From: Planctomycetota bacterium
GTDB taxonomy: Bacteria > Planctomycetota > Phycisphaerae > Phycisphaerales > SM1A02
NCBI GenBank assembly: GCA_016873255.1
Contig: VGXR01000001.1
Location: 1-64,000 of the forward strand
Length of the DNA: 64,000 bases
Direction of reading: 5' to 3'
The notes under the pieces are model-generated. The model was not told the origin of the DNA. It searched no databases and saw nothing but the letters and a program-made list of their open reading frames with translations. The position numbers were made by a program, and so were the translations under genes. Positions 1 to 64,000 of this stretch are shown here, piece after piece. Position 1 is the first letter of the stretch; the number at the start of each line of letters is the position of its first letter.

Positions 1-744
1 GCGCAGGCGCGCAAGTGCAAGCACCGAGACCATGACGCTCGCCGCCAGCGCGGCGGCCGTCCCCAGGAACGACAGGCCCACGCCCATGCCGCTGTCCTGG
101 GCGTCCATCGCGTTCATCGACATCAGTGTGAAGTTGTAGAAGCCGTGCAGGCCGATGGCGCCGGCAAGCCCCAGCGCGATCCACAGGAAGCGGCGCTGCG
201 GCGTGAAGCGCGCCACGCCGATGCAGGCCCCCATCACCACGCCGAAGGCCGCATGCATGGGCACTGCCGTGAGCGCGCGCATGGTGGCCACAGTCAGCGA
301 CTTGCCCACGGAGCCGTCGTCGCCCATCCAGTTGCTCATCACGTAGAGCACGTTCTCGATGCCCGCGAACCCAAGCCCCGCGGCCGAGCCGTACACGATC
401 CCGTCCATCGGCTCGTCGAACGCGTCGCGCCGGGCGGCATAGAACCAGAGCACCCCGAACTTCAGCGCCTCCTCCACCAGCGCAGCCACCGCGAACGCAT
501 TGAAGCCCGCATGCAGGAGCGTCTCCGTGCCCGATTGCAGCGTCAGACCCAGCATGACGCCGAGCTTCATCATGCCGATCTCCAGCGCCATCGCCGGCGC
601 CGCGATCAGCACGCCGAAGAAGAGGGTCAGGAGCACCACGCCAGCGGGTTCGCGCAACCGGTCGCGGAAGTAGAGCCACAGGAAGATCAGCGCAACGGGG
701 ACGATGCTCGCGGCGAGGAGGAGTATGGGAGTGGCCCGGTCCAT
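1..744 (-). CDS. PrsW-family intramembrane metalloprotease (3' end outside the window)
   Basis: This is a polytopic membrane protein starting at the ATG at 744 and running off the left edge, with 248 codons visible. It carries the PrsW (peptidase M82) signatures in order: EEALK in a membrane segment, GFAGIEN, a conserved His in HAAFGVV, and HGFYN. In this family the paired glutamates and histidines bind the catalytic metal, and members cleave membrane-anchored proteins such as anti-sigma factors. No anti-sigma partner is visible nearby, so the substrate is unknown. The gene is read toward the window edge, away from the flavoprotein at 769. Confidence 0.85.
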   Translation of the reverse strand, partial: MDRATPILLLAASIVPVALIFLWLYFRDRLREPAGVVLLTLFFGVLIAAPAMALEIGMMKLGVMLGLTLQSGTETLLHAGFNAFAVAALVEEALKFGVLWFYAARRDAFDEPMDGIVYGSAAGLGFAGIENVLYVMSNWMGDDGSVGKSLTVATMRALTAVPMHAAFGVVMGACIGVARFTPQRRFLWIALGLAGAIGLHGFYNFTLMSMNAMDAQDSGMGVGLSFLGTAAALAASVMVSVLALARLR

Positions 745-768
745 GTGGGGGGTGTACCACTGGGAAAC

Positions 769-2283
769 TCACACCACCTGCTTCCCCCCGAACACTCGTC
801 CCGGATCGACAGCCGCCTTGACCGCCTCGAGCCGTGCGAGGTTGGTGCCCCAGTACGCGCGGCGCCAGTCGGCCATGCCGGCGTCGGCGTAGTTGAGGTA
901 GCTGCCCTGCCCCATTGCCGGGCGCACGGCATCGGAGAGTCCGCGGACCCATGCGCGATTGGCGGCATCGACGCCGGGGTCCGCGCGCTCCGCCGGCCAC
1001 TCCGCGGCGAACTCGGCAAGGAACCGGGCACCGCGGTGCGCGAATGCGGTTGCGCCCGGAGATGCCTTGGCCACCGCGCCGCCGAACGCATTGCAGATGA
1101 GCATGCAGGTGCTCCCGCCGAAGTCAGCGCGCGAGCTCAGGCGGTCGCCGAGGGCCGCGGCGATGCGCGCGGCCACCGCTTTGGTCGCGGGAAGCGTCGC
1201 GAACACCGAGGAGTTCGCCGAGCGCGGGCGCGCAACCCGGGGCGTGGCAGCATCGGAGGGCGGCGTGGCCTGGGAGCGCGCGGTGCGCGCGGGCGCGGTA
1301 CCGACGGAACGCTCCAGCGCGGCGGCGAGCTTCACCGCGTGATCGGGGCCGCGCTCGCTCCGCACGAGCGTGCGGATGCTCGAACTTCGCGGGGTGCCCG
1401 AGGTGCTCCACACGAGGCTGCTCGACGCATCCGCCGGCAGCGAATCGATGAAGGCCGACCACGCAAGGAACACCTCGGCGGCCCACGCCCACGGCCAATG
1501 CTGCGCGGCAGTGTGCGTTGCGCGCCACGGTCGCGCCTGGAGCGTCACCTCCGTCACCGCACCGAAGGATGCACCACCGCCGCGCAGCGCCCAGAACAGC
1601 TCGGGCATGGTGCCTTCGTCGGTGGTCACGACGCGGCCATCGGCAAGCACCACCTCCGCCGAGCGCAGCGCGTCGATCGTCAGCCCGTGCACGCGCGACA
1701 TGCCGTTGAAGCCGCCGCCGAGGAGCAGCCCGCCGAGCCCCACCGAGTCGCAGGTTCCAAGCGTGCAGGTGCTGCGTCCGTGGCGGTGATAGAGCGCGCG
1801 TGCGACATCGCCAAGCAGCGCCCCGCCGCCGATGCGCACCGTGCCCTCGGCCGTCCCGGGCGCAGTGGCCGAGAGCGCGGACATGTCGACGATGACGCCG
1901 TCGCACAGCGAGTCGCCGATGAAGCTGTGGCCGCCCGATCGGATGCGCAGCGCGACGCCCTCGGCGCGCGACCAGCGGACGATGGCGGCGACATCCGCCG
2001 CAGTGCGCGGGTGCGCGATGGCAACGGGCTGCGACTGCCAGCATCCGTTCCAACTCGTGCGCAAGGCGTCGAAGGCAGGGGATCCGGGCCCGGAGACCGG
2101 GCATGCCACGGCGCGCGCGAGCGAGGCGGCGAGCGCGGATGTGGGTGAGGCGGATGGTGCCGCGGCTGGACCGCGCACGCCGCGCTCGGGCGCGATGCAC
2201 GCGGCGGCGACCCGCGGACGAAGCAGGATGGTCGGGAACGCCACCGCCGCGAGGGACGCTCGGAGGGCACATCGGCGGTCCAT
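769..2283 (-). CDS. FAD-binding oxidoreductase, berberine-bridge-enzyme type, Tat-exported
   Basis: About 504 residues. The N-terminus, MDRRCALRAS followed by a hydrophobic stretch, looks like a twin-arginine signal, which fits export of a folded flavoprotein. The FAD_binding_4 domain has RSGGHS, whose His is the usual 8-alpha flavin attachment site. The motif LGTCDSVGLGG places a Cys where bicovalent members attach the flavin C6. The C-terminus (NYADAGMADWRRAYWG, then VDPGRVFGG) is the BBE domain. Members oxidise alcohols, sugars or alkaloids with O2; the substrate here cannot be told. An in-frame GTG at 2295 is an alternative start that would place four residues before the twin-arginine motif. 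Confidence 0.88.
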   Translation of the reverse strand: MDRRCALRASLAAVAFPTILLRPRVAAACIAPERGVRGPAAAPSASPTSALAASLARAVACPVSGPGSPAFDALRTSWNGCWQSQPVAIAHPRTAADVAAIVRWSRAEGVALRIRSGGHSFIGDSLCDGVIVDMSALSATAPGTAEGTVRIGGGALLGDVARALYHRHGRSTCTLGTCDSVGLGGLLLGGGFNGMSRVHGLTIDALRSAEVVLADGRVVTTDEGTMPELFWALRGGGASFGAVTEVTLQARPWRATHTAAQHWPWAWAAEVFLAWSAFIDSLPADASSSLVWSTSGTPRSSSIRTLVRSERGPDHAVKLAAALERSVGTAPARTARSQATPPSDAATPRVARPRSANSSVFATLPATKAVAARIAAALGDRLSSRADFGGSTCMLICNAFGGAVAKASPGATAFAHRGARFLAEFAAEWPAERADPGVDAANRAWVRGLSDAVRPAMGQGSYLNYADAGMADWRRAYWGTNLARLEAVKAAVDPGRVFGGKQVV

Positions 2284-2451
2284 GCGGACGGTCACCGAAG
2301 GACTATCGGCGTGGGAATGGCGCGAGGGCGAATCGGCATGGGGCCGATTGGGGCGGGCCCGGCCGCCACGAATTCCGCCAACCGCCCCGCGCGGTGAAGT
2401 TCATGCTTCCCCGCCCTCGGCGATAGTTCCCGCGCACCCAGCTCGTGCCGG

Positions 2452-3093
2452 GTGCCGCAACCGGTCCGCCGGGGGCGTGCGGCAGGGCCGCGGATCGCAC
2501 CGCTTCTCGGGGACTTCGTGGAACACAAGGACCAGGCGCAACTCGACCCAGGGCTCGCCGCACGGATCGCGCGGCTCGAAGGCATGCTCTCGCCGGACGG
2601 CACCGTCCGCTGCGAGCGACTCGTCATCATGGGCGCGAGCGGAACGCCGCGCATCGTGGCATCGGTGAGCCCTTCCGGGGAAGCGATGCTCGAGTGGCTC
2701 GACAGCGGGCAAGTGCGCCGCGTTATGGTGGCCGCGCGCGCCGACGGATCCGCGGGCATGATGCTCGCGGACCCCTCGGGCCAGACCCGCCTGGCGCTCG
2801 GAACGGGCGCGGGCGGCGAGGCGCACCTCGCGTGCGTCGACACGGCCGGCCGCCCCCGGATCACCGTCGGAACCACCGGCAACGCCGCGGCCGAAGCGCC
2901 CGGCGCTCGCCCGGTGGCCGCCATCACGGTGCTCGACGAGGCCGGCGCCACGCGCATCGCGATGCGCTCCAACGGCGGCGACGCGGTGCTGGCGTTCGCC
3001 GACGCCCAGCGCCGCGTGCGCCTGTCGGCCGGCACGTTCGCGGACGGGACGGTCGCGGTGCCCGGCATGGCGGGGGACGCGCCGGGGAGGTGA
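2452..3093 (+). CDS. Hypothetical protein with short beta-type repeats
   Basis: I do not recognise a family. The protein is about 213 residues from the GTG at 2452; a second GTG at 2518, giving a protein beginning (V/M)EHKDQAQLDP, is equally possible. The body contains about five degenerate repeats of roughly 25-30 residues built on the pattern D-x-x-G-x-x-R-(I/L)-x-(V/L), for example GTPRIVASV, GQTRLALGT, GRPRITVGT and GATRIAMRS, which suggests a beta-stranded repeat fold. There is no signal peptide or membrane segment. A GATAGT box at about 2422 could drive it. It is a stand-alone plus-strand gene ahead of the toxin-antitoxin pair. Confidence 0.55.
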   Translation: MPQPVRRGRAAGPRIAPLLGDFVEHKDQAQLDPGLAARIARLEGMLSPDGTVRCERLVIMGASGTPRIVASVSPSGEAMLEWLDSGQVRRVMVAARADGSAGMMLADPSGQTRLALGTGAGGEAHLACVDTAGRPRITVGTTGNAAAEAPGARPVAAITVLDEAGATRIAMRSNGGDAVLAFADAQRRVRLSAGTFADGTVAVPGMAGDAPGR

Positions 3094-3145
3094 GGGGCGC
3101 TGGAACGATGGGCACGATGCCAACCGGCGACGTGCGCGAATCCCG

Positions 3146-3179
3146 TTGACTTTCCAAACTGGTTGACTAAACTAGTTGT
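3146..3179 (+). promoter_or_regulatory. Promoter/operator of the toxin-antitoxin operon
   Basis: TTGACT at 3146-3151 and TAAACT at 3168-3173 are separated by 16 bp, and the ATG follows only 6 nt later, so the transcript is predicted to be leaderless. Between and over these boxes lie AACTGGTT and the palindromic AACTAGTT, the kind of paired sites bound by Phd-type antitoxins for autoregulation. Confidence 0.65.
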
Positions 3180-3446
3180 ATGGTCCACCAAGTCGGCTCC
3201 TTCGAGGCGAAGACGAAGCTCTCAGAGTTGCTCCGGCTCGCGGAGCATGGCGACGAGGTCGTCGTGCTCCGGCGCGGCCAGCGCATCGCGATCATCATGG
3301 GCGCCGCCCGGTACGACGAGATCACGAAGCCGCCGGAGGACGAGGACTGGCGCGAGGCATCACGGAAGTGGCTTGACCGTGGCCCCGGTGTCACTCGCGC
3401 TGAGTTCCGGAAGATCCTGGAGGAGTCGAAGCGAGGCCGACCGTGA
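3180..3446 (+). CDS. Antitoxin, Phd/YefM family
   Basis: A small 88-residue protein that begins MVHQVGSFEAKTKLSELL and continues with GDEVVVLRRGQRIAIIM, the N-terminal DNA-binding half of Phd/YefM antitoxins. The C-terminal half (about 50-88) is charged and would be the disordered toxin-binding tail. It overlaps the toxin gene by 4 nt (ATGA), the usual coupling of antitoxin and toxin translation. The product should neutralise the PIN toxin and repress its own promoter at the AACTNGTT palindromes that overlap the start. Confidence 0.88.
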   Translation: MVHQVGSFEAKTKLSELLRLAEHGDEVVVLRRGQRIAIIMGAARYDEITKPPEDEDWREASRKWLDRGPGVTRAEFRKILEESKRGRP

Positions 3447-3862
3447 TGATCGTGGACTCCTCCGCGATACTCGCGATCCTGCTGCGAGAGCCGGACGGGC
3501 GCGTCGTGTTCCGAGCAATCGAGGAGTGCGACTCCCTTGTCGCGCCGGCGCTCCTGCCCTACGAGGTCACCAACGGCCTCCGGGCTGCCGTGGTTCGACA
3601 GCGGCTTGATCACGGCGACACGGAGCGCTGCGTCCGGATGTTCCTGGGCTACCCATGGGCCTTCGATATCCAGAGTTCGGGCGATCGGGTGCTTCGCGTC
3701 GCGAGCCTCGCCGCAGCTCACGACCTGTCGACCTATGACGCCTCGTACCTCGAACTGAGCGTGCGCCAGGCGAAGCCGCTCGTGACACTCGATGCCAGTT
3801 TGCGCAAGGCGGCTCGCGCCGAGCACGTGCTCGTGCTTCCGAAGTCCCTCGCGAGGGGCTGA
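3443..3862 (+). CDS. vapC: VapC-like PIN-domain ribonuclease toxin
   Basis: A 139-residue PIN protein. The four acidic residues expected in the metal site are visible: D5 in MMIVDSSA, E41 in LPYEVTNGL, D99 in STYDASYLE and D117 in VTLDASL. The length is typical for VapC. These toxins cleave RNA, often tRNA or rRNA loops, when the antitoxin is degraded. It is translationally coupled to the upstream antitoxin. The RNA target cannot be inferred from sequence. Confidence 0.9.
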   Translation: MMIVDSSAILAILLREPDGRVVFRAIEECDSLVAPALLPYEVTNGLRAAVVRQRLDHGDTERCVRMFLGYPWAFDIQSSGDRVLRVASLAAAHDLSTYDASYLELSVRQAKPLVTLDASLRKAARAEHVLVLPKSLARG

Positions 3863-3904
3863 TGCCGCCGGAGCAAGCGCCCACGAGGGACCCGAGCAAA
3901 CCGC

Positions 3905-3910
3905 TACGAT
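3905..3910 (+). promoter_or_regulatory. Candidate -10 box (TACGAT) of the DUF3754 gene
   Basis: TACGAT lies 11 nt before the ATG at 3922, at the outer edge of the offset range of the TAnnnT boxes in this window. It supports choosing 3922 as the start rather than the ATG at 3862 that touches the vapC stop. Confidence 0.4.
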
Positions 3911-3921
3911 TCCCGCCCTCC

Positions 3922-5130
3922 ATGGCCGCTCTCCCGCCCTCCGACCACTCCATCCCCGCGTCGCTCGAGCGCGTGCGCGGGTGGCTTGCGAAGGACGGGC
4001 TCGCGGGCGAGGCAACGCCGGTTGCCGCGGCGGGCGGGCTGCTGGTTGCGCTCCTGCGGCTGGAAGCCTGCGTCCGCGGGGACACGCTGAAGAGCCTGCA
4101 CAATGCCACCGTCGCGGCAGGCGGCGATCCGGCCTCGCCCGAGTACGGACGGTTCGTGGCCGCGCTGCAGGAACTGCTCGAGCGCGCCAACTACCGGCAG
4201 ATCGCGGACGCGGAGCTGCGCGAGGCGTTCGAGTCGCAGGCGCTCTCGGCCGTGCGCATCGAGGTGAACATGGCCGCGTTCCGCGCGCTGCACATGTACG
4301 CCCGCGGCAAGGAGCGGCGGCGCGAGGTGCTCCGCAGGCTGTTCGGGCTCGTCAAGCGACCGGTGGAGTTCGACGTGCTCGAGCGGGTGTTCGTGTTCAG
4401 CTGCATGAACCCGGCGGAACTGGACAAGGCGAAGCTCAAGGGCCACGGCGGCGCGCAGCTGCGCCCCGCCCCGCTGATGCTCAAGCTGTTCCGCGGCATC
4501 CCGGTGCCGGACCTGGAGATGCTGCTCCCGAACACGCGGCTTCGCATGCGGCGCATCGACCAGGCCACGGTGTTCGTGCCGGCGGCGGTGAGCGTCATCA
4601 TGGCCGCGTCCAAGGTGCTCCTTTCGCTGACGGCCATCATCGGGCTGGTGAAGTTCTGGCTCGGCCTGCAGCAGGAGCACCCGGTGGCCGCGGGCGGCTG
4701 GGGGCTGGTGGCGGCGGGCTCGTTCACGCTCCTCGGCATCACCATGGGCGCGTGGACCAAGTACCAGAAGCGCCGGCTGGAGTACGCCAACGCGCACTCG
4801 CAGACGCTCTACTTCCAGACGCTCGACAGCGAGTCCGGCGCCTTCCTGCGCGTGGTCGACGAGGCCTTCGAGGAGGAGGCCAAGGAAGCCCTGCTCGCGT
4901 GGGCGTTCCTGGTGAAGTCCGGCCCGGCCACCGAGCAGGAACTCGACGAACGCATCGAACGCTGGCTGGCCGGCCACCTGGGGAAGGCATGCGACTTCGA
5001 GGTGGACGACGCGCTGGCCAAGCTCGAGCGCCTCGGCGCCGCCTCGCGCGACGGCGACCGCTGGAGCGCACGCGACCCGGGGACGACGGCCGCTGCGCTG
5101 CGGGAGCGGTGGGCGAAGGCGGCGGGCTGA
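3922..5130 (+). CDS. DUF3754 (TMEM143-like) membrane protein
   Basis: About 402 residues. The motif LFRGIPVPDLEMLLPNTRLR followed by two hydrophobic segments (around residues 215-245 and 255-275) is typical of DUF3754/TMEM143 proteins, whose function is unknown. The C-terminal third (ALLAWAFLVKSGPATEQELD onward) resembles a small helical, winged-helix-like domain. An earlier ATG at 3862 overlaps the vapC stop by one base and would add 20 residues. I prefer 3922 because a TACGAT box precedes it and the extra residues are low in family-like character. Confidence 0.75.
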   Translation: MAALPPSDHSIPASLERVRGWLAKDGLAGEATPVAAAGGLLVALLRLEACVRGDTLKSLHNATVAAGGDPASPEYGRFVAALQELLERANYRQIADAELREAFESQALSAVRIEVNMAAFRALHMYARGKERRREVLRRLFGLVKRPVEFDVLERVFVFSCMNPAELDKAKLKGHGGAQLRPAPLMLKLFRGIPVPDLEMLLPNTRLRMRRIDQATVFVPAAVSVIMAASKVLLSLTAIIGLVKFWLGLQQEHPVAAGGWGLVAAGSFTLLGITMGAWTKYQKRRLEYANAHSQTLYFQTLDSESGAFLRVVDEAFEEEAKEALLAWAFLVKSGPATEQELDERIERWLAGHLGKACDFEVDDALAKLERLGAASRDGDRWSARDPGTTAAALRERWAKAAG

Positions 5131-5192
5131 GTCCACGGGCTGGGTCCATGGGCTGGGACGCGGCGCCGGAGCAGGCCGTTCGGGCATCCGTG

Positions 5193-5204
5193 GATCGATA
5201 GACT
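5193..5204 (+). promoter_or_regulatory. GATCGATAGACT motif, copy 1
   Basis: GATCGATAGACT lies 22 nt before the start of the unknown gene at 5227. The same 12-mer occurs at 6994-7005 and a shorter GATCGATAGA at 6962-6971, both before the fic gene. It contains the palindrome ATCGAT and a TAGACT -10-like box, so it may be an operator overlapping a promoter. Confidence 0.45.
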
Positions 5205-5226
5205 TCGCGGAGATCCGGAGGCCCCC

Positions 5227-6144
5227 ATGGCACAACAAGACTCAGTCATCGAGCTGGTCCACAGGCTGCTTGACGATGTTCCCGAACCCAGCGAGGCAAG
5301 GCTGTCGCGACACGAGTGGACACCGCTGCGCGGCTCGACATTCCAGCGGCTCTTTCGGGGATCAGCTTCGGAGCGCGCGGCTCGACGGGTCGCAGACGAG
5401 GCGAAGAGCAGCTATGACGAGGTCGAGCGCCAGTTGGACGCGGAACAGGCGGCCGACCGGTCTGGCGCGCGCAAGCGCCTGGCCAGTGCGAAGGTCCCGG
5501 CCGAGAGCAACGCCTTCACGGTGCGATACACCGACGACATTGCCCGCCGATGGTCCAACCGGCTCGCCACGGCGATTCAGGCGAGGGCCGTCGCCGAGCG
5601 ACTTCGACAGGTGCCCATCGAGCGGGCTGTGGAGTTTGGAGCAACGAGGGACGGCATCGAGTGGCTGCGGTCGGCACGAGCACGCAATCTGCGCGAGGCA
5701 TCGGTGCTTGTCATGGTCACGCCTGCTCGGCTCGAGCACACGTGGTACTCGAAGATCACGGGCCTGATCGGGCCGCACTGCGGGCCCCAAAGGGCAGACT
5801 TCGCGCAGATGGAGGAGTTGCTCGGATGCACCACGGTGCTTTCGGGCATTGTCGACCCCATCGCAACAGCGGAGTCGTGCGAACGCCGCGACCTCGCGTC
5901 GGCGCTCCCGACGGCCGAGGAGATCCTCGATCGCTGGAAGCGCGCCGCTGACAAGGAGTCCAGACTGACCGAGGTTCGAGGGGAGTGCGAGGCGGAGGAG
6001 TGCATCCGCATGGCCGAGCTCCATGTCGCGACGCTGCGCTGGCGCTCGTCAGTCATCGGCAGGGTCCGAGCCGCGACACGGGCGATGATTGCGGATGCCG
6101 CCCGCCGGATGGTGGATGCATCCCCGGCCGATGCCCCTGCGTAG
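5227..6144 (+). CDS. Hypothetical protein, charged and mainly helical
   Basis: I do not recognise this 305-residue protein. It starts after a clear Shine-Dalgarno sequence (CGGAGG at 5216-5221). It is rich in Arg, Glu and Ala with long predicted helices (around residues 60-90 and 225-295), with no signal peptide or membrane span. Codon use is a little less GC-skewed than in the neighbouring housekeeping genes, which fits an accessory region. The GATCGATAGACT motif upstream suggests shared control with fic. Confidence 0.6.
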   Translation: MAQQDSVIELVHRLLDDVPEPSEARLSRHEWTPLRGSTFQRLFRGSASERAARRVADEAKSSYDEVERQLDAEQAADRSGARKRLASAKVPAESNAFTVRYTDDIARRWSNRLATAIQARAVAERLRQVPIERAVEFGATRDGIEWLRSARARNLREASVLVMVTPARLEHTWYSKITGLIGPHCGPQRADFAQMEELLGCTTVLSGIVDPIATAESCERRDLASALPTAEEILDRWKRAADKESRLTEVRGECEAEECIRMAELHVATLRWRSSVIGRVRAATRAMIADAARRMVDASPADAPA

Positions 6145-6147
6145 TCA

Positions 6148-6963
6148 GTGCTGCACCCCGCACCCATGCCACCCGCCCCTTCCGGAGCCTGGGAGTTAAC
6201 CGTCCTCGCGGCGCAACCGCCGCGCGAGGGGCCGATGCAACTGTCGCACCTGAAGGCCGTTGCGGCAACGGGGTTGCCCTGGCGCGTGCAGGACAAGGCC
6301 ACCGGCATGGTGTTCCTGCTCTGCCCGCGGGCCACCGTGATCATCGGATCCACGGCGCTCGAGTACGGCCACCAGGACGGCGACGAGATCGCGACGGAAG
6401 TGCTCGGCCGGCCGTTCTACCTGGGCGAGGCGCCCGTCACGCAGTCGCAATGGGAGCGGGTGACCGGCACCAACCCGAGCGTGCACCAGGGCGCGGCGCT
6501 GCCGGTCGACAACGTCTCGGCCTGGGACTGCATCGAGTTCCTGCGGTCGATGGGCCCGGGGTTCCGGTTTCCGCGCGAGTCCGAGTGGGAGTACGCATGC
6601 CGGGCCGGGTCCGAGACGCCCTTCAGCCACGCGGACCAGCTTGATGCGCATGCGGTGAACTACAACGGAGTCCACCCCTACCCCGGCGGCGCCCCCGGCC
6701 CGAACCGGCGCATGCCGGTGCCGGCCGGCAGCCTGCCGCCGAACCGCTGGGGCTTCCACGAGATGCTCGGCAATGTCTGGGAGTGGTGCTCGGCGCACCC
6801 TTCTCGGGTCGTGATGAACGGCGACGTGCGCGTGCAGACGGTGCTGCGCGGCGGATCGTGGGGAAACCACGCGCACAGCTGCCGGTGCGCCTCTCGGTTG
6901 GTGCGCATTCCTGAGTACCGGCGTCAGAACGCGGGGTTTCGGGTGGCGAGGGACGTCGCGTGA
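6148..6963 (+). CDS. SUMF1/formylglycine-generating-enzyme-like protein
   Basis: Up to 271 residues from the GTG at 6148; ATGs at 6166 and 6235 are possible later starts. The FGE-sulfatase domain is recognisable from PVTQSQWERVTGTNPS, FRFPRESEWEYACRAG, GNVWEWC and LRGGSWGNHAHSCRCASR. In true formylglycine-generating enzymes this fold oxidises a sulfatase Cys, but most bacterial relatives have other or unknown roles, including ligand-binding effector domains. No sulfatase is encoded nearby, so the substrate is unknown. The stop codon overlaps the GATCGATAGA motif in front of fic. Confidence 0.82.
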   Translation: MLHPAPMPPAPSGAWELTVLAAQPPREGPMQLSHLKAVAATGLPWRVQDKATGMVFLLCPRATVIIGSTALEYGHQDGDEIATEVLGRPFYLGEAPVTQSQWERVTGTNPSVHQGAALPVDNVSAWDCIEFLRSMGPGFRFPRESEWEYACRAGSETPFSHADQLDAHAVNYNGVHPYPGGAPGPNRRMPVPAGSLPPNRWGFHEMLGNVWEWCSAHPSRVVMNGDVRVQTVLRGGSWGNHAHSCRCASRLVRIPEYRRQNAGFRVARDVA

Positions 6964-7005
6964 TCGATAGAAACTCGTTGCATCGCTCATTTTGATCGAT
7001 AGACT
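6962..7005 (+). promoter_or_regulatory. fic promoter with duplicated GATCGATAGA operator
   Basis: TTGCAT (6978-6983) and TAGACT (7000-7005) are 16 bp apart, and the fic ATG follows 8 nt later, predicting a transcript with almost no leader. GATCGATAGA occurs at 6962 and again at 6994, a spacing of 32 bp (about three helical turns), flanking the -35 box. Confidence 0.6.
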
Positions 7006-7013
7006 GAAGCGCC

Positions 7014-8195
7014 ATGGAGCGCTGGAACTGGCAACGGGCGGAGTGGCCGCGGCTGCGGTTCGATGCCGCGGTGCTCGATGCCGCGGAGGAGCGGTTCGCG
7101 GCCGGGTGCGGTGCGCTGCTCGCACGCGTGCGCCGGGTGGAGCCGGGCGAGGAGGAGCGCGTCATGGTCGAGCGCGTGGTGGACGAGGCCATCACCACGT
7201 CCACCATCGAGGGTGAGGTGCTCGACCGCGCCAGCGTGCAGTCGTCAGTGCGACGAGCGCTGAGCCTGGGAGTGCCCGATCCGAAGGCCGGCGATGCCGA
7301 GCGCGGCGTGTCCGAGCTGCTGGTGGACGTATGCCGAACGTTTGCGCTTGAGCTCGACGAGACAACCCTGTGCCGCTGGCATGCGCTGGTCATGCGTGGG
7401 CGCAAGGACCTTCCCGACGTCGGGCGCTGGCGAACGCGGCGCGAACCCATGCAGGTGGTGAGCGGACGGCTCGACCGGCCGACCGTGCATTTCGAGGCAC
7501 CGCCTTCGACGCGCGTTCCGGCGGAAATGGCCCGGTTTCTCGCGTGGTTCAACGGGGGACGCGCCCCGGCAGGGAACGCGCGGCTGGGGCCGCTGGCGCG
7601 TGCGGGCCTCGCGCACTTGTGGTTCGAGAGCGTGCATCCATTCGCCGACGGCAACGGCCGCCTTGGCCGCGCGATCAGCGAGAAGGCGCTGGCGCAGTCG
7701 ATGGAGCATCCGTCCCTCACCGCGATATCGCCGGTGATCCTGGCCCGCCGCGCCGAGTACTACGCCGCACTTGCGGCAGCAAGCCGCGGGATGGAGGCAA
7801 CCGCGTGGCTACGGTGGTTCGCGGGCGCGGTGCTGCAGGCACAGGCACGCGCCGCGGCCGAGGTGGAGTTCGTGCTTGCCAAGGCGCGACTCCTCGCTCG
7901 GCTCGGGCAGCAGCTCAACGTGCGGCAGGAGAAGGCGCTGCTTCGCATGATGGAACCCGGCACCGCGGGCTTCGAGGGCGGCATGACGGCTGGCAAGTAC
8001 GTGGCGCTCACGCGCGCAAGCCCGGCGACCGCCACGCGCGACCTTTCGGAGCTCGCGGAGGCAGGCGCGCTGCTCCGCACCGGCGAGCGGCGGTACGTCC
8101 GCTACGCGCTCACCCTGCCCGTGCGGCCGGCCCCGCGGATCGACGTGGACGAGAAGGGCCGCGTTGTGGTTCGGGCGACCCGCGAGCCCCATTAG
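7014..8195 (+). CDS. Fic-domain AMP-transferase, self-inhibited class
   Basis: A 393-residue protein with the complete Fic loop HPFADGNGRLGR at residues 208-219; its His is the catalytic base for transferring AMP from ATP to a target hydroxyl. The N-terminus (MERWNWQRAEWPRLRF) matches the DUF4172 region. T62 to G67 (TSTIEG) fits the inhibitory motif (S/T)xxxE(G/N), so E66 should block ATP binding in the resting state. The C-terminal part looks like a winged helix (TRDLSELAEAGALLRTG), suggesting DNA binding and autoregulation at the duplicated GATCGATAGA sites. The target protein is unknown. Confidence 0.92.
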   Translation: MERWNWQRAEWPRLRFDAAVLDAAEERFAAGCGALLARVRRVEPGEEERVMVERVVDEAITTSTIEGEVLDRASVQSSVRRALSLGVPDPKAGDAERGVSELLVDVCRTFALELDETTLCRWHALVMRGRKDLPDVGRWRTRREPMQVVSGRLDRPTVHFEAPPSTRVPAEMARFLAWFNGGRAPAGNARLGPLARAGLAHLWFESVHPFADGNGRLGRAISEKALAQSMEHPSLTAISPVILARRAEYYAALAAASRGMEATAWLRWFAGAVLQAQARAAAEVEFVLAKARLLARLGQQLNVRQEKALLRMMEPGTAGFEGGMTAGKYVALTRASPATATRDLSELAEAGALLRTGERRYVRYALTLPVRPAPRIDVDEKGRVVVRATREPH

Positions 8196-8247
8196 TTGGG
8201 GTGCTCGGCGGGGCGTTCCGGAATCTGCGCTTCCATGCGGATTCCGC

Positions 8248-8275
8248 TTGATCGCGCCGAGGGCGGTCCTATTCT
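8248..8275 (+). promoter_or_regulatory. Promoter of the AAA-like gene
   Basis: TTGATC at 8248-8253 and TATTCT at 8270-8275 are separated by 16 bp. The predicted leader is about 75 nt and ends in a strong AAGGAG Shine-Dalgarno sequence at 8344-8349, so unlike many neighbours this gene is not leaderless. Confidence 0.55.
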
Positions 8276-8355
8276 CGCGCGCTCACGGCACGCAGGACGT
8301 TGGACGCAGGACGCGCCGCCGCACGCACGACGCAGCACATTGCAAGGAGCGACTC

Positions 8356-9420
8356 ATGGACGAGTCCGGACTGTTCCCAGGCTTCGGCCAGCCCGAAGAT
8401 CGCCGCCCCGACGGGGCCGGCAAGCGCACGCGACGCACCAAGAAGGCCACGGCGCCGGGCACGCCGGCGGCGGGCGCGGCCGCACGCGGCGAGGTTCCCG
8501 CGACCGAGCCCGCCCCTGCTGCCGGTGACGCCGGGGGCCAGGCCACGGCCGTTGCCGCTGCCGCCCTCCCCGGGCGCATGCTGACGCACGAGGACTTCGC
8601 GGCCAACACGCTGACGCACCTCGCGGAGTGCCCGGCGCTGGCGCAGACGGCGTCCGCGGTGGTCGAGCACTGCCTCGCGGCGCGCATGCGGTTCCCGCAC
8701 ACGCTGCTCGTGGGCCCGGCGGACAGCTCCAAGCGCCTGATCGCGCAGGCGATCGCCGCCGACATGGCCGCGCCGTTCCATGCGCTGGAGATGCTGCACA
8801 TCAACGGGTCTGACGCGCTGCACGCGGCCCTCAAGGGCATTCCCGACGGCGCGGTGCTGCTCGTGAGCGGGATCGACACCGTCACGCCGAACGCGCTCGC
8901 CGACCTTGCCCGCGCGGTGGATGGCCGGGAATCGGTGCGCGACACCACCATGCGCGACCTGATGCGGCAGATTGAAGGCGAGAAGTGGAAGCGCCCCGCG
9001 CGCGGCAAGCCCGCCAGGGCCTACGGCGACTTCACGGTGATCCTGACCTCGCGCACGCACGTGCCGAGCGACTCCGCCCTGCACCGCTGGGTGCAGCTGC
9101 AGTTCTTCACGCAGCGCAACGCGCACACCGAGGCCGCACGGCTCGGGCGCGCGTTCCGGCGTGCGGGGGTCGGCATCGTCCCGGCGGCGCTCGCGGAGCT
9201 TGCGCGCTTCGCGGTCACCTTCAAGGTGCGGTCGCTGCAGGCGGCAAGCAGCGTGGCACTGCTGCGCGGCACGGGCGTTGCATGCGCTGCGGCCGCGGCG
9301 GGCCCGGGACCGATCACGGAAGGCGAGCTCGCGCGCACGCTCGAGGGAATGCTCGAGCACGCGATGGACCCAGAGCGGGTGCGCAAGCTCCGCCGCTTCA
9401 TGCGGCGCGCGGCGGCGTAG
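8356..9420 (+). CDS. RuvB-like AAA protein with degenerate P-loop
   Basis: 354 residues, starting at the ATG after AAGGAG. Residues 1-75 are a basic, Ala/Pro-rich tail. The core resembles the RuvB/AAA fold: HTLLVGPADSSKRLIAQAIA at the Walker A position, GAVLLVSGID (165-174) at Walker B, a sensor-like FTVILTSRTH, and a helical lid region (RAFRRAGVGIVPAALAELAR). However, GxxGxGK(T/S) is replaced by GPADSSKR (120-127): the glycine before the lysine is lost and Thr/Ser is replaced by Arg. Walker B ends in a single Asp followed by Thr rather than DE. ATP hydrolysis is therefore doubtful. The role is unknown; the family assignment is by pattern only. Confidence 0.6.
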   Translation: MDESGLFPGFGQPEDRRPDGAGKRTRRTKKATAPGTPAAGAAARGEVPATEPAPAAGDAGGQATAVAAAALPGRMLTHEDFAANTLTHLAECPALAQTASAVVEHCLAARMRFPHTLLVGPADSSKRLIAQAIAADMAAPFHALEMLHINGSDALHAALKGIPDGAVLLVSGIDTVTPNALADLARAVDGRESVRDTTMRDLMRQIEGEKWKRPARGKPARAYGDFTVILTSRTHVPSDSALHRWVQLQFFTQRNAHTEAARLGRAFRRAGVGIVPAALAELARFAVTFKVRSLQAASSVALLRGTGVACAAAAAGPGPITEGELARTLEGMLEHAMDPERVRKLRRFMRRAAA

Positions 9421-9493
9421 CGGGCGGGCGCGTGGGGGGGCGGGCGGCGGGCGCGTGGGGGGGCGGGCAGCGGGCGGCGGGCAGCGGGCGGGC
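9421..9493. repeat. G-rich repeats between convergent genes
   Basis: The stretch between two convergent genes consists of runs of three to seven G on the plus strand. It includes two near-identical copies of GGGCGCGTGGGGGGGCGGGC and then GGGCAGC/GGGCGGC repeats. It has strong potential to form G-quadruplexes in the plus strand or in the 3' end of the upstream transcript. Confidence 0.7.
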
Positions 9494-9502
9494 GCCGACA
9501 GG

Positions 9503-11104
9503 TCACCTGCCCGTGAACGGCACGGTCGACAACTCCACGCCTTGGTTCTTCTGCTGGAAGTAGCGCATGGGCCACTCGTCCGGGAACAGGATCATCGCCC
9601 TGCCCTCGTGATCCTCGCAGAGGGTGGCGTCGCTCAGCACCTCGGGCTTCCAGTCGGCGGGAGCGCCTTCCTTGCGCCACCAGCGGGCCACCTTCCAGCG
9701 GGTCGGCTCGATGCGGCACTCGGCGCTGTACTCGCTCTGCAGGCGCGCCTGCAGCACCTCGAACTGCAGCGGGCCCACCGCCGCCAGGATCGGCCGGCGG
9801 ATGATGCCGTCGGGACCGGTGAGCAAGGTGAACTCGCGCACCACGCCCTCCTGCAGCAGCTGCTTCACGCCGAGCGTGTACTTCTTCGAGTTGCCGGGGC
9901 TTGGGTTGTGGATGTAGCTGAAGACCTCGGGCACGAAGGTCGGCATCTCGTTGAACCGGATCGTGCGGTCGGTCGAGAGCGTGTCGCCGATCCCCAGCGC
10001 GTCGTGGCCCACCAGACCGACCACGTCGCCCGGGTAGCCGTCCTCCACCGTCTCGCGGTCGCGGCCGAAGAGGCGCTGCGCGTTGTTCAGCTTGATCTTG
10101 CGGTCGCCCTGCACGTGGGTGACGGTCATCTCGCGCTCGAAGGTGACGCTTACCACGCGTACGAAGGCGATGCGGTCGCGGTGGCGCGGGTCCATGTTGG
10201 CCTGGATCTTGAAGACGAAGCCGCTGAACGCGGGGTTCGAGGGCTCGATCATGCGGTCGCCGGATCGTCGCAAGCCCGGGCCGAGCGAGTTGGCGAGGAA
10301 GCCGTCGAGGAGCAGCTGCACGCCGAAGTTGTTCATCGCGCTGCCGAAGTAGACGGGGGTCAGCTCGCCCGCGTGCACGCGCGCGGGGTCGAAGCTGTCG
10401 CCGAGCCCGCCGAGGAGCTCGATCTCGTCGCGGCCCTTGGCATAGACCTCGGGGTCCACCTGCGCGGCCACGGCCGGGTCGTCCATGCCGAGCACGGACA
10501 CCGGCGCGACGAACGCGTTCATGCGCGTGCGCTCGAAGAGGTGCACCCGCTTCGCCAGCCGGTCGTAGACGCCGCGGAACTTCGGGCCGTCGCCGAGCGG
10601 CCAGTTCACCGGGAACGGCGCGATGCCGAGGACGCGCTCGAGCTCGTCGATCAGGTCGAGCGGCTCGCGCGTGGGCCGGTCGCACTTGTTCATGAACGTG
10701 AAGATGGGCACGCCGCGGCGGCGGCAGACGTCGAAGAGCTTCCGCGTCTGTGCCTCGATGCCCTTGCCCGCGTCGATCACCATGATGGCGGCGTCGACCG
10801 CCGTGAGCACGCGGTAGGTGTCCTCGCTGAAGTCGTTGTGGCCGGGCGTGTCCAGCAGGTTGATGCGGAAGTTCGAGTAGTCGAACTGCAGCACCGTGCT
10901 GGAGATGGAGATGCCGCGCTGGCGCTCGAGCTCCATCCAGTCGCTGGTGGTCGAGCGCTGGTTCTTGCGGGCGGTGACCGTCCCGGCGAGGTCGAGCGCG
11001 CCGCCGTAGAGGAGGAGCTTCTCGGTCAGCGTGGTCTTGCCGGCGTCCGGGTGCGAGATGATCGCGAAGGTGCGGCGCGGGAGGACGGCGGTTGGCGAGG
11101 ACAT
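9503..11104 (-). CDS. prfC: Peptide chain release factor 3
   Basis: A 533-residue translational GTPase that removes RF1/RF2 from the ribosome after termination. The start is the ATG at 11104 (MSSPTAVLPRRTFAII); the reading frame stays open upstream but that part has no family resemblance. G1 is HPDAGKTT (18-25), and G3 (LLDTPGHNDF) and G4 (MNKCDR) are intact. The C-terminal QSEYSAECRIEPT and NQGVELSTVPF stretches are typical of RF3. The length matches the family (about 530). A TACCAT box shared with the divergent acetyltransferase gene lies 16 nt upstream. Confidence 0.97.
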   Translation of the reverse strand: MSSPTAVLPRRTFAIISHPDAGKTTLTEKLLLYGGALDLAGTVTARKNQRSTTSDWMELERQRGISISSTVLQFDYSNFRINLLDTPGHNDFSEDTYRVLTAVDAAIMVIDAGKGIEAQTRKLFDVCRRRGVPIFTFMNKCDRPTREPLDLIDELERVLGIAPFPVNWPLGDGPKFRGVYDRLAKRVHLFERTRMNAFVAPVSVLGMDDPAVAAQVDPEVYAKGRDEIELLGGLGDSFDPARVHAGELTPVYFGSAMNNFGVQLLLDGFLANSLGPGLRRSGDRMIEPSNPAFSGFVFKIQANMDPRHRDRIAFVRVVSVTFEREMTVTHVQGDRKIKLNNAQRLFGRDRETVEDGYPGDVVGLVGHDALGIGDTLSTDRTIRFNEMPTFVPEVFSYIHNPSPGNSKKYTLGVKQLLQEGVVREFTLLTGPDGIIRRPILAAVGPLQFEVLQARLQSEYSAECRIEPTRWKVARWWRKEGAPADWKPEVLSDATLCEDHEGRAMILFPDEWPMRYFQQKNQGVELSTVPFTGR

Positions 11105-11120
11105 GCCGGGAGGACGGGGA

Positions 11121-11130
11121 ATGGTACGGT
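11121..11130. promoter_or_regulatory. Symmetric shared -10 element, prfC / GNAT
   Basis: ATGGTACGGT reads as TACCAT on the minus strand (toward prfC, 16 nt to its ATG) and TACGGT on the plus strand (toward the acetyltransferase, 9 nt to its ATG). The central TA is common to both boxes. The same A-N3-TA-N3-T layout recurs at 18165 and 60427. Confidence 0.5.
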
Positions 11131-11139
11131 GTTGCCGCC

Positions 11140-11649
11140 ATGGCCGACCCTTCCATCGCCGTTCGCCCCGCGCGGCGCGACGACCTGCAGGACATCCTTG
11201 CCATCTACAACGCGGCGGTGCCGCTGCGGTCCGCCACGGCGGACCTGGTGCCGCAGCAGATGGCCGCGCGGGAGGCGTGGTGGAACGACCGCGATCATGC
11301 GCGGCGCCCGGTGATGGTGGCGGAGGTCGCGGGCCGCACGGTGGCATGGGGTGCGTTCACCGACTTCAAGCCGCGCGCGGGGTACGCGCCCACGGCGGAG
11401 GTGAGCGTCTACGTGGACCCGGCGCGCATGGGCCGCGGCATCGGGCGCGCGATGCTCGATGCGCTCCTTGCGCGCGCGCCGGAGTGCGGCATCGATCGCA
11501 TCGTGGCGCTGTGCTTCGCGCACAACGAGGCGAGCGTTCGGCTCTTCGTGTCGCGCGGCTTCGTCGAGTGGGGCCGCCTGCCGGACGCATGCAACATGGA
11601 CGGCGTGCGGCGGTCCGTCGTGATGCTCGGCAAATCCGCCCCTGGCTAG
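11140..11649 (+). CDS. GNAT N-acetyltransferase, phosphinothricin-acetyltransferase-like
   Basis: 169 residues. The start (MADPSIAVRPARRDDLQDIL) and the acetyl-CoA-binding segment VYVDPARMGRGIGRAMLDAL (R/Q-x-x-G-x-G/A) are typical of GNAT proteins, and ALCFAHNEASVRLFVSRGF is the conserved C-terminal strand-helix of the Pat/YncA subgroup. Relatives acetylate phosphinothricin, methionine sulfoximine or other small amines; the physiological substrate is uncertain. The last five codons and the stop lie inside the left arm of a long palindrome. Confidence 0.88.
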   Translation: MADPSIAVRPARRDDLQDILAIYNAAVPLRSATADLVPQQMAAREAWWNDRDHARRPVMVAEVAGRTVAWGAFTDFKPRAGYAPTAEVSVYVDPARMGRGIGRAMLDALLARAPECGIDRIVALCFAHNEASVRLFVSRGFVEWGRLPDACNMDGVRRSVVMLGKSAPG

Positions 11650-11730
11650 TTTGGCACCAGTTCCTCGACCTGGAGATCCGCGACCTCCCTGGGGAAAGCA
11701 AATGGTGCCAAACTAACCACGGGCGAATCT
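11632..11730. repeat. Long palindromic element, copy 1
   Basis: An imperfect inverted repeat of about 98 bp with arms of some 44-50 nt around a short centre at 11676-11680. The inner core AGTTTGGCACCA (11648-11659) pairs perfectly with 11703-11714, and the outer arms match at roughly 25 of 28 positions. It spans the end of the acetyltransferase gene, the 79-bp gap and the end of dinG. Copy 2 is at 45844-45941. It could act as a two-way terminator or be a REP-like mobile palindrome. Confidence 0.8.
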
Positions 11731-13723
11731 AGTGCTCGACCTGCGCGACCACGCCGTCGGGCAGCGCGTCGAGGAACAGCCGGCCGTAGCGCTTGGTGAC
11801 GATGCGCGGGTCGAGGACGACCACGCGGCCTTCGTCGGTGCTGCTGCGCACCAGCCGCCCGAAGCCCTGCTTGAAGCGCAGCACCGCGCGCGGCAGGGAG
11901 TCCTCGAAGAAGGGCCGCCCCCCGCGGGCCTCGATCAGCTCGTGCCGCGCCTGCACGATGGGCCGGTCCGGCACCTCGAACGGAAGCCGCGTGATGATCA
12001 CGTTGCGCAGCGCGCGCCCGCGCACGTCCACGCCCTGCCAGAAGCTCGACACCCCGAACAGCACGCTGCGCTCGTCTGCGCGGAACCGCTCCAGCAGCGT
12101 GTTGCGCGGCACGCCCGTCCCCTGGATGTGGAGCGGGTGCCCGCGGTCGACGAGCCGGTCGACGATGCGCTCGGCCACCGCGTCGAGCGTGCGGAAGCTC
12201 GTGAACAGCACGAACGCGCCGCCGTCGGTCTCCTCCACGTGCCGCTGCACGCGCGCCGCGAGCTCGTCCTCGTAGTCGGGGTGGTCGGGCTCGGGCATCG
12301 TGCGGTCGACGATGAAGGTGACGAGCCGTGCGTAGTCGAACGGGCTGCCGAGCTGCATCGTCTGCGGGTCGTCGCAGCCGAGGCGGACCGCCGCGTGGCG
12401 GAAGTCGCCCTGCCCCGTGGCGAGCGTGGCGCTCGTCAGGACCACGCCCTTCTCCTGCGCGAACAGGTGCTCGCGCAGGATCGGCCCGACGTCCACGGCC
12501 GCGCACACCACCGTCACGTTCGGCCGCTCGTTGCCGCGGCGCTTCTTGCCCGTCTCCACCCAGTACACGCAGCCGGCGAGCGCCTGCGCCAGGAGGTCGC
12601 GCGCCGCGTTGGCATGGCCCTCCGCGCGCGCCGCGTACGAGTTGAGCTCGAACTGGTCCGCCTCGGACGTGACCCGGTCGCGCAGGAGCCGCAGCGCCGC
12701 GGCGAGGTTCAGCATCGGCGCGCTCAGGTCGTCGCGCACCGCGCCCGACTCGCGCATGCGGCCCGACCCGCCGCCGTTTGCGTCGTGCCAGCGCCAGAGC
12801 GCGTCGAACTGACGGTCGGCCGCGCTCTCGCAGGTGCGCACCGAGCGGATGCACTCCTCGATGGCGCCGTCGGCCCCGTCGTCGCTGCGCATGGCGCTCA
12901 GGTAGCCGCGGCCCGTGCCGGTCTGGTAGAGCGTCCGCAGCAGGTGGCGCACGCCGCTCTCCGAGAGCCGGATGCCGAAGTTCTCCGCGGCCACGTCCTC
13001 GATCTCGTGCGCCTCGTCCAGGATCACGTGGTGGTAGCTGGGCAGCACCCCGCCCTGCGTGCCGCCGCGCGCGCGCATCGCCAGGTCGGCGAAGAAGAGC
13101 GCGTGGTTTGTGATGAGGAGCTGGCCGTTCTCCATCCGCCGCCGCGCAGCCTGGAAGAAGCACTTGTCGAACGTCGGGCAGCGCCGGCCCATGCAGTTGT
13201 GCGCGTCGCTCTGCACGTGGTCCCAGACCTCGGGGCGCGGCAGCTGCGGCAGCGTGGCGAGCGAACCGTCCGTGGTGTGGTAGGCCCAGCTCTCCAGCCG
13301 ATGCAGGTCGCCGCGATCGTCGTCGTGGCTGAAGAGGCGCGCCTCGCGCTCGCTCGCCAGCTTCAGGCGGCGCAGGCTGACGTAGTTGCCTCGGCCCTTG
13401 ACGAGCACCGCGCTGAACTCCTCGGGGATGACCGCGTTGAGGAGCGGGATGTCCTTCTCGATCAGCTGCTCCTGCAGGCTGATGGTGTTGGTGGCCACCA
13501 CCACGCGCTCGCCGCGCTCGACGATGCGGCGGATCGCCGGGATCAGGTACGCGAAGCTCTTGCCGACGCCGGTGCCCGCCTCGACGAAGAGCCGCTGCCG
13601 CTCCTCGAACGCGCGCTCGACGGCACCCGCCATCAGCACCTGCTGCGGACGAACCTCGAACCCCGTGAGCCGCCGCGCGATGGCCCCGGTGTCCGAGAGG
13701 AGGACGTCCGTGCTGAGGGTCAT
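11729..13723 (-). CDS. dinG: DinG-family ATP-dependent DNA helicase
   Basis: 664 residues, superfamily 2 XPD/DinG type. Motif I is EAGTGVGKSFAYL (48-60); motif II is DEAH in ILDEAHEIED; motif VI is near FKQGFGRLVRSS. The insertion C177-x4-C182-x5-C188 matches three of the four iron-sulfur cysteines of DinG. The first of the four, normally in GRxNYxC, is replaced by Ser116 (GRGNYVS), so a standard 4Fe-4S cluster is questionable. Family members unwind R-loops and forked DNA. The start overlaps the rsmG stop (ATGA), placing it last in a mrdA-rodA-rsmG-dinG run. The 3' end overlaps the palindrome. Confidence 0.9.
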   Translation of the reverse strand: MTLSTDVLLSDTGAIARRLTGFEVRPQQVLMAGAVERAFEERQRLFVEAGTGVGKSFAYLIPAIRRIVERGERVVVATNTISLQEQLIEKDIPLLNAVIPEEFSAVLVKGRGNYVSLRRLKLASEREARLFSHDDDRGDLHRLESWAYHTTDGSLATLPQLPRPEVWDHVQSDAHNCMGRRCPTFDKCFFQAARRRMENGQLLITNHALFFADLAMRARGGTQGGVLPSYHHVILDEAHEIEDVAAENFGIRLSESGVRHLLRTLYQTGTGRGYLSAMRSDDGADGAIEECIRSVRTCESAADRQFDALWRWHDANGGGSGRMRESGAVRDDLSAPMLNLAAALRLLRDRVTSEADQFELNSYAARAEGHANAARDLLAQALAGCVYWVETGKKRRGNERPNVTVVCAAVDVGPILREHLFAQEKGVVLTSATLATGQGDFRHAAVRLGCDDPQTMQLGSPFDYARLVTFIVDRTMPEPDHPDYEDELAARVQRHVEETDGGAFVLFTSFRTLDAVAERIVDRLVDRGHPLHIQGTGVPRNTLLERFRADERSVLFGVSSFWQGVDVRGRALRNVIITRLPFEVPDRPIVQARHELIEARGGRPFFEDSLPRAVLRFKQGFGRLVRSSTDEGRVVVLDPRIVTKRYGRLFLDALPDGVVAQVEH

Positions 13724-14436
13724 GCCAGCGGCTTTCGCTTCGGCTCGCCCGGCGTGCGGGGGTAGCTGCGCGGCGTGGCACGCGTCTTCTCGATGACCAC
13801 CACCGTTCCCGTGGCGGTGCGGTGCAGGTCGACCACCTGCGAGTGCAGGCGGTACAGCGCCTGCTTGGCCTCGGCCACCTCGTCCGCGGCCTGGCCGCCC
13901 TTGATGAGGAGCACCGAGCCGCCCTCCCGCACGAACGGCACGGTCAGCTCGGCAAGCGTGTTGAGCCGCGCCACCGCCCGCGCCACCACGGCGTCGTAGT
14001 GCGCGCGGTGCTGGTGGTGGTCCTGCCCGGCCGTCTCGGCGCGCTCGTTGATGACGCGCGCGTTGGCGATGCCGAGCGCCGCGATCGTCTCCTCGAGGAA
14101 CGCAGCCTTCTTGCCCGTGGCCTCGAGCAGCGTGAAGCGCACGTCCGGCATGGCGATGGCAAGCGGCAGCCCGGGCAGCCCGCCGCCCGACCCCACGTCG
14201 ATCACCCGCTTGGCCTCCGCGCTTGCCAGGAACGGCACCAGCGTCAGGCTGTCCTGCACGTGGCGCACCCACATGTCGGCGGGGTCGGTCACCGCGGTGA
14301 GGTTGAACCGCTCGTTCGCCGCCCGCAGCGCCTCGAGGTACCCGCGCAGGCGGTCGGCATCGCCGGAATCGAGCTCGACGCCGATCCCCGCAAGGGCCTC
14401 GGTCACGGCGGCAGGAATGGGGAGCACGGCGGTCAT
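13720..14436 (-). CDS. rsmG: 16S rRNA (guanine-527-N7)-methyltransferase
   Basis: 238 residues with the RsmG/GidB fold: SAM-binding motif VIDVGSGGGLPGLPLAIA (about 90-107) followed by LLEATGKKAAFLEE, and the family N-terminus with NLTAVTDPADMWVRHVQDSL. The enzyme methylates G527 in the 530 loop of 16S rRNA; loss gives low-level streptomycin resistance in other bacteria. It lies 12 nt after rodA and overlaps dinG by 4 nt. The C-terminal tail (KTRATPRSYPRTPGEP) matches typical GidB ends. Confidence 0.95.
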   Translation of the reverse strand: MTAVLPIPAAVTEALAGIGVELDSGDADRLRGYLEALRAANERFNLTAVTDPADMWVRHVQDSLTLVPFLASAEAKRVIDVGSGGGLPGLPLAIAMPDVRFTLLEATGKKAAFLEETIAALGIANARVINERAETAGQDHHQHRAHYDAVVARAVARLNTLAELTVPFVREGGSVLLIKGGQAADEVAEAKQALYRLHSQVVDLHRTATGTVVVIEKTRATPRSYPRTPGEPKRKPLA

Positions 14437-14448
14437 CGGACGGCAACT

Positions 14449-15630
14449 CTACGCGTCGAGGTCGAATCCGCGAACGCGGCGGCTTGCGATCGAGAACAGC
14501 ACCGCGGTGGTGATCCAGAGCGCCACCAGGCTGGAGCCGCCGTAGCTCACGAACGGAAGCGTCATCCCCGTGACCGGCAGCAGCCCGATGGTCATGCCCG
14601 TGTTCACCAGGAGCTGCAGGAACACCATGGACCCGATGCCCACGGCCACCAGCCGCCCGAACATGGTGCCCGCGCGCAGCCCCACCATGAACGCGCCGAA
14701 CGCGTAGGCCGCCCCGAGCACCCACACCGCCACCGCGCCCAGCATGCCCCAGCGGCACGCGATCACGGCGAAGATCATGTCGGTGTGCTCCTCCGGCAGT
14801 CGGTTGTAGTGGATGAGCGTGCCGGCCTCCTCCTTGCCCGCGCCCGCCACGCCGCCCGCGGCCGCGAGCGTCACCGCACGATTCGCCTGGAAGCCGATGC
14901 CGTCGTTGACGCGCGTGTCGCCCATCACCTGCGCGAAGAGCGCGTCGATGCGGTCGCGCTGGTGCTTCTGCAGGAACGGGTAGCTGCACGGCGCCAGGAC
15001 CAGCGCGATGCACGCCACGATGGCCAGGTGCCTGAGCCGCGCCCCCGCGGCAAGGAGCATCACGAGGAGCGTCGGCCCGAAGAGCACCGCGCTGTCGAGG
15101 TCAGGCTGCAGCAGGATGAGCGCCATCGGCACCGCGGTCACCAGGATGGTGGCCAGCACGCCCTCGAAGCGCTTCACCGTGGCCGTCGTGCGCAGCCACG
15201 CGGCCATCGCAAGCACCCACGTCAGCTTCACCAGCTCGCTCGGCTGGAAGTCGAGGCTCCCCACGTTGATCCACCGGCGCGCGCCGTTGCGCGGCCGGAC
15301 CACCGCATCGGGCACGAACGGGACCAGGAGGAACGCCAGGCACGCCACGTTCACGGCGAAGAGCAACCACGCCCACCGGCGCATCCAGCGCCAGTGCTGC
15401 GCGCCGACGAACCCCGCCATCATCAGCCCGACCATCAGGAACCCGAACTGCCTGTTGGCAAGCCCGGGCTCGGTGGTGCCGATCGCCGCGATGCCCAGCA
15501 GGCTCAGCCCGAGCGCCGCGGCAGCCGGCAGCCACGCCCAGTGCATCCACGCGCGGCTGGAGGCGCGCGTGTCCGTGGCCCGTTCGCGGCGCAGGCTGCG
15601 CGGCAGCGAGTTGGAGACGAGCACCGTCAT
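14449..15630 (-). CDS. rodA: Rod-shape-determining SEDS glycosyltransferase RodA
   Basis: 393 residues with about ten membrane segments. SEDS-family signatures are present: ARRWINVGSLDFQPSELVKL, LQPDLDSAVLFG (with the conserved Asp), LPEEHTDMIFAVI and TGMTLPFVSYGGSS. RodA polymerises lipid II into glycan strands for lateral wall growth, paired with the transpeptidase PBP2. Here rodA overlaps mrdA by 4 nt (ATGA), so the two partners are co-translated. This implies a peptidoglycan elongation machine in this organism. Confidence 0.95.
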   Translation of the reverse strand: MTVLVSNSLPRSLRRERATDTRASSRAWMHWAWLPAAAALGLSLLGIAAIGTTEPGLANRQFGFLMVGLMMAGFVGAQHWRWMRRWAWLLFAVNVACLAFLLVPFVPDAVVRPRNGARRWINVGSLDFQPSELVKLTWVLAMAAWLRTTATVKRFEGVLATILVTAVPMALILLQPDLDSAVLFGPTLLVMLLAAGARLRHLAIVACIALVLAPCSYPFLQKHQRDRIDALFAQVMGDTRVNDGIGFQANRAVTLAAAGGVAGAGKEEAGTLIHYNRLPEEHTDMIFAVIACRWGMLGAVAVWVLGAAYAFGAFMVGLRAGTMFGRLVAVGIGSMVFLQLLVNTGMTIGLLPVTGMTLPFVSYGGSSLVALWITTAVLFSIASRRVRGFDLDA

Positions 15631-18017
15631 CCCGCGCCCCCCGTCGGCTCGACCCATCCCTCGCCCGTCGGCGTGGGCACCGTGCGCTTCGGCCGCGCCG
15701 CGGCGTTGCCGTCGAGGTAGCCCTCGGCGATCAGCGCGCGGATCACCTGGTTTGCGATCGGCCCCGCGCTCTTGCCGCCCGAACCGCCGTGCTCGAGCAC
15801 CACCGCGATGGCATAGCGCGGGCGGTCCTGAGCGGCATCGCCCACGAGGCCCACGAACCAGCCGTGCTCGAGGCCCGTCACCGTGCGGTCGGGCGTGCCG
15901 TCGGCGTTGTCGTCGACCCTGATGGCCGGCGCCTGCGCGGTGCCGGTCTTGGCCCACACGGTCACGCCCGGGGCGTTGATGATGTTCTCGGTGGAACGGT
16001 CCTCGTAGGTCACGTGGTGGCCGGTGCCGTAGGTCTCCTCCACGGCCTGGCGCAGCCCCTCCAGCGCGCGGTCGCACGCGTGCGGGTCAAGCATCAGGTT
16101 GCCGGTGCGCCGCGGCCCGCGCCCGGAGACCTGCGTGCGCAGGAGGTCGGCATCGCGGATCAGCCCGCCGCGCGCGAGCGTGGCGTAGGCGTTCGCCGCC
16201 TGCAGCGGGGTCCACGTGATGAGCCCCTGCCCGATCCCCGAGATGACCGTGCTCACGCGGTCGCCGTTGCGGCGGATGCGCTCGGCCTCGGCCTCGGACG
16301 GCAGGTGGCCCGCGGCCTCGCCCGCGATGCGCACGCCCGTCACGTTGCCCGCGTCGTCAAGCTGCACCTCGCGCCGGGACACGCCGATGTCGAGCCGCTG
16401 CCCGAGCCCGAAGTCGCGGTACCACGCCGTGAGCGCGTCGATCCCCATGCGGTCGGCGAGCGTGTAGAAGAAGATGTTGCAGCTGCGGCTGATGGCCTGC
16501 TCCACGTCGAGCGCGCCGCCGAGCTTCTGCGAGTGCGTGGCGAAGCTGAACTGCTTGCGGTAGATCCAGCAGCGGCCGAACGCGTCGTTGGCGCCGAAGT
16601 AGTGGCCGTTGCACTCGACCCTCTCGTCCGCCCCGAACACGCCGCCGCGCACCGCGCCCACGTAGACGATGGGCTTGATGATCGACCCGGGCGGCAGCGC
16701 GGACTCGATCGCGCGGTTCACCGCGGGCGCACGCTGCGTGCGCTCGGCATCGGTGAACGCCTCGCCCGCGGACATGGTGGGCCAGGACACCATCGCGAGC
16801 AGCTCGGCGGAATCGACGTCGAGCACCACCACCGCGCCGTTGAGCGGCACGTGGTAGCCGAGCGGGATCGGCTTCGGGTCGCCGCTTGCGTCCCATCCAT
16901 GGTGCCACTGCTGCGTGATGGCAAGCCCGACCTGCGGCATGAAGAGCGACTGCACGTGCGCCTGCAGCGCGATGTCGAGCGTCAGCTGGATGTCGGTGCC
17001 GCGCGCGGGCTCCGCGCGCGTGGTGTCGCCGGTGTCGAGCCGCTGCACCGTGCGCCCGCGCGTGCCGCGCAGCAGGTCCTCGTAGGTGCGCTCGATGCCG
17101 CGGCTCCCGATCATGTCGCGGCCGGGCCGGTAGCCGCCGAGGTCGGTCGCCACCTCGCCGTCGGCACCCACGGCGCGGAAGGGGCGGCGGTCGAGGTCCT
17201 CGCGCCACACCTCCTCGCGCACGCCGCCGATCAGGTGGTCCGCCACGCCCGCGAGCTCGAGCGTGAGCGGGTCGCCGCGGAGCGGCCGCGGCATCGAGCG
17301 GCGGTCGAGCTGGATGCTCGCCGTGCTCCACGGGTACACGCGCCGCGTGCTGTCCTGCACCTCGAGGATGCCCGGGTGCGCGTCCGCCAGCTTGCGCAGC
17401 GCGAACGCCGCCTTGGCGGGAAGCTGCGTGGCGATCACGTGCGACTCGCTCTGCTCGGCGATGGGACGCGCGTCGAACTGCTCCTCCGCGGCCTCGCCGT
17501 ACTTGGCGCGCTCGAGCTCCAGCCGCGCCTCCCACACGGCGTTCGCCTTGCGCTCCACCTGCGTGCGCACGTCGCCCATGCGCGCGGCAAGCTCCGGGCG
17601 CGCGAGCTCGGCGGCGGCGGACGCCGCGGCGAGCACGGCGTCGAGCTCGGCCTGCAGCTCGCGCTGCTTGGCGCGGATGCGGGCCTCGCGCTCGGCGGGC
17701 CCCATCTTGTTCCACGCCGCGCGCCCGGCCTCGCGCCGCGCCGCGCCCACCGCGCGCGCGTCGACCCACGCGCCGTTGATCGCGGGATAGAAGAGCGCCA
17801 GGTCGTAGCTCGGGATGCTCTGCGCGAGAACGCGCCCCTTGCGGTCGGTGATGGTGCCGCGGACGGTGGGCAGGAGCGTCGTGCGGTCGAGCCGGCTCTC
17901 GGCGAGCGCGCGGTGCTCGCCGCCGGCCACCACGGAAAGCGTGAAGAGCCGCGTGAACATCGCGCCGAGCGCAAGCGCCAGCACGATGCCGACGACGAGC
18001 ATCCGTCGCTCGAACAT
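15627..18017 (-). CDS. mrdA: Penicillin-binding protein 2 (elongasome transpeptidase)
   Basis: 796 residues from the ATG at 18017. One N-terminal membrane anchor ([15 protein letters not shown]) is followed by a dimerisation domain and a transpeptidase domain with the catalytic triad of motifs: SIIK with Ser445, SCN in [14 protein letters not shown], and KTGT with Lys690. It cross-links the glycan strands made by RodA. An in-frame GTG at 18158 sits 6 nt behind a TACCCT box; starting there would add a 47-residue Pro/Arg-rich cytoplasmic tail, so the true start is uncertain. A coiled-coil-like insert (about 65-150) contains many Ala/Arg/Glu residues. Confidence 0.94.
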
Positions 18018-18164
18018 CGACGTGGCGCGCAGCGGGGATGGGCGGTCGCTGTCGAGGGCCAATGGTCGTCCTGACCGGGGCCTGGGTGCTCGGCGGGGAG
18101 CCCGCCGGGGGCCGCGCAGCGTCCTGCCGCGCGCATCCCGCGGGGGCGGGACGTCCACGCGGAG

Positions 18165-18174
18165 AGGGTACCAT
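18165..18174. promoter_or_regulatory. Symmetric shared -10 element, mrdA / ychF
   Basis: AGGGTACCAT gives TACCCT on the minus strand, 6 nt before a GTG that opens the mrdA frame, and TACCAT on the plus strand, 10 nt before the ychF ATG. The two boxes share the central TA. Confidence 0.5.
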
Positions 18175-18184
18175 TCCTCCCCCC

Positions 18185-19273
18185 ATGGACGCAGGAATCG
18201 TCGGCCTCCCGAACGTCGGAAAGAGCACCCTTTTCAACGCCCTCACCTCGGCGGGGATCGAGGCGGCCAACTACCCCTTCTGCACCATCGAGCCGAACGT
18301 CGGGGTGATCTCCGTGCCGGACGGACGCCTGGCCACCCTGAACTCGTTCATCCAGAGCCAGAAGGTCATCCCGGCCATCATCCGCCTCGTCGACATCGCG
18401 GGGATCGTCCGCGGCGCCAGCGAGGGCGAGGGCCTCGGCAACAAGTTCCTGAGCCACATCCGCGAGGTGGACGCCATCCTGCACGTGGTCCGGTGCTTCG
18501 ACAACGCCGACATCATCCACGTGGAGGGCTCGGTCGACCCGATCCGCGACATCGGCACCATCGAGACCGAGCTGATGCTGGCCGACATGCAGGTGGTCGA
18601 GAACATCCTCGACAAGGCCGGCCGGACCGCCCGCAGCGGCGACAAGGAGGCCATCGCCAAGGTGGCCGTGCTGCAGAAGTGCAAGTCCTGCCTGGACGCC
18701 GGCAACCCGATCCGCAGCCTGCAGCTTGACGAGGAGGACCGCAAGGCGCTGAAGTCGCTCGGCATGATCACCGCCAAGCCGGTGCTCTTCGTGGCCAACG
18801 TCGACGACACCGACCCCACCGGCCAGGGCCCGCTCGTCCAGAGGGTGCGCGAGCATGCCAAGGCCAACGGCGGCAAGGTGGTGGTGGTCTGCGCCAAGAT
18901 CGAGAGCGAGCTCGCCGAGCTGTCCGAGGCCGACCGCGCCGAGATGCTGTCGGCCCTCGGCATGACCGAGCCGGCGCTCCACTCGGTCGCGCGCGCGGCC
19001 TATGAGCTGCTCGGACTGCAGAGCTACTTCACCGCGGGCCCCAAGGAGATCCGGGCCTGGACCGTCCTGAAGGGGGCCACTGCCCCGCAGGCCGCGGGCG
19101 TGATCCACACCGACTTCGAGCGCGGGTTCATCCGCGCCGAGATCTACTCGGTGGGGGATCTCGAGAAGCACAAGAGCGAGAAGGCCATCCGCGAGGCCGG
19201 CCGCATGCGCGCCGAGGGCAAGGCCTACGTGATGCAGGACGGGGATGTGTGCCACTTCCTGTTCAACGTCTGA
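18185..19273 (+). CDS. ychF: Ribosome-binding ATPase YchF (Obg family)
   Basis: 362 residues, the standard YchF length. G1 is GLPNVGKST (7-15), G3 is DIAG in [13 protein letters not shown], and the NKxD position reads NVDD, consistent with ATP rather than GTP specificity in this subfamily. A helical domain sits in the middle (about 130-200) and a TGS domain at the C-terminus ([20 protein letters not shown] through [14 protein letters not shown]). YchF binds ribosomes and is linked to stress responses. The gene appears to be transcribed alone, from a TACCAT box. Confidence 0.97.
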
Positions 19274-19520
19274 TAATTGTGGCATTCGCTCGCCGGGCTG
19301 CTTCCTAACTCCATTTCGGAAGGCCACTTGCGTGCGGTGCTTGCATCCGCCGGACGCAGGGCTATCCTCTTCCCACTTCATGCTGCTTGCAAAGCCGTCC
19401 TTCGAGCACGCCGCGGACCCCGCGCGCACCGCGCGCACGGCGTTCGTGCCGCGTGCCATGACGTTCGGCTCGCGCAGCGGGACGCGCGCGAAGATCGCGT
19501 GTGCGTCAGCGGCCTCGAAG

Positions 19521-20153
19521 TCAGCGACCCCGCAGCGGGTCGCCGTCGATGTCCCAGCGGGCATCGACCTCGACCGCGTCCTCCAGAAGTGACATGTACT
19601 CGGCGGCGGCGATCTCGTAGGTCCCGAACCGGGCCATGTGGCCGTTGGCGTACTGGCTGTCGCACACCACGAATCCGCCGCGCCGCAGCCGGTCCACCAG
19701 GTGCACGAGGCACACCTTGCTTGCGTCGGTGCCCTTCCCCGGCAGGCTGAACATGCTCTCGCCGAAGAACGCGCCCTTGATCGCCACGCCGTAGAGGCCG
19801 CCGACGAGTTCGCCGTCGCGCCACGCCTCCACGCAGTGCGCGAAGCCCATCTCGTGCAGCTCGCCGTACACGCGCCGGATCTCGGGGCCGATCCAGCTGC
19901 GGTTGTCCTGCGATCGGTCTCGGGCGCACCCCTCGACCACCTGGTCGAACCGCGTGTCCACGCGGATCTCGAACTTCCCGCCGCGCGCGGTGCGAGCGAG
20001 GCTCTTCGACACGCGGAACCGGTCGTCGAGCGGCACGAGCGCGCGCGGGTCGCACGTGAACCACTCCACGCGGCCGCTCGCGGGGTCGCACATCGGGAAC
20101 GCCCCCCGGAGGTAGCCCGTCAGCACCAGTTCCGGCGTGATCGGCCGCGGCAT
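19521..20153 (-). CDS. aat: Leucyl/phenylalanyl-tRNA--protein transferase
   Basis: 210 residues. The N-terminal GYLRGAFPM and the central GVAIKGAFFGESMFS, followed by the VHLVDRLRRGGFVVCDSQ region, identify Aat. The enzyme adds Leu or Phe to N-terminal Arg or Lys, marking proteins for ClpS-ClpAP degradation by the N-end rule. It starts 4 nt after the stop of the aldehyde dehydrogenase gene and is probably co-transcribed with it. The 247 bp between its stop and the ychF stop contain no recognisable gene. Confidence 0.95.
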   Translation of the reverse strand: MPRPITPELVLTGYLRGAFPMCDPASGRVEWFTCDPRALVPLDDRFRVSKSLARTARGGKFEIRVDTRFDQVVEGCARDRSQDNRSWIGPEIRRVYGELHEMGFAHCVEAWRDGELVGGLYGVAIKGAFFGESMFSLPGKGTDASKVCLVHLVDRLRRGGFVVCDSQYANGHMARFGTYEIAAAEYMSLLEDAVEVDARWDIDGDPLRGR

Positions 20154-20157
20154 GGGG

Positions 20158-21522
20158 CTAGGCGCGCACCGCCGGGCGGCTCACGGCGCGCACCTGCGCG
20201 AACTGCCGGTGCCCCGCCTTGCCGCTGTGGAACCCGTAGCCCGAGTTGCGCGCGCCGACCCAGGGGGTCCCGGCCGCGCCGCCGCAGCCCTGGTTGATGC
20301 CGATCATGCCCGCGTTCAGCGCGCGCGCCACGCGCTCGGCATGCGCGCGCTCGCCGAAGACCGCGGCACCGAGGCCGTAGGGCGAGTCGTTCGCGAGCCG
20401 CACGGCCTCGTCGTCGGAGCCGAAGCTCATGATGCACGCGACGGGGCCGAAGGTCTCCTCGCGCATGATGTCCATGCCGTGGTCGAGTCCCGCGAGCACC
20501 GTGGGCTGGACGAAGTTGCCGGGCGCGTCGCCGCCGCCGGCAAGCACGCGCGCGCCCGCGGCACGCGCCTTCGCGACCTGCTCGAGCACCTTCTGCTTCT
20601 GGCGCGCGTTGACCATCGGCCCCACGTTCACGCCCGGCTCGCGGCCGTCGCCCTGCCTGAGTGCCCGGGTGCGCTCGAGGACGCGGTCGACGAAGGGCTG
20701 CTCAACGTCGCGGTGCACGTAGATGCGCTCGGTGCTCACGCACACCTGGCCCGCATTGCGGAAGCTGTTGCGCACGGCGAACGCCGCGGCCGCGTCGAGG
20801 TCGGCGTCCGGCAGCACCACCAGCGGGTCCTTGCCGCCGAGCTCCAGGATCACGCGCTTCAGGCCCGCGGCCGCGTCCTGCATGATGCGCACGCCCGTGG
20901 CGCGGCTTCCGGTGAAGACGATGAGGTCGACATCGGCCAGCACCAGCGCCCGGCCCACGTCGCCCGCCCCGTGCACCGCCTGCAGCACGTCGGCGGGCAG
21001 GTGCGCGGCGAGCGTGCGCGCCCAGAGGTCGGCGCAGAGCGGCGTCTCCTCGCTCGGCTTGAGCACCACCGCGTTGCCGGCCACCAGCGCGGGCAGCACG
21101 CTCTGCATCGGCATGAGCACCGGGAAGTTCCACGGCGTGATGGCGGCGCACACGCCGAAGGGGTCGTGGTGCAGCTCGGTGTGCGTGCGCTTGTCCTCCA
21201 GCAGCTCGGTTGCCAGCGCGTCGGCGATCTCGTCCACGTCCTCGGCGAGCGAATCGGCGCAGTGGTTGGCCTCGCCCTTGCCTTCGGGGAGCGGCTTCCC
21301 CATCTCGAGCGTGGCAAGCTCGCCGATACGGTCCGCGGCAGCCTTGAGGTCCGCGGCTGCGGCCTTGATGCGCGCGGACCGCTCGGCAAGCCCCAGCGCC
21401 GCCCAGGCCGGCTGCGCGGCGCGGGCGCGGGCCACCACGTGTCCGATATCAGGCGGAGCCGCGGCCTCCACCGAGCCCACGGGCTCGCCGGTCGCCGGAT
21501 TGACGGAAACGAGGGTCGGCAT
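20158..21522 (-). CDS. NAD(P)-dependent aldehyde dehydrogenase, succinate-semialdehyde type
   Basis: 454 residues, a full aldehyde dehydrogenase. The catalytic Cys261 lies in NAGQVCVSTER and the general base Glu227 in ILELGGKDP; the cofactor-binding PWNFPVLM and FTGSRATG motifs are present. Closest in pattern to succinate-semialdehyde dehydrogenases (GabD/Sad-like), but the substrate cannot be fixed. The start at 21522 is supported by a TATCCT box 7 nt upstream. Confidence 0.9.
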   Translation of the reverse strand: MPTLVSVNPATGEPVGSVEAAAPPDIGHVVARARAAQPAWAALGLAERSARIKAAAADLKAAADRIGELATLEMGKPLPEGKGEANHCADSLAEDVDEIADALATELLEDKRTHTELHHDPFGVCAAITPWNFPVLMPMQSVLPALVAGNAVVLKPSEETPLCADLWARTLAAHLPADVLQAVHGAGDVGRALVLADVDLIVFTGSRATGVRIMQDAAAGLKRVILELGGKDPLVVLPDADLDAAAAFAVRNSFRNAGQVCVSTERIYVHRDVEQPFVDRVLERTRALRQGDGREPGVNVGPMVNARQKQKVLEQVAKARAAGARVLAGGGDAPGNFVQPTVLAGLDHGMDIMREETFGPVACIMSFGSDDEAVRLANDSPYGLGAAVFGERAHAERVARALNAGMIGINQGCGGAAGTPWVGARNSGYGFHSGKAGHRQFAQVRAVSRPAVRA

Positions 21523-21529
21523 GGCCCGC

Positions 21530-21535
21530 AGGATA
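21530..21535 (-). promoter_or_regulatory. Candidate -10 box (TATCCT), aldehyde dehydrogenase
   Basis: TATCCT on the minus strand ends 7 nt before the ATG at 21522, predicting a transcript that begins at or next to the start codon. Confidence 0.45.
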
Positions 21536-21787
21536 GGCCGGGCGGCTTCCATGCCATGCGGGATCCCGGTATCCTTTTCGGTCTCCCAACACGGGCCGTC
21601 GGCGACTGCAAGTCCAGGCGCCGCATGGGTCAGCGCGAAGCGGCAATGACCGCGCTGACGCAGCCTCGGGAGTGCCGCGGCCAGGGTGATCCCGGTCCGC
21701 GAAAGACGGATGAAGCGCCAGCGGCCCCCGGGGTGCGCAGCGCACGGATGAACCCCTGGAGAGCGCCCCGCGCAAGAGCAGCACACC

Positions 21788-21793
21788 TACCAT
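21788..21793 (+). promoter_or_regulatory. Candidate -10 box (TACCAT), tRNA-Gln
   Basis: TACCAT lies 12 nt before the first base of the tRNA, a fitting position for a start a few bases upstream of the mature 5' end. No clear -35 is visible. Confidence 0.4.
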
Positions 21794-21805
21794 CGACGCA
21801 GTCAC

Positions 21806-21876
21806 TGGCCCGTGGTGTAACGGTAGCACAGCAGGTTTTGGTCCTGCTTGTCTAGGTTCGAATCCTAGCGGGCCAG
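21806..21876 (+). tRNA. tRNA-Gln (anticodon UUG)
   Basis: A 71-nt cloverleaf with a 7-bp acceptor stem (TGGCCCG with CGGGCCA) and discriminator G. The anticodon stem GCAGG/CCTGC encloses the loop TTTTGGT, so the anticodon is TTG at 21838-21840. The T-arm is CTAGG-TTCGAAT-CCTAG. The terminal CCA is not encoded. It ends 35 nt before glmU and is probably co-transcribed with it. Confidence 0.97.
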
Positions 21877-21911
21877 TTCCTCCCGACGCGTCGATGGCCC
21901 CGAGGCCACCG

Positions 21912-22703
21912 ATGAAGCACGCCACCAGCAACAGCAGAACCCAGAGCGCGATCATCCTTGCCGCCGGCAAGGGCACGCGCATGAAGAGCGACCTGCCGAA
22001 GGTCATGCACCCGGCGCTCGGCCGGCCGATGGTCGAGTGGGTGGCGGACGCGGCGCGCGCGGTCGGCTGCGGCAAGGTGGTGCTGGTGATCGGGCACGGC
22101 GCGGACACGGTGCGCGGCCACTTCGCGGGCCACTCGGGCATCGAGTTCGTGATGCAGATGCCGCAGCTGGGGACAGGCCACGCGGTGGACATGGCACGCC
22201 CGGTGTTCGAGCGCGGCGCGCTCGGCGAGGACGTGCTGGTGCTCTGCGGCGACGGGCCGCTGATCCGCGCGCGCACGCTCGAGACCCTGCTTTCCGTGCA
22301 CCGCGGCACCGGCGCGGCGGCAACGCTCGCCACCGCGGTCATCCCCGACCCCACGGGATACGGCCGCATCGAGCGCGACGCCGCGGGCGGCTTCCTGCGC
22401 ATCGTCGAGCAGAAGGACGCCACGCCCGCGCAGCTGGCGCTGCGCGAGGTGAACCCCTCCTACTACTGCTTCCGCACCGCGGACCTGTTCGACGCGCTGC
22501 GGCGCGTCACCAACCAGAACGCGAGCGGCGAGTACTACATCACCGACGTCTTCGAGCTCCTGCTCAAGGACGGCAAGCGCGTCAGCGTGGTCGACGCCGT
22601 GCCGCCCGAGGACGTCCTCAGCGTCAACACGCCGGAGCAGCTGGCCGAGGTCAGCGGCTTCCTCTCGAGCCGTTCCGCACCCGCAGCCGGAGCACGCGCA
22701 TGA
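21912..22703 (+). CDS. glmU: UDP-N-acetylglucosamine pyrophosphorylase domain (GlmU N-terminal half only)
   Basis: 263 residues. LAAGKGTRMKSDLPKVMHPA is the nucleotide-binding signature; CGDGPLIRARTLETLL, GYGRIERD and VNPSYYCFRTADLF follow as in GlmU. The protein ends right after the uridylyltransferase domain, so the left-handed beta-helix acetyltransferase half (hexapeptide repeats) of full GlmU is missing. Glucosamine-1-phosphate acetylation must then be done elsewhere. The start at 21912 follows GAGG with a 7-nt gap; an in-frame ATG at 21894 lacks a ribosome site. It overlaps prs by 4 nt. Confidence 0.9.
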   Translation: MKHATSNSRTQSAIILAAGKGTRMKSDLPKVMHPALGRPMVEWVADAARAVGCGKVVLVIGHGADTVRGHFAGHSGIEFVMQMPQLGTGHAVDMARPVFERGALGEDVLVLCGDGPLIRARTLETLLSVHRGTGAAATLATAVIPDPTGYGRIERDAAGGFLRIVEQKDATPAQLALREVNPSYYCFRTADLFDALRRVTNQNASGEYYITDVFELLLKDGKRVSVVDAVPPEDVLSVNTPEQLAEVSGFLSSRSAPAAGARA

Positions 22704-23683
22704 GCACGCTGGACCAAGACCACCTGAAGATCTTCGCATCGCGCAGCGGCCACGCCCTGGCGCAGCGCATGTGCGAGCACATCAGCATGCCGCTCGGCCG
22801 CGCCGAGACCGTGCAGTTCCCCGACGGCGAGCTGCTCGTGAAGCTGGCCGAGGACGTCCGCGGCCGCGACTGCTTCATCGTGGCAAGCACGTGCCTGCCG
22901 GTGAACGACAACCTGATGGAGCTCCTCGTCTTCATCGACTGCCTGCGCCGCGCGAGCGCCAAGCGGATCACGGCCGTGATCCCCTACTTCGGCTACGCGC
23001 GCCAGGACCGCAAGGACGAGGGCCGCGTGCCCATCACCGCCAAGCTCTGCGCCAACCTGATCACCGAGGCCGGCTGCGACCGCGTGCTGTGCGTCGACCT
23101 GCACGCCGCGCAGATCCAGGGGTTCTTCGACATCCCGGTGGACCACCTCACCGCCTCGCCGGTGCTGGTCGACTACTACCAGCAGCGCAGGGACGAGCTC
23201 GGCGAGTGCGTGGTGGTGAGCCCCGACATCGGCAACGTCAAGGTGGCCAACATGTACGCCAGCGTGCTCGGCTATGACATGGCCATCATCGACAAGCGCC
23301 GCCAGTCCGGGTCCAAGGTCGTCATCAAGAACCTGATCGGCGAGGTACGCAGCCGGCGCGTCCTGATGTTCGACGACATGATCTCGACCGCCGGCACCGT
23401 GGCCGAGGCCGCGCGCGTGGTGATGGAGGAAGGCGCCACCGGCTGCGAGGTGGCGTGCACGCACGCCGTGCTCGTGGGCCAGGCCTTCGCGCGCCTCGCG
23501 GCGCCAGAGATCTCCAGCGTCGCCGTCACCGACACGATCCCCGGCGGCGAGCGCCTCAAGCCCCTCGAGGGAAAGCTCGTCATCCGTTCCGTGGCCAAGC
23601 TCCTCGGCGAGGCCGTCCACCGCATTCACCATGACCAGAGCGTGAGCGCCATGTTCCACGATGGAATCGGCGTGAAGCGCTGA
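22700..23683 (+). CDS. prs: Ribose-phosphate pyrophosphokinase
   Basis: 327 residues. It makes PRPP from ribose 5-phosphate and ATP for nucleotide, His and Trp synthesis. The YFGYARQDRKDEGRVPI stretch, DLHAAQIQGFFDIPVDHL and the PRPP loop VLMFDDMISTAGT are all present. The glmU-prs-rplY-pth order resembles the spoVC region of Gram-positive bacteria. Translation is coupled to glmU through ATGA. Confidence 0.97.
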   Translation: MSTLDQDHLKIFASRSGHALAQRMCEHISMPLGRAETVQFPDGELLVKLAEDVRGRDCFIVASTCLPVNDNLMELLVFIDCLRRASAKRITAVIPYFGYARQDRKDEGRVPITAKLCANLITEAGCDRVLCVDLHAAQIQGFFDIPVDHLTASPVLVDYYQQRRDELGECVVVSPDIGNVKVANMYASVLGYDMAIIDKRRQSGSKVVIKNLIGEVRSRRVLMFDDMISTAGTVAEAARVVMEEGATGCEVACTHAVLVGQAFARLAAPEISSVAVTDTIPGGERLKPLEGKLVIRSVAKLLGEAVHRIHHDQSVSAMFHDGIGVKR

Positions 23684-23717
23684 CCCAGGCTCCAACCAAG
23701 AAAGGAGACATTCAACA

Positions 23718-24368
23718 ATGTCCAAGGAGACCCCTGTCCTCGTCGCGAAGAAGCGCGAGAAGCTCGGCACCCGGTATTCGCGCCGCCTCCGTGCGGCGGG
23801 CCAGCTGCCCTGCAACCTCTACGGTCACGGCTCCGCGCCGGTGGCGATCAGCGTGGAGGAGCATGCCACCCTCTACGCCCTCAAGCACGGCGCGCACGTG
23901 CTCGCCCTCAAGTTCGATGACGGCAGCACCGACACGGTGCTCGTCAAGGACCTGCAGTTCGGGTTCCTCGGCGACAACGTGATCCACATGGACCTCGCCC
24001 GCGTCAACCTCGACGAGGTGGTGACGGTCAAGGTGCACCTGTCGTTCATCGGCACGCCCGAGGCGGCCAAGAAGCCCGGCGCGATCGTCACGCACGACAT
24101 GCCGGAGATCGAGGTCACCTGCAAGGTGCGCGACATCCCCGAGGAGATCAAGACCGACCTCAGCCACATGGAGGGCGAGATGCTCACCGTGGGCCAGCTG
24201 AAGATGCCGGCCGGCGTCACCGCCGCCAGCGACGCGAACGCCGCGGTCATCCGCGTGCAGTTCATGAAGGAAGAGGCCGCCGCGGGCGAGGCCGCCGCGC
24301 CTGCCGCCGGTGCCGCGCCGGAAGTGCTCACCGCCAAGAAGGAGGAGGGCGCGGACGCCAAGAAGTGA
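23718..24368 (+). CDS. rplY: 50S ribosomal protein L25 (Ctc form)
   Basis: 216 residues, the long Ctc-type L25 with two domains. The N-terminal part (KREKLGTRYSRRLRAAGQLP) binds 5S rRNA. The C-terminal beta domain (VTVKVHLSFIGTPEAAKKPG, ISEIEVTC-like EIEVTCKVRDIPE) is followed by an acidic Ala/Glu-rich tail. A perfect AAAGGAGA Shine-Dalgarno sequence at 23701-23708 precedes the start, matching high expression. Confidence 0.95.
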   Translation: MSKETPVLVAKKREKLGTRYSRRLRAAGQLPCNLYGHGSAPVAISVEEHATLYALKHGAHVLALKFDDGSTDTVLVKDLQFGFLGDNVIHMDLARVNLDEVVTVKVHLSFIGTPEAAKKPGAIVTHDMPEIEVTCKVRDIPEEIKTDLSHMEGEMLTVGQLKMPAGVTAASDANAAVIRVQFMKEEAAAGEAAAPAAGAAPEVLTAKKEEGADAKK

Positions 24369-24415
24369 TGTCCTGACGGACACGCACCGAAGGATGCACC
24401 GCCAGCGAGCAGGCC

Positions 24416-25027
24416 ATGAAGCTCATCGTCGGACTTGGAAACCCCGGACCCGAGTACGCCGGAACCCGCCACAACGCGGGCTTCGACGTGGTCGACCGCC
24501 TTGCCAGGCGCTTCGCGCCGGGCGCGGCGCCGCGGGCCAGGTTCGCCGGGCTGGCCGTGGACGCGGAGGTGGGGGGCGAGAAGTGCATGCTCCTCAAGCC
24601 CACCACGTTCATGAACCTCTCGGGCCGCGCGGTCCTGGAGGCGGTGCAGTTCTTCAAGCTCGAGCCGTCGCGTGACCTCCTGGTGATCGTCGATGACCTG
24701 GCCCTCCCCTGCGGGTCCATCCGGCTTCGGCCGGATGGCTCGAGCGGGGGGCACAACGGGCTCACCGACATCGGGCTGAAGCTCGGGTCCAGCTACTGGG
24801 CGCGTCTGCGGGTGGGCATCGACCCCCCGGGCCGCGTGCGGCAGGTGGACTACGTGCTCGGCCGCTTCTCGCCCGACCAGCGCCCGCTGGTCGACGCCGC
24901 ACTGGACAAGGCCGCGCTCGCGGCCGAGTGCTGGGCGGCGAAGGGCCTCCAGGAGGCGATGAACCGTTTCAACAGCCAGCCGGCGCCCGCAGCGGCGCCG
25001 GAGAACACCAACAACCACAAGGATTGA
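24416..25027 (+). CDS. pth: Peptidyl-tRNA hydrolase
   Basis: 203 residues. KLIVGLGNPGPEYAGTRHNA contains the conserved Asn and the catalytic His19; TFMNLSGRAV, VDDLALPCG (with the His-orienting Asp) and SSGGHNGL complete the active site. It frees tRNA from prematurely released peptidyl-tRNA. It lies between rplY and rpsF on the same strand with 47-nt and 2-nt gaps, so it is probably in one operon. Confidence 0.97.
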   Translation: MKLIVGLGNPGPEYAGTRHNAGFDVVDRLARRFAPGAAPRARFAGLAVDAEVGGEKCMLLKPTTFMNLSGRAVLEAVQFFKLEPSRDLLVIVDDLALPCGSIRLRPDGSSGGHNGLTDIGLKLGSSYWARLRVGIDPPGRVRQVDYVLGRFSPDQRPLVDAALDKAALAAECWAAKGLQEAMNRFNSQPAPAAAPENTNNHKD

Positions 25028-25029
25028 CC

Positions 25030-25434
25030 ATGACCACGACCGAGACCCGAATCGGAAAGTACGAGGCGATGTTCCTCTTCCCGCAGTCCGCGTCCGCCGA
25101 CATGAACGCGGCGATGGACCACATCAAGGAGTGCCTGTCCAAGGGCGACGTCACGCTCCACAGCCTGATCAAGTGGGACGAGCGCCGGCTTGCCTACGAC
25201 GTGAAGGGCAACAAGCGCGGCGTGTACTTCCTGTCGCGCTTCACTGCGGAACCCCGCAAGGTGAGGGAGATCGAGCGCGACTGCCGCCTCAGCGAGAAAA
25301 TGCTCCGCGCGCTGATCGTCCGCAACGACGATCTGACCGACGAGCAGATGAAGAACGCCGAGGCCGCCCAGCGGACCATGGACGAGGCGCGCATGCGCGA
25401 CGAGTCCGCCGCCCCGGCCGGCACCGAGGAGTGA
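25030..25434 (+). CDS. rpsF: 30S ribosomal protein S6
   Basis: 134 residues. The S6 fold is recognisable from KYEAMFLFPQSASADMNAAM, WDERRLAYDVKGNKRGVYFL and a second half ending LSEKMLRALIVRNDD, with a charged C-terminal tail. The start is the ATG at 25030, 2 nt after pth. In most bacteria rpsF is followed by ssb, rpsR and rplI; here a terminator hairpin follows and ssb and rplI lie on the opposite strand. Confidence 0.95.
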   Translation: MTTTETRIGKYEAMFLFPQSASADMNAAMDHIKECLSKGDVTLHSLIKWDERRLAYDVKGNKRGVYFLSRFTAEPRKVREIERDCRLSEKMLRALIVRNDDLTDEQMKNAEAAQRTMDEARMRDESAAPAGTEE

Positions 25435-25476
25435 ATCCGCGCGGCGCAGGCCGCCCGGACATCCACGCGAAACCAG

Positions 25477-25509
25477 CCGCCCCCGTGCGCCTTGCGCGCA
25501 CGGGGGCGG
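25477..25509. terminator. Terminator-like hairpin between rpsF and the TSCPD gene
   Basis: A perfect 14-bp stem, CCGCCCCCGTGCGC with GCGCACGGGGGCGG, around a 5-nt loop. It lies between two convergent genes and could stop both. No T-run follows on either strand. Confidence 0.7.
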
Positions 25510-25542
25510 TTGCGTTCAGGTGGGTCCCGCGAAGGGAAGGTC

Positions 25543-25911
25543 TCAGGCCGGGCGGCCGTAGTGCAGCAGGATGTAGCGCGCCACGTAGTCGAGGATGCTG
25601 AGCGCCTCGGGAATGTCCGGGTTGCTCGTGCAGCCCATCGGCTCGAAGCGCATGCCGCGGAAGCGCTCGGCGGCCTCGCCCGCCGCAAGCCCGTGCTGCA
25701 GCGCGAGGCTGAATGCTCGGCAGAATCCCTGGATGAGGCCGGAGAGCGTGGAGCCTTCCTTGCTCATCTTGATGAAGACCTCGCCCGGGCGGCCGTCGGC
25801 GAAGAGGCCGATCGTGAGGTAGCCCTCGTGGCCGTTGATCGCGAACTTGTGCGTGACGGACTTGCGAGTGCTCGGGAGCGTCTCGCGCCGAGAGATGGAC
25901 AGGGTTGACAT
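25543..25911 (-). CDS. Free-standing NrdJ C-terminal (TSCPD) domain protein
   Basis: 122 residues that match the C-terminal domain of B12-dependent class II ribonucleotide reductase NrdJ: RSVTHKF-like KSVTHKFAINGHEGYLTIGL, PGEVFIKMSKEGSTLSGLIQ and MRFEPMGCTSNPDIPEALSI. No reductase catalytic domain is encoded beside it, so it is a separate polypeptide. It could be a detached part of a split NrdJ or a paralogue with another role. It retains a single Cys in the GCTSNP stretch. No SD is obvious. Confidence 0.82.
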   Translation of the reverse strand: MSTLSISRRETLPSTRKSVTHKFAINGHEGYLTIGLFADGRPGEVFIKMSKEGSTLSGLIQGFCRAFSLALQHGLAAGEAAERFRGMRFEPMGCTSNPDIPEALSILDYVARYILLHYGRPA

Positions 25912-26099
25912 CGGGTTCGCCTTGCTCGTCCGTGAGCTGCCAGCGGCGGGACATCGACTGCCCCTGCGCCGCGAACGGTCCGCGGCCGGGGTCCGGGTCG
26001 CGCCTGCCGCCATGCGGGCGCCACCCTGCGTGCCCCTTTCATCGGTCCGGGAGCGCCGAACGGCGCAGACAGACCGGCGAACCGGGCACGCGGGCGGGA

Positions 26100-26131
26100 A
26101 AGATAACGCGCCGCCCCGGGGGAGCGGCGCG
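26100..26131 (-). terminator. Intrinsic terminator of rplI
   Basis: On the minus strand CGCGCCGC (26131-26124) pairs with GCGGCGCG (26114-26107) around a 9-nt loop and is followed by TTATCTTT. It lies 25 nt after the rplI stop. Confidence 0.75.
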
Positions 26132-26156
26132 CCGTGGATCGGATTCCGGAGGGAAA

Positions 26157-26756
26157 TCAGGCCTTGGCCTTCTTGCCCTTCTTGCCCTTCTTGCCCATGT
26201 CCGCGTCCTCGGCGGGGGCGGCCCCCTCGGTGGCGGGAGCCTCCGCGGCGGGCTCCTCGGCCGGGGCGGCCTCGGCGGCCGTCAGGATCTCGAGCGTGCG
26301 GTCCGGCAGCACCTCGATACCCACCTCGGTCCGCAGGTCGCGGTCGAGCTGGATCACGCAGGCGTAGCTGCCGATGCGGCGGATCGGGTTCTGCAGGCGC
26401 ACGGCGCGCATGTCCACCGGGTAGCCGTCGGCCACCAGCTGGTCGGAGATGTCGCGCTGGGTGACGGCGCCGTAGAGGACGCCGGCGTCGTTCACGCTGC
26501 GGATGAGCTTGATGGCCACGCCTTCCATGCGGGCGATGAGCGCCTCGCGCTCGGAGCGCAGCTTGGCCAGCTCGGCCCGCGCCTTCGCGCGCAGGTCCTT
26601 GAGGGCCTCGATCTTCTCGGGGGTCGGCGCCTCGGCAAAGCCGTGCGGTAGCAGGTAGTTGCGGGCGAAGCCGGGCTTCACCTTCACGACGTCCCCGACC
26701 AGGCCCAGGTTCTCGATGGTGCGGTTGAGCAGGAGCTCGACCTTCTTCGTCGCCAT
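26157..26756 (-). CDS. rplI: 50S ribosomal protein L9
   Basis: 199 residues, longer than the usual ~150 because of an acidic Ala/Glu-rich linker and a basic tail (GKKGKKGKKAKA). The N-terminal rRNA-binding domain, VELLLNRTIENLGLVGDVVK and VKPGFARNYLLPHGFA, is standard, and the long connecting helix follows. The start at 26756 is preceded by AAGGA. It lies downstream of ssb on the same strand, separated by 240 nt that carry a 13-bp tandem repeat. Confidence 0.95.
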   Translation of the reverse strand: MATKKVELLLNRTIENLGLVGDVVKVKPGFARNYLLPHGFAEAPTPEKIEALKDLRAKARAELAKLRSEREALIARMEGVAIKLIRSVNDAGVLYGAVTQRDISDQLVADGYPVDMRAVRLQNPIRRIGSYACVIQLDRDLRTEVGIEVLPDRTLEILTAAEAAPAEEPAAEAPATEGAAPAEDADMGKKGKKGKKAKA

Positions 26757-26903
26757 GACGCTGTCCTTCCGCGGCCATGCCGCGTGAGTTAGGGCTGCCT
26801 CGGGGCCCAGCATTGAGGAGGCGCGGCCGTCGTGGCCGCGTGGGTGCAGGCGGACAAGTGTACCGGAAGCCGCAGGGCCGCCAAGGGGTCAAATAGGCCG
26901 GCC

Positions 26904-26948
26904 GGGGCCCCTGTCTGGGGCCCCTGTCTGGGGCCCCTGTCTGGGGCC
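26904..26948. repeat. 13-bp tandem repeat, three copies plus a partial fourth
   Basis: The unit GGGGCCCCTGTCT is repeated exactly three times, followed by GGGGCC. Each unit contains the palindrome GGGGCCCC, so the transcript between ssb and rplI can form several alternative hairpins. The copy number is likely to vary between strains. Confidence 0.9.
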
Positions 26949-26996
26949 ACGGCCGGGAATCAGAGGCCTGGTCCGGAGCCTGCGGGGCCGGGATGG

Positions 26997-27485
26997 TCAG
27001 AACGGGATGTCCTCGTCGGCGACTTCCTGGTGCGGGGCGCCGCCCCGGGCGCCGGCACCGGCCGGGGCACGACCGCCGCCGGCGCCGCGCGCGGGCGCGC
27101 CGCCTTCGTCGGACACGAAGCGCTCACCGCCGCCGCCGTTTCCGCCGCCGCCGCCGCCGCCGCCGAGGAACTGGAAGTTCTCGATGACGACGCGCATCTT
27201 CGAGCGCTTGCCGCCATCCTTGTCCTCCCAGGTGTCGAGCTTGAGGCGCCCTTCGACGAAGAGCGGGCGGCCCTTGGTCATGTACTGCTTGATGACCTCG
27301 GCCTGCTTGCCCCAGGCCTCGCAGTCGACGAACGTGGTCTCCTCGCGCTCCTCGCCTTCCTTGGTGCGGTACTTGCGGTTGACCGCCAGGCCGACCTCGC
27401 ACACCGCCTGGTTGCCAGGCGTGTACTTCAGCTCCGGGTCGCGGGTGAGGTTTCCGATGAGCATCACTTTGTTCAGGTTTGCCAT
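26997..27485 (-). CDS. ssb: Single-stranded DNA-binding protein
   Basis: 162 residues. The OB-fold core (NLNKVMLIGNLTRDPELKYT, WGKQAEVIKQYMTKGRPLFV, KMRVVIENFQFL) is typical. A Gly-rich flexible linker (residues about 115-150) leads to the acidic tip DEDIPF, the docking site for SSB partner proteins. The start at 27485 is preceded by AAGGAG. It is separated from rpsF and placed upstream of rplI on the minus strand. Confidence 0.97.
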   Translation of the reverse strand: MANLNKVMLIGNLTRDPELKYTPGNQAVCEVGLAVNRKYRTKEGEEREETTFVDCEAWGKQAEVIKQYMTKGRPLFVEGRLKLDTWEDKDGGKRSKMRVVIENFQFLGGGGGGGGNGGGGERFVSDEGGAPARGAGGGRAPAGAGARGGAPHQEVADEDIPF

Positions 27486-27820
27486 GACTGACTCCTTCGT
27501 GTTCCGTGGAGGGCGTCCTCGGCCCCAGGCCTGGGCGCCCTGCCCGTGCGTCCGTGCCGGCGCCTGCTGGCACCGTTCTGGAGGGAAGTATCGCGCCTGC
27601 GGATGAAGCATCTGGGGAGTCTGGCCCTTTTTCCGGCCAGAAACCCAGATTCCCGGCAGTCGGGGCCGACCTGCAAAAAAAGTCAGGGGCGGGTGATCCG
27701 CCCTGCGCCCCTTTCGCGCCTCTCCTGTCGGACCGGATCCCTTCCTCCCGGTCCAGACCGGCGCCGAGGCCCCTTACCTCACGCCGGATCTCCACGGCAC
27801 CCCTTCGCTTGGAGCTAGAC
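27486..27820. other. Divergent intergenic region, ssb / sorted secreted protein
   Basis: 335 bp with no convincing gene. It contains a hairpin (CTGGCC-CTTTTTCC-GGCCAG, around 27629-27648), an A7 run near 27676, and the ribosome site GGAG at 27811-27814 for the plus-strand gene. I see no confident -35/-10 pair for either gene. Confidence 0.4.
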
Positions 27821-28534
27821 ATGTTGAACAAGACCCTGATCGTGGCCGGAGCATCGGCCTTGCTGGCAGCCTCGGCGGACGCAGCCGTGGTGACGAGCTG
27901 GAACTTCAACGCGGCGAACCGCGCGGCGGTGAACGCCCGCGGCAGCACGGCCATCGCGGTCGGCGGAACGGCGCTCGGCTTCGCCACGGGGTCGTCATTC
28001 GACACCGCGGGCGGCACGAACCGCGCCATGCGGATCGGAAACTTCAACGCCGCGACCAACGCCTCGGGACGCCGGGGTGCGCAGTTCCAGGCAAACACCA
28101 ACGGCTTCAGCTTCATCTCGGTCGGGTTCGCCCTCTCCGGTCAAGCTCGCTCGAGCCGCTGGGGTCAGTTTCAGTACTCGACGAATGCCGGACGCACCTA
28201 CACGGTCGCCGGGCTCTCGAATGCCGGCCGGTTCCGAGTCAAGGCCAACGGCACCTTCACTCGCTTCGCCTACAACCTTTCGTTCGTGGATGGCGTTTCG
28301 GACAACACCAAGTTCCGCTTCCGAATCGTCGCGGTCAAGGACCCGACGTCGGGACGATTCATCGGAGCGAATGGCGCTCCGATGCTCGGCTCCGCGTTCT
28401 GGAACCTCGATCGGGTCCTGGTGACCGGAACCTCGAACGGCAGCAACATGGACGGAGGGGCCAATCCCGCCCCTGGCGCCATCGCCCTCCTCGCGTTCGC
28501 CGGCGCCGTCGGCGCCACGCGCCGCCGCGCCTGA
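27821..28534 (+). CDS. Secreted protein with PEP-CTERM-like sorting signal
   Basis: 237 residues. The signal peptide is MLNKTLIVAGASALLAASADA. The mature part is rich in Asn, Gly, Ser and Thr (for example NFNAATNASGRRGAQ) and looks beta-stranded. The C-terminus has the tripartite pattern of exosortase substrates: PAPGA, a hydrophobic stretch (IALLAFAGAVGA) and a final RRR. The PAPGA form is common in Phycisphaerae. Such proteins are cut and anchored or released at the outer surface; the function of this one is unknown. No exosortase is encoded in the window. The start follows TTGGAG. Confidence 0.8.
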   Translation: MLNKTLIVAGASALLAASADAAVVTSWNFNAANRAAVNARGSTAIAVGGTALGFATGSSFDTAGGTNRAMRIGNFNAATNASGRRGAQFQANTNGFSFISVGFALSGQARSSRWGQFQYSTNAGRTYTVAGLSNAGRFRVKANGTFTRFAYNLSFVDGVSDNTKFRFRIVAVKDPTSGRFIGANGAPMLGSAFWNLDRVLVTGTSNGSNMDGGANPAPGAIALLAFAGAVGATRRRA

Positions 28535-28575
28535 CAGATCACATCGGTCCTCGGGAAAGGACCAGTTGTTCCAAA

Positions 28576-28591
28576 CCGTCCCTCGGGACGG
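28576..28591. terminator. Small hairpin after the sorted-protein gene
   Basis: CCGTCC-CTCG-GGACGG, a 6-bp stem with a tetraloop, 42 nt after the stop codon. Confidence 0.45.
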
Positions 28592-28597
28592 CTTCCT

Positions 28598-28630
28598 CCG
28601 ACCGCGCACTCCACGCCTGTGCGCGGTCGG
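28598..28630. terminator. Terminator-like hairpin between the sorted-protein gene and mfd
   Basis: A perfect 12-bp stem (CCGACCGCGCAC with GTGCGCGGTCGG) with a 9-nt loop lies between convergent genes. On the plus strand it is followed by GGGCTTGCTTG, which has only a weak T content. Confidence 0.65.
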
Positions 28631-28660
28631 GGGCTTGCTTGCGGGTTCGGGCGGCGGCAC

Positions 28661-31600
28661 TCAGGCGGCCTGCAGCCGGCGCCTGAGGAGCTGCACGAGC
28701 GCGCGCGGCTCGAGGAATGCCTTCGAGGGCCGTAGGAACACGTCGATGAGCCCGCGCTCGTCGGGCTGGCCGACCACGCGCACGGTGCCCTGCACCCCGG
28801 CAAGGCGCGAGCGGAGCGCCTCGGAGTCGAGGGTGCGGAACACCACGTCCTGCTCGCGCCGCGCCACCGAGCGCACGCCGAGGAGGGTGGCCGCGAGGCG
28901 CACCTCGGCCAGGTCGAGGAGGAGCTGCACGCCCGCGGGCGGCGCGCCGTAGGCGCTGTCGAGGTCCGTGCGCACCTTCGCAAGCTGCGCGGGCTCGCGC
29001 GCGCCCGCGATGCGCCGGTAGGCCTCCATGCGCCGCAGGTCGCTCGGGATGTAGCCCCGCGGGATGCTGGCGGCGACGCCGATGTCGAGCACCGTGTCGC
29101 TCGGCACCACGCGCTCCTCGCTGCGCAGCTCGCCCACGGCCTGCTCGAGCAGCTGGCAGTACATCTCGTAGCCGACCGTCGCGATGTGGCCGCTCTGCTC
29201 CGCGCCGAGCAGGTTGCCCGCACCGCGGATCTCGAGGTCGCGCATGGCGATCCGGAAGCCCGCGCCGAGCATCGAGTAGTCCTCGATGGCCTTCAGGCGC
29301 TTCATGGCGTCCTCGGTGACGGTGCGGTCCTGCGGCAGCGTGAGGTAGCAGTACGCCCGGTGCCGCGAGCGCCCCACGCGGCCGCGCAGCTGGTGCAGCT
29401 CGGCCAGTCCGTAGATGTTGGCGTCGTGGATCACCATCGTGTTGGCGGTGGGGATGTCGATGCCGCTCTCGATGATGGTGGTGCTCACGAGGACGTCCGC
29501 CTCGTGGCGCATGAAGGCGAGCATGACGCCCTCGAGCATCGCCGGGGTCATCTGGCCGTGGCCGACGATGACGCGCGCCTCGGGCACCAGCTCCTTCACC
29601 TGCGCGGCCACCTCCTCGATGTCGTGCACGCGGTTGTGCACGAAGAACACCTGGCCCTCGCGCGCAAGCTCGCGGCGGATGGCCTGCTGCACCCGGCGCG
29701 GGTTCCAGGGGATCACCTCGGTCACGATGGCGCGCCGGTCGGGCGGCGGCGTGGTGAGGCTCGAGATGTCGCGCAGGCCGAGGAGGCTCATGTGCAGCGT
29801 GCGCGGGATGGGCGTGGCGCTCAGCGTGAGCACGTCGGCCGTGAGCCTGAAGCCGAGGAGCCGCTGCTTGTGCTCGACGCCGAAGCGCTGCTCCTCGTCG
29901 ACGACCACGACGCCGAGGTCCTTGAAGCGCACGTCCTCGCTGAGCAGGCGGTGCGTGCCGATGACGACGTCCACCTGGCCCTTGGCGAGGTCCTCGAGGA
30001 TCCTGCGGCTCTCGGCGCCGCCCTTGAACCGCGAGAGGCTCTCGATGCGGAACGGGTAGGCGCGGAAGCGGTCGCGGAAGGTGCGCTCGTGCTGCTCGGC
30101 GAGCACCGTGGTCGGCACCAGCACGGCCACCTGGCGGCCGCTCTCCACGGCCTTGAAGGCGGCGCGGATCGCCACCTCGGTCTTGCCGAAGCCGACGTCG
30201 CCGCAGATGAGGCGGTCCATCGGGCGCGCGCCCTGCATGTCGCGCTTCACCGCGGCGATGGCGGTGAGCTGGTCCTCGGTCTCGGTGTAAGGGAAGTCCG
30301 ACTCGAACTCGCGCATCCACGCGGTGTCGTCGGGGAAGCGGATGCCGGACGTCGCCTCGCGCGCCGCCTGGATGCGGAGCATCTCGCCGGCGAGGTCGAG
30401 GACCGACTCGCGGACGCGCTCCTTCTGCGCCTTCCAGCGCTTGCCGCCGAGCGTGGAGAGCTGCGGCCGCGCGGCGCCGGAGCCCACGTAGCGCTGCACG
30501 AGGTCGATCTTGGAGGCCGGCACGTGGAGGCGGGCGCCCTCGGAGAACTCGAGCGTGAGGAACTCCTCCTCGCCCGACTCCCTCCCCTCCTTGGCGGCCA
30601 TGAGCTGCAGGCCCGCGAAGCGCGCGATCCCGTGGTCGCGGTGCACCACGTAGTCGCCCGGGCCGAACTGCAGGAACGCATCGCGCGTCCCCGCGCCGCC
30701 CACGCGCTGGACGCGCCGGCGCGTGCCGAAGCGGTTGAGCACCTCGTGCTGAGGCACCACCGCAAGCGGCGCGGCGCCGTCCCAGGCGAATCCGCGGTGG
30801 ACGTGCATTCGCACGCGCGGGACGCGCGCCGCAGGCACGTGCTCGGCGAGCAGCTCGGCCGCGCGCGCAAGCTCGCCGTCGGTGTCGCAGCAGAGGACGG
30901 CAGGCATGCGCGCCGCGACGGCAGCGAGCTCGCCGAACGCGGCCTTCACCTCGTCGTCGAACGCGGGCAGCGCCTCCACGGGAAGCCGCACCACGCGGTC
31001 GGAGGCGTTGGTCGAACTGAAGCCGTTGACGTCCACCACCGCGTGGCAGCGGCGCCCGAGCGCCTTGAAGAGCTCCTGCACCGAGAGCACGCCGTGCCCG
31101 TCGCTCACCCGCTCCCAGTAGCCGCGCCCCTGCTCGAGGACCTCCGCCAGCTCGGCCACGATGCACGCCGTGCCCGCGGGAAGCAGCTCGGCGGCCGGCA
31201 CCTTCCCCTCGTCGTCCACCAGCGCCTGCGGGCTGGCGCCGACGAGCTGCGCCTCCTGCACGCGGCGGTCGCTGGCCTGCGTGGCGAGGTCGATCTCGAA
31301 GATCCGCTCCACGTCGTCGCCGAAGAAGTCGAGCCGCACGGGCAGCGCGCCGCCCGGCGGGAAGATGTCCATCACGCCGCCGCGCACCGCGAACTCGCCG
31401 GGGTTCTCGATGGCATCGGTGCGCGAGTAGCCGGCATCGGCAAGCCACTCCGCGAGGGCGCGCGGCGCGCACCGCTCGCCCTCGCGCACCACGCGCAGGA
31501 GGCGGGGAAGGAGCTCCGGCCCCGGCACCATCTGCATGAGCGACGGGACCGGCGCCACCAGGATGCCCGGCGCGCGGCCCTCGGCGAGCCGCCGCACCAC

Positions 31601-31939
31601 GGCGAGGCGCTCCGCCAGCAGATCGAGCGCCGACCCGCCCTCGCCCGGGATGCCCTCGAGCGCCGGCATCAGCGCAGGCTCCGGCCCCAGGCCCGCCGCA
31701 TGGAGGTCCGCGAGTTCCGCGAACGCCTCGTCGGCCTCGTCGAGGTGCGCGGTGACGAGGAGCACCGTCCGGCCCGTGCGCGCGGCGAGCGCGGCGGCCA
31801 CGAACGACGAGCTGCTCCCCGCCGCGCCGCGGCACGACGAAGCCCCGCCCGCCTCGACGTTGGTGACGAGGGGGTCGAGCGCGCGATCTGCGAGCAGCCC
31901 GCCGAGGGCGGCGAGCGATGCGTCCGGTGCGGATGGCAT
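28661..31939 (-). CDS. mfd: Transcription-repair coupling factor
   Basis: 1092 residues, close to the usual ~1150. The UvrB-like N-terminal region, the RNA-polymerase-interaction domain (GDYVVHRDHGIARFAGLQ) and the RecG-like translocase are all visible. Walker A is CGDVGFGKTEVAIRAAFKA, and motif II (DEEQRF) reads VVDEEQRFGVEHKQ. Mfd removes RNA polymerase stalled at DNA damage and recruits UvrA. It overlaps the comEA-like gene by one base (TGATG) and is the last gene of a three-gene run. Confidence 0.97.
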   Translation of the reverse strand: MPSAPDASLAALGGLLADRALDPLVTNVEAGGASSCRGAAGSSSSFVAAALAARTGRTVLLVTAHLDEADEAFAELADLHAAGLGPEPALMPALEGIPGEGGSALDLLAERLAVVRRLAEGRAPGILVAPVPSLMQMVPGPELLPRLLRVVREGERCAPRALAEWLADAGYSRTDAIENPGEFAVRGGVMDIFPPGGALPVRLDFFGDDVERIFEIDLATQASDRRVQEAQLVGASPQALVDDEGKVPAAELLPAGTACIVAELAEVLEQGRGYWERVSDGHGVLSVQELFKALGRRCHAVVDVNGFSSTNASDRVVRLPVEALPAFDDEVKAAFGELAAVAARMPAVLCCDTDGELARAAELLAEHVPAARVPRVRMHVHRGFAWDGAAPLAVVPQHEVLNRFGTRRRVQRVGGAGTRDAFLQFGPGDYVVHRDHGIARFAGLQLMAAKEGRESGEEEFLTLEFSEGARLHVPASKIDLVQRYVGSGAARPQLSTLGGKRWKAQKERVRESVLDLAGEMLRIQAAREATSGIRFPDDTAWMREFESDFPYTETEDQLTAIAAVKRDMQGARPMDRLICGDVGFGKTEVAIRAAFKAVESGRQVAVLVPTTVLAEQHERTFRDRFRAYPFRIESLSRFKGGAESRRILEDLAKGQVDVVIGTHRLLSEDVRFKDLGVVVVDEEQRFGVEHKQRLLGFRLTADVLTLSATPIPRTLHMSLLGLRDISSLTTPPPDRRAIVTEVIPWNPRRVQQAIRRELAREGQVFFVHNRVHDIEEVAAQVKELVPEARVIVGHGQMTPAMLEGVMLAFMRHEADVLVSTTIIESGIDIPTANTMVIHDANIYGLAELHQLRGRVGRSRHRAYCYLTLPQDRTVTEDAMKRLKAIEDYSMLGAGFRIAMRDLEIRGAGNLLGAEQSGHIATVGYEMYCQLLEQAVGELRSEERVVPSDTVLDIGVAASIPRGYIPSDLRRMEAYRRIAGAREPAQLAKVRTDLDSAYGAPPAGVQLLLDLAEVRLAATLLGVRSVARREQDVVFRTLDSEALRSRLAGVQGTVRVVGQPDERGLIDVFLRPSKAFLEPRALVQLLRRRLQAA

Positions 31940-32283
31940 CAGCGAACAGCGTAGGCGGAACCCGCGGGCGCCGCGCCGGCGCGCAGGTGCGGGCGCACCT
32001 TGGCGAGGAGCCCCGGCCCGATGCCGCGCACGCGGTCGAGGTCGTCCACCGTCCGGAACGGGCCGCGGTCGGCACGGTCGGCCACGATGGCGGAAGCCAC
32101 CGACGGCCCGACGCCGGGGAGGAGCTCAAGCTCCTCGGCCGGGGCGGCGTTCACGTCGAGCGTGCGGAGCGCCGGTCCGCTCGAGGGATCCGAGGCGGGA
32201 ATGCGGGCGATGGCCCCGGCGCACAGCGCGCAGAGCACCGCCGCCACGCCCGCTCGGCGCGCGAACCACCACGTGCGCCGCAT
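31939..32283 (-). CDS. ComEA-like helix-hairpin-helix DNA-binding protein
   Basis: 114 residues: a short basic start, one N-terminal membrane anchor or signal (AGVAAVLCALCAGAIA) and a tandem helix-hairpin-helix domain, LDVNAAPAEELELLPGVGPS and FRTVDDLDRVRGIGPGLLAK. ComEA-type proteins bind incoming DNA at the cell surface during natural transformation, and similar proteins occur in bacteria of unknown competence. It is coupled to mfd downstream and starts 1 nt after the stop of the GH10-like gene. Confidence 0.85.
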   Translation of the reverse strand: MRRTWWFARRAGVAAVLCALCAGAIARIPASDPSSGPALRTLDVNAAPAEELELLPGVGPSVASAIVADRADRGPFRTVDDLDRVRGIGPGLLAKVRPHLRAGAAPAGSAYAVR

Positions 32284-32284
32284 G

Positions 32285-33817
32285 TCAGTCCCCCGATCCC
32301 GCGGCGGTCGCGTCGCTTGCGTCGGCAACCGCACCCGCGAAGGGCCCGAGCGGCGTCCGCAGCCTGCGGCGCGTCGCGAGCAGGCGTTCCGCCGCGGGCT
32401 TCGGTGAGCCATCCGGCGCGAACAGGCCGGAGTCGCGGATGCCGTAGCCGGCGTCGTCGCGAAGCCGGTCCCAGACCACCAGGTGCACGTTGGGATTGGC
32501 CAGCGCGATCTGGAAGACCATGGGCGCCCACGCTCCCTGCGAACGCGCGCTCCACGGCTCGCGCCACCAGCCGGTGCCGACGTCGGGCTGCGGCGCGCTC
32601 GGCACCGCGCATGCGCTGAGCACGATCGGCGGCATCTCCTTGCGGCTGGTGAATCGCTCCACCATCGCGCAGACCTGCATGAGGTCGCGCGCACCCTGCC
32701 CGGGTGCCGTGCCTCCGAGCAGCACGGGAAGGCCGACCATGTCCATGGGCACGCCCTCCGCCAGCAGCGCGCGGATGTAGACGATGGCGCCGATGGCCCG
32801 CTCGGTGGCGGGCGGGATGTCGCTGAACGGGTCGCCGACCTCAACGAGGAGCTTGGCGTTCTTCACCAGCTGGCGCACGGTGACGCCGGCCATGCGAGTC
32901 ACGCTCACCATCGCCTCGGTGGTGAGCGGCGCGGCCTCGTTCAGGTGCACCGACGCGGCAGTGTTCCAGATGGGGTTCAGCGGCGCATACCGGGCCACCA
33001 CCTCGCGGATGAAGAGGTAGAGCCGGTCCTTGAGCTTCGCCGGGTCGGCAAGCGACGGGCGCACCCACCCGGGCACGCCGGCCGCACCGGCGTCGAGCAG
33101 CGGACCCGCGATGATCTTGCGCCCGGACTTCTTGGCCCACGCCATCCAGCGGTCGACCTGGTCGAAGGAGAACTTGCCCTGCGTGGGCTCGATCAGGCTC
33201 CAGGGCGTGGGCACGCGCACGGTGTCGAACTGCGACGAGAGCACCTGGGTCAGCTGCTCTGGCGCCTTCTCGATTGGAACCCGGATGCCGAGCGCGTAGT
33301 CGGGCGCCTTGGCCCCGAAGCGGCGGTGGAGCTGCCATTCGGTGCGCTTCATCACCAGCTGCTCGCTGGCGAAGATGCCGAGCGCCAGCGCGTCGCGGTG
33401 GAGCAGCTCCGACCGCACCGGGTCCGGCTCGGTCATGCCCATCACGAACGTCGTTCGCGCCTGCTCGAACTTCTCGAACGCCTCGGGGGCCTTCGCCGGG
33501 TCGAGGAAGAGCCAGTTCTCGCTCTTCTCCAGGAACAGCTTGATGCGGTGGCGCGCCAGTTCCTCGTACAGCCGGTAGGGCTCCTCGCGCTGGCGCAGCA
33601 GGCAGGTCTGCAGCATCAGCCGACCGGCCTTGCCGGCATCGACCTCCAGCGAGAACGCGAGCGCCGCATGGGTGTCCGACGTCTTGCACGTGATGCAGCC
33701 GTCACGGAACGCGATGCCGCCCTTGCGGGAGGTGTCGTCCGATCCGAGCAGGTGCGCGTTGACCAGCGGCCACTGCGTGGCCAGTCCGCGCTCATCGTGC
33801 ACGAGGAACCGCAGCAT
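32285..33817 (-). CDS. GH10-like (xylanase-fold) protein lacking the usual nucleophile
   Basis: 510 residues, no signal peptide. After a beta-rich N-terminal module (to about residue 165), a TIM-barrel resembling glycoside hydrolase family 10 follows: FDTVRVPTPWSLIEPTQGKF, then HLNEA with E294 at the acid/base position, and PPIVLSACAVPS (about 397-408) where active GH10 enzymes have the nucleophile in TE(L/F)D. Here that stretch reads S-A-C-A, so the nucleophile appears to be missing. It is intracellular by sequence. A TACACT box lies 9 nt before the start. Confidence 0.65.
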   Translation of the reverse strand: MLRFLVHDERGLATQWPLVNAHLLGSDDTSRKGGIAFRDGCITCKTSDTHAALAFSLEVDAGKAGRLMLQTCLLRQREEPYRLYEELARHRIKLFLEKSENWLFLDPAKAPEAFEKFEQARTTFVMGMTEPDPVRSELLHRDALALGIFASEQLVMKRTEWQLHRRFGAKAPDYALGIRVPIEKAPEQLTQVLSSQFDTVRVPTPWSLIEPTQGKFSFDQVDRWMAWAKKSGRKIIAGPLLDAGAAGVPGWVRPSLADPAKLKDRLYLFIREVVARYAPLNPIWNTAASVHLNEAAPLTTEAMVSVTRMAGVTVRQLVKNAKLLVEVGDPFSDIPPATERAIGAIVYIRALLAEGVPMDMVGLPVLLGGTAPGQGARDLMQVCAMVERFTSRKEMPPIVLSACAVPSAPQPDVGTGWWREPWSARSQGAWAPMVFQIALANPNVHLVVWDRLRDDAGYGIRDSGLFAPDGSPKPAAERLLATRRRLRTPLGPFAGAVADASDATAAGSGD

Positions 33818-33826
33818 TCGCGGGCG

Positions 33827-33832
33827 AGTGTA
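33827..33832 (-). promoter_or_regulatory. Candidate -10 box (TACACT), GH10-like gene
   Basis: TACACT on the minus strand ends 9 nt before the ATG at 33817. Confidence 0.45.
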
Positions 33833-33897
33833 TCCGCCATGCGCGGATTGCCGGCAATGCAGGCGAAAGCGCGCGGCATCGGCGGCGCGCCGGCAGA

Positions 33898-33903
33898 TAC
33901 GAT
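33898..33903 (+). promoter_or_regulatory. Candidate -10 box (TACGAT), purC
   Basis: TACGAT ends 7 nt before the purC ATG; there is no room for a Shine-Dalgarno sequence between a start site here and the ATG. Confidence 0.5.
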
Positions 33904-33910
33904 CGGTTCC

Positions 33911-34870
33911 ATGACCGCCCTGCGCCACGCGCCAGCCGACGGAACCGACGCGGTGTTCGAGACCAACCTCCCGCTCGCCGGCCGCCGGTGCGGCAAGGTG
34001 CGCGACGTCTACGCGCTCCCGGCGTCGCCGGGCACGCCGCCGAGGCTCCTCGTGGTGGCCACGGACCGCATCAGCGCGTTCGACGTGGTCATGCCGACCC
34101 CGGTGCCGGGCAAGGGACGGCTGCTCACCGAGATCAGCGTCGGGTGGTTCAGGTTCCTGCGGCCGCTGGGCATCGTGCCGGACCACTTCCTCTCGTCGCG
34201 CGTCGACGACATCCCCGGGCTTGCTCCGCACGACCGCGCCATGCTCGCGGGGCGGTCGATGACCTGCCGCGCGGCGCGCGTGGTGCAGGTGGAGTGCGTG
34301 GCCCGCGGCTACCTCGCGGGGAGCGGCTGGCAGGAGTACCAGGCCGCAGGCACGGCATGCGGCGTGGAGCTGCCGCGCGGGCTGCGGCAGTGCGACCGTC
34401 TGCCGGAACCCGTCTTCACGCCCGCCACCAAGGCCGCGGAGGGGCACGACGAGAACATCACGTTCGAACGCATGTGCGACCACGTCGGCGGCGACCTGGC
34501 GGCGCGGCTGCGCGACGTGACGCTGGAGATCTACCGGGCCGCGTCCGAGCGCGCGCTTGCCCGGGGCATGATCCTGGCCGACACCAAGTTCGAGTTCGGG
34601 TTCGCGCTCGACGGGGGCGGCGAACCGACCGAGGAACTGATGCTCGTGGACGAGGTGCTCACGCCGGACTCGAGCCGCTACTGGCCGCTCGCCGGCTACG
34701 CGCCGGGCCGGGACCAGCCGAGCTTCGACAAGCAGTACCTGCGGAACTGGCTGCTCGGGGAAGCGGCCGCCGGCCGCTGGCGCAAGGAGCCGCCGGGGCC
34801 CGTGCTGCCCGCCGAAGTGGTGGCCCAGACGCACGCGCGCTACGAGGAAGCGGCGCGCCTCCTCGCGTGA
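33911..34870 (+). CDS. purC: Phosphoribosylaminoimidazole-succinocarboxamide synthase
   Basis: 319 residues, the longer PurC form. GKVRDVYALP, VATDRISAFDVVMPTPVPGK, VECVARGYLAGSGWQEYQ, DTKFEFGF and DEVLTPDSSRYWP are family hallmarks. The enzyme joins CAIR and aspartate in purine synthesis. It is transcribed alone, diverging from the GH10-like gene. folD lies convergent downstream with a 39-bp gap. Confidence 0.97.
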   Translation: MTALRHAPADGTDAVFETNLPLAGRRCGKVRDVYALPASPGTPPRLLVVATDRISAFDVVMPTPVPGKGRLLTEISVGWFRFLRPLGIVPDHFLSSRVDDIPGLAPHDRAMLAGRSMTCRAARVVQVECVARGYLAGSGWQEYQAAGTACGVELPRGLRQCDRLPEPVFTPATKAAEGHDENITFERMCDHVGGDLAARLRDVTLEIYRAASERALARGMILADTKFEFGFALDGGGEPTEELMLVDEVLTPDSSRYWPLAGYAPGRDQPSFDKQYLRNWLLGEAAAGRWRKEPPGPVLPAEVVAQTHARYEEAARLLA

Positions 34871-34909
34871 TCGCGGGGCGGCCCGGACGCCGGAGACGGC
34901 CGAGCGCGC

Positions 34910-35779
34910 TCAGCGGAGCGCGGCATCCACCACGTTGCGGAGGAGCATGGCAACGGTCATCGGGCCGACGCCGCCGGGGACGGGCGAGATCCAGCCCGCC
35001 GCGGGGCGGACGGCTTCGAAGTCGACGTCGCCGACCGTGACCTTCCGGCCATCGGGACCGTCGATCCGGTTGATGCCCACGTCGATGACCACGGCGCCGG
35101 GCTTCACCCAGTCGCGCGTGACGAGCCGGGGCACCCCGCAGGCCGCCACCACCACGTCGCACTCGCGCGCCAGCGCAGGCAGGTCCGGCGTGAACTTGTT
35201 GGTCGAGTGGACGGTGGCGTCGGCACGCATCAGGAGGACGGCGATCGGCTTCCCGACGATGTTGCTCGCGCCCACCACGCAGCAGCGCCTGCCGCGCAGG
35301 TCGATGCCGGTGGACTCGATCATCTCCAGGCACGCGAGCGCGGTGCACGGCACCAGGCTCCGCCGGCCGTAGACGACGTTCCCGATGTTGGCGGGGTTGA
35401 CGCCCTCCACGTCCTTCTCCGGCGAGATGAGCGACTGCACCCGCTCGGCGTCCACGCCCCCGGGGAGCGGCAGGTGCACCATCAGCGCACGCACCGAGTC
35501 CTCGCTGTTGAGGAGGAGCACGCGGCCCGCCACGTCGTCGTAGGTCGCGCCCGCGGGGAGGCGATGCAGCACGTACTCGATGCCGACCTCGGCGCACGTC
35601 TTCCCCTGGTTCGTGGCGTAGATGCCGGCGGCCCGGTCGTCGCCCACGAGCAATGCGTCCAGCCGCACGGGGCGCCCGGAGGCGGCGATGCGCTCGCGGA
35701 GGCGGGCGCGAACGGCCTCGGACAAGGCCTTGCCGTCGAGGATGCGGGCGCCGGTGTTCTGGTCGTGTTCTGCTGCCAT
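34910..35779 (-). CDS. folD: FolD-family methylenetetrahydrofolate dehydrogenase, cyclohydrolase residues replaced
   Basis: 289 residues, the usual FolD length, with an intact NADP-binding half (CCVVGASNIVGKPIAVLL and PGGVGPMTVAMLLRN). In the catalytic half, Y54 is kept but the catalytic Lys of YxxxK is Gln58 (YATNQGK), the Gln of VQLPL is His102 (VHLPLP), and KDVDG reads KDVEG (E125). In human MTHFD1, Lys56 is essential for the cyclohydrolase step while the dehydrogenase tolerates its loss. I infer that this is a dehydrogenase with weak or no cyclohydrolase activity. Confidence 0.9.
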   Translation of the reverse strand: MAAEHDQNTGARILDGKALSEAVRARLRERIAASGRPVRLDALLVGDDRAAGIYATNQGKTCAEVGIEYVLHRLPAGATYDDVAGRVLLLNSEDSVRALMVHLPLPGGVDAERVQSLISPEKDVEGVNPANIGNVVYGRRSLVPCTALACLEMIESTGIDLRGRRCCVVGASNIVGKPIAVLLMRADATVHSTNKFTPDLPALARECDVVVAACGVPRLVTRDWVKPGAVVIDVGINRIDGPDGRKVTVGDVDFEAVRPAAGWISPVPGGVGPMTVAMLLRNVVDAALR

Positions 35780-35910
35780 GGCGAAGCGTGGAAGGCGCGA
35801 TTCTCGGGCGCGCGGGCGCGGGGCGGGGCCGGCTCCGGCGAACGAGGGGAAGGACCCGGGCCGAGGATACGCCGACCGTGCCGCGGCCGCGGGGCGTGAA
35901 GTGCGGGTGG

Positions 35911-35916
35911 TATCGT
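35911..35916 (+). promoter_or_regulatory. Candidate -10 box (TATCGT), thioredoxin-like gene 1
   Basis: TATCGT ends 7 nt before the ATG at 35924. Confidence 0.45.
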
Positions 35917-35923
35917 CAATGCC

Positions 35924-37948
35924 ATGACCAACGACCTGAACGCACTCCGTCACGCCGCGCGGTTCGCTGCGCTGGCCCTCTCCCTCTCCGCCGCCGCCGG
36001 CGCGCAGGACAAGGCCGCCGACAAGGCGGACGCCCTGACCATCGGCAGCGACGCCCCGGTGCCGGCCATCGAGAAGTTCGTCCGCGGCACCGAGCCCAAG
36101 TGGTTCGACGGCGGCAAGGTCTACGTGGTGGAGTTCTGGGCCACCTGGTGCGGCCCGTGCCGCATGAGCATGCCGCACATCTCCGACGTCGCGGACAAGT
36201 ACAAGGACAAGGTGGTGGTCGTCGGCATCAGCGACGAGAAGGTGGACACGGTCACCAAGTTCCTCGACACCGACGAGTGGAAGCAGAAGGCCCGCTACAA
36301 CCTCGCGACCGATCCCGACCGCTCGGTGCACAAGGCCTACATGGAGGCGGCGGGCCAGAACGGCATCCCGACCGCGTTCATCGTCAAGGACTCGAAGGTG
36401 CAGTGGATCGGCCACCCGATGGGCATGGACGAGCCGCTCGAGAAGATCGTCACGGGCACGTGGGATGCCGCATCGTTCAAGTCGGAGTTCGAGCAGCAGG
36501 CCGCGATGGGGCGCAAGCAGATGCAGCGCCGGTCGGCCATGGCCAAGGCGCGCAAGTCCGGCGACTGGGACGCGGTCATGAAGATGCTCGACGAGGACAT
36601 CGCGTCCGCCCCGGCGCGCGCGAAGGCCGGCATGCAGGTGCAGAAGTTCAAGATGCTGCTCACGGACGCCAACCGGCCCGCGGACGGCTACGCGCTCGGG
36701 CGCGAGGTGCTCGCGGGGGCCACGGGCGACGAGATGGTGCTGAACGAGATGGCGTGGTTCGTGCTCGACGAGGAGCGCGTGAAGGAGCGCGACATCCCGT
36801 TCGCGCTCGAGACCGCCAAGGCCGCCGTCACGGCGAGCGGGGGCGACGACGCCGCCATCATCGACACGCTTGCGCGCGCCTGGTGGGAGTCGGGCGACAA
36901 GGCGAAGGCCATCGAGTGGCAGAAGAAGGCCATCGACAAGGCCGACGGCCAGATGGCCGGCGAGCTGAAGGACACCCTCCGCAAGTACGAGGGCGGCGAG
37001 GCGCCCACGCCCACCAAGAAGACCGCGCTGCTGCTGCAGGACGGCGCGCCCGCCGCGCCGGCCGCACCCGCCGCGCCGGCCGCACCCAAGGCCCCGCAGG
37101 TTCCCGGCGCGGCGCCGGGCGCGCCCGGTGCCCCGCGCACCCCGCGGATGCCCCGCCCCGAGGCAAAGCTCACCCCGGCCGCCGAGAAGGTGTTCCCCGC
37201 CATCACGCCGGAAGGGTTCGACTCGCCGCAGGCGATGGTCGAGTTCCTCCCGACGGCGTCGAAGGACGGCGCGGGCCTCTCGCGGTTCGTGCGCGCCATG
37301 CGCAGCACGACGGACGGCGGCAAGGTCGCGCTCCGCGTGACGTGCGCGCTGGTCGAGGACATGGGGCCGCTCGTCACCGCTTCGATGGCCAAGTTCGGCA
37401 CGTCCGCGGCCGGTGCCCCGCTACCGATCCCCATGGACGGCAAGTTCGAGGTGAAGATGGACGGCGAGGACAAGGCCACGCTGGTGGGGGTTGATGCCGA
37501 GGGCAAGCCGAGCGGCAAGTCCGCGCCGCTCGTCAAGGCCGACGGCAAGTGGTGGCTCGACTTCGACACCGCCACCGGCGTGCGCGGCGACGAGGGCGCG
37601 AACATGGCGATGATGGCCAACATGATGGGCGAAACCATGCGCTCGTCCATGAAGATCGCGGCCACCGGCGTCGCCAAGGACATCAATGACGGCAAGATCA
37701 CCTCGTCGGAAGCGGCCAAGGCCGCGTTCTCCGAGGCCGTCCAGCGCGCCATGCAGGAGAGCATGGGCATGGGCGGGCCGGGCGCAGGCGCGCCGGGCGC
37801 AGGCGCGCCGGGCGCAGGCGCGCCGGGCGCAGGCGCGCCGGGCGCAGGCGCGCCGCGGTCGCGGCCCGCGACCGGCGGCAAGGACCCCGCGCCCGGTGCC
37901 CCCTCGGCCCCCGCGGGCGGCGGTGCCGGTTCGCCGGGCGGCAAGTGA
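35924..37948 (+). CDS. TlpA-like thioredoxin with TPR-like and low-complexity C-terminal regions
   Basis: 674 residues with a signal peptide (to about residue 27). The thioredoxin domain (about 40-190) has the active-site pair C76-C79 in FWATWCGPCR and the cis-Pro loop GIPTAFIV. A helical, TPR-like region follows (about 195-340), then an Ala/Pro-rich linker (about 360-400), a globular region (about 405-600) and a tail of five PGAGA repeats. TlpA-like proteins are periplasmic thiol-disulfide reductases. The next gene is a shorter paralogue without the cysteines. Confidence 0.88.
   Translation: MTNDLNALRHAARFAALALSLSAAAGAQDKAADKADALTIGSDAPVPAIEKFVRGTEPKWFDGGKVYVVEFWATWCGPCRMSMPHISDVADKYKDKVVVVGISDEKVDTVTKFLDTDEWKQKARYNLATDPDRSVHKAYMEAAGQNGIPTAFIVKDSKVQWIGHPMGMDEPLEKIVTGTWDAASFKSEFEQQAAMGRKQMQRRSAMAKARKSGDWDAVMKMLDEDIASAPARAKAGMQVQKFKMLLTDANRPADGYALGREVLAGATGDEMVLNEMAWFVLDEERVKERDIPFALETAKAAVTASGGDDAAIIDTLARAWWESGDKAKAIEWQKKAIDKADGQMAGELKDTLRKYEGGEAPTPTKKTALLLQDGAPAAPAAPAAPAAPKAPQVPGAAPGAPGAPRTPRMPRPEAKLTPAAEKVFPAITPEGFDSPQAMVEFLPTASKDGAGLSRFVRAMRSTTDGGKVALRVTCALVEDMGPLVTASMAKFGTSAAGAPLPIPMDGKFEVKMDGEDKATLVGVDAEGKPSGKSAPLVKADGKWWLDFDTATGVRGDEGANMAMMANMMGETMRSSMKIAATGVAKDINDGKITSSEAAKAAFSEAVQRAMQESMGMGGPGAGAPGAGAPGAGAPGAGAPGAGAPRSRPATGGKDPAPGAPSAPAGGGAGSPGGK
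37778..37852 (+). repeat. 15-bp tandem repeat, five copies, coding
   Basis: Five exact copies of CCGGGCGCAGGCGCG encode (P/G)GAGA repeats in the tail of the thioredoxin-like protein. Identical copies at DNA level point to recent expansion by slippage. Confidence 0.92.
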
Positions 37949-37961
37949 CGGAGCCCTGCAC

Positions 37962-39023
37962 ATGACGATGCTCGCGCTCGTCCTTTCGGGAGCGCTCGCG
38001 CAGGCGGCGGCCCCGGTGGCGCCGCCTGCGCTGTCGATCGGGACGAAGGCGCCGAAGCCCGAAGTGGCGGCATGGGTTCGCGGGGATGCGCCGGAGTTCT
38101 GGACGCCCGGGCGGGTCTACGTGATCGCCTTCTGGGCCACCTGGAGCGCGCCGTCGCGGCAGTCGCTCGCGGGGCTCTCGAAGCTGGCCGACGACCTGCG
38201 CGCGCGCGGCGTGGACGTGGTGGGCGTGACGGACGAGGACCTGGAGGCGGTCCGCCGCTTTGCCGAGCGCGAGGAATGGCGCGGCAAGGCGCGGTTCACG
38301 CTCGGAGCCGACCCGGACGGCTCGATGCGGCGCGAGTGGCTCGACGCCGCGCACCAGCGCGGGCTGCCGACGGCGTTCATCGTGCGCGAGGGCGTGGTGC
38401 AGTGGGTGGGCCACCCGCGCGATGCGGAGCCCACGCTCGCAAAGGTGCTCGACGGCACGTGGGACGTGGCGGCCGCGAAGGCGCTCTTCGAGGACACCGT
38501 CGCCGAGGACGACCGGCAGCGGGCGCGCGAGCGCGACACGAAGGAAGCGCTGGCGGCCGGCGACACGGCGCGCGCGCTCGGGGCCCTCGACATGGCCATC
38601 GCGGACGCGGGGCCCGAGGCTTCGCTGCCGCTGCGCGTCCAGCGCGCGATGCTGCTCCTCCGTTCGGGCCGGGCCGACGAGGGCTACGCGGCGGCCGAGG
38701 CGCTGGTGCGCGAGGACGGCGGCACGCGGCTGTGGCTTGCGGCATTCGTGCTGCGGACGCCGATCACGGACCGGCGCGTGGACGCCGCGATCGCATGGCT
38801 CGAGGGCGCGACCGCCGCGGGCCAGGAGCCGGCGCCGCAGGTGCTTGCCGAACTCGGGCATGCCTGGGGACTGAAGGGCGACCGGGCGAGGGCCGCGGAC
38901 CTCACGCGGCGCGCGATCGCGGGCGCGAAGGCACTCGGGCCGGCCGGCGAGGACTGGGCCGCCGACCTCCGCGAGGTGCTGCGCGGGTACGAGGACGTGG
39001 CTGGCACTTCAGGCGCGAAGTGA
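37962..39023 (+). CDS. Thioredoxin-like paralogue lacking the redox cysteines
   Basis: 353 residues, signal peptide to about residue 16. It aligns with the upstream protein through the thioredoxin domain and the helical region (WVRGDAPEFWTPGRVYVIAF, GLPTAFIVREGVVQWVGHP). However, WCGPC is replaced by WSAPS (S62, S65), so it cannot perform thiol-disulfide exchange. The cis-Pro loop is retained. It starts 13 nt after its paralogue and is almost certainly co-transcribed. It lacks the low-complexity tail. A binding or regulatory role toward the active partner is plausible. Confidence 0.85.
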   Translation: MTMLALVLSGALAQAAAPVAPPALSIGTKAPKPEVAAWVRGDAPEFWTPGRVYVIAFWATWSAPSRQSLAGLSKLADDLRARGVDVVGVTDEDLEAVRRFAEREEWRGKARFTLGADPDGSMRREWLDAAHQRGLPTAFIVREGVVQWVGHPRDAEPTLAKVLDGTWDVAAAKALFEDTVAEDDRQRARERDTKEALAAGDTARALGALDMAIADAGPEASLPLRVQRAMLLLRSGRADEGYAAAEALVREDGGTRLWLAAFVLRTPITDRRVDAAIAWLEGATAAGQEPAPQVLAELGHAWGLKGDRARAADLTRRAIAGAKALGPAGEDWAADLREVLRGYEDVAGTSGAK

Positions 39024-39026
39024 CGC

Positions 39027-40316
39027 TCAGGCGCTCGCCGCGACGGCGGGGCCCGGGACGCGCGCGGCGGAGTAGCGCGCAGGGTCGGCAAGCGGCAGTG
39101 CCATCGGCGGCGTCGCGCCGAGGACGAGGTCGGCAAGCACGCGCGCGGTGACGGGGCCGAGGGTCATTCCCATCATGGCGTGGCCGGTGCCCACGTACAG
39201 GCCTGGCGATCCGGGCACTGCCCCGATGACCGGCATGCCGTCGGAGGTGCACGGCCGGTAGCCGGCCCACTCCGCCACCACCCTGCCCTGGTCGATGCCC
39301 TTGATGTAGCGGCGCGCGCCCCCCGGCAGCTTCTGGAGGCGGTTGCGCATCCACGGGCGGCCGAGCGGCTGGATCTCGAGCGTGCCCGCGAGGCGCAGCT
39401 GGTCGCGCATCGGGGTGACGGCCACGAACGTCTCGTGCAGCACGCAGCCCGTGAACGGCAGCTCGGGGATGCCCTCGTACTGCAGGTGGTAGCCGCGCGC
39501 ACCCTGCATCGGGATGTCGAGCCCCATGTCGCGCATCAGGTCGCCGCTCCACACGCCCGCCGCGATCACCACCTCGGACCCCTCGAACGTCTCGCCGCGC
39601 GCGGAGTGGACGCCGGCGACGCGCCCGTGGCGGTCGCGCTCGAGGCCGGCCACGTCGACCGAGGTGCGGATCTCCACGCCGCGGCGGGCGCAGGCGGCGC
39701 CGAGGCCGAGCATGAAGTCGCCCGGATGGCAGTGCGCGCTGTCCGTGTACCAGGCCGCGCCCGCGACCTCGGGCGTGAAGCACGCGCTGCGCGCGCGGAG
39801 CTCGTCGCCCGTGAGCATGCGGTACGAGTAGCCGTGCGGCACGAGCGAGCCGGCCTCGGCCTCGGCGTGCGGCAGGTTGGCCGGGTCCATCACAACGTCG
39901 AGCCAGCCGTCCCGGCGGTAGTCGCAGTGGATTCCCTCGGCGGCGATGATCTCCTCGAAGAGCCGGAGCGTCGGGAAGCCCATCGCGCACAGCTCGCGCA
40001 TGCAGCCGTCGAGCCATCGACGGTTGCAGTGGCGGTGGAAGGTCCAGAGCCAGGAGATCAGGTCCGCGTCGGGGCGCGGCCGGATGAAGAGCGGCGCATC
40101 GCGGTCGAGCATCCACCTCAGGCCGCGCCAGCTGACGCCCGGCCGCGTGAGCGGGTAGTGGCCGATGGAGAGGAGCCCGGCGTTGCCGCAGCTTGCGCCA
40201 TCGCCGATCTCCTCGCGGTCGAGGACGAGCACGTCGCGGCCGGCGCGCGCAAGGAAGTACGCGGTGGCGAGGCCGACGATGCCGGCGCCGACGATGACCG
40301 TCCGTGGTCGGGACAT
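39027..40316 (-). CDS. FAD-dependent D-amino-acid dehydrogenase-like oxidoreductase
   Basis: 429 residues of the DAO/DadA family. The N-terminal dinucleotide-binding motif is VIVGAGIVGLATAYFLARAG and the C-terminal FAD motif is YVGTGHAMMGMTLGPVTARVLAD; PVIGAVPGSPGLY precedes it. Family members oxidise D-amino acids to 2-oxo acids at the membrane, but related enzymes act on sarcosine, glycine or hydroxyproline. No racemase is adjacent. It diverges from the Gfo/Idh/MocA gene. Confidence 0.85.
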   Translation of the reverse strand: MSRPRTVIVGAGIVGLATAYFLARAGRDVLVLDREEIGDGASCGNAGLLSIGHYPLTRPGVSWRGLRWMLDRDAPLFIRPRPDADLISWLWTFHRHCNRRWLDGCMRELCAMGFPTLRLFEEIIAAEGIHCDYRRDGWLDVVMDPANLPHAEAEAGSLVPHGYSYRMLTGDELRARSACFTPEVAGAAWYTDSAHCHPGDFMLGLGAACARRGVEIRTSVDVAGLERDRHGRVAGVHSARGETFEGSEVVIAAGVWSGDLMRDMGLDIPMQGARGYHLQYEGIPELPFTGCVLHETFVAVTPMRDQLRLAGTLEIQPLGRPWMRNRLQKLPGGARRYIKGIDQGRVVAEWAGYRPCTSDGMPVIGAVPGSPGLYVGTGHAMMGMTLGPVTARVLADLVLGATPPMALPLADPARYSAARVPGPAVAASA

Positions 40317-40322
40317 GCGGGG

Positions 40323-40328
40323 ATCGTA
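40323..40328 (-). promoter_or_regulatory. Candidate -10 box (TACGAT), DadA-like gene
   Basis: TACGAT on the minus strand ends 6 nt before the ATG at 40316. Confidence 0.45.
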
Positions 40329-40384
40329 GGCATCGGCGCACGGGGCGCGGGGGGATGAATCCCGGCGCTGCCCCGCGCGGCGGC

Positions 40385-40390
40385 TATCTT
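40385..40390 (+). promoter_or_regulatory. Candidate -10 box (TATCTT), Gfo/Idh/MocA gene
   Basis: TATCTT ends 9 nt before the ATG at 40400. Confidence 0.5.
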
Positions 40391-40399
40391 GACCCGACC

Positions 40400-41473
40400 A
40401 TGGCAATGACGCTCGGGATCATCGGTGCTGGCGCGATCGGGAACGTGCACGCGGACACGGCGGCGCGTGCCGGGATCCCCGTGGCCGGGGTGTGGGACGT
40501 GAACCCCGCCAAGGGCGCGGCCTTCGGGAAGAAGCACGGCGGCGCCCGGGTGTGCGGCTCGGTGAAGGAGCTGCTCTCCATGAAGGAGGTCGACTCGGTG
40601 GTGGTGGCCGTGCCCAACGTCGACCATGCCGCGGTCGCCTGCGAGGCGCTCGAGGCCGGCAAGACGGTGTTCCTCGAGAAGCCGATGGCGATGAACGTGG
40701 CCGAGTGCGACCGGATCATCGCGACGCTCGAGCGCACGAAGGGCCGGCTGCAGATGGGGTTCGTCTCGCGCAGCACGCCGGCGAGCCGCGCGGTGAAGCA
40801 CTACATCGACTCGGGCGCGTTCGGCCGCATCTACCACGTCAAGTGCAGCCTGTACCGCCGGCGCGGCGTGCCGGGGCTCGGCGGGTGGTTCACCACGAAG
40901 TCCATGTCCGGCGGCGGTCCGCTCATCGACCTCGGCGTGCACGTGATCGACCTGTCGCTCCACCTCGCAGGCAGCCCGCGCCCCGAGCGCGTGAGCGGTG
41001 CCACGTACGCGAACTTCGGCACGCGCATGCGGGACTACGTCCACACGAGCATGTGGGCCGGGCCGCCGAGGTTCGAGGGCACGTGCGACGTCGAGGACCA
41101 CGCCACGGCGCTCGTGCGCTGCGAGGGCGGGCTGACGATCGAGGCAAACGCGACGTGGGCCATGAACGTCGACGAGAAGCACATGTCAAACGGCATCACG
41201 GTGTTCGGCGACAAGGGCGGCTGCTTCTTCCCGATCTTCGGAAAGCAGTTCACCATCGCCACCGAGGCCGCCGGCAAGGTGGCCGACCTCACGCCCGAGT
41301 TCGCCTCAGGCAACGTCGAGCACGACGCATGGGACGAGCAGTACCGGATGTTCCGCGCGCTCGCCGAGCACGGCACCCCGCCCCACGCGGACGCCGTGGC
41401 CGGGCGACGGGTGCAGTCGATCCTCGACGCGGTCTACCGCTCGAGCGCCGAGGGCCGCGAGGTCGCGGTGTAG
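40400..41473 (+). CDS. Gfo/Idh/MocA-family NAD(P)-dependent oxidoreductase
   Basis: 357 residues. The N-terminal Rossmann motif is LGIIGAGAIGNVHADTA, EKPMAMN holds the conserved Lys-Pro, and GGGPLIDLGVHVIDL carries the Asp/His pair of the catalytic region. These enzymes oxidise or reduce sugars, inositols or their derivatives; planctomycetes have many copies. There is no signal peptide, so it is cytoplasmic. The substrate is unknown and the neighbours give no hint. Confidence 0.9.
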   Translation: MAMTLGIIGAGAIGNVHADTAARAGIPVAGVWDVNPAKGAAFGKKHGGARVCGSVKELLSMKEVDSVVVAVPNVDHAAVACEALEAGKTVFLEKPMAMNVAECDRIIATLERTKGRLQMGFVSRSTPASRAVKHYIDSGAFGRIYHVKCSLYRRRGVPGLGGWFTTKSMSGGGPLIDLGVHVIDLSLHLAGSPRPERVSGATYANFGTRMRDYVHTSMWAGPPRFEGTCDVEDHATALVRCEGGLTIEANATWAMNVDEKHMSNGITVFGDKGGCFFPIFGKQFTIATEAAGKVADLTPEFASGNVEHDAWDEQYRMFRALAEHGTPPHADAVAGRRVQSILDAVYRSSAEGREVAV

Positions 41474-41498
41474 GAGGGGCCCCGGGCGCCCGGCCCCG

Positions 41499-42095
41499 TC
41501 ACATGCCCTCGACGGGCTTCGTCGTGCCGATCAGCTGGAAGAACTCGGCGCGGGCGGCGGCGTTCGAGAGGAACGTGCCGTAGAGCTTGCTGGTGGTGGT
41601 GATGGCGCTCGGCTGCTGGACGCCGCGGTAGCACATGCAGAAGTGCCGCGCCTGGATGACCACGCCGACGGCGGTGGGCTTCAGCGTCTCGTGGATCGCC
41701 GAGGCGACCTGCGCGGTGAGCTTCTCCTGCACCTGCAGCCGCTTGGAGTAGATGTCGACCACGCGCGCGAGCTTGGAGAGGCCCACCACGCGCCCGTTCG
41801 GGATGTAGCCGACGTGCGCGACGCCCACGAACGGCACCATGTGGTGCTCGCAGTGGCTGTGCACCTGGATGTTGGAGAGGAGCACCAGCTCGTCGTAGCC
41901 CTCGACCTCGCTGAAGGTGCGGGCAAGCGGCTCCATCGGGTCGGCGCCGTAGCCCCAGAAGTGCTCGCTCATCGCCTTGACCACGCGCTTGGGCGTGTCC
42001 ACCAGGCCCTCGCGCGAGGGGTCCTCGCCGATGAAGCGCAGGATGGCGCGGACATGGTCCATCGCCTGTTCCGGAGTTGGTCGCGGTTCAGCCAT
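41499..42095 (-). CDS. folE: GTP cyclohydrolase I
   Basis: 198 residues. VQVHSHCEHHMVPFVG-type residues are present in IQVHSHCEHHMVPFVGVAHV, together with the zinc Cys in FCMCYRGVQQP and the SKLARVVDIYSKRLQVQE helix. It makes dihydroneopterin triphosphate, the first step of folate synthesis. folD lies about 6 kb away. A TACACT box lies 7 nt upstream. It is convergent with the Gfo/Idh/MocA gene. Confidence 0.97.
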   Translation of the reverse strand: MAEPRPTPEQAMDHVRAILRFIGEDPSREGLVDTPKRVVKAMSEHFWGYGADPMEPLARTFSEVEGYDELVLLSNIQVHSHCEHHMVPFVGVAHVGYIPNGRVVGLSKLARVVDIYSKRLQVQEKLTAQVASAIHETLKPTAVGVVIQARHFCMCYRGVQQPSAITTTSKLYGTFLSNAAARAEFFQLIGTTKPVEGM

Positions 42096-42102
42096 TCCGG
42101 GG

Positions 42103-42108
42103 AGTGTA
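42103..42108 (-). promoter_or_regulatory. Candidate -10 box (TACACT), folE
   Basis: TACACT on the minus strand ends 7 nt before the folE ATG at 42095. Confidence 0.45.
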
Positions 42109-42163
42109 GGCCACCTCGGTCGCCGCCGACGGCGCGGCGCGCGCGGCGCCCGTCACCGGCGCG

Positions 42164-44227
42164 TCAGCTGCCCATCCAGCGCTTCCACCAGGCCGTGATC
42201 TCGCGCAGCCGGTGCACGCGCAGGTCCGGCGGCCCCATGCGGCTCATGCCGTGGCTCGTCTCGCGCGGGTAGCGGACGAACCGGTTGGGGACGCCGAGGG
42301 TGCAGAGCGCGGCGTGGACCTGCTCGCCCTGCTCCACGTTGCAGCGGAGGTCGCCCTCGGAGTGGATGATGAGCATCGGCGTGCGGACCTTCGCGAAGTG
42401 CGCGATCGGGCTTGCCTGCCACAGGGCACGCGGGTCCGTGAACGGGCCGCCCTTCCATTCGGTGCCGGGGAAGTCCACCCAGTCGCTGTTGCCAGCCATG
42501 CTCACCATGTTGCTGACGCAGCGATCGGTGACCGCCGCGCGGAACCCGCGGTCGTGCGCCACGGCCCAGTTGGTCATGTAGCCGCCGTAGCTTCCGCCCA
42601 TGATGCCGATGCGGTCGCGCCGGATGCCCGGGTCGCGCCGCATCGCGGCGGCCACGGCCTGCACGTCCATCCAGTCCTTCGTGCCCCAGGCGCCCCGGAT
42701 CGCCGCGGTGTGGCGCTCGCCGTAGCCCTTCGACCCGCGCGGGTTGGGGAACCACACCTCGTAGCCCTGCGCGCAGAGCAGCTGGAACTCGTGGAAGAAC
42801 GTGAGCCCGTACTGCGCGTGCGGGCCGCCGTGGATCTCGAGGATGGCGGGAATGCGCCCGCGCGCGGCGCGCGGCCGCATGCTCCAGCACTGCACCCGGT
42901 GGCCGTCCTTCGCCCTCACCCAGCGCTCGCGCGGCTCGGCCAGGTCGAGCTCCGCGAGCAGCGCGTCGTTGAAGCCCGTGACCTTCCGGGCCGCGAACAC
43001 GCTGCGCTCGACCTCGAGCACGTGGACCTCGCCGGGCTGCGTCGGCGTGGAGCGAACGCACGCAAGCCGCCAGCCGTCGGCGCTGAAGGTGCCCATCACG
43101 TGCTCGGCGCCGGGCCCGGTGTGGAAGGCCACGGCTCCGCCGTGCGCGGGGACGCTCGCCACGAGGCCGCTGCCGTGCCAGCCGGCGCGGAAGAAGATGG
43201 CGGTGCCGTCGGGGAACCAGCGCACCTGCGCGTCGAAGGCGGGTTCGCCCGAGTCGCTGAGGGTCGCGGCCTGCAGGCAGAGGTCGCTGCCCCGGGTGAG
43301 GCAGGTCGTGCGCCCGGCCGCGAAGTCATGCACGAAGAGGTCCACGTTGCGCGTGCCGTACATCGCGCCCGTCCCGGCCCGGCCCACGAACGCCACGCGC
43401 AGCCCGTCGGGGCTCCAGCGCGGGCACGACTTCGGGCCCTTCGGAAGCCCCGGGACGCGCGACACCACGTGCCGGCCGCGCGCGCCCGGCGAGACGACGA
43501 AGAGCTCGGCCTCGGCCGGTTCCCACGACGCGCGCGGGTGCGCGTTGGCCGCCACCGCGAGCGCGCTGCCGTCCGGCGCCCAGTCGTACGAGAAGGTGCC
43601 GAGCCGGTCGCGGTCGAAGACGCAGTCGACGGTCGCGCGCCCGACGTCGAGCACCCAGAGCGCGAAGCGCTGCCCGCCGAAGTAGCCGTCGCCGTCGAGG
43701 CGGTACCAGACATCGTCGATCACCCAGGGCGGGCTCGACAGCCCGCGCGCCTCGCGCGCCTTGGCCGCCTCCGGCGTGCGGTCGTCGGCGGCCGGGCGGA
43801 ACGCGAACGCCATGCGGCGCCCGCACGGGCTCCACGTGAAGTCGCGCACGCTGCCGTGCGGCATCTCGACCAGCTCGCGCGCGGCGCCGCCCTTGGCGGG
43901 CACCACCATGATGCGCGGCGGCTTCTTGGCATCGAGCCGCACGAACGCCACCCGGGTGCCGTCGGGGCTCCATCGCGGCATCACGTCCTTGGGGCCCGCG
44001 GTCAGCGCACGCGGTGCACGGCGGCCGTCCGCGTCGGCGGCCCACACCGAGGTCTCGTACGCGTTCCGCACGTTCACCACCTTGCGCATGAAGAGCACGG
44101 CGCGGCCGTCCGGCGACATCTGCGCCTCGCCGACGCCAACCATGCACAGCAGGTCCTCGGGCGTGATGGCTCGGCGACGGGAGCGCGCGCGGGACGGTCG
44201 CTTGCGGGCGGCGGTTCGGGTGGCCAT
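42164..44227 (-). CDS. S9-family serine peptidase (acylaminoacyl-peptidase-like)
   Basis: 687 residues. The N-terminal two-thirds form a WD40-like beta-propeller with repeated SPDG(T/L) blades (for example MSPDGRAVLFMRK, WSPDGTRVAFVR). The C-terminal alpha/beta-hydrolase domain has Ser546 in GGSYGGYMTN, Asp626 in HSEGDLRCN and His659 in ETSHGMSR. Family members trim oligopeptides or acylated N-terminal residues. There is no clear signal peptide; the first 20 residues are very basic (ARKRPSRARSRRRA). It diverges from glyS. Confidence 0.9.
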   Translation of the reverse strand: MATRTAARKRPSRARSRRRAITPEDLLCMVGVGEAQMSPDGRAVLFMRKVVNVRNAYETSVWAADADGRRAPRALTAGPKDVMPRWSPDGTRVAFVRLDAKKPPRIMVVPAKGGAARELVEMPHGSVRDFTWSPCGRRMAFAFRPAADDRTPEAAKAREARGLSSPPWVIDDVWYRLDGDGYFGGQRFALWVLDVGRATVDCVFDRDRLGTFSYDWAPDGSALAVAANAHPRASWEPAEAELFVVSPGARGRHVVSRVPGLPKGPKSCPRWSPDGLRVAFVGRAGTGAMYGTRNVDLFVHDFAAGRTTCLTRGSDLCLQAATLSDSGEPAFDAQVRWFPDGTAIFFRAGWHGSGLVASVPAHGGAVAFHTGPGAEHVMGTFSADGWRLACVRSTPTQPGEVHVLEVERSVFAARKVTGFNDALLAELDLAEPRERWVRAKDGHRVQCWSMRPRAARGRIPAILEIHGGPHAQYGLTFFHEFQLLCAQGYEVWFPNPRGSKGYGERHTAAIRGAWGTKDWMDVQAVAAAMRRDPGIRRDRIGIMGGSYGGYMTNWAVAHDRGFRAAVTDRCVSNMVSMAGNSDWVDFPGTEWKGGPFTDPRALWQASPIAHFAKVRTPMLIIHSEGDLRCNVEQGEQVHAALCTLGVPNRFVRYPRETSHGMSRMGPPDLRVHRLREITAWWKRWMGS

Positions 44228-44236
44228 GGGGCGAAG

Positions 44237-44242
44237 ATGCTA
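44237..44242 (-). promoter_or_regulatory. Candidate -10 box (TAGCAT), S9 peptidase gene
   Basis: TAGCAT on the minus strand ends 9 nt before the ATG at 44227. Confidence 0.4.
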
Positions 44243-44267
44243 GACCGCGACAAAACCCTGCGTTTCC

Positions 44268-44273
44268 TACAAT
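44268..44273 (+). promoter_or_regulatory. Candidate -10 box (TACAAT), glyS
   Basis: TACAAT, one base from consensus, ends 9 nt before the glyS ATG at 44283. Confidence 0.5.
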
Positions 44274-44282
44274 GTCCGCCCC

Positions 44283-45845
44283 ATGTCCGACCCCAACGCC
44301 GGAACCCCCTCGCCCGACGCCCCCGCCACCAAGAGCATGGAGCAGATCGTGTCGCTCTGCCGCCGCCGCGGCTTCGTGTTCCAGTCGAGCGAGATCTACG
44401 GCGGCATCAACGGCTTCTGGGATTACGGCCCCCTCGGCACCGAGCTGAAGCGCAACCTGAAGGGTGCCTGGTGGCAGGACGTCGTGCAGCGCGAGCTGGT
44501 CGGGCCGACGGGCGACCCCGTGGACATCGTGGGGCTCGACTGCACGATCATCATGAACCCGAAGGTCTGGCAGGCCTCGGGCCATGTCGGCGGGTTCAAC
44601 GACCCGATGGTCGACTGCCGCGCGAGCAAGGCGCGCTACCGTGCCGACCACCTCGCGGTGCTCGGGGCAGCCGCGGCAGGCGCGCGCCTGTGGGCATTCG
44701 TCGAGGGCGATGACGCTGCGCGCGCCAAGGCTGCGAAGGCTCTTTGCAAGTACGAGAAGTGCGATGCCCCCGACCCGGCCCGCCACCTGCTGCGGCCGTT
44801 CACGGCGATCTCGGCGGAGGAGCGCAGCCGCACGATCGGCCCCGACGCGGACGAGCCGGGCTCGCTGACCGAGCCGCGGATGTTCAACCTGATGTTCGAG
44901 ACGCACTGCGGTGCGGTGCGTGACGACGACTCGAAGGCCTACCTCCGCCCCGAGACCGCGCAGGGCATCTTCGTGAACTTCCAGAACGTGGTCGACTCGA
45001 CGCGGGTGAAGGTGCCGTTCGGCATCGCGCAGGTCGGGAAGGCGTTCCGCAACGAGGTGACGCCGCGCAACTTCACCTTCCGCAGCCGCGAGTTCGAGCA
45101 GATGGAGATCGAGTTCTTCATCCACCCGTCGGAGGCGAGCCAGTGGTACGCGTGGTGGCGCGACTGGCGCTTCTCGTGGTGGCAGTCGATCGGGCTGACG
45201 AGCTCCAACCTGCAGCTGCGCGAGCACGACCGCGACGAGCTGGCGCACTACGCGAAGGAGGGCGCCGGCACCAGCGACATCGAGTACCGGTTCCCGTTCA
45301 CGGCACCGGGGTTCGGCGAGCTGGAGGGCGTGGCGCACCGCGCCGACTTCGACCTGCGCGCGCACGCGCAGCACAGCGGCAGGAACGACAAGGCCAAGTA
45401 CTTCGACCAGGCGCGCAACGAGCGCTACTTCCCGCACGTGATCGAGCCGTCGGCCGGCGCGGACCGCGGCACGCTGGCCCTGCTCTGCGAGGCGTACACG
45501 CCTGACCCGAGCAGGCCGAGCGGCGTGTACATGAAGTTCCACCCGCGCATGGCGCCGGTGAAGGCGGGCGTCTTCCCGCTGGTGAACAAGGACGGCATGC
45601 CCGAGGTCGGCGAGCGGCTCTACCGCACCCTGCGGCGCAGGCACGCGGTCGAGTTCGACGAGAAGCAGTCGATCGGCAAGCGCTACGCGCGCATGGACGA
45701 GGCGGGCACGCCCTACTGCATCACGATCGACACGGAGACGATGACCAGCCAGACGGTCACCGTGCGCCATCGCGACACGCAGCAGCAGGAGAAGCTGTCG
45801 ATCGACGCCGTGCCCGCATGGCTCGACCGGCAGATCGGCGAGTGA
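44283..45845 (+). CDS. glyS: Glycine--tRNA ligase, homodimeric class II form
   Basis: 520 residues, the single-chain (GRS1) form rather than the alpha2beta2 form. Motif 1 region FWDYGPLGTELKRNL, motif 2 FRNE in KAFRNEVTPRNFTFRSREFE and the anticodon-binding C-terminus (MTSQTVTVRHRDTQQQEKLS) are present. It charges tRNA-Gly. A short Pro/Ala N-terminal tail precedes the core. The stop codon is immediately followed by the second long palindrome. Confidence 0.97.
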   Translation: MSDPNAGTPSPDAPATKSMEQIVSLCRRRGFVFQSSEIYGGINGFWDYGPLGTELKRNLKGAWWQDVVQRELVGPTGDPVDIVGLDCTIIMNPKVWQASGHVGGFNDPMVDCRASKARYRADHLAVLGAAAAGARLWAFVEGDDAARAKAAKALCKYEKCDAPDPARHLLRPFTAISAEERSRTIGPDADEPGSLTEPRMFNLMFETHCGAVRDDDSKAYLRPETAQGIFVNFQNVVDSTRVKVPFGIAQVGKAFRNEVTPRNFTFRSREFEQMEIEFFIHPSEASQWYAWWRDWRFSWWQSIGLTSSNLQLREHDRDELAHYAKEGAGTSDIEYRFPFTAPGFGELEGVAHRADFDLRAHAQHSGRNDKAKYFDQARNERYFPHVIEPSAGADRGTLALLCEAYTPDPSRPSGVYMKFHPRMAPVKAGVFPLVNKDGMPEVGERLYRTLRRRHAVEFDEKQSIGKRYARMDEAGTPYCITIDTETMTSQTVTVRHRDTQQQEKLSIDAVPAWLDRQIGE

Positions 45846-45941
45846 ATCCGTTCCTGGTTCGCTTGGCACCAGTTCCTCTCTCTGGAGAAGCGGCGTCTTC
45901 CAGGAGGAGGAAATCGGTGCCAAACCAGCCAGGAGCGAATT
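45844..45941. repeat. Long palindromic element, copy 2
   Basis: This is the second copy of the element at 11632-11730. The core TTGGCACC (45863-45870) pairs with GGTGCCAA (45916-45923), and the outer arms share the pattern AATYCG-n-TCCTGG with copy 1. It fills the whole gap between the convergent glyS and glycosyltransferase genes, just as copy 1 fills the gap between two other convergent genes. Confidence 0.8.
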
Positions 45942-46688
45942 TCAGACGTCGAGGGGCTTGCCTTCGCGGGTGCCGTCGTACCAGAAGCCGAGGCGGTCGC
46001 GCGACTGAAGCGGGCGTCGGTAGCCCGCGAAGAAGAGCGCCGTCAGCCCGAGCAGCCTGAGCAGCATCCCCATGCCCGCGCCGGCGCGCTGCTTGCGGGC
46101 GCTCGAGACCACTTCCTCGTGCAGGAACGCGAACCGGCCCCGCTCCTTCAGCGCGCGGCTGAGCCAGTACTCCTCGCCCGCGAACCAGCGCTCGTCGAAG
46201 CCGCCGACCGCCTCGAACGCATCCCGGCGCACGAAGAGGAAGCAGCCGGCCGCCAGCTCCTGCGAGTACCAGAGCACCTTGAACGCCTCGAAGAACCCCT
46301 CCGCGACGGGGTGGCCCCGGCCGTCGAACGCCACGCGCGACCCGCCGCCCACAGCGCCGAGCTCCAGCGCGCGCAGCGCATGGCGCAGCACCGTCTCCGG
46401 CACCCACGTGTCGGCGTCGACGAAGACGATCCACGGGGCCGTGGTCGCGCGCGCACCCGCGTTCCGCACCGCCGCGATCTGCCGCTTGCGCACCGCCACC
46501 ACCCGCGCACCGGCGGCTGACGCGCGCTCCGCGGTGCGGTCGGAGCTGCCGTCGTCGACCACCACCAGCTCGCACGGCCGACCGAGGTTCTCCGCCACCG
46601 TCCGCAGCTGGCCGACGGTCTGCGCGATCACGGCCTCCTCGTTCCAGGCAGGCACCACGAGGGCGTATTGGGGGCCTTCCGGCGGCAT
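45942..46688 (-). CDS. Family 2 glycosyltransferase
   Basis: 248 residues of GT-A fold. YALVVPAWNEEAVIAQTVGQ and VVVDDGSSDRTAE form the nucleotide-sugar site, VFVDADTWV contains the metal-binding DxD, and FAGEEYWLSRAL resembles the catalytic ED motif. It transfers a sugar to an unknown acceptor; a hydrophobic patch near the C-terminus (LLRLLGLTALFFAG) may associate with the membrane. It follows astD by 18 nt and may be read with that operon, although a TAGCGT box also lies 6 nt before its start. Confidence 0.88.
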   Translation of the reverse strand: MPPEGPQYALVVPAWNEEAVIAQTVGQLRTVAENLGRPCELVVVDDGSSDRTAERASAAGARVVAVRKRQIAAVRNAGARATTAPWIVFVDADTWVPETVLRHALRALELGAVGGGSRVAFDGRGHPVAEGFFEAFKVLWYSQELAAGCFLFVRRDAFEAVGGFDERWFAGEEYWLSRALKERGRFAFLHEEVVSSARKQRAGAGMGMLLRLLGLTALFFAGYRRPLQSRDRLGFWYDGTREGKPLDV

Positions 46689-46694
46689 CCCGGA

Positions 46695-46700
46695 ACGCTA
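46695..46700 (-). promoter_or_regulatory. Candidate -10 box (TAGCGT), glycosyltransferase
   Basis: TAGCGT on the minus strand ends 6 nt before the ATG at 46688. It sits in the 18-nt gap after astD and partly inside the astD stop region, so it may be coincidental. Confidence 0.3.
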
Positions 46701-46706
46701 CGCGCG

Positions 46707-48146
46707 TCAGATGCGCTCGGGCACGGTCAATCCCGGGGGAATGACGGCGGCATCGCCGGGCTCCGCCATGCTGGCCACCGGGTAGGCGCAGGCATCGATC
46801 ATCGCCGCGCCCGCGGGGCGCAGGTTGCCGCTGCGGCCGAGCCCGCCGAAAGGCAGCTTGCCGCTGGCGCCCGCCGTCCCGCAATTGACGTTGATGCACC
46901 CCGCGCGCAGGCGGGCCATCGCGGCCTGCACGACGCCCTCGCTCCGCGTGAACACGCTCGCCGCAAGCCCGAACTCCGTGGCGTTTGCCTGCTCGATCGC
47001 GTCGTCGAGCCCGTCGGCCGCGCTGATTCGCACCACCGGGCCGAACACCTCGCGGTCGGTCGCGCGCTCGAAGCGCCGCGCCCGCAGCACGCCCGGGGTG
47101 ATGAACCACCCCTCGCCCGGCAGCGCACGCGACTCGAGCAGCACGTCCTCGCCGCGCGCCGCGCACTCGCGCTGGAACGCAAGCACCGCCTCGCGCGCCT
47201 CGCGGCTGATCACGGGCCCCATGAACGGCACGGGCACCGCATCGCCCGGGCCCACGGTGATGGAACGCGCCGCCGCGACGAACGCCGCGATGAACCGGTC
47301 CGCCACCGCGCGATGCACCACCACGCGCCGCGTGCAGGTGCACCGCTGGCCGCTCGAGAGGAACGCGCAGCGCACGCACTCGATCACCGCCTGGCGCAGG
47401 TCCGCGTCATCCATCACGACGGCCGGGTTGCTGCCGCCCATCTCGAGCGCCACCATGCGCCCGGGGCGATCGAGGTTGGCCTCCAGGATCCGCCGGCCCA
47501 CCGGCCAGCTGCCCGTGAAGAGGATGCCATCGACGCCCTCGTGCGCCACGAGCGCCGCCGCGGCGTCGCCGCGCCCCTGCACCAGGTTGAACACGCCCTC
47601 GGGCATCCCCGCCTCGGCCATCAGCTCCGCCATCAGCGCACCGGTGGCCGGGGCCTTCTCGCTCGGCTTGAACACCACGGTGTTGCCCGCAAGCAGGGCC
47701 GGCACCCAGTGCCCGTTCGGCAGGTGCGCCGGGAAGTTGAACGGCCCGATCACGGCCATCACGCCGTAGGGGCGCCAAGTGCATCGGTTCGACCGCGTGC
47801 CCGTCCCGGCCACGTCGTGGTCCGCGATGCGGCCACGGACGCGCTCCTCGAGCGTCACCGCGACCTTGTCCGAGAGGAGCTGCGCCTCCTGGCGCGACTC
47901 GGGCAGGATCTTGCCCGTCTCGCGCGTGATGAGGCCCGCGATGCGCTCGACGCTGCGCGCACACGCGGCCGACCACGCGCGAAGCCGCTCCGCACGCTCG
48001 TCCATCGTGAGGGCCGACCAGCCCGGGAATGCCCCTCGGGCCGCGCGCACCGCGTGCCCGACGGCCGCGGGATCGACGCGCGCGCGCCCGACCACCGTGC
48101 CGGGACGCGCCGGGTCATGCGAGACGATGTCCGCGTCGCCGCTCAT
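46707..48146 (-). CDS. astD: N-succinylglutamate 5-semialdehyde dehydrogenase
   Basis: 479 residues. The AstD pattern is visible in YGVMAVIGPFNFPAHLPNGH, VALEMGGSNPAVVMDDADL and the catalytic Cys region LSSGQRCTCTRRVVV. The enzyme oxidises N-succinylglutamate semialdehyde to N-succinylglutamate in the arginine/ornithine succinyltransferase pathway. It overlaps astA by 4 nt (ATGA), so the two are co-translated. Confidence 0.92.
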   Translation of the reverse strand: MSGDADIVSHDPARPGTVVGRARVDPAAVGHAVRAARGAFPGWSALTMDERAERLRAWSAACARSVERIAGLITRETGKILPESRQEAQLLSDKVAVTLEERVRGRIADHDVAGTGTRSNRCTWRPYGVMAVIGPFNFPAHLPNGHWVPALLAGNTVVFKPSEKAPATGALMAELMAEAGMPEGVFNLVQGRGDAAAALVAHEGVDGILFTGSWPVGRRILEANLDRPGRMVALEMGGSNPAVVMDDADLRQAVIECVRCAFLSSGQRCTCTRRVVVHRAVADRFIAAFVAAARSITVGPGDAVPVPFMGPVISREAREAVLAFQRECAARGEDVLLESRALPGEGWFITPGVLRARRFERATDREVFGPVVRISAADGLDDAIEQANATEFGLAASVFTRSEGVVQAAMARLRAGCINVNCGTAGASGKLPFGGLGRSGNLRPAGAAMIDACAYPVASMAEPGDAAVIPPGLTVPERI

Positions 48147-49171
48147 GCGCCGGTGCCGATGGGCGTCAGGCCGACCTGGCAGCCCTCGCGCGCACCGATC
48201 GCCGCGGCCGCCGCGGCGGGCAGCCGGATGACGTCCCCCTCGGCGGCGAACGGCGTGCGAACCGCCCGGAACCCGAGCTTGGCGTCCGCCGAGCAGCTGA
48301 CGAAGCCGGTGCCGCCGAGGCCTGCATCGCCCGGCGCAAACCGCAGCGTGCGCGTGCTCCGCACCAGCGGGATCTCGTCCACCTTGGCCTCGAGGTACGG
48401 GCCGCCGTCGAACGGGTCGCATCGTTCGTGGTAGCCGAACCCCTGCTTCTCGAGCATCGCCTTCGCGGGCCGCGTGTCCGCGCCGACCTTGCCGACGAGG
48501 TTGCGCGCCTCCGCAGGCAGCGTGCTCAGGTAGATCTCCTCCTTGGGCAGGAGGCTGAGCATGAACTCCTTGCTCTGCTGGCAGAACGCGTCCGCCTCGG
48601 CGTAGCTCAGGTTGATGAAGCGCCGGCCGAAGAACTCCCAGAACAGCGTGTCGCTGTCCGGCGTGAGCGGGCCCATCAGCTCCGCGATGATGCGCGGCTG
48701 GAACTGGGCGCGGTTGAGCGCGAGGAAGTGGAAGCGCACCAGCGAAAGGAGCGAGCCCAGCTTCTCGCGGTGGCCGCGGTAGCCGGGCGCCAGGATCAGC
48801 CCGCCGAGCTCGCTCGGGCCCGATCCGTCGGTCTGCACCTGGATGGTCGTGTGCACGGCGCCGGTGTTCAGGTCGCGGCTGAAGTGCTCGCGCCGGCGCA
48901 CCTGCAGGAACACCTGCGGCGCCTCGGGCGAACCCATGCGGCAGATCAGCGAGCTGGTGCCGATGACGCCGCCCGAGGACGCGTCCTCGAGCACGAACAT
49001 GAACTGCCGCTCGAGGTCCGCCACGGGCTCGCCCGCGAAGCTGCGCGCGCTGCGCGCGACCTTGGCGGCGATGATGTCCGCGTCGGCCGGAAGGTTGATG
49101 AAGTGCACCATCCGCGCCAGCTTCAGGAGCGTGGGCACATCGTCCGGCAGGGCCTGTCGGATCACGAACAT
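48143..49171 (-). CDS. astA: Arginine/ornithine N-succinyltransferase
   Basis: 342 residues. MFVIRQALPDDVPTLLKLAR, FWEFFGRRFINLSYAEADAF, FMLSLLPKEEIYLSTLP and FDGGPYLEAK are typical AstA signatures. The enzyme transfers succinyl from succinyl-CoA to the alpha-amino group of arginine, and AruF/AruG forms also use ornithine. It lies between the aminotransferase gene (44-nt gap) and astD. Only one subunit type is encoded here. Confidence 0.93.
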   Translation of the reverse strand: MFVIRQALPDDVPTLLKLARMVHFINLPADADIIAAKVARSARSFAGEPVADLERQFMFVLEDASSGGVIGTSSLICRMGSPEAPQVFLQVRRREHFSRDLNTGAVHTTIQVQTDGSGPSELGGLILAPGYRGHREKLGSLLSLVRFHFLALNRAQFQPRIIAELMGPLTPDSDTLFWEFFGRRFINLSYAEADAFCQQSKEFMLSLLPKEEIYLSTLPAEARNLVGKVGADTRPAKAMLEKQGFGYHERCDPFDGGPYLEAKVDEIPLVRSTRTLRFAPGDAGLGGTGFVSCSADAKLGFRAVRTPFAAEGDVIRLPAAAAAAIGAREGCQVGLTPIGTGA

Positions 49172-49215
49172 CGCATGTCCTCTATCGGCATTTTCCCGGG
49201 GCCCGTGCGATGCGG

Positions 49216-50637
49216 CTACTTCAGGAGCGCACGCTCGATAATCTCGAAGACCGGGCCCCAGTGCTCGGGCTGCATCACGCCGATCGGCGGCAGCATGCGC
49301 AGGTGGTACGGGCCATGGCCGCAGTAGAAGGTCATGACGCCCTCGGCGAAGAGGTCCGCCTGGAACTTGAGGACGCGCTCCTTCTCGCCCCCGAAGGGCG
49401 TCAGCCTGCACATGCCCCCGACGCCGCCCACCTTCGCGACCCCGGGGCGGCCGAACTGGTCGCGCACCTCGGGGAACCGGTCGGGATGCTTGGCCACCAG
49501 CGCCTCGGCCTGCCGCCGGAACTCGGCGTGCAGCCTCGCGTTGCGCCCCTCCGGACCGTAGTACCCGCCGCCGTGCAGCGTGCGCAGCGCCTCGAGGCCG
49601 ACCTGGAACGCGGACGTGCTCGCGGTGAACGTGCCGCTCAGGAGCCCCGGCTTGGGGTTCATGTCCGCAACGAAGAGGCATGCGCACGCCTGCGTCATCT
49701 TGCCGACGGTCACCACGTCGACGTGCTGCCCCAGCCCGAGCGCCTCGAAGGCGAACATGCTGGTGGTGCGGCCGAAGCTCTGCACCTCGTCGTCCCACAC
49801 CGGGATGCCCGCGGCCTTGCAGGTCTCCATCAGCGCCACGAAGAACTCGCGCGGCGCGGTGTTGAACCCGCCCTCGCCCTGCACCAGCTCCATGACGAAG
49901 CACGCATGCTGGCCCGGGTAGCGGTGGATGTACTGCTTCAGGTGCCACACGGCCATCTCGATCGACCGCGGTCCCATGAGCGGGTCGTAGAAGGGCATGT
50001 AGTCGACGAGCGTCGAGAGCGGCACTCCCTGGCGGTACGCCGAGGTGTCGCCGATCTGGCTCATGGTCACCGAGCGCCCGACGAAGCAGCCCTCGAACGC
50101 GATGATCCGCGGCGCGCCGCCGGTCTTCTGCATGCACACCTTGAGCGCCGACTCGTTGGCCATGCAGCCCGAGTTGGTCACGAAGCAGTGGGCGATTCGG
50201 CTGCTGCGCCTCGCCTCGGCCACCAGGAACTCGGCGAACGCCACGCTGTCCTGGTTGCTCGCGAGGTTTCCCTGCATGCACAGGTCGGAGAGCCCCGCGC
50301 GCACCGCCGCGGCCACCATGCGCGGGTCGCCGTGCCCGAACATGTGCACGCCGATGCCGTTGATCATGTCCCACTTCACGCTGCCGTCGAGGAGCTCCAC
50401 CAGCGGCCCGTTGCCCATGCCCGACCCGAGGTACGGGAGGATCGGCCCGCGCCCGCGCGCCTCGACGGTGCGCTGCATCGCCGCATCGAACGCCGCCTTG
50501 CGCGCCGGGTCCGCCGGGCGCGCACCGGTGATCGACGCCTGCGCGGCCCGGACGCGCGCGACGATCGCGTCGACGGCACGGGCAACCTCGGGGTCTGCGG
50601 CAAGCGGCGAGGGAAGCGCGCTGATCGGATCGCTCAT
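49216..50637 (-). CDS. Class-III PLP aminotransferase (ArgD/AstC-related)
   Basis: 473 residues. PLP-binding residues: D283 in WDDEVQSFGRT and Lys313 in VTVGKMTQACA; FVTNSGCMANESALK is the phosphate-binding region. In this context the likely reaction is transamination of N-succinylornithine to N-succinylglutamate semialdehyde, the AstC step. The motif departs from the usual DEVQTGxGRTG, so lysine or succinyl-diaminopimelate transamination are also possible. It overlaps the M20 gene by 4 nt (ATGA). Confidence 0.85.
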   Translation of the reverse strand: MSDPISALPSPLAADPEVARAVDAIVARVRAAQASITGARPADPARKAAFDAAMQRTVEARGRGPILPYLGSGMGNGPLVELLDGSVKWDMINGIGVHMFGHGDPRMVAAAVRAGLSDLCMQGNLASNQDSVAFAEFLVAEARRSSRIAHCFVTNSGCMANESALKVCMQKTGGAPRIIAFEGCFVGRSVTMSQIGDTSAYRQGVPLSTLVDYMPFYDPLMGPRSIEMAVWHLKQYIHRYPGQHACFVMELVQGEGGFNTAPREFFVALMETCKAAGIPVWDDEVQSFGRTTSMFAFEALGLGQHVDVVTVGKMTQACACLFVADMNPKPGLLSGTFTASTSAFQVGLEALRTLHGGGYYGPEGRNARLHAEFRRQAEALVAKHPDRFPEVRDQFGRPGVAKVGGVGGMCRLTPFGGEKERVLKFQADLFAEGVMTFYCGHGPYHLRMLPPIGVMQPEHWGPVFEIIERALLK

Positions 50638-51854
50638 GCGCGCATCGTAGATGCGGCCTCGGCGGTGCGCAGCAGGGCAAGCGCCGCAAGCTGCGCGCGG
50701 TCCACCAGCCCGTCGAGGTCGACCCACTCGTCCTCGCGGTGCAGGTTGCCGCCGCGAACGCCGAGCGTGTCCAGCACCGGAAGCCCCGCCGCCTGGAGGT
50801 TGTTGCCGTCGCACACGCCGCCCGTGCGGCCGAACGGGAGCGCGCGCCCGAGGTCCTCGCTCGCGCCGCGCACGATGCCGGCCAGCCGCTCCACCTCGGG
50901 CGTCATCGGCTTCGCCGGCCGGCCCGCGATGCGGCGCACCCGAACGCGCGGCACCTCGCCGTCGTCACCGTGCGCAAGCCCCTCGAGCGCCGCACCGAGC
51001 GCCGCCTCGTCGTCGGGGCGCGCAAAGCGCAGGTTTCCCCATGCGGCGGCGTGGCCGGGCACGATGTTGGTGGCGGCCCCGCCCTGCAGCGGGCCGATGT
51101 TGACGATGCGCCCGGCCGCCGGGTCCGCGAGCGCCTCGGCGGCAAGCACCGCCCGGGCGAGCGCGCGCACCGCGCTGACGCCCTTTGAGTGGTCGCGCCC
51201 CGCGTGCGCCGCGCGCCCGAACGCCTCCAGCATGAATAGCCCCGCGCCCATCCGCTCGACCACGAGCGAGTCGCCCTCGCCCGCCGGCTCGAACACGAAC
51301 CCCGCGGCGTGCCCCGGGGCGCACGCGCGCAGCGCGCGGTCGCTGCCGAAGCTTCCGGTCTCCTCGTCGGGCACCAGCACGAACGTCCATGCGAGCGGGA
51401 CGCCCGCATCGCGGATGGCCTCGAGCGCGGCCAGCGCGATCACCAGCCCGCCCTTCATGTCGGCGCAGCCCGGGCCGCTGGCCCGCCCGCCGCCGATCGC
51501 CTTCAGCTCGCGAAACGACGAGTGCGGGTCGTGCACGGTGTCGAAGTGGCCGCAGAGCAGGAGGCGCGGGCCCGGCCCGGCATGCTCGCCCACCAGGACG
51601 TCGACGCCGGCGGCAGCCTGATCCCGCGACCACGGCGGATCGATCCACTCAGGCCGCGCGTCGCACGGCATGTCGCGCGTCAGCGCACCCAGCGCACGAA
51701 CGCGCCCTGCCAGCGCCGCGCGCTGCGCGTGCAGGCCGGCGGCATGTCCGCGCCCTGAGGGGATGGCCACCCACGCGGCGAGTTCGTCGGCCATGCGCCG
51801 TCGCATCTGCTCGAGGCGCCGGCACACGTCACGCTCCCGGTCCGTCATGCTCAT
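50634..51854 (-). CDS. M20-family metallohydrolase (deacylase/carboxypeptidase)
   Basis: 406 residues. Zinc-site motifs: HFDTVH, GCADMKGG with the bridging Asp, and the catalytic Glu pair in PDEETGS; the dimerisation domain lies in the middle. M20 enzymes include DapE (succinyl-DAP desuccinylase), ArgE and carboxypeptidase G2. Beside astA and astD it may remove succinate from N-succinylglutamate in place of AstE, or act as DapE with the neighbouring dapF. The start at 51854 follows GGGAGG by 7 nt; the second ATG (51848) is less likely. Confidence 0.85.
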   Translation of the reverse strand: MSMTDRERDVCRRLEQMRRRMADELAAWVAIPSGRGHAAGLHAQRAALAGRVRALGALTRDMPCDARPEWIDPPWSRDQAAAGVDVLVGEHAGPGPRLLLCGHFDTVHDPHSSFRELKAIGGGRASGPGCADMKGGLVIALAALEAIRDAGVPLAWTFVLVPDEETGSFGSDRALRACAPGHAAGFVFEPAGEGDSLVVERMGAGLFMLEAFGRAAHAGRDHSKGVSAVRALARAVLAAEALADPAAGRIVNIGPLQGGAATNIVPGHAAAWGNLRFARPDDEAALGAALEGLAHGDDGEVPRVRVRRIAGRPAKPMTPEVERLAGIVRGASEDLGRALPFGRTGGVCDGNNLQAAGLPVLDTLGVRGGNLHREDEWVDLDGLVDRAQLAALALLRTAEAASTMRA

Positions 51855-52831
51855 GTGGTTCCCTCCCGTGCCGGCCCGGCCGGCTGCGCACCGAGGTCGA
51901 GGATTCCCTCGAACACCTCCACCGCGGGGCCCGTCATCCGGACGCTTGCATCGCCGCCATCCCACTCGAGGAGGAGCTCGCCGCCCGGAAGGTGCGCGCG
52001 CAGCGGCGAACGCGTCCTGCCCGTGAGCGACCCGGCCACGCACACGGCGCTCGCGCCGGTGCCGCAGGCCTGCGTGGCGCCGCTGCCGCGTTCCCAGGTC
52101 CGCATGCGCACCTCGGACGCGCCGAGGAGCTGCACGAAGTGCACGTTGATGCGCTCGGGGAACCACGGATGCCCCTCCGCGAACGCCCCGACCGCCGCCA
52201 GCGGCACCGCCGACACGTCGGTGCACCAGAGCACCATGTGCGGGTTCCCCATGGAGACCAGCGTCATGCGCGCATCGAGGCCGCACGCGCCCTCCCATCC
52301 CTGCGGCGCGCCGGACGCGCGCCAGAACCCCGGGTCGAGCGCGAAGTCCACCACCGCCGCGGCGCCCGAGACGCCGGGGATCGCCGCGGGGATGCGCGCC
52401 GCCGCCAGGATGGGCGCTCCCATCGCCACGGTCGCCTCGCACACCGTGCCGTCATGGCCGCCGCGTCGCCACGCGACCTCGAGCACGCCGCGGCGCGTCT
52501 CCACGCGCAAAGGCAGCCGGTCGCTGATCCCGCGGTCGATCGCGAACTTCGCGACGCAGCGGATGCCGTTGCCGCACATCATGCCCTCGCTGCCGTCGGC
52601 GTTGAACATGCGCATGCGCACCTCGGCGTCGACGCCCGGGGTGACGGGCTCCAGCAGGATGAGGCCGTCGCTTCCCACGCCCAGGTTGCGGTCGCTCACC
52701 CAGCGCGCGAGGGCTGGCGCATCCTCGACCGGATGCTGCGCGCCGTCGACGTAGACGTAGTCGTTGCCCAGCCCGTGCATCTTGGCGAAGGGGAGCACCG
52801 AGCCGGCGGGGCGCTCGCCGAGGCCGCTCAC
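51851..52831 (-). CDS. dapF: Diaminopimelate epimerase
   Basis: 326 residues. The two catalytic cysteines are C86 in MMCGNGIRC and C256 in TQACGTGASA; FAKMHGLGNDYVYVD and FNADGSEG are also typical. It converts LL- to meso-diaminopimelate for peptidoglycan and lysine, consistent with rodA/mrdA elsewhere in the window. It overlaps genes on both sides by 4 nt (ATGA), the lipoprotein upstream and the M20 hydrolase downstream. Confidence 0.96.
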   Translation of the reverse strand: MSGLGERPAGSVLPFAKMHGLGNDYVYVDGAQHPVEDAPALARWVSDRNLGVGSDGLILLEPVTPGVDAEVRMRMFNADGSEGMMCGNGIRCVAKFAIDRGISDRLPLRVETRRGVLEVAWRRGGHDGTVCEATVAMGAPILAAARIPAAIPGVSGAAAVVDFALDPGFWRASGAPQGWEGACGLDARMTLVSMGNPHMVLWCTDVSAVPLAAVGAFAEGHPWFPERINVHFVQLLGASEVRMRTWERGSGATQACGTGASAVCVAGSLTGRTRSPLRAHLPGGELLLEWDGGDASVRMTGPAVEVFEGILDLGAQPAGPAREGTT

Positions 52832-54264
52832 GGGCGGGCCACGGTGCCGAGGTCGATGACCACGGGACCGTGCCGGTAGAAGTCGGCGTTCATGCGGTCG
52901 CGGCGAACGAACGTGAACACCAGGCAGTTGGCGCGGGTGGCGCCCGCGTAGGCGAAGTCGCCCATGTGCGGGCCGGCGTACGAGCCGTTCTCGAACTCCT
53001 GCGCGTGCATGTGGAAGTGGAAGAGCGCCGTGTAGCCCTGGTCGAACAGCTCCTGCGGGGCCTCGAACCGCAGGTCGCTGCCCGTCGTGCGCGGGCGCAC
53101 CTCAACCACCTCCCACGCGCCCGTGTCGCTGATCCGGACCACGCCGCCGTACTCCGTGCGACGGTCCTGCTGGTCGCGGTCGGCGATGTCGAAGAGCCGC
53201 GCGCGCACCGCGGAGTCGTCGATCATCCGCACGGCCATCGACGCGGCGAGCAGGTCGATCCAGCGGACCTCGTCCCGCTGCATCGCCAGGTTCTCGGTGC
53301 GCCTGGAACCCGTGTCCCAGCCCTCGAAGTTGGGCGAGTGCTTGAACGCATCGCGTGCCTTGAGCGACGCAAGCAGCTGGTCGTAGAGCTGCTGGCGGCC
53401 CAGCTTGAGGAGCTCGGGTGCGTACCGGTGCGCGGCGATGGCCACGGGGATGCCGCGCAGCTCGAAGCGGCGCTTGTCCTCCTCGGGCACCTCGCGCAGC
53501 GCGTCGCCCGCGAGCTTCCAGAACGCGGGCGATGCCGACTGCCGGAGCTTGGCGAGCCACAGCAGTTCCTCGCGGGTCTCGGGCAGGATGCCCAGCTCGG
53601 CCAAGAGCTGCTTGATGTCGCGCAGCATCGCGTCGTCCGGGCGGATGGCAGCGTCGGTCACCAGCGCCTTCAGGCGGTCGCGCTCGCCGATGCGCATCAG
53701 GAGCTCCCACGTGCGCGCGCGCAGCGCGGCCTTGGTCACCGGGCTGGCATCGTTCATCACCGCGAAGAGCGCGTCCGCGACGCGGTCCTCGCCGTAGAGG
53801 CCGGCCAGCGCCAGGAACTCCGGGCGCTTGCGCTCGTCAGGCCCCCACACCGGCACGGGGCCTGCCCACGAGTTCACCGCCACGGTGGTGAAGTCCTTCA
53901 TCTCGCGCGCGGCGATCTGCTCCAGCAGCCACCGCCGGAACTCGAACGACTCCATGCGCACGATGTTGGTCTCGAGCGTGGTCCGCAGGCCGTCGCGGTC
54001 GTCCTTCACGAGGAGGTCGAACGCGCCCTGACGGACCGCAAGCGAGAAGCCCGGCGCCACCATCACCCGGCGCAGGGTCCGCGTGGCGTCGTCGTCCAGC
54101 GTCCCGCGCGCGGAGAGCTCGGCGATGGCCGACTCCTGCTGGCCGGGGCTGCCGGCCCCGCTCAGCGCGGCAAGCGGGTCCATGGGCTTGCCGGCACAGC
54201 CGACCAGCGCGACGGCGCCCGCAAGCGCAGCACAGGCGATCGATACTCGTCGCGGAGACCGCAT
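52828..54264 (-). CDS. Lipoprotein of unknown function, helical repeat type
   Basis: 478 residues. A lipobox (VGCAG, Cys23) follows a basic, hydrophobic signal. The bulk is helical with HEAT-like spacing (about 30-330). The C-terminal region contains FHFHMHAQEFENGSYAGPHM followed by GDFAYA, a cluster of His and Asp that loosely recalls a JAMM-type metal site (H-x-H...D) but lacks the exact spacing. I do not recognise a named family. It leads the operon that includes dapF. Confidence 0.65.
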   Translation of the reverse strand: MRSPRRVSIACAALAGAVALVGCAGKPMDPLAALSGAGSPGQQESAIAELSARGTLDDDATRTLRRVMVAPGFSLAVRQGAFDLLVKDDRDGLRTTLETNIVRMESFEFRRWLLEQIAAREMKDFTTVAVNSWAGPVPVWGPDERKRPEFLALAGLYGEDRVADALFAVMNDASPVTKAALRARTWELLMRIGERDRLKALVTDAAIRPDDAMLRDIKQLLAELGILPETREELLWLAKLRQSASPAFWKLAGDALREVPEEDKRRFELRGIPVAIAAHRYAPELLKLGRQQLYDQLLASLKARDAFKHSPNFEGWDTGSRRTENLAMQRDEVRWIDLLAASMAVRMIDDSAVRARLFDIADRDQQDRRTEYGGVVRISDTGAWEVVEVRPRTTGSDLRFEAPQELFDQGYTALFHFHMHAQEFENGSYAGPHMGDFAYAGATRANCLVFTFVRRDRMNADFYRHGPVVIDLGTVARP

Positions 54265-54271
54265 GGCCAGG

Positions 54272-54277
54272 AGTGTA
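54272..54277 (-). promoter_or_regulatory. Candidate -10 box (TACACT), lipoprotein-dapF operon
   Basis: TACACT on the minus strand ends 7 nt before the ATG at 54264 and would serve the whole lipoprotein-dapF-M20-aminotransferase-astA-astD run. Confidence 0.45.
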
Positions 54278-54353
54278 GGAACCCGCAAAGAAGCCGCCCC
54301 GCGCATCGGCGCGGGGCGGCGGTGGGTCGTCGTTGGAGCAATTGCCCCGGCGG

Positions 54354-54581
54354 TCAGCCGGAGTCGCCGGTCGGGCGGATCTGGCCGGCAACGCCCGGGT
54401 TCTCGTCGTCCTTCAGGATCTGGTCGGCCACCTCGCGGCGGTGCACCTCGACCTCCCGGGGGAACTCGAGCGCGATGCGGACGCGATCGCCCTTGATCGC
54501 CGCGATGCGGACGATGCCCAATGGGGCGGCGGGGTTGCCGATCACGACTTCCTCGCCCTCTCGCCTGGTGATCACGAGCAT
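54354..54581 (-). CDS. csrA: Carbon storage regulator CsrA
   Basis: 75 residues, slightly longer than the usual 60-70. MLVITRREGEEVVIG and the RNA-contact strand VRIALEFPREVEVHRREV (including the conserved Arg) are clear. CsrA is a homodimer that binds GGA in hairpin loops of mRNA leaders and blocks or stabilises them. Its own ribosome site is AGGAGG, itself a GGA site. No fliW is nearby. A candidate antagonist RNA lies directly upstream on the same strand. Confidence 0.95.
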   Translation of the reverse strand: MLVITRREGEEVVIGNPAAPLGIVRIAAIKGDRVRIALEFPREVEVHRREVADQILKDDENPGVAGQIRPTGDSG

Positions 54582-54775
54582 CGCGGAACAAGCCTCCTGC
54601 CTGCGCTTCGCCGACCGGGGCGACCGACCTGCCAGCCACTCGGTCTCGCGACCGTTCCATGTGGCCTTACCGGCAGGCAGCGGCGTCAGTGCCGCGCGCA
54701 GCGCAAGGGTAGCGGTCACCATCGGGCGCCCCCAAGCGTGGAATCCAAAGTTTGCGGCCATTCGGCAGCATGGCA
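54582..54775 (-). promoter_or_regulatory. csrA leader with candidate CsrA sites
   Basis: The 194 nt between the terminator at 54776 and the csrA start contain AGGAGG (54593-54598, 11 nt from the ATG) and ACAUGGAACGG (around 54652-54662), both with GGA. These are plausible sites for CsrA repressing its own translation. I see no confident -35/-10 pair. Confidence 0.45.
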
Positions 54776-54816
54776 AATAAAATGCCCCCGCGCCGGCTTT
54801 GGCCGACGCGGGGGCA
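54776..54816 (-). terminator. Intrinsic terminator of the structured RNA upstream of csrA
   Basis: On the minus strand GCCCCCGCG pairs with CGCGGGGGC (9 bp), then one mismatch and 4 more pairs around the loop CAAA, followed directly by ATTTTATTT. It is the most T-rich terminator in the window and lies between mraZ and csrA. Confidence 0.9.
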
Positions 54817-55116
54817 ACGACGGAATCCGGGCCGTAAGGCCCTGCCCCACCAGCGGGCGTGCCCCGAGTGGCCGACCATGGCCGCGTGGGGCTGCAAACC
54901 TGTCGGCCCGTCCATGGGCCGACGTCCTGACCGACGCGTCCGTGAGGACCGCGATCCGAGAGACGCCATCCTTGGCGAGGCGGAGCGCGGCGCCGAAGCG
55001 CGCGTCCCGGCGAATGGGCTGCCGATCCATGGCTGCCCGAGCCGGTTGCGGTGGTGCGCGTTCCTCCCGACGCACCGCCGCGGTGATTCACTTGTCGGCT
55101 GGTTCCGCCAGCCTCG
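54776..55116 (-). ncRNA. Candidate CsrA-sequestering small RNA (CsrB/RsmZ-like)
   Basis: Between mraZ and csrA on the minus strand are consecutive hairpins that present GGA in the loop: CGGAA (55097-55113), GGAGGAA (55053-55076), AUGGAUC (55016-55038), AGGA (54964-54977) and AUGGAC on a perfect 8-bp stem (54902-54923). Two more hairpins, AUGGUC (54861-54892) and UUAC (54829-54842), and a strong T-tailed terminator follow. The AGGA hairpin reads CAAGGAUGG, close to the CsrA SELEX consensus. No coding frame here looks real. The 5' end is unknown; it may have its own promoter or be processed from the mraZ mRNA. Confidence 0.6.
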
Positions 55117-55120
55117 GGGT

Positions 55121-55591
55121 TCAGGTCTCCTGGCGGGGCGCGGCGGAGAGTGCCTGCCGCGCGCGACGCCAGATGTCCGACGTGTCCGGCTGGAGGCGCT
55201 CCTGTTCGCGCTTCCAGGCGGCGGGCTCGCAGAGCTCCAGGTGATCTCGCACGCCGAGGATCATGATGGAGCCCGACAGCCCGAACTTCTGCAGCAGCCG
55301 GTCCGGGATCCGGACCCGGCCCGCGCTGTCCAGGGGCACGCGTGCCGCCTGGCTGAACACGAGCCGCTCGAAGTCCTGCATGGAGGGGTCGCCGACAAGC
55401 GACCCACCCAGTGACTGCGAGAGCTGCGCGAACGTCCGTTCGGGCCAGAGCCAGAGCGAGCCGTTCGCGCCCGGCGCCGCGATGAACCCCTCGCCGTGCC
55501 TCTTCTCATCGAGGACCTCCCGCAGCTCTGACGGAATCGCCAAGCGCTGCTTCTGGTCCAACGAATGCTCGTACTCGCCGAGGAAAAGCAC
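55121..55591 (-). CDS. mraZ: Transcriptional regulator MraZ
   Basis: 156 residues from the GTG at 55591. It has the two AbrB-like half-domains, FLGEYEHSLDQKQRLAIPSE and ARVPLDSAGRVRIPDRLLQK, with the family's D-x-K-x-R and D-x-x-G-R motifs. MraZ normally heads the division/cell-wall cluster and represses it. Here no mraW, ftsL or ftsZ follows; the next features are the structured RNA and csrA. An earlier GTG at 55621 lies inside the operator and upstream of the predicted transcription start, so I prefer 55591, where MraZ proteins usually begin. Confidence 0.92.
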   Translation of the reverse strand: MLFLGEYEHSLDQKQRLAIPSELREVLDEKRHGEGFIAAPGANGSLWLWPERTFAQLSQSLGGSLVGDPSMQDFERLVFSQAARVPLDSAGRVRIPDRLLQKFGLSGSIMILGVRDHLELCEPAAWKREQERLQPDTSDIWRRARQALSAAPRQET

Positions 55592-55618
55592 GGTGAAAGG
55601 CGTCCCGTGGCGCCGGGG

Positions 55619-55663
55619 CACACTTTAACCCACAACGCCCCACTTCGCAACACACTACCCCAT
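55619..55663 (-). promoter_or_regulatory. mraZ promoter with five-box MraZ operator
   Basis: On the minus strand five 5-nt boxes recur every 10 bp: ATGGG, GTGTT, GTGGG, GTGGG and GTGTG, separated by 5-nt spacers. Known MraZ operators are GTGGG/TGGGN repeats with 5-nt spacers. TTGCGA (55650-55645) and TAAAGT (55627-55622) are 17 bp apart within the same stretch, so bound MraZ would cover the promoter. Confidence 0.75.
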
Positions 55664-55864
55664 CATTTCTTCACTTTTTCCGGCGAGTCCGCGAACAATT
55701 GTCAGGAACCGTGCGTAACCCCATGTGCTACGACCGTTTGTGGACACATGTCGATTTCGTCGCAGACTGCAGAGCGCGCGAGTTCAGCCTCCGTCATCGG
55801 TTGGGCGCCCCACCGGGCTCCACCGGCGCCAGGCAGACCGTTCCACGCACCGCCAGAAAGGCTC

Positions 55865-56515
55865 GTGAGGACCGTGAACCCCCGGAACAAGAACGCGCTC
55901 GACTGGGTTCCCGCAGAGCGACCGACCGTGGCGCCGGTCCTCGACCGGATCCCGGCGGGGTCGTTCGTCCTCACGTCCGCGCATGCCGACCTCCGGGCGG
56001 GGGTCTCGGTGAAGTGGGTGCAGCAGTGCTCCACCACCCCGCCGATGGTGATGGTGGCGGTGCAGAAGGGCCATGTGCTCAGCCCGCTCATCCGCGACAG
56101 CCGCAGCTTCTGCGTGTGCCAGCTTGACCCGGCCGACCGGTCGACCTCGCGGGCGTTCGACCTGCAGACTCCCGGCATCGACCCGTTCATCGGCAGCCCG
56201 GTGGACCGCACGCCGAGCGGTTGCCCGGTGCCCGCGCGGTCGCTTGGATACGTCGACTGCGAACTCACCCGGCACGTGGACATCGACGGGGACTGCGAGA
56301 TCTACGTGGGGATCGTGCACCACGCCGCCACCCTGCTCGACCCGCGCGAGGCAGCGAGCTGCCTTTGCGACGGCGCCACGGTGATGCGGGCACGCGAGAC
56401 CGCCAAGCCCGCCGCCGCCCTGCGACGCACGCACACGCCGCCCGTCGCAAAGAAGCCGCTCCCGCGCAAGCCCGTGCGCGAGGCCCCCAAGGCCGCGCGG
56501 CCGCGCGCGCGCTGA
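55865..56515 (+). CDS. Flavin-reductase-like (FMN-binding split barrel) protein
   Basis: About 216 residues from the GTG at 55865; a GTG three codons later (55874) is equally possible. DRIPAGSFVLTSAHADLRAG, VSVKWVQQCSTTPPMVMVAV, CVCQLDPADR and YVDCELTRHVDIDGDCEIYV follow the pattern of the Flavin_Reduct domain, which binds FMN and uses NAD(P)H or serves as an oxidoreductase partner. The C-terminal 40 residues are very basic (KKPLPRKPVREAPKAARPRA) and may bind nucleic acid or membranes. The gene diverges from mraZ. Confidence 0.72.
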   Translation: MRTVNPRNKNALDWVPAERPTVAPVLDRIPAGSFVLTSAHADLRAGVSVKWVQQCSTTPPMVMVAVQKGHVLSPLIRDSRSFCVCQLDPADRSTSRAFDLQTPGIDPFIGSPVDRTPSGCPVPARSLGYVDCELTRHVDIDGDCEIYVGIVHHAATLLDPREAASCLCDGATVMRARETAKPAAALRRTHTPPVAKKPLPRKPVREAPKAARPRAR

Positions 56516-56536
56516 CCCGCCACGGCGCTCCCCGGC

Positions 56537-56542
56537 TACAGT
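56537..56542 (+). promoter_or_regulatory. Candidate -10 box (TACAGT), amidohydrolase
   Basis: TACAGT ends 7 nt before the ATG at 56550. Confidence 0.45.
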
Positions 56543-56549
56543 CACCCCG

Positions 56550-57641
56550 ATGCGGCACTTCCGCACCGCCACGGGCGCGTTCCTCAATCCCTCCAACCGG
56601 TTCGGCGTGGACTACCGCGCCGAGGCCGCCTCGTTCGCGCCGCCTCCGGTGCCCATCGTCGACGCCCACTCGCACGTGCACGGCACCGAGGCCGCACGCA
56701 TCCTGCGCGACTCGATGGACCTCTACGGCATCGAGCGCATCCACAGCATGACGCGCCTCGCGGACGTGGAGTCCATCCGCGGCGTCCTCGGCGACCGGAT
56801 CCGGTTCATCGCCGTGCCGGACTTCGGCGACCCGGACCGGCGCGCCGCCCACGGACCGCGCTTCCTGGAATCCATCAAGCACTTCCGTGCCGCGGGTGCG
56901 GAGGTCTGCAAGTTCTGGGCCGCGCCGCGCGGCGTCGACTTCGGCCACGAGGTCGGCGAGCCCCGGCTCCTGGCGCTCGATGCCCCCCACCGTCGCGCAG
57001 CCATGGACGAGGCCGCGTCGCTCGGCATGTCGTTCATGGCGCACGTGGCCGACCCGGACACGTGGTTCGCCACCAAGTACGCCGACCGCTCGCGCTACGG
57101 CAGCAAGCGCGACCACTACGAGCCGCTCGAACGGCTCCTCACGGAGTACCGCGTGCCCTGGATCGTGGCGCACATGGGCGGCTCGCCCGAGGACCTCGGG
57201 TTCCTCTCGTCGCTCCTGCAGGCGCACCCCAACCTGCACCTCGACGCCAGCGCCACCAAGTGGATGGTGCGCGAGCTGAGCAAGCACCCGCCGGCCGACC
57301 TTCGGGCGTTCATGGCACGCTGGCAGGGCCGCATCCTGTTCGGGAGCGACATCGTCACCAACGACGACCACCTCCGGGGCGGCGAGAAGCGCAACGAGAT
57401 GGCGGCCAAGGCAAGCGACCGCGAGAGCGCGTTCGACCTGTATGCCAGCCGCTACTGGGCGCTGCGCGCGCTGTGGGAGACCGACTGGGAGCTGGAGAGC
57501 CCGATCAGCGACCCGGACCTGGCGATGGTCGATCCCGCGCGTCACCCGCACGACGCACCGGCGCTCCGCGGCGCGGCGCTGCCGCCGGAGGTGCTCGCCA
57601 CGTTCTACCGCGGCGCAGCCGGGAAGTTCAGCCCCGCCTGA
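56550..57641 (+). CDS. Amidohydrolase-family (amidohydrolase_2) metal-dependent hydrolase
   Basis: 363 residues. The metal site is suggested by VDAHSHVHG, SFMAHVADPDT, WIVAHMGGSPEDL and LFGSDIVTNDD, in the order of a TIM-barrel amidohydrolase_2 protein. Family members hydrolyse or decarboxylate small cyclic or carboxylic substrates. No pathway partner is visible. It overlaps the minus-strand gene at 57628 by 14 bp at the 3' end. Confidence 0.82.
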   Translation: MRHFRTATGAFLNPSNRFGVDYRAEAASFAPPPVPIVDAHSHVHGTEAARILRDSMDLYGIERIHSMTRLADVESIRGVLGDRIRFIAVPDFGDPDRRAAHGPRFLESIKHFRAAGAEVCKFWAAPRGVDFGHEVGEPRLLALDAPHRRAAMDEAASLGMSFMAHVADPDTWFATKYADRSRYGSKRDHYEPLERLLTEYRVPWIVAHMGGSPEDLGFLSSLLQAHPNLHLDASATKWMVRELSKHPPADLRAFMARWQGRILFGSDIVTNDDHLRGGEKRNEMAAKASDRESAFDLYASRYWALRALWETDWELESPISDPDLAMVDPARHPHDAPALRGAALPPEVLATFYRGAAGKFSPA

Positions 57642-58551
57642 TCTGGGCGGAGAGCGCACGGGCCGCGGCGCTCGGGCGGCGGGGGTCGAAGCGGCAGGCC
57701 TCCGGGACGAACGCGTCGCCCGCGGTGCCGCAGCTGATCACCGGCAGCCCCGCGCGCACGGCAAGACGGATGGCGATGGGGTCGCCGGGCTCGATGGGCG
57801 GACGCGCGCCGCGCACGAACGCCGCGAACGCGCCGGCCACGCCCCGAGCAGGGGTGCCCACGGACTCGATCGGCAGGCGGCGGTCGAAGGCAAGCGCCGC
57901 GGCCACGCCCGAGGCAAGGAGCTCGGGCTCCTCGGCACGCTCGTCGAGGGCGATCCGCCATGCTCCGCCCGCGGCCGACGCGAGCTGAGCGGCCTGCCCG
58001 GCATTGCCCGCATCCGGGTGCACCACCAGCACGATCGGCCTCCCCAGGATTGCCGCACGGCCCGCCACGTCGAGCGCCGCGCGCGCATCGCACGAGGACG
58101 CCGGCGACGCAAGCAGCAGGCACGCGCACTCGCCGTCGCGGACGCCCCACTCCTCGCGGAGCCCGGCGGCCGCAAGCGGCGCAATGGGCTCCGGGAGCGC
58201 GTCGGGCATCGGCTCGGGCCGCATGCCGAGCGCACGCACGGCCTCCGCGGCACGGACACCGGCCGCGATCACCGCCCCGAACCGCCGCCCGCCGAACCCC
58301 GCGCGCCGCAGCGCGGAACCCGACAGCGAGACACGCCCGAGCGGCGGCTGGAACGACCGCAGGACCGCCAGCCCCGCGCTCGCCGCGCGCTCCGCATCGG
58401 CGCCGGTGCCGATCACGGCCACCGGGCGCCCGCCGAGCACGGAGGCGAGCGCACGCAGCCTCGGCCGCGGGCACGACGACGGGTCGACGAACGCCGCCAC
58501 GCCGGGAGCGGATGCTGCGCTGCGGAGGCTCGTTGCGGCGGCGGCCGGCAT
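57628..58551 (-). CDS. Hypothetical protein, possibly GT-B glycosyltransferase-like
   Basis: 307 residues, Ala- and Arg-rich. The order of a Rossmann-like first half (VLGGRPVAVIGTGADAERAA), a linker with an FGAVIAAG strand, and a second Rossmann-like half (GRPIVLVVHPDAGNAGQA, then VISCGTAGDAFVPEA) recalls GT-B glycosyltransferases, but no diagnostic motif is present. It lies 1 nt after the lipoprotein gene at 58553 and is probably co-transcribed with it. Function unknown. Confidence 0.55.
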   Translation of the reverse strand: MPAAAATSLRSAASAPGVAAFVDPSSCPRPRLRALASVLGGRPVAVIGTGADAERAASAGLAVLRSFQPPLGRVSLSGSALRRAGFGGRRFGAVIAAGVRAAEAVRALGMRPEPMPDALPEPIAPLAAAGLREEWGVRDGECACLLLASPASSCDARAALDVAGRAAILGRPIVLVVHPDAGNAGQAAQLASAAGGAWRIALDERAEEPELLASGVAAALAFDRRLPIESVGTPARGVAGAFAAFVRGARPPIEPGDPIAIRLAVRAGLPVISCGTAGDAFVPEACRFDPRRPSAAARALSAQIRRG

Positions 58552-58552
58552 G

Positions 58553-59227
58553 TCATCCGTTGCTGAAGCGCGAGACGCCCTCGCCGAAGTTCTTCGGCTC
58601 GTACTCGTAGAAGAGCTTGGCGATGTCGTCGGCCAGCTTCTTCTCGAGCATGTCCTCCATGCGCCGGCGCTGCGCCGAGGTGCGGAAGGCATCGGGCATC
58701 TGCGAGTCGAGCTCGCTGGCGACGGGCTGGCCCTTGGGATCGCCGCCGAGCGGCGGGAAGAGCCGCTCCTTGCCCTTGACGTCCACCACCTTGACGTAGG
58801 CGCTGGCCACGGGCTTGGGCGTGGCGCCGTCGGGCGAGAGCGCGAAGCTCTCCATCTCCACGTAGACCACGATGTCCGCCTTCACCGCATCGCCGAGCTC
58901 CTCGATGGAGACGCGCTTGGCGCTGGTCTCCACTCGTCGGACATAGGAGATGAGTTCGCGGCCGCTCACCACGTCGCTCACCAGCTTGAGGCGGCGGAAC
59001 TCGTTGGAGACGTCGTCGCCGAGCGCGGCGCGAAGCTGCAGGCGGCTGATGACGTTCTGGCGGTCGTCGACGAAGACCACCACCTTCTTGTCCGCAGGGA
59101 GCGTGTACATGGCCGGCCGCTTCGGCGGTCCCTGCGCCACGTAGAGGGCAGGCACGGCCATGTTGCAGCCCGGCGCGGCGAGGAGCGCGGCCGATGCGAG
59201 CAGGGCGATGGCGCGTGCGACCCGCAT
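58553..59227 (-). CDS. Lipoprotein of unknown function, paralogue 1
   Basis: 224 residues. A signal peptide with lipobox LLAAPGC puts it at a membrane. The mature protein is alpha/beta with KKVVVFVDDRQNV near the start and KLFYEYEPKNFGEG near the end; these align with NKTVAIVVNADRGV and KLFYDHLEDKYPN of the next gene, so the two are tandem paralogues. I do not recognise a named family. It starts 3 nt after the upstream lipoprotein gene. Confidence 0.68.
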   Translation of the reverse strand: MRVARAIALLASAALLAAPGCNMAVPALYVAQGPPKRPAMYTLPADKKVVVFVDDRQNVISRLQLRAALGDDVSNEFRRLKLVSDVVSGRELISYVRRVETSAKRVSIEELGDAVKADIVVYVEMESFALSPDGATPKPVASAYVKVVDVKGKERLFPPLGGDPKGQPVASELDSQMPDAFRTSAQRRRMEDMLEKKLADDIAKLFYEYEPKNFGEGVSRFSNG

Positions 59228-59230
59228 GCG

Positions 59231-59893
59231 TCAGCCCTTCAGCCGCTTGTTGGGGTACTTGTCCTCGAGGTGGTCGTAGAACAGCTTGTTCACGGTCTGC
59301 GTGAACTTGGCCACCACGCCGAGCTGGATCTGCTGCTCCGACGCGCTCTCGCGGCTCAGGTCCTTCACGTCGGGGAACTTCACCGCGATGCTGTACTCCT
59401 CGCTGAAGGCATCGGGATCGATCGAGTCGCGCTCCACGATGCCGACGTTGGCGCCGGCCATGCCCTCCCAGATCCAGCGGTTGCCGGGCGGGTTGAGGCG
59501 GAACTCGAAGATGTCCACGAACACCACGCGGTCGACGCCGAGCTCCTCGGCGATGTGCCCGAGCGGCATGGTGGTCCAGCTGGGTGTTCGGTAGCACCAG
59601 GCGAGCGACTCGCGCCAGTCGAGGACCCTGGCGCCGCTCACGTGCTCGGTGATGCCCGCGGCGATGTTGCCGGCGACGTTGGGCACCACGGTCGGGTGCT
59701 CGTAGAGCACGCCGCGGTCGGCGTTGACCACGATGGCCACGGTCTTGTTCTCGAGGCCGCGGTAGCGCGCCAGCACCTCCACCTTCTTCTCGACCTCGAT
59801 GGCCTCGCCCATCTTCGAGGCGACGCCGAAGATGCCGCAGGAGGCAAGGAGGAACGGGCCCGAGGCGAGGAGGATGGCGGCGGTCTTCTTCAT
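59231..59893 (-). CDS. Lipoprotein of unknown function, paralogue 2
   Basis: 220 residues. MKKTAAILLASGPFLLASCG is a classical lipoprotein signal with lipobox LASC. VDRVVFVDIFEFRLNPPGNR and an amphipathic C-terminal helix resemble the adjacent paralogue. It overlaps the DUF2752 gene by 4 nt (ATGA), linking the four genes DUF2752, lipoprotein 2, lipoprotein 1 and the GT-B-like gene into one operon of probable envelope function. Confidence 0.68.
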   Translation of the reverse strand: MKKTAAILLASGPFLLASCGIFGVASKMGEAIEVEKKVEVLARYRGLENKTVAIVVNADRGVLYEHPTVVPNVAGNIAAGITEHVSGARVLDWRESLAWCYRTPSWTTMPLGHIAEELGVDRVVFVDIFEFRLNPPGNRWIWEGMAGANVGIVERDSIDPDAFSEEYSIAVKFPDVKDLSRESASEQQIQLGVVAKFTQTVNKLFYDHLEDKYPNKRLKG

Positions 59894-60411
59894 AGGGATG
59901 CCGGGGCGTTGTGCAGTGCGTCGACGGGCAGGGCGCCGCGCACCAGCGCGACCTTCCAGCCCCACGACAGGAGCGCGAGGATCCCGAGCGCAAGCAGCGC
60001 GCGGGCGGTGATGCGGCTGCCCAGGACGTGCGCGAGGCGGCTGCCGGTGAGGGCGGTGTGCAGGCACGTCGCGGCACCGGCCGCCGTGCCGATGGCCAGC
60101 ACGAAGCCCATGGGCTGTACGTATGCCGACCGCAGGAAGCTGCCGTGAGCGGCGTGGGAAAAGGCCGTGGTCATGCCGCAGCTCGGGCACGGCAGGTTCA
60201 TGGACACCATCCAGCCGCACGGCGCCAGGCCGAGGGCCCGGTGGGTGCCCACGCCGTCCGGCGACGGGTCGAGCCACGCGGCCACGCCGAGGACCGCAAG
60301 CCCCGCGGCCGCCAGCACGGCGCACGTCCAGCGCTCCGCGCGCGTGGCGCGCAGCGGCGCCGGCGTCACGGGCGGCGCGGCTGTCGGGGCGATGGCGGCG
60401 GAGGGCACCAT
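59890..60411 (-). CDS. DUF2752 membrane protein
   Basis: 173 residues with three or four membrane segments. The DUF2752 signature LPCPSCGMTTAFSHAAHGSF, with two conserved cysteines, is followed by the AYVQPMGFVLAIGT stretch. The function of the family is unknown; it is common in planctomycetes and Bacteroidetes. It heads the four-gene operon and diverges from the M19 dipeptidase gene with which it shares a -10 element. Confidence 0.85.
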   Translation of the reverse strand: MVPSAAIAPTAAPPVTPAPLRATRAERWTCAVLAAAGLAVLGVAAWLDPSPDGVGTHRALGLAPCGWMVSMNLPCPSCGMTTAFSHAAHGSFLRSAYVQPMGFVLAIGTAAGAATCLHTALTGSRLAHVLGSRITARALLALGILALLSWGWKVALVRGALPVDALHNAPASL

Positions 60412-60426
60412 GGATTCGGGCCCCAA

Positions 60427-60436
60427 AGCGTACCTT
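60427..60436. promoter_or_regulatory. Symmetric shared -10 element, DUF2752 / M19 dipeptidase
   Basis: AGCGTACCTT gives TACGCT on the minus strand (15 nt to the DUF2752 ATG) and TACCTT on the plus strand (7 nt to the dipeptidase ATG). Both boxes use the same central TA. Confidence 0.5.
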
Positions 60437-60443
60437 CCCGCCG

Positions 60444-61502
60444 ATGCCCACCACCTCCCCGCCGCCCGCCGACACGTGGTGGATCGACGCGCACCTTGAC
60501 CTGGCGTACCTGCACCTGGTGCGCCCGGCGATCGATGCGGAGGCGCCCGATCCCGCAGCACGCGGCGTCAGCCTGCCCGCCCTCGCCCGCGGCGGCGTCC
60601 GCATCGCGCTCGCGACGATCTTCACGGAGCTCGGGCCCGAGGCCGCGAGCACGCCCTGGGGCTACCTCGATCCGTCCGACCGCGAGGGCGCCCACGCCGC
60701 GGGCGTTCGGCAGCTCGAGGCGTACGAATCGCTCGAGCGCGCCGGGCGCGTGCGGATCGTGCGGTCGGCGCAGGACCTCGACGCGTGCGTCGCGGCGCCC
60801 GCGGGCGCGGCACCGGGGCTCGTGATCCTGATGGAGGGTGCCGATCCGATCCGCACGCCCGACGAGGTGGCGTGGTGGCACGGGCGCGGGGTGCGCGCGG
60901 TCGGCCTGACGTGGGCGCGGAGCTCGCGCTACGCCGGCGGCAACGCGGCGCGCGGCCCGCTCACGCCGGAAGGGCGCGACTGCGTGCAGGCGCTCGACGC
61001 CTGCGGCATCCTGCACGATGCGAGCCACCTCTCCGACGAGGCCTTCGACGGGCTCTGCGCGGCCACCGACCGGCGCATCGTGGCGACGCACTCCAACATG
61101 CGCGCGCGGGCGGCGAACGTCGAGCGCCACCTCACCGACGCGCAGGTCGCGGAGATCGCGCGCCGCGACGGCATGGTGGGCCTCAACCTCTACGGCAAGT
61201 TCCTGGCCGAGGGCCGGCCCGCCACCATGGCCGACGCCGTGGCGCACGTGCGGCACGCGGCGGACATCGCGGGCCGGCACCGCACGGGCCTCGGAAGCGA
61301 CTTCGACGGCGGGTTCCTGCCCGCGGACTGCCCCGCGGGCTGCGGACGGCCCGAGGAACTGCCGGCGCTTGCCGCCGCGCTCGCGCAGGCGGGGTTCAGC
61401 GACGCAGACGTGCGCGCCTTCGCGCACGGCAACTGGCTGCGGACCCTGCGAGCCGCGCTCAGCCGGCGGTCGTCGGATCGTTCAGCGGCAGCACCACGCT
61501 GA
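60444..61502 (+). CDS. Membrane-dipeptidase-like peptidase, family M19
   Basis: 352 residues. DAHLDLAYLHL provides the first metal ligands, LEG-like LMEGADPI the bridging Glu, LHDASHLSDEAFDG and VATHSNMRA the later His ligands, and GLGSDFDGGF the final Asp region. M19 enzymes cleave dipeptides, often with a D- or dehydro-residue at the C-terminal side. There is no signal peptide, so it is probably cytoplasmic. Its last 44 bp overlap the convergent gene at 61459. Confidence 0.88.
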   Translation: MPTTSPPPADTWWIDAHLDLAYLHLVRPAIDAEAPDPAARGVSLPALARGGVRIALATIFTELGPEAASTPWGYLDPSDREGAHAAGVRQLEAYESLERAGRVRIVRSAQDLDACVAAPAGAAPGLVILMEGADPIRTPDEVAWWHGRGVRAVGLTWARSSRYAGGNAARGPLTPEGRDCVQALDACGILHDASHLSDEAFDGLCAATDRRIVATHSNMRARAANVERHLTDAQVAEIARRDGMVGLNLYGKFLAEGRPATMADAVAHVRHAADIAGRHRTGLGSDFDGGFLPADCPAGCGRPEELPALAAALAQAGFSDADVRAFAHGNWLRTLRAALSRRSSDRSAAAPR

Positions 61503-62754
61503 CCGGGCCGCTCGGCGTCTCCGCCACCACGAGCACGTCGAGCAGCACGCCCGTGCCGTGCAGCGTGATCGCCTCGCGCGCGTCGCCGAGCAGGATGCGC
61601 TCGCGCACCTCGAAGCCGCCCTTCAGCTCGGGGAATGCCATGCCGAGCAGCTCGCGGTGCATCGTGGCCCAGGTGTGGGCAATTCGCACGCGGGCCAGCT
61701 GGTCGGCGCGGCCGACGATGTGCATGCGACGCTCGTCGTCGAGCGCCAGCTCGACCTCGTGGGCCACCGGGCACGCGATGCCCAGCGGCCGCAGCCCGCG
61801 CAGAAGCGGGACGAGGCGCTCGGGAAGCTGCGCCACGGGCAGCGCCGCATACGCGGGAGCGGGCCGTGCCGCGGGCGCGGGGCGTGCCGCAGGCGCGGGC
61901 GCGACGACGGGGTCGGCGGCGACGGGCGCCGGCGCGGGAATCGCGGGCGCCACCGGCGCCGGCACCGGGGCGGGTGCCGCCGACACGACGGGCTTCGGCT
62001 CGACGGCGGGCTCCATCGGAACCGGCGCCGCGTCGAAGCGCGACGAACCCGCGGCGCGTGCGCGCGAAAGCTCGGAGGCGAAGCCCACCAGGTCGGGACA
62101 GTCGGCGGCGGCGTACACCGCGCGCGCACTCGATTCGACGCGGCCGACCCGCTGCAGCGGTGCCAGGGCCTCGACCTCGATCCCAAGGAACCCGCGGGCC
62201 GCATCGGCCACGCGCTGCGCAGCGGCCGCGGCGGCTTCGGGCGCGGCGCCCACCACCACCAGCCCCACGTGCGACACCGGCGCGCCGTCGTTGATGCCCC
62301 GGTCCGCGAGGTACTTGAGCCGCAGGTACGCGCCCGTCACCGCAGCCTCGTCGGCCCCGGTCAGGAGCACCATGCCCTGCCCCACCGCCAGCACCTCCTC
62401 GGGCGGGGTGTCAGCGGGGACGCAGAGCACCCAGCGGCGGACGCCGCTTGCGGCGCGGGGAAGCCAGCGCGCCAGCGCGCCCGGGCCAGCGGGCGGGACC
62501 TGCCGCCCATCGGCACGCAGGAGTTCCACGGTCACCTCGTCGCGCTCGAAGCGCACCAGCGCCGTGGGCCCGGCACCGCGCGCCACCTCGTCGGCGAACT
62601 GCGACATCCACGGCCCTGCCATCACCGGCAGGTTGCCCACGAGCGCCACGGTCACCTCTCCAACGGCAGGCGTCGGCGCGCCGTCGCGCGAGGCGCCGTT
62701 GCCGCCGGTGGTGAAGAGCGCTGCCAGGCTTCCGAACGCGTCGCTCGAACTCAT
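61459..62754 (-). CDS. Hypothetical protein with ParA-like N-terminal fold and Pro/Ala linker
   Basis: 431 residues. Residues about 30-210 look like a Rossmann or P-loop-like domain (GEVTVALVGNLPVMAGPWMS, VLCVPADTPPEEVLAVGQGM, HVGLVVVGAAPEAAA) but lack a Walker A lysine. An Ala/Pro/Val linker (about 245-305) leads to a C-terminal domain (LRPLGIACPVAHEVELALDD). It is read 57 nt after a ParA-family ATPase and could be its non-catalytic partner. I do not recognise a named family. Confidence 0.6.
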   Translation of the reverse strand: MSSSDAFGSLAALFTTGGNGASRDGAPTPAVGEVTVALVGNLPVMAGPWMSQFADEVARGAGPTALVRFERDEVTVELLRADGRQVPPAGPGALARWLPRAASGVRRWVLCVPADTPPEEVLAVGQGMVLLTGADEAAVTGAYLRLKYLADRGINDGAPVSHVGLVVVGAAPEAAAAAAQRVADAARGFLGIEVEALAPLQRVGRVESSARAVYAAADCPDLVGFASELSRARAAGSSRFDAAPVPMEPAVEPKPVVSAAPAPVPAPVAPAIPAPAPVAADPVVAPAPAARPAPAARPAPAYAALPVAQLPERLVPLLRGLRPLGIACPVAHEVELALDDERRMHIVGRADQLARVRIAHTWATMHRELLGMAFPELKGGFEVRERILLGDAREAITLHGTGVLLDVLVVAETPSGPVSVVLPLNDPTTAG

Positions 62755-62811
62755 CGATCCTCCGCGCTGCCTCCGCAGCCGCGCCGCCCGGCCATCAGCC
62801 GCCGGGCACAC

Positions 62812-63783
62812 TCAAGGAACGCCGGGTCCCGACGCCGGGACGCCCCCGGTCCGCATGCGCTGCGCGAGCTCCGCCGCGCGTCCTGAGCCTGCGAGCCGGG
62901 GGAAGGCGAGGCCATCGGTCCCCTCGGGGGGCGCGCCGGTGGCCTCCGCAACATACACGGGTGCGGCATGGGAGCCACCCGCCGATGCCGCGGATTGATC
63001 GGAAACGGCTGCCGGGGACGCCGCGATCCAGGCCGCGAGCCGCCGGAAGTCCTCGTGCGCGGGCGACCCGGGCGCGTACGCGACCACGGTCTGGCCATGG
63101 CTTGCGGCCTCGCGGAGCAGCTCGTGCTCGCGGATGGGTTCCGGCGCCTGGTGCACCGCGAACTTGCGCCCGATCGCCCCGAGGATGTCGTGCGAGAGCT
63201 GGCTGCCGTCACGATGGAGGGTGGGCACCACGCGCACGGCGGGCGCCCGGCCCACCTGCTCGCAGAGCGACCGGATGGTGGCAAGCTGCCGCTCGGCCCC
63301 TCGCAGGGCGAAGAAGCCCGTCTCCACCGGCACCAGCGCCTCGTCGGCCGCACGGAGCGCGTTGAAGGCGAGGTAGCCGATCGAGGGCGGGCAGTCGATG
63401 ATGCAGCGGTCGAAGGACGGGGCCATGCGCTCGAGCATGCGCTGCAGCCTGCGGTCGCGGTCCGGGAGCGATGCCAGGCCGCCGCGCGCGCTCTCGAGCC
63501 CCGCGAGCGCCACGGTGCACGGCGCCAGCCGAAGCCCGCGCGAGACCTCCCACAGCCAGCCGAGCGGATCGGCGCCGCCCGGGGGTTCGCAGAGGAGGGC
63601 CTGCGCCAGGCCGAACTCGATCCGCGACTCCGGCACGCCCAGCCCCGCCGCGCAGTGGCCCTGCGGGTCCATGTCCACGAGCAGCACCCGCTCGCCGGCC
63701 TCCGCGAGGGCGGCCGACAGGTTGATGGCGGTCGTGGTCTTGCCCGACCCGCCCTTCTGGTTGACGATGGCGATCGTTCGCAT
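62812..63783 (-). CDS. ParA/MinD-family ATPase
   Basis: 323 residues. The deviant Walker A is QKGGSGKTTTAINL (9-22), the Walker B-like motif is VLLVDMDPQGH, and IIDCPPSIGYLAFNAL follows as in ParA. Such ATPases position plasmids, chromosome origins, chemoreceptors or other cargo. There is no parB beside it, so chromosome partitioning is not supported; the Ala-rich C-terminal 60 residues are atypical. It lies downstream of aroB on the same strand with a 51-nt gap. Confidence 0.9.
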   Translation of the reverse strand: MRTIAIVNQKGGSGKTTTAINLSAALAEAGERVLLVDMDPQGHCAAGLGVPESRIEFGLAQALLCEPPGGADPLGWLWEVSRGLRLAPCTVALAGLESARGGLASLPDRDRRLQRMLERMAPSFDRCIIDCPPSIGYLAFNALRAADEALVPVETGFFALRGAERQLATIRSLCEQVGRAPAVRVVPTLHRDGSQLSHDILGAIGRKFAVHQAPEPIREHELLREAASHGQTVVAYAPGSPAHEDFRRLAAWIAASPAAVSDQSAASAGGSHAAPVYVAEATGAPPEGTDGLAFPRLAGSGRAAELAQRMRTGGVPASGPGVP

Positions 63784-63834
63784 CCGTGCGTCCGTGCACG
63801 CAGGATCGGCGGTGCGCGGGCGCGGCCTTGAAAG

Positions 63835-64000
63835 TCAGGCGGCGCCGACGGCGGCCCAGGCCTCGCGCACCCGCTCCGGCGGCACCCCGGCATGCACGCG
63901 GACGTCTCCGAGCGCGTGCGGCACCACCAGCCGCGCCTCCCCGGCGCGCCGCTTCTTGTCGCTGGCCATGGCGTCCATGAGGGCGCCGAGCGGGAGGGCC
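63835..64000 (-). CDS. aroB: 3-dehydroquinate synthase, C-terminal end (5' part outside window)
   Basis: The last 54 codons are visible. DAMASDKKRRAGEARLVVPH is the conserved AroB C-terminal motif (M-x-x-D-K-K-x-x-x-G-x-x-R), followed by ALGDVRV. The enzyme forms 3-dehydroquinate in the shikimate pathway. Identification rests on this segment only. Confidence 0.8.
   Translation of the reverse strand, partial: ALPLGALMDAMASDKKRRAGEARLVVPHALGDVRVHAGVPPERVREAWAAVGAA

Follow-up and report, generated by a model that had tools for sequence, protein, structure and literature searches.

According to a published account, titration of CsrA by small RNAs is known from no class other than Gammaproteobacteria (PMC4333381). 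Outside this class, the hairpin RNAs TwoAYGGAY and Bacillaceae-1, which display AYGGAY, have been proposed from sequence as CsrA binders (PMC4333381), and putative Csr sponge RNAs have been predicted in Geobacter (PMC11934962); these predictions rest on motif or machine-learning matches (PMC4333381, PMC11934962). A sponge can also derive from an mRNA, as in Xanthomonas, where the RsmA-sequestering RNA RsmU is a processing product of the comEA mRNA 3' UTR (PMC7694677). The site bound by RsmE is an ANGGAN hairpin (PMC7652899), and the residue of CsrA that contacts the protein antagonist FliW is Asn55 (PMC11934962). Antagonism by sRNAs and by FliW has been termed 'mutually exclusive' (PMC7366521), and the joint action of the two has been called undetermined (PMC7652899). 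We found no description of a planctomycete or mraZ-linked CsrA sponge RNA in the open-access literature; the planctomycete phylum is noted for its unusual cell division (PMC12283558).

Here we describe a candidate CsrA-sponge RNA in an uncultured member of the planctomycete order Phycisphaerales. In the window that we analysed, a continuous stretch of 64,000 nucleotides, the candidate occupies 54776..55120 on the minus strand and extends over 345 nt from the stop codon of mraZ to the tail of a terminator; it is marked by conservation within the genus, covarying hairpins and the lack of a conserved reading frame. It shares the strand of the cell-division regulator gene mraZ (55121..55591, minus; Pfam PF02381, E=2.4e-21) and lies at the 3' end of this gene, with a csrA gene (csrA1, 54357..54581, minus; Pfam CsrA, 1.2e-13) on its other side. 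Both neighbours had been named in a preliminary description made from the DNA letters, and the Pfam matches bear them out.

The candidate RNA is a succession of small hairpins, all given here on the minus strand. Hairpin 1 (55097..55113, GGCTGG-CGGAA-CCAGCC) has an invariant stem and a CGGAA loop, which is without GGA at three loci in the alignment of relatives (L002, L003 and L005). Hairpin 2 (55054..55075) has the form GTGCG...GGGAGGAA...CGCAC, with GGGAGGAA in its loop. Hairpin 3 (55016..55038, GGGC-A-GCC-AUGGAUC-GGC-A-GCCC, 3+4 pairs) exposes the loop AUGGAUC, of the form A-N-GGA-U, and five of its pairs show changes on both sides within the genus. Hairpin 4 (54990..55001, GCGC-UUCG-GCGC) is invariant, carries no GGA and appears structural. 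The next two, hairpin 5 (54964..54977, CGCC-AAGGAU-GGCG, loop AAGGAU) and hairpin 6 (54902..54923, GTCGGCCC-AUGGAC-GGGCCGAC, loop AUGGAC, 8 perfect pairs), both close their loops with a C-G pair. All five GGA-loop hairpins listed in the preliminary description were recovered, its 'AGGA' being CGCC-AAGGAU-GGCG at 54977-54964, and so was its stem of eight perfect pairs, at 54923-54902. Hairpin 7 (54870..54883) has the loop AUGGUC, that is ANGGU and not ANGGA; this is kept genus-wide, ANGGUY (GGU) standing in place of ANGGAY throughout the genus, and the hairpin may be a weaker CsrA site or serve otherwise. The RNA ends in an intrinsic terminator (54783..54816), first described as 9+4 bp and found here to comprise 15 pairs followed by TTTTATTT; this terminator is the sole terminator-like site in 54500-55720. 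Immediately 5' of the terminator stem, TTCCGTCGTT (54816-54825, minus) is invariant in the genus.

On the csrA-sense strand, positions 54776-55116 contain 11 GGA (3 on the opposite strand), where dinucleotide shuffles average 5.9 +- 1.8 (p = 0.004), which agrees with the initial count of eleven at roughly twice expectation. Three hairpins present A-N-GGA loops of 6-7 nt, where the shuffle mean is 0.08 and 0 of 2000 shuffles reach three. The minimum free energy of the interval is -198.5 kcal/mol (z = -5.1), and the reverse strand reaches z = -5.5; since both strands fold equally well, folding energy is uninformative about the strand and was left out of the strand evidence. The GGA count and folding of a single genome are only suggestive. 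Loop placement of GGA had been singled out as the stronger point; the decisive evidence is comparative.

Among congeners the interval is about 68-79% identical. Indels of 1, 2, 7 and 17 nt separate these genomes, and we found no conserved reading frame in the interval; the indels exclude one, as expected from the original view that the approximately 340 nt between mraZ and csrA hold no convincing gene. When the structure derived from the source genome alone was placed on the genus alignment, 96.7% of the cells were paired and 11 pairs had changes on both sides. Double-change cells numbered 28, versus 7.5 in shuffled alignments and at most 6 when the partners were slid by 1-3 columns; several stems and the terminator are invariant in this alignment and are thus neutral for covariation. 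A 7-pair hairpin model showed both-sided changes at all 7 pairs, scoring 1.009 where shuffling gave 0.220 and sliding no more than 0.21, its inner pairs being biased towards covariation because the hairpins were preselected for at least 5 pairs. The alignment of relatives, which had been suggested at the outset as a check, shows conserved hairpins and conserved loop GGA and no conserved frame, an outcome that favours the proposed reading.

The region behind mraZ was surveyed in a discovery set of 48 non-redundant loci from six families (f1-f6), from which we collected perfect hairpins of at least 5 pairs with a 6-nt loop, GGA not being demanded. Even so, this unsupervised collection had GGA as the central loop triplet in 55 of its 200 hairpins, the runner-up being GGC with 10. 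Loops of the form A.GGA. occurred 50 times behind mraZ versus 0.63 in shuffles, with none on the antisense strand, none upstream of mraZ and none at 900-1350 nt downstream. Among 72 hairpins with ANGGA loops, 65 had a C-G closing pair, a preference that was unselected, as only pairing was demanded in listing them, and loop position 2 was evenly mixed. The consensus across relatives is thus an A-N-GGA-Y loop closed by C-G (CANGGAYG), and it matches the published CsrA/RsmE site (PMC7652899).

For a held-out set, GTDB genomes were scanned with an MraZ alignment, yielding 80 named loci, mostly from Phycisphaerales or other planctomycete MAGs and many of them lake-derived; the 57 that were previously unseen and non-redundant entered the test. 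These loci carried 94 A.GGA. hairpins on the mraZ strand versus 1.06 expected by shuffling, together with 1 antisense hairpin and 0 upstream. The closing pair was again C-G (86/94), and the next-best A.XYZ. triplet reached 5. A locus holds between 1 and 8 canonical hairpins, typically 2-4; that many loci have 2-4, below the number in CsrB, counts against a sponge reading.

The RNA spans the order Phycisphaerales; elsewhere in the class it is weak or lacking. It is strong in family f1 and present in f2, f3 and f6, three families in which the hairpins lie behind mraZ though csrA is located elsewhere. In f4, csrA1 is present and canonical hairpins are limited to one at each locus (5 of 6 loci), and in f5, csrA1 is missing and hairpins occur in 3 of 6 loci, partly within a short ORF, leaving the RNA uncertain there; the co-occurrence of the RNA with csrA1 is therefore not strict. 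At four f5 loci (L033, L031, L035 and L043) a short, conserved-looking ORF follows mraZ, with no clear RNA. Other orders of Phycisphaerae have hairpins above shuffles, on the sense strand only, at 1-2 per locus and possibly within coding sequence, and we make no claim for the RNA in them. From the rest of the phylum, 25 mraZ loci gave 2 sense hairpins and 1 antisense, which we read as absence of the RNA.

The RNA follows mraZ rather than csrA. At the 64 loci where the two genes adjoin it was present in every case and always on the mraZ strand, both in the 24 tandem arrangements (mraZ>RNA>csrA>) and in the 40 convergent ones (mraZ>RNA> <csrA). Sense hairpins at these loci amounted to 192 (69 tandem, 123 convergent) and antisense hairpins to 0, and a terminator-like hairpin followed the last GGA hairpin at 56 of the loci (22 tandem, 34 convergent). 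No more than tens of nt separate the mraZ stop codon from the start of the RNA. With 3'-UTR-derived sponges it shares a position directly behind an ORF on the same strand and an end at a predicted transcript terminator. Because it lies behind mraZ on the strand of that gene, with csrA mostly on the opposite one, an RNA of the mraZ 3' UTR is likelier than a stand-alone gene. Most likely, the RNA would be made as the distal portion of the mraZ message or be cleaved from it.

We consider it quite probable that a non-coding RNA which titrates CsrA is encoded here, as the 3'-terminal portion of the mraZ transcript or a piece cut from it. The preliminary description had proposed an independent sponge RNA beside csrA; a CsrB/RsmZ-like titrating RNA is indeed the best explanation, but the RNA goes with mraZ. 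An independent sRNA gene, transcribed from a promoter within the last part of mraZ and otherwise a normal CsrB-like sponge, would suit an element that is compact, terminator-ended and conserved irrespective of csrA orientation. We find it rather doubtful, as 54500-55720 showed no sigma-70-type promoter site, although promoters of another type may operate in these bacteria, and the 3' end of mraZ is not unusually conserved in the alignment of relatives. Distinctly unlikely, in our judgment, is a role chiefly in cis, whereby CsrA would bind the mraZ 3' UTR and alter mRNA stability or MraZ output, with titration of CsrA minor. The constant position of the RNA on the mraZ strand behind mraZ, beginning tens of nt past the stop codon with no promoter-like site of its own, speaks for such a role, but several to eight near-identical sites exceed the need of a cis switch, the motif is retained even though loci differ freely in how many hairpins they have, and csrA adjoins the RNA in most of one family. 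A cis role and titration could coexist, by analogy with dual-function mRNAs.

In the source genus the RNA runs in the same direction as csrA and upstream of it, as would a cis-acting 5' leader of csrA. This explanation is highly improbable and we ruled it out, given that 40 of the 64 relatives have csrA convergent and none of the hairpins on its strand; in addition, the terminator stands between the RNA and csrA in the source genome, and csrA1 has a conserved leader of its own with its own ANGGA site. We give almost no credence to hairpins that arise by chance or from base composition in GC-rich intergenic DNA, or to a small protein gene: the single genome has only a modest GGA excess and open frames abound at 71% GC, but the 94 hairpins versus about 1 in the held-out loci, the near-zero antisense and upstream controls, the stem covariation and the frame-shifting indels all argue against it. 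The protein-coding reading was rejected on these indels and on a Pfam search.

The protein encoded by csrA1 is a divergent CsrA paralogue of 75 aa, in which the equivalents of R6, R44 and E46 are present and that of Asn55 is absent. With 50.7 of 73 and 45.7 of 70.1 bits it misses the two NCBIfam equivalog cut-offs for CsrA, and it contains an insertion of 4 residues; automatic annotation may therefore overlook this paralogue. Of 61 related genomes, 52 have an orthologue of csrA1 and most hold a second, weaker csrA (csrA2). FliW was found in 41 of 44 good genomes; fliW adjoins csrA2 where positions were compared, in the source genome on contig C18. The RNA-binding residues R6, R44 and E46 are kept in 70/70 CsrA1 and in all CsrA2 compared. 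Asn55 occurs in 10/10 CsrA2 and in 6/70 CsrA1, and the C-terminus is longer in CsrA2 and shorter in CsrA1. Three genomes (G014, G018 and G030) are devoid of FliW and the second csrA and retain csrA1 and the RNA. The Asn55 pattern and this gene content suggest that the RNA has CsrA1 as its client and FliW has CsrA2, and both paralogues may be bound by the RNA. Judging by gene content, one genome contains both a candidate sponge RNA, next to csrA1, and fliW, next to csrA2. FliW had been named as the usual antagonist in other phyla; it is present here beside the second csrA, yet it is no substitute for the RNA.

We propose that each hairpin would bind one RNA pocket of the CsrA dimer, as ANGGAN hairpins do with RsmE, and that the multi-site transcript would sequester CsrA and free CsrA-repressed mRNAs. 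CsrA1, lacking the FliW-contact Asn55, would be the likely main client, with CsrA2 remaining under FliW. The region upstream of mraZ at 55622..55662 (minus) is a predicted mraZ promoter, with TTGCGA-17 nt-TAAAGT and MraZ-type TGGGN repeats at 10-nt spacing, which we take to be MraZ sites; its sequence is kept in the genus and the repeats occur in 21 of 24 family loci. Carried on the mraZ mRNA behind such a promoter, the RNA would share the autoregulation of MraZ, so that the sponge level would track it and tie CsrA activity to division and cell-wall control; it is the conserved repeats that point to this control by MraZ.

The same hairpin recurs on or close to the translation start of genes that would be candidate targets, among them csrA1, csrA2 and ftsL-like and parA-like genes; these were picked by eye and are leads only. 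The leader of csrA1 (54592..54665, minus) holds the conserved hairpin CCACANGGAWCGGUCGCGAGACCGNGUGG and the Shine-Dalgarno GCAGGAGGC, and ACANGGA and the AGGAGG ribosome site are conserved in the alignment of relatives; they are candidate sites of CsrA autoregulation. Similarly, an ANGGA hairpin lies over or near the Shine-Dalgarno in the csrA2 leader of genome G022 (L108, 658-677), and a similar GCCAAGGAAGGC lies across it in that of the source genome (L101, 1720-1745), giving candidate autoregulation sites beside fliW. A genome-wide search with hairpin model R1, which was trained on the same loci, scored 150 of about 1000 candidates per genome. Hairpin 6 was the best genome-wide match among the candidates scored, and at least two R1 matches within 300 nt were seen, by eye and among these 150 of about 1000, only behind mraZ; a second sponge may exist elsewhere in the genome. 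Single matches elsewhere, chosen by eye among the best-scoring ones, were often on translation starts. One such hairpin, GCGTGCACGGACGCAC (63783-63802, minus), immediately precedes the start of the gene for a ParA-like ATPase, a candidate CsrA target, and another (8349-8368, plus) holds in its AUGGAC loop the likely ATG of a 354-aa ORF with a weak AAA match. At a further locus of the source genome (L096, G000:C41:5954-7973), a CsrA-type hairpin ends one base 5' of the ATG of an FtsL-like gene (NCBIfam FtsL 9.6e-8, under the cut-off). In two congeners (L097, G000:C50; L102, G005:C107) such a hairpin lies 5' of a gene starting MD(L/I)ASPTRP, also a candidate target.

We see about an even chance that the wider picture is right, namely two parallel CsrA circuits in a bacterial order outside Proteobacteria, one of FliW with CsrA2 and one of an mraZ-3'-end sponge with CsrA1, such that MraZ autoregulation would set global post-transcriptional control, ftsL-like and parA-like targets included, and with a sponge of independent origin from CsrB/RsmZ. 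The locus offers an order-wide, covariation-supported candidate sponge RNA in a genome that also encodes FliW, the two lying beside different CsrA paralogues, which makes the question of joint sRNA and FliW action directly testable, and it suggests the regulator MraZ as a new input to the Csr system.

No Rfam family reached its gathering score in the interval, nor did any covariance model of clan CL00106 (Csr/Rsm RNAs). On a permissive scan RsmW (RF02809, Csr clan) matched over its full length, with a hairpin bearing a GGAC loop and then a GC-rich terminator, but RsmW is a Pseudomonas-type RNA and the match (27.7 bits versus a gathering score of 52) is far under threshold. TwoAYGGAY (RF01731) and Bacillaceae-1 (RF01690), which belong to Clostridia and Bacilli, gave no match in the interval even at permissive E-values. 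An sX6 match on the plus strand over the terminator region (22.5 bits, below 40) was dismissed as chance similarity of GC hairpins.

In common with RNAs of the CsrB/RsmZ type, the candidate has several ANGGA-loop hairpins, a covarying structure without a conserved ORF, a Rho-independent terminator and, in the same genome, a CsrA with intact RNA-binding residues. It resembles CsrB/CsrC and RsmX/Y/Z in its GGA-loop hairpins with the CsrA consensus, its intrinsic terminator, its non-coding nature and its proposed titration of CsrA. Those RNAs, however, are intergenic genes controlled by GacA/UvrY, whereas the RNA described here belongs to another phylum, lies behind mraZ, coexists with FliW and has no sequence or covariance-model match to them. 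FliW, known to antagonize CsrA in Bacillus and Campylobacter, is likewise a CsrA antagonist and is found in the source genome beside csrA2, but it is a protein acting on the C-terminal extension of CsrA, and CsrA1 is without a conserved Asn55. The closest architectural analogue is RsmU (PMC7694677), a sponge from an mRNA 3' UTR, although RsmU is confined to Xanthomonas, has 3-4 GGA and comes from another host gene, comEA, and the RNA here may or may not be processed. It would apparently be a new and independent variant, CsrB/RsmZ/RsmU-like in its working and RsmU-like in its build, outside the known Rfam families.
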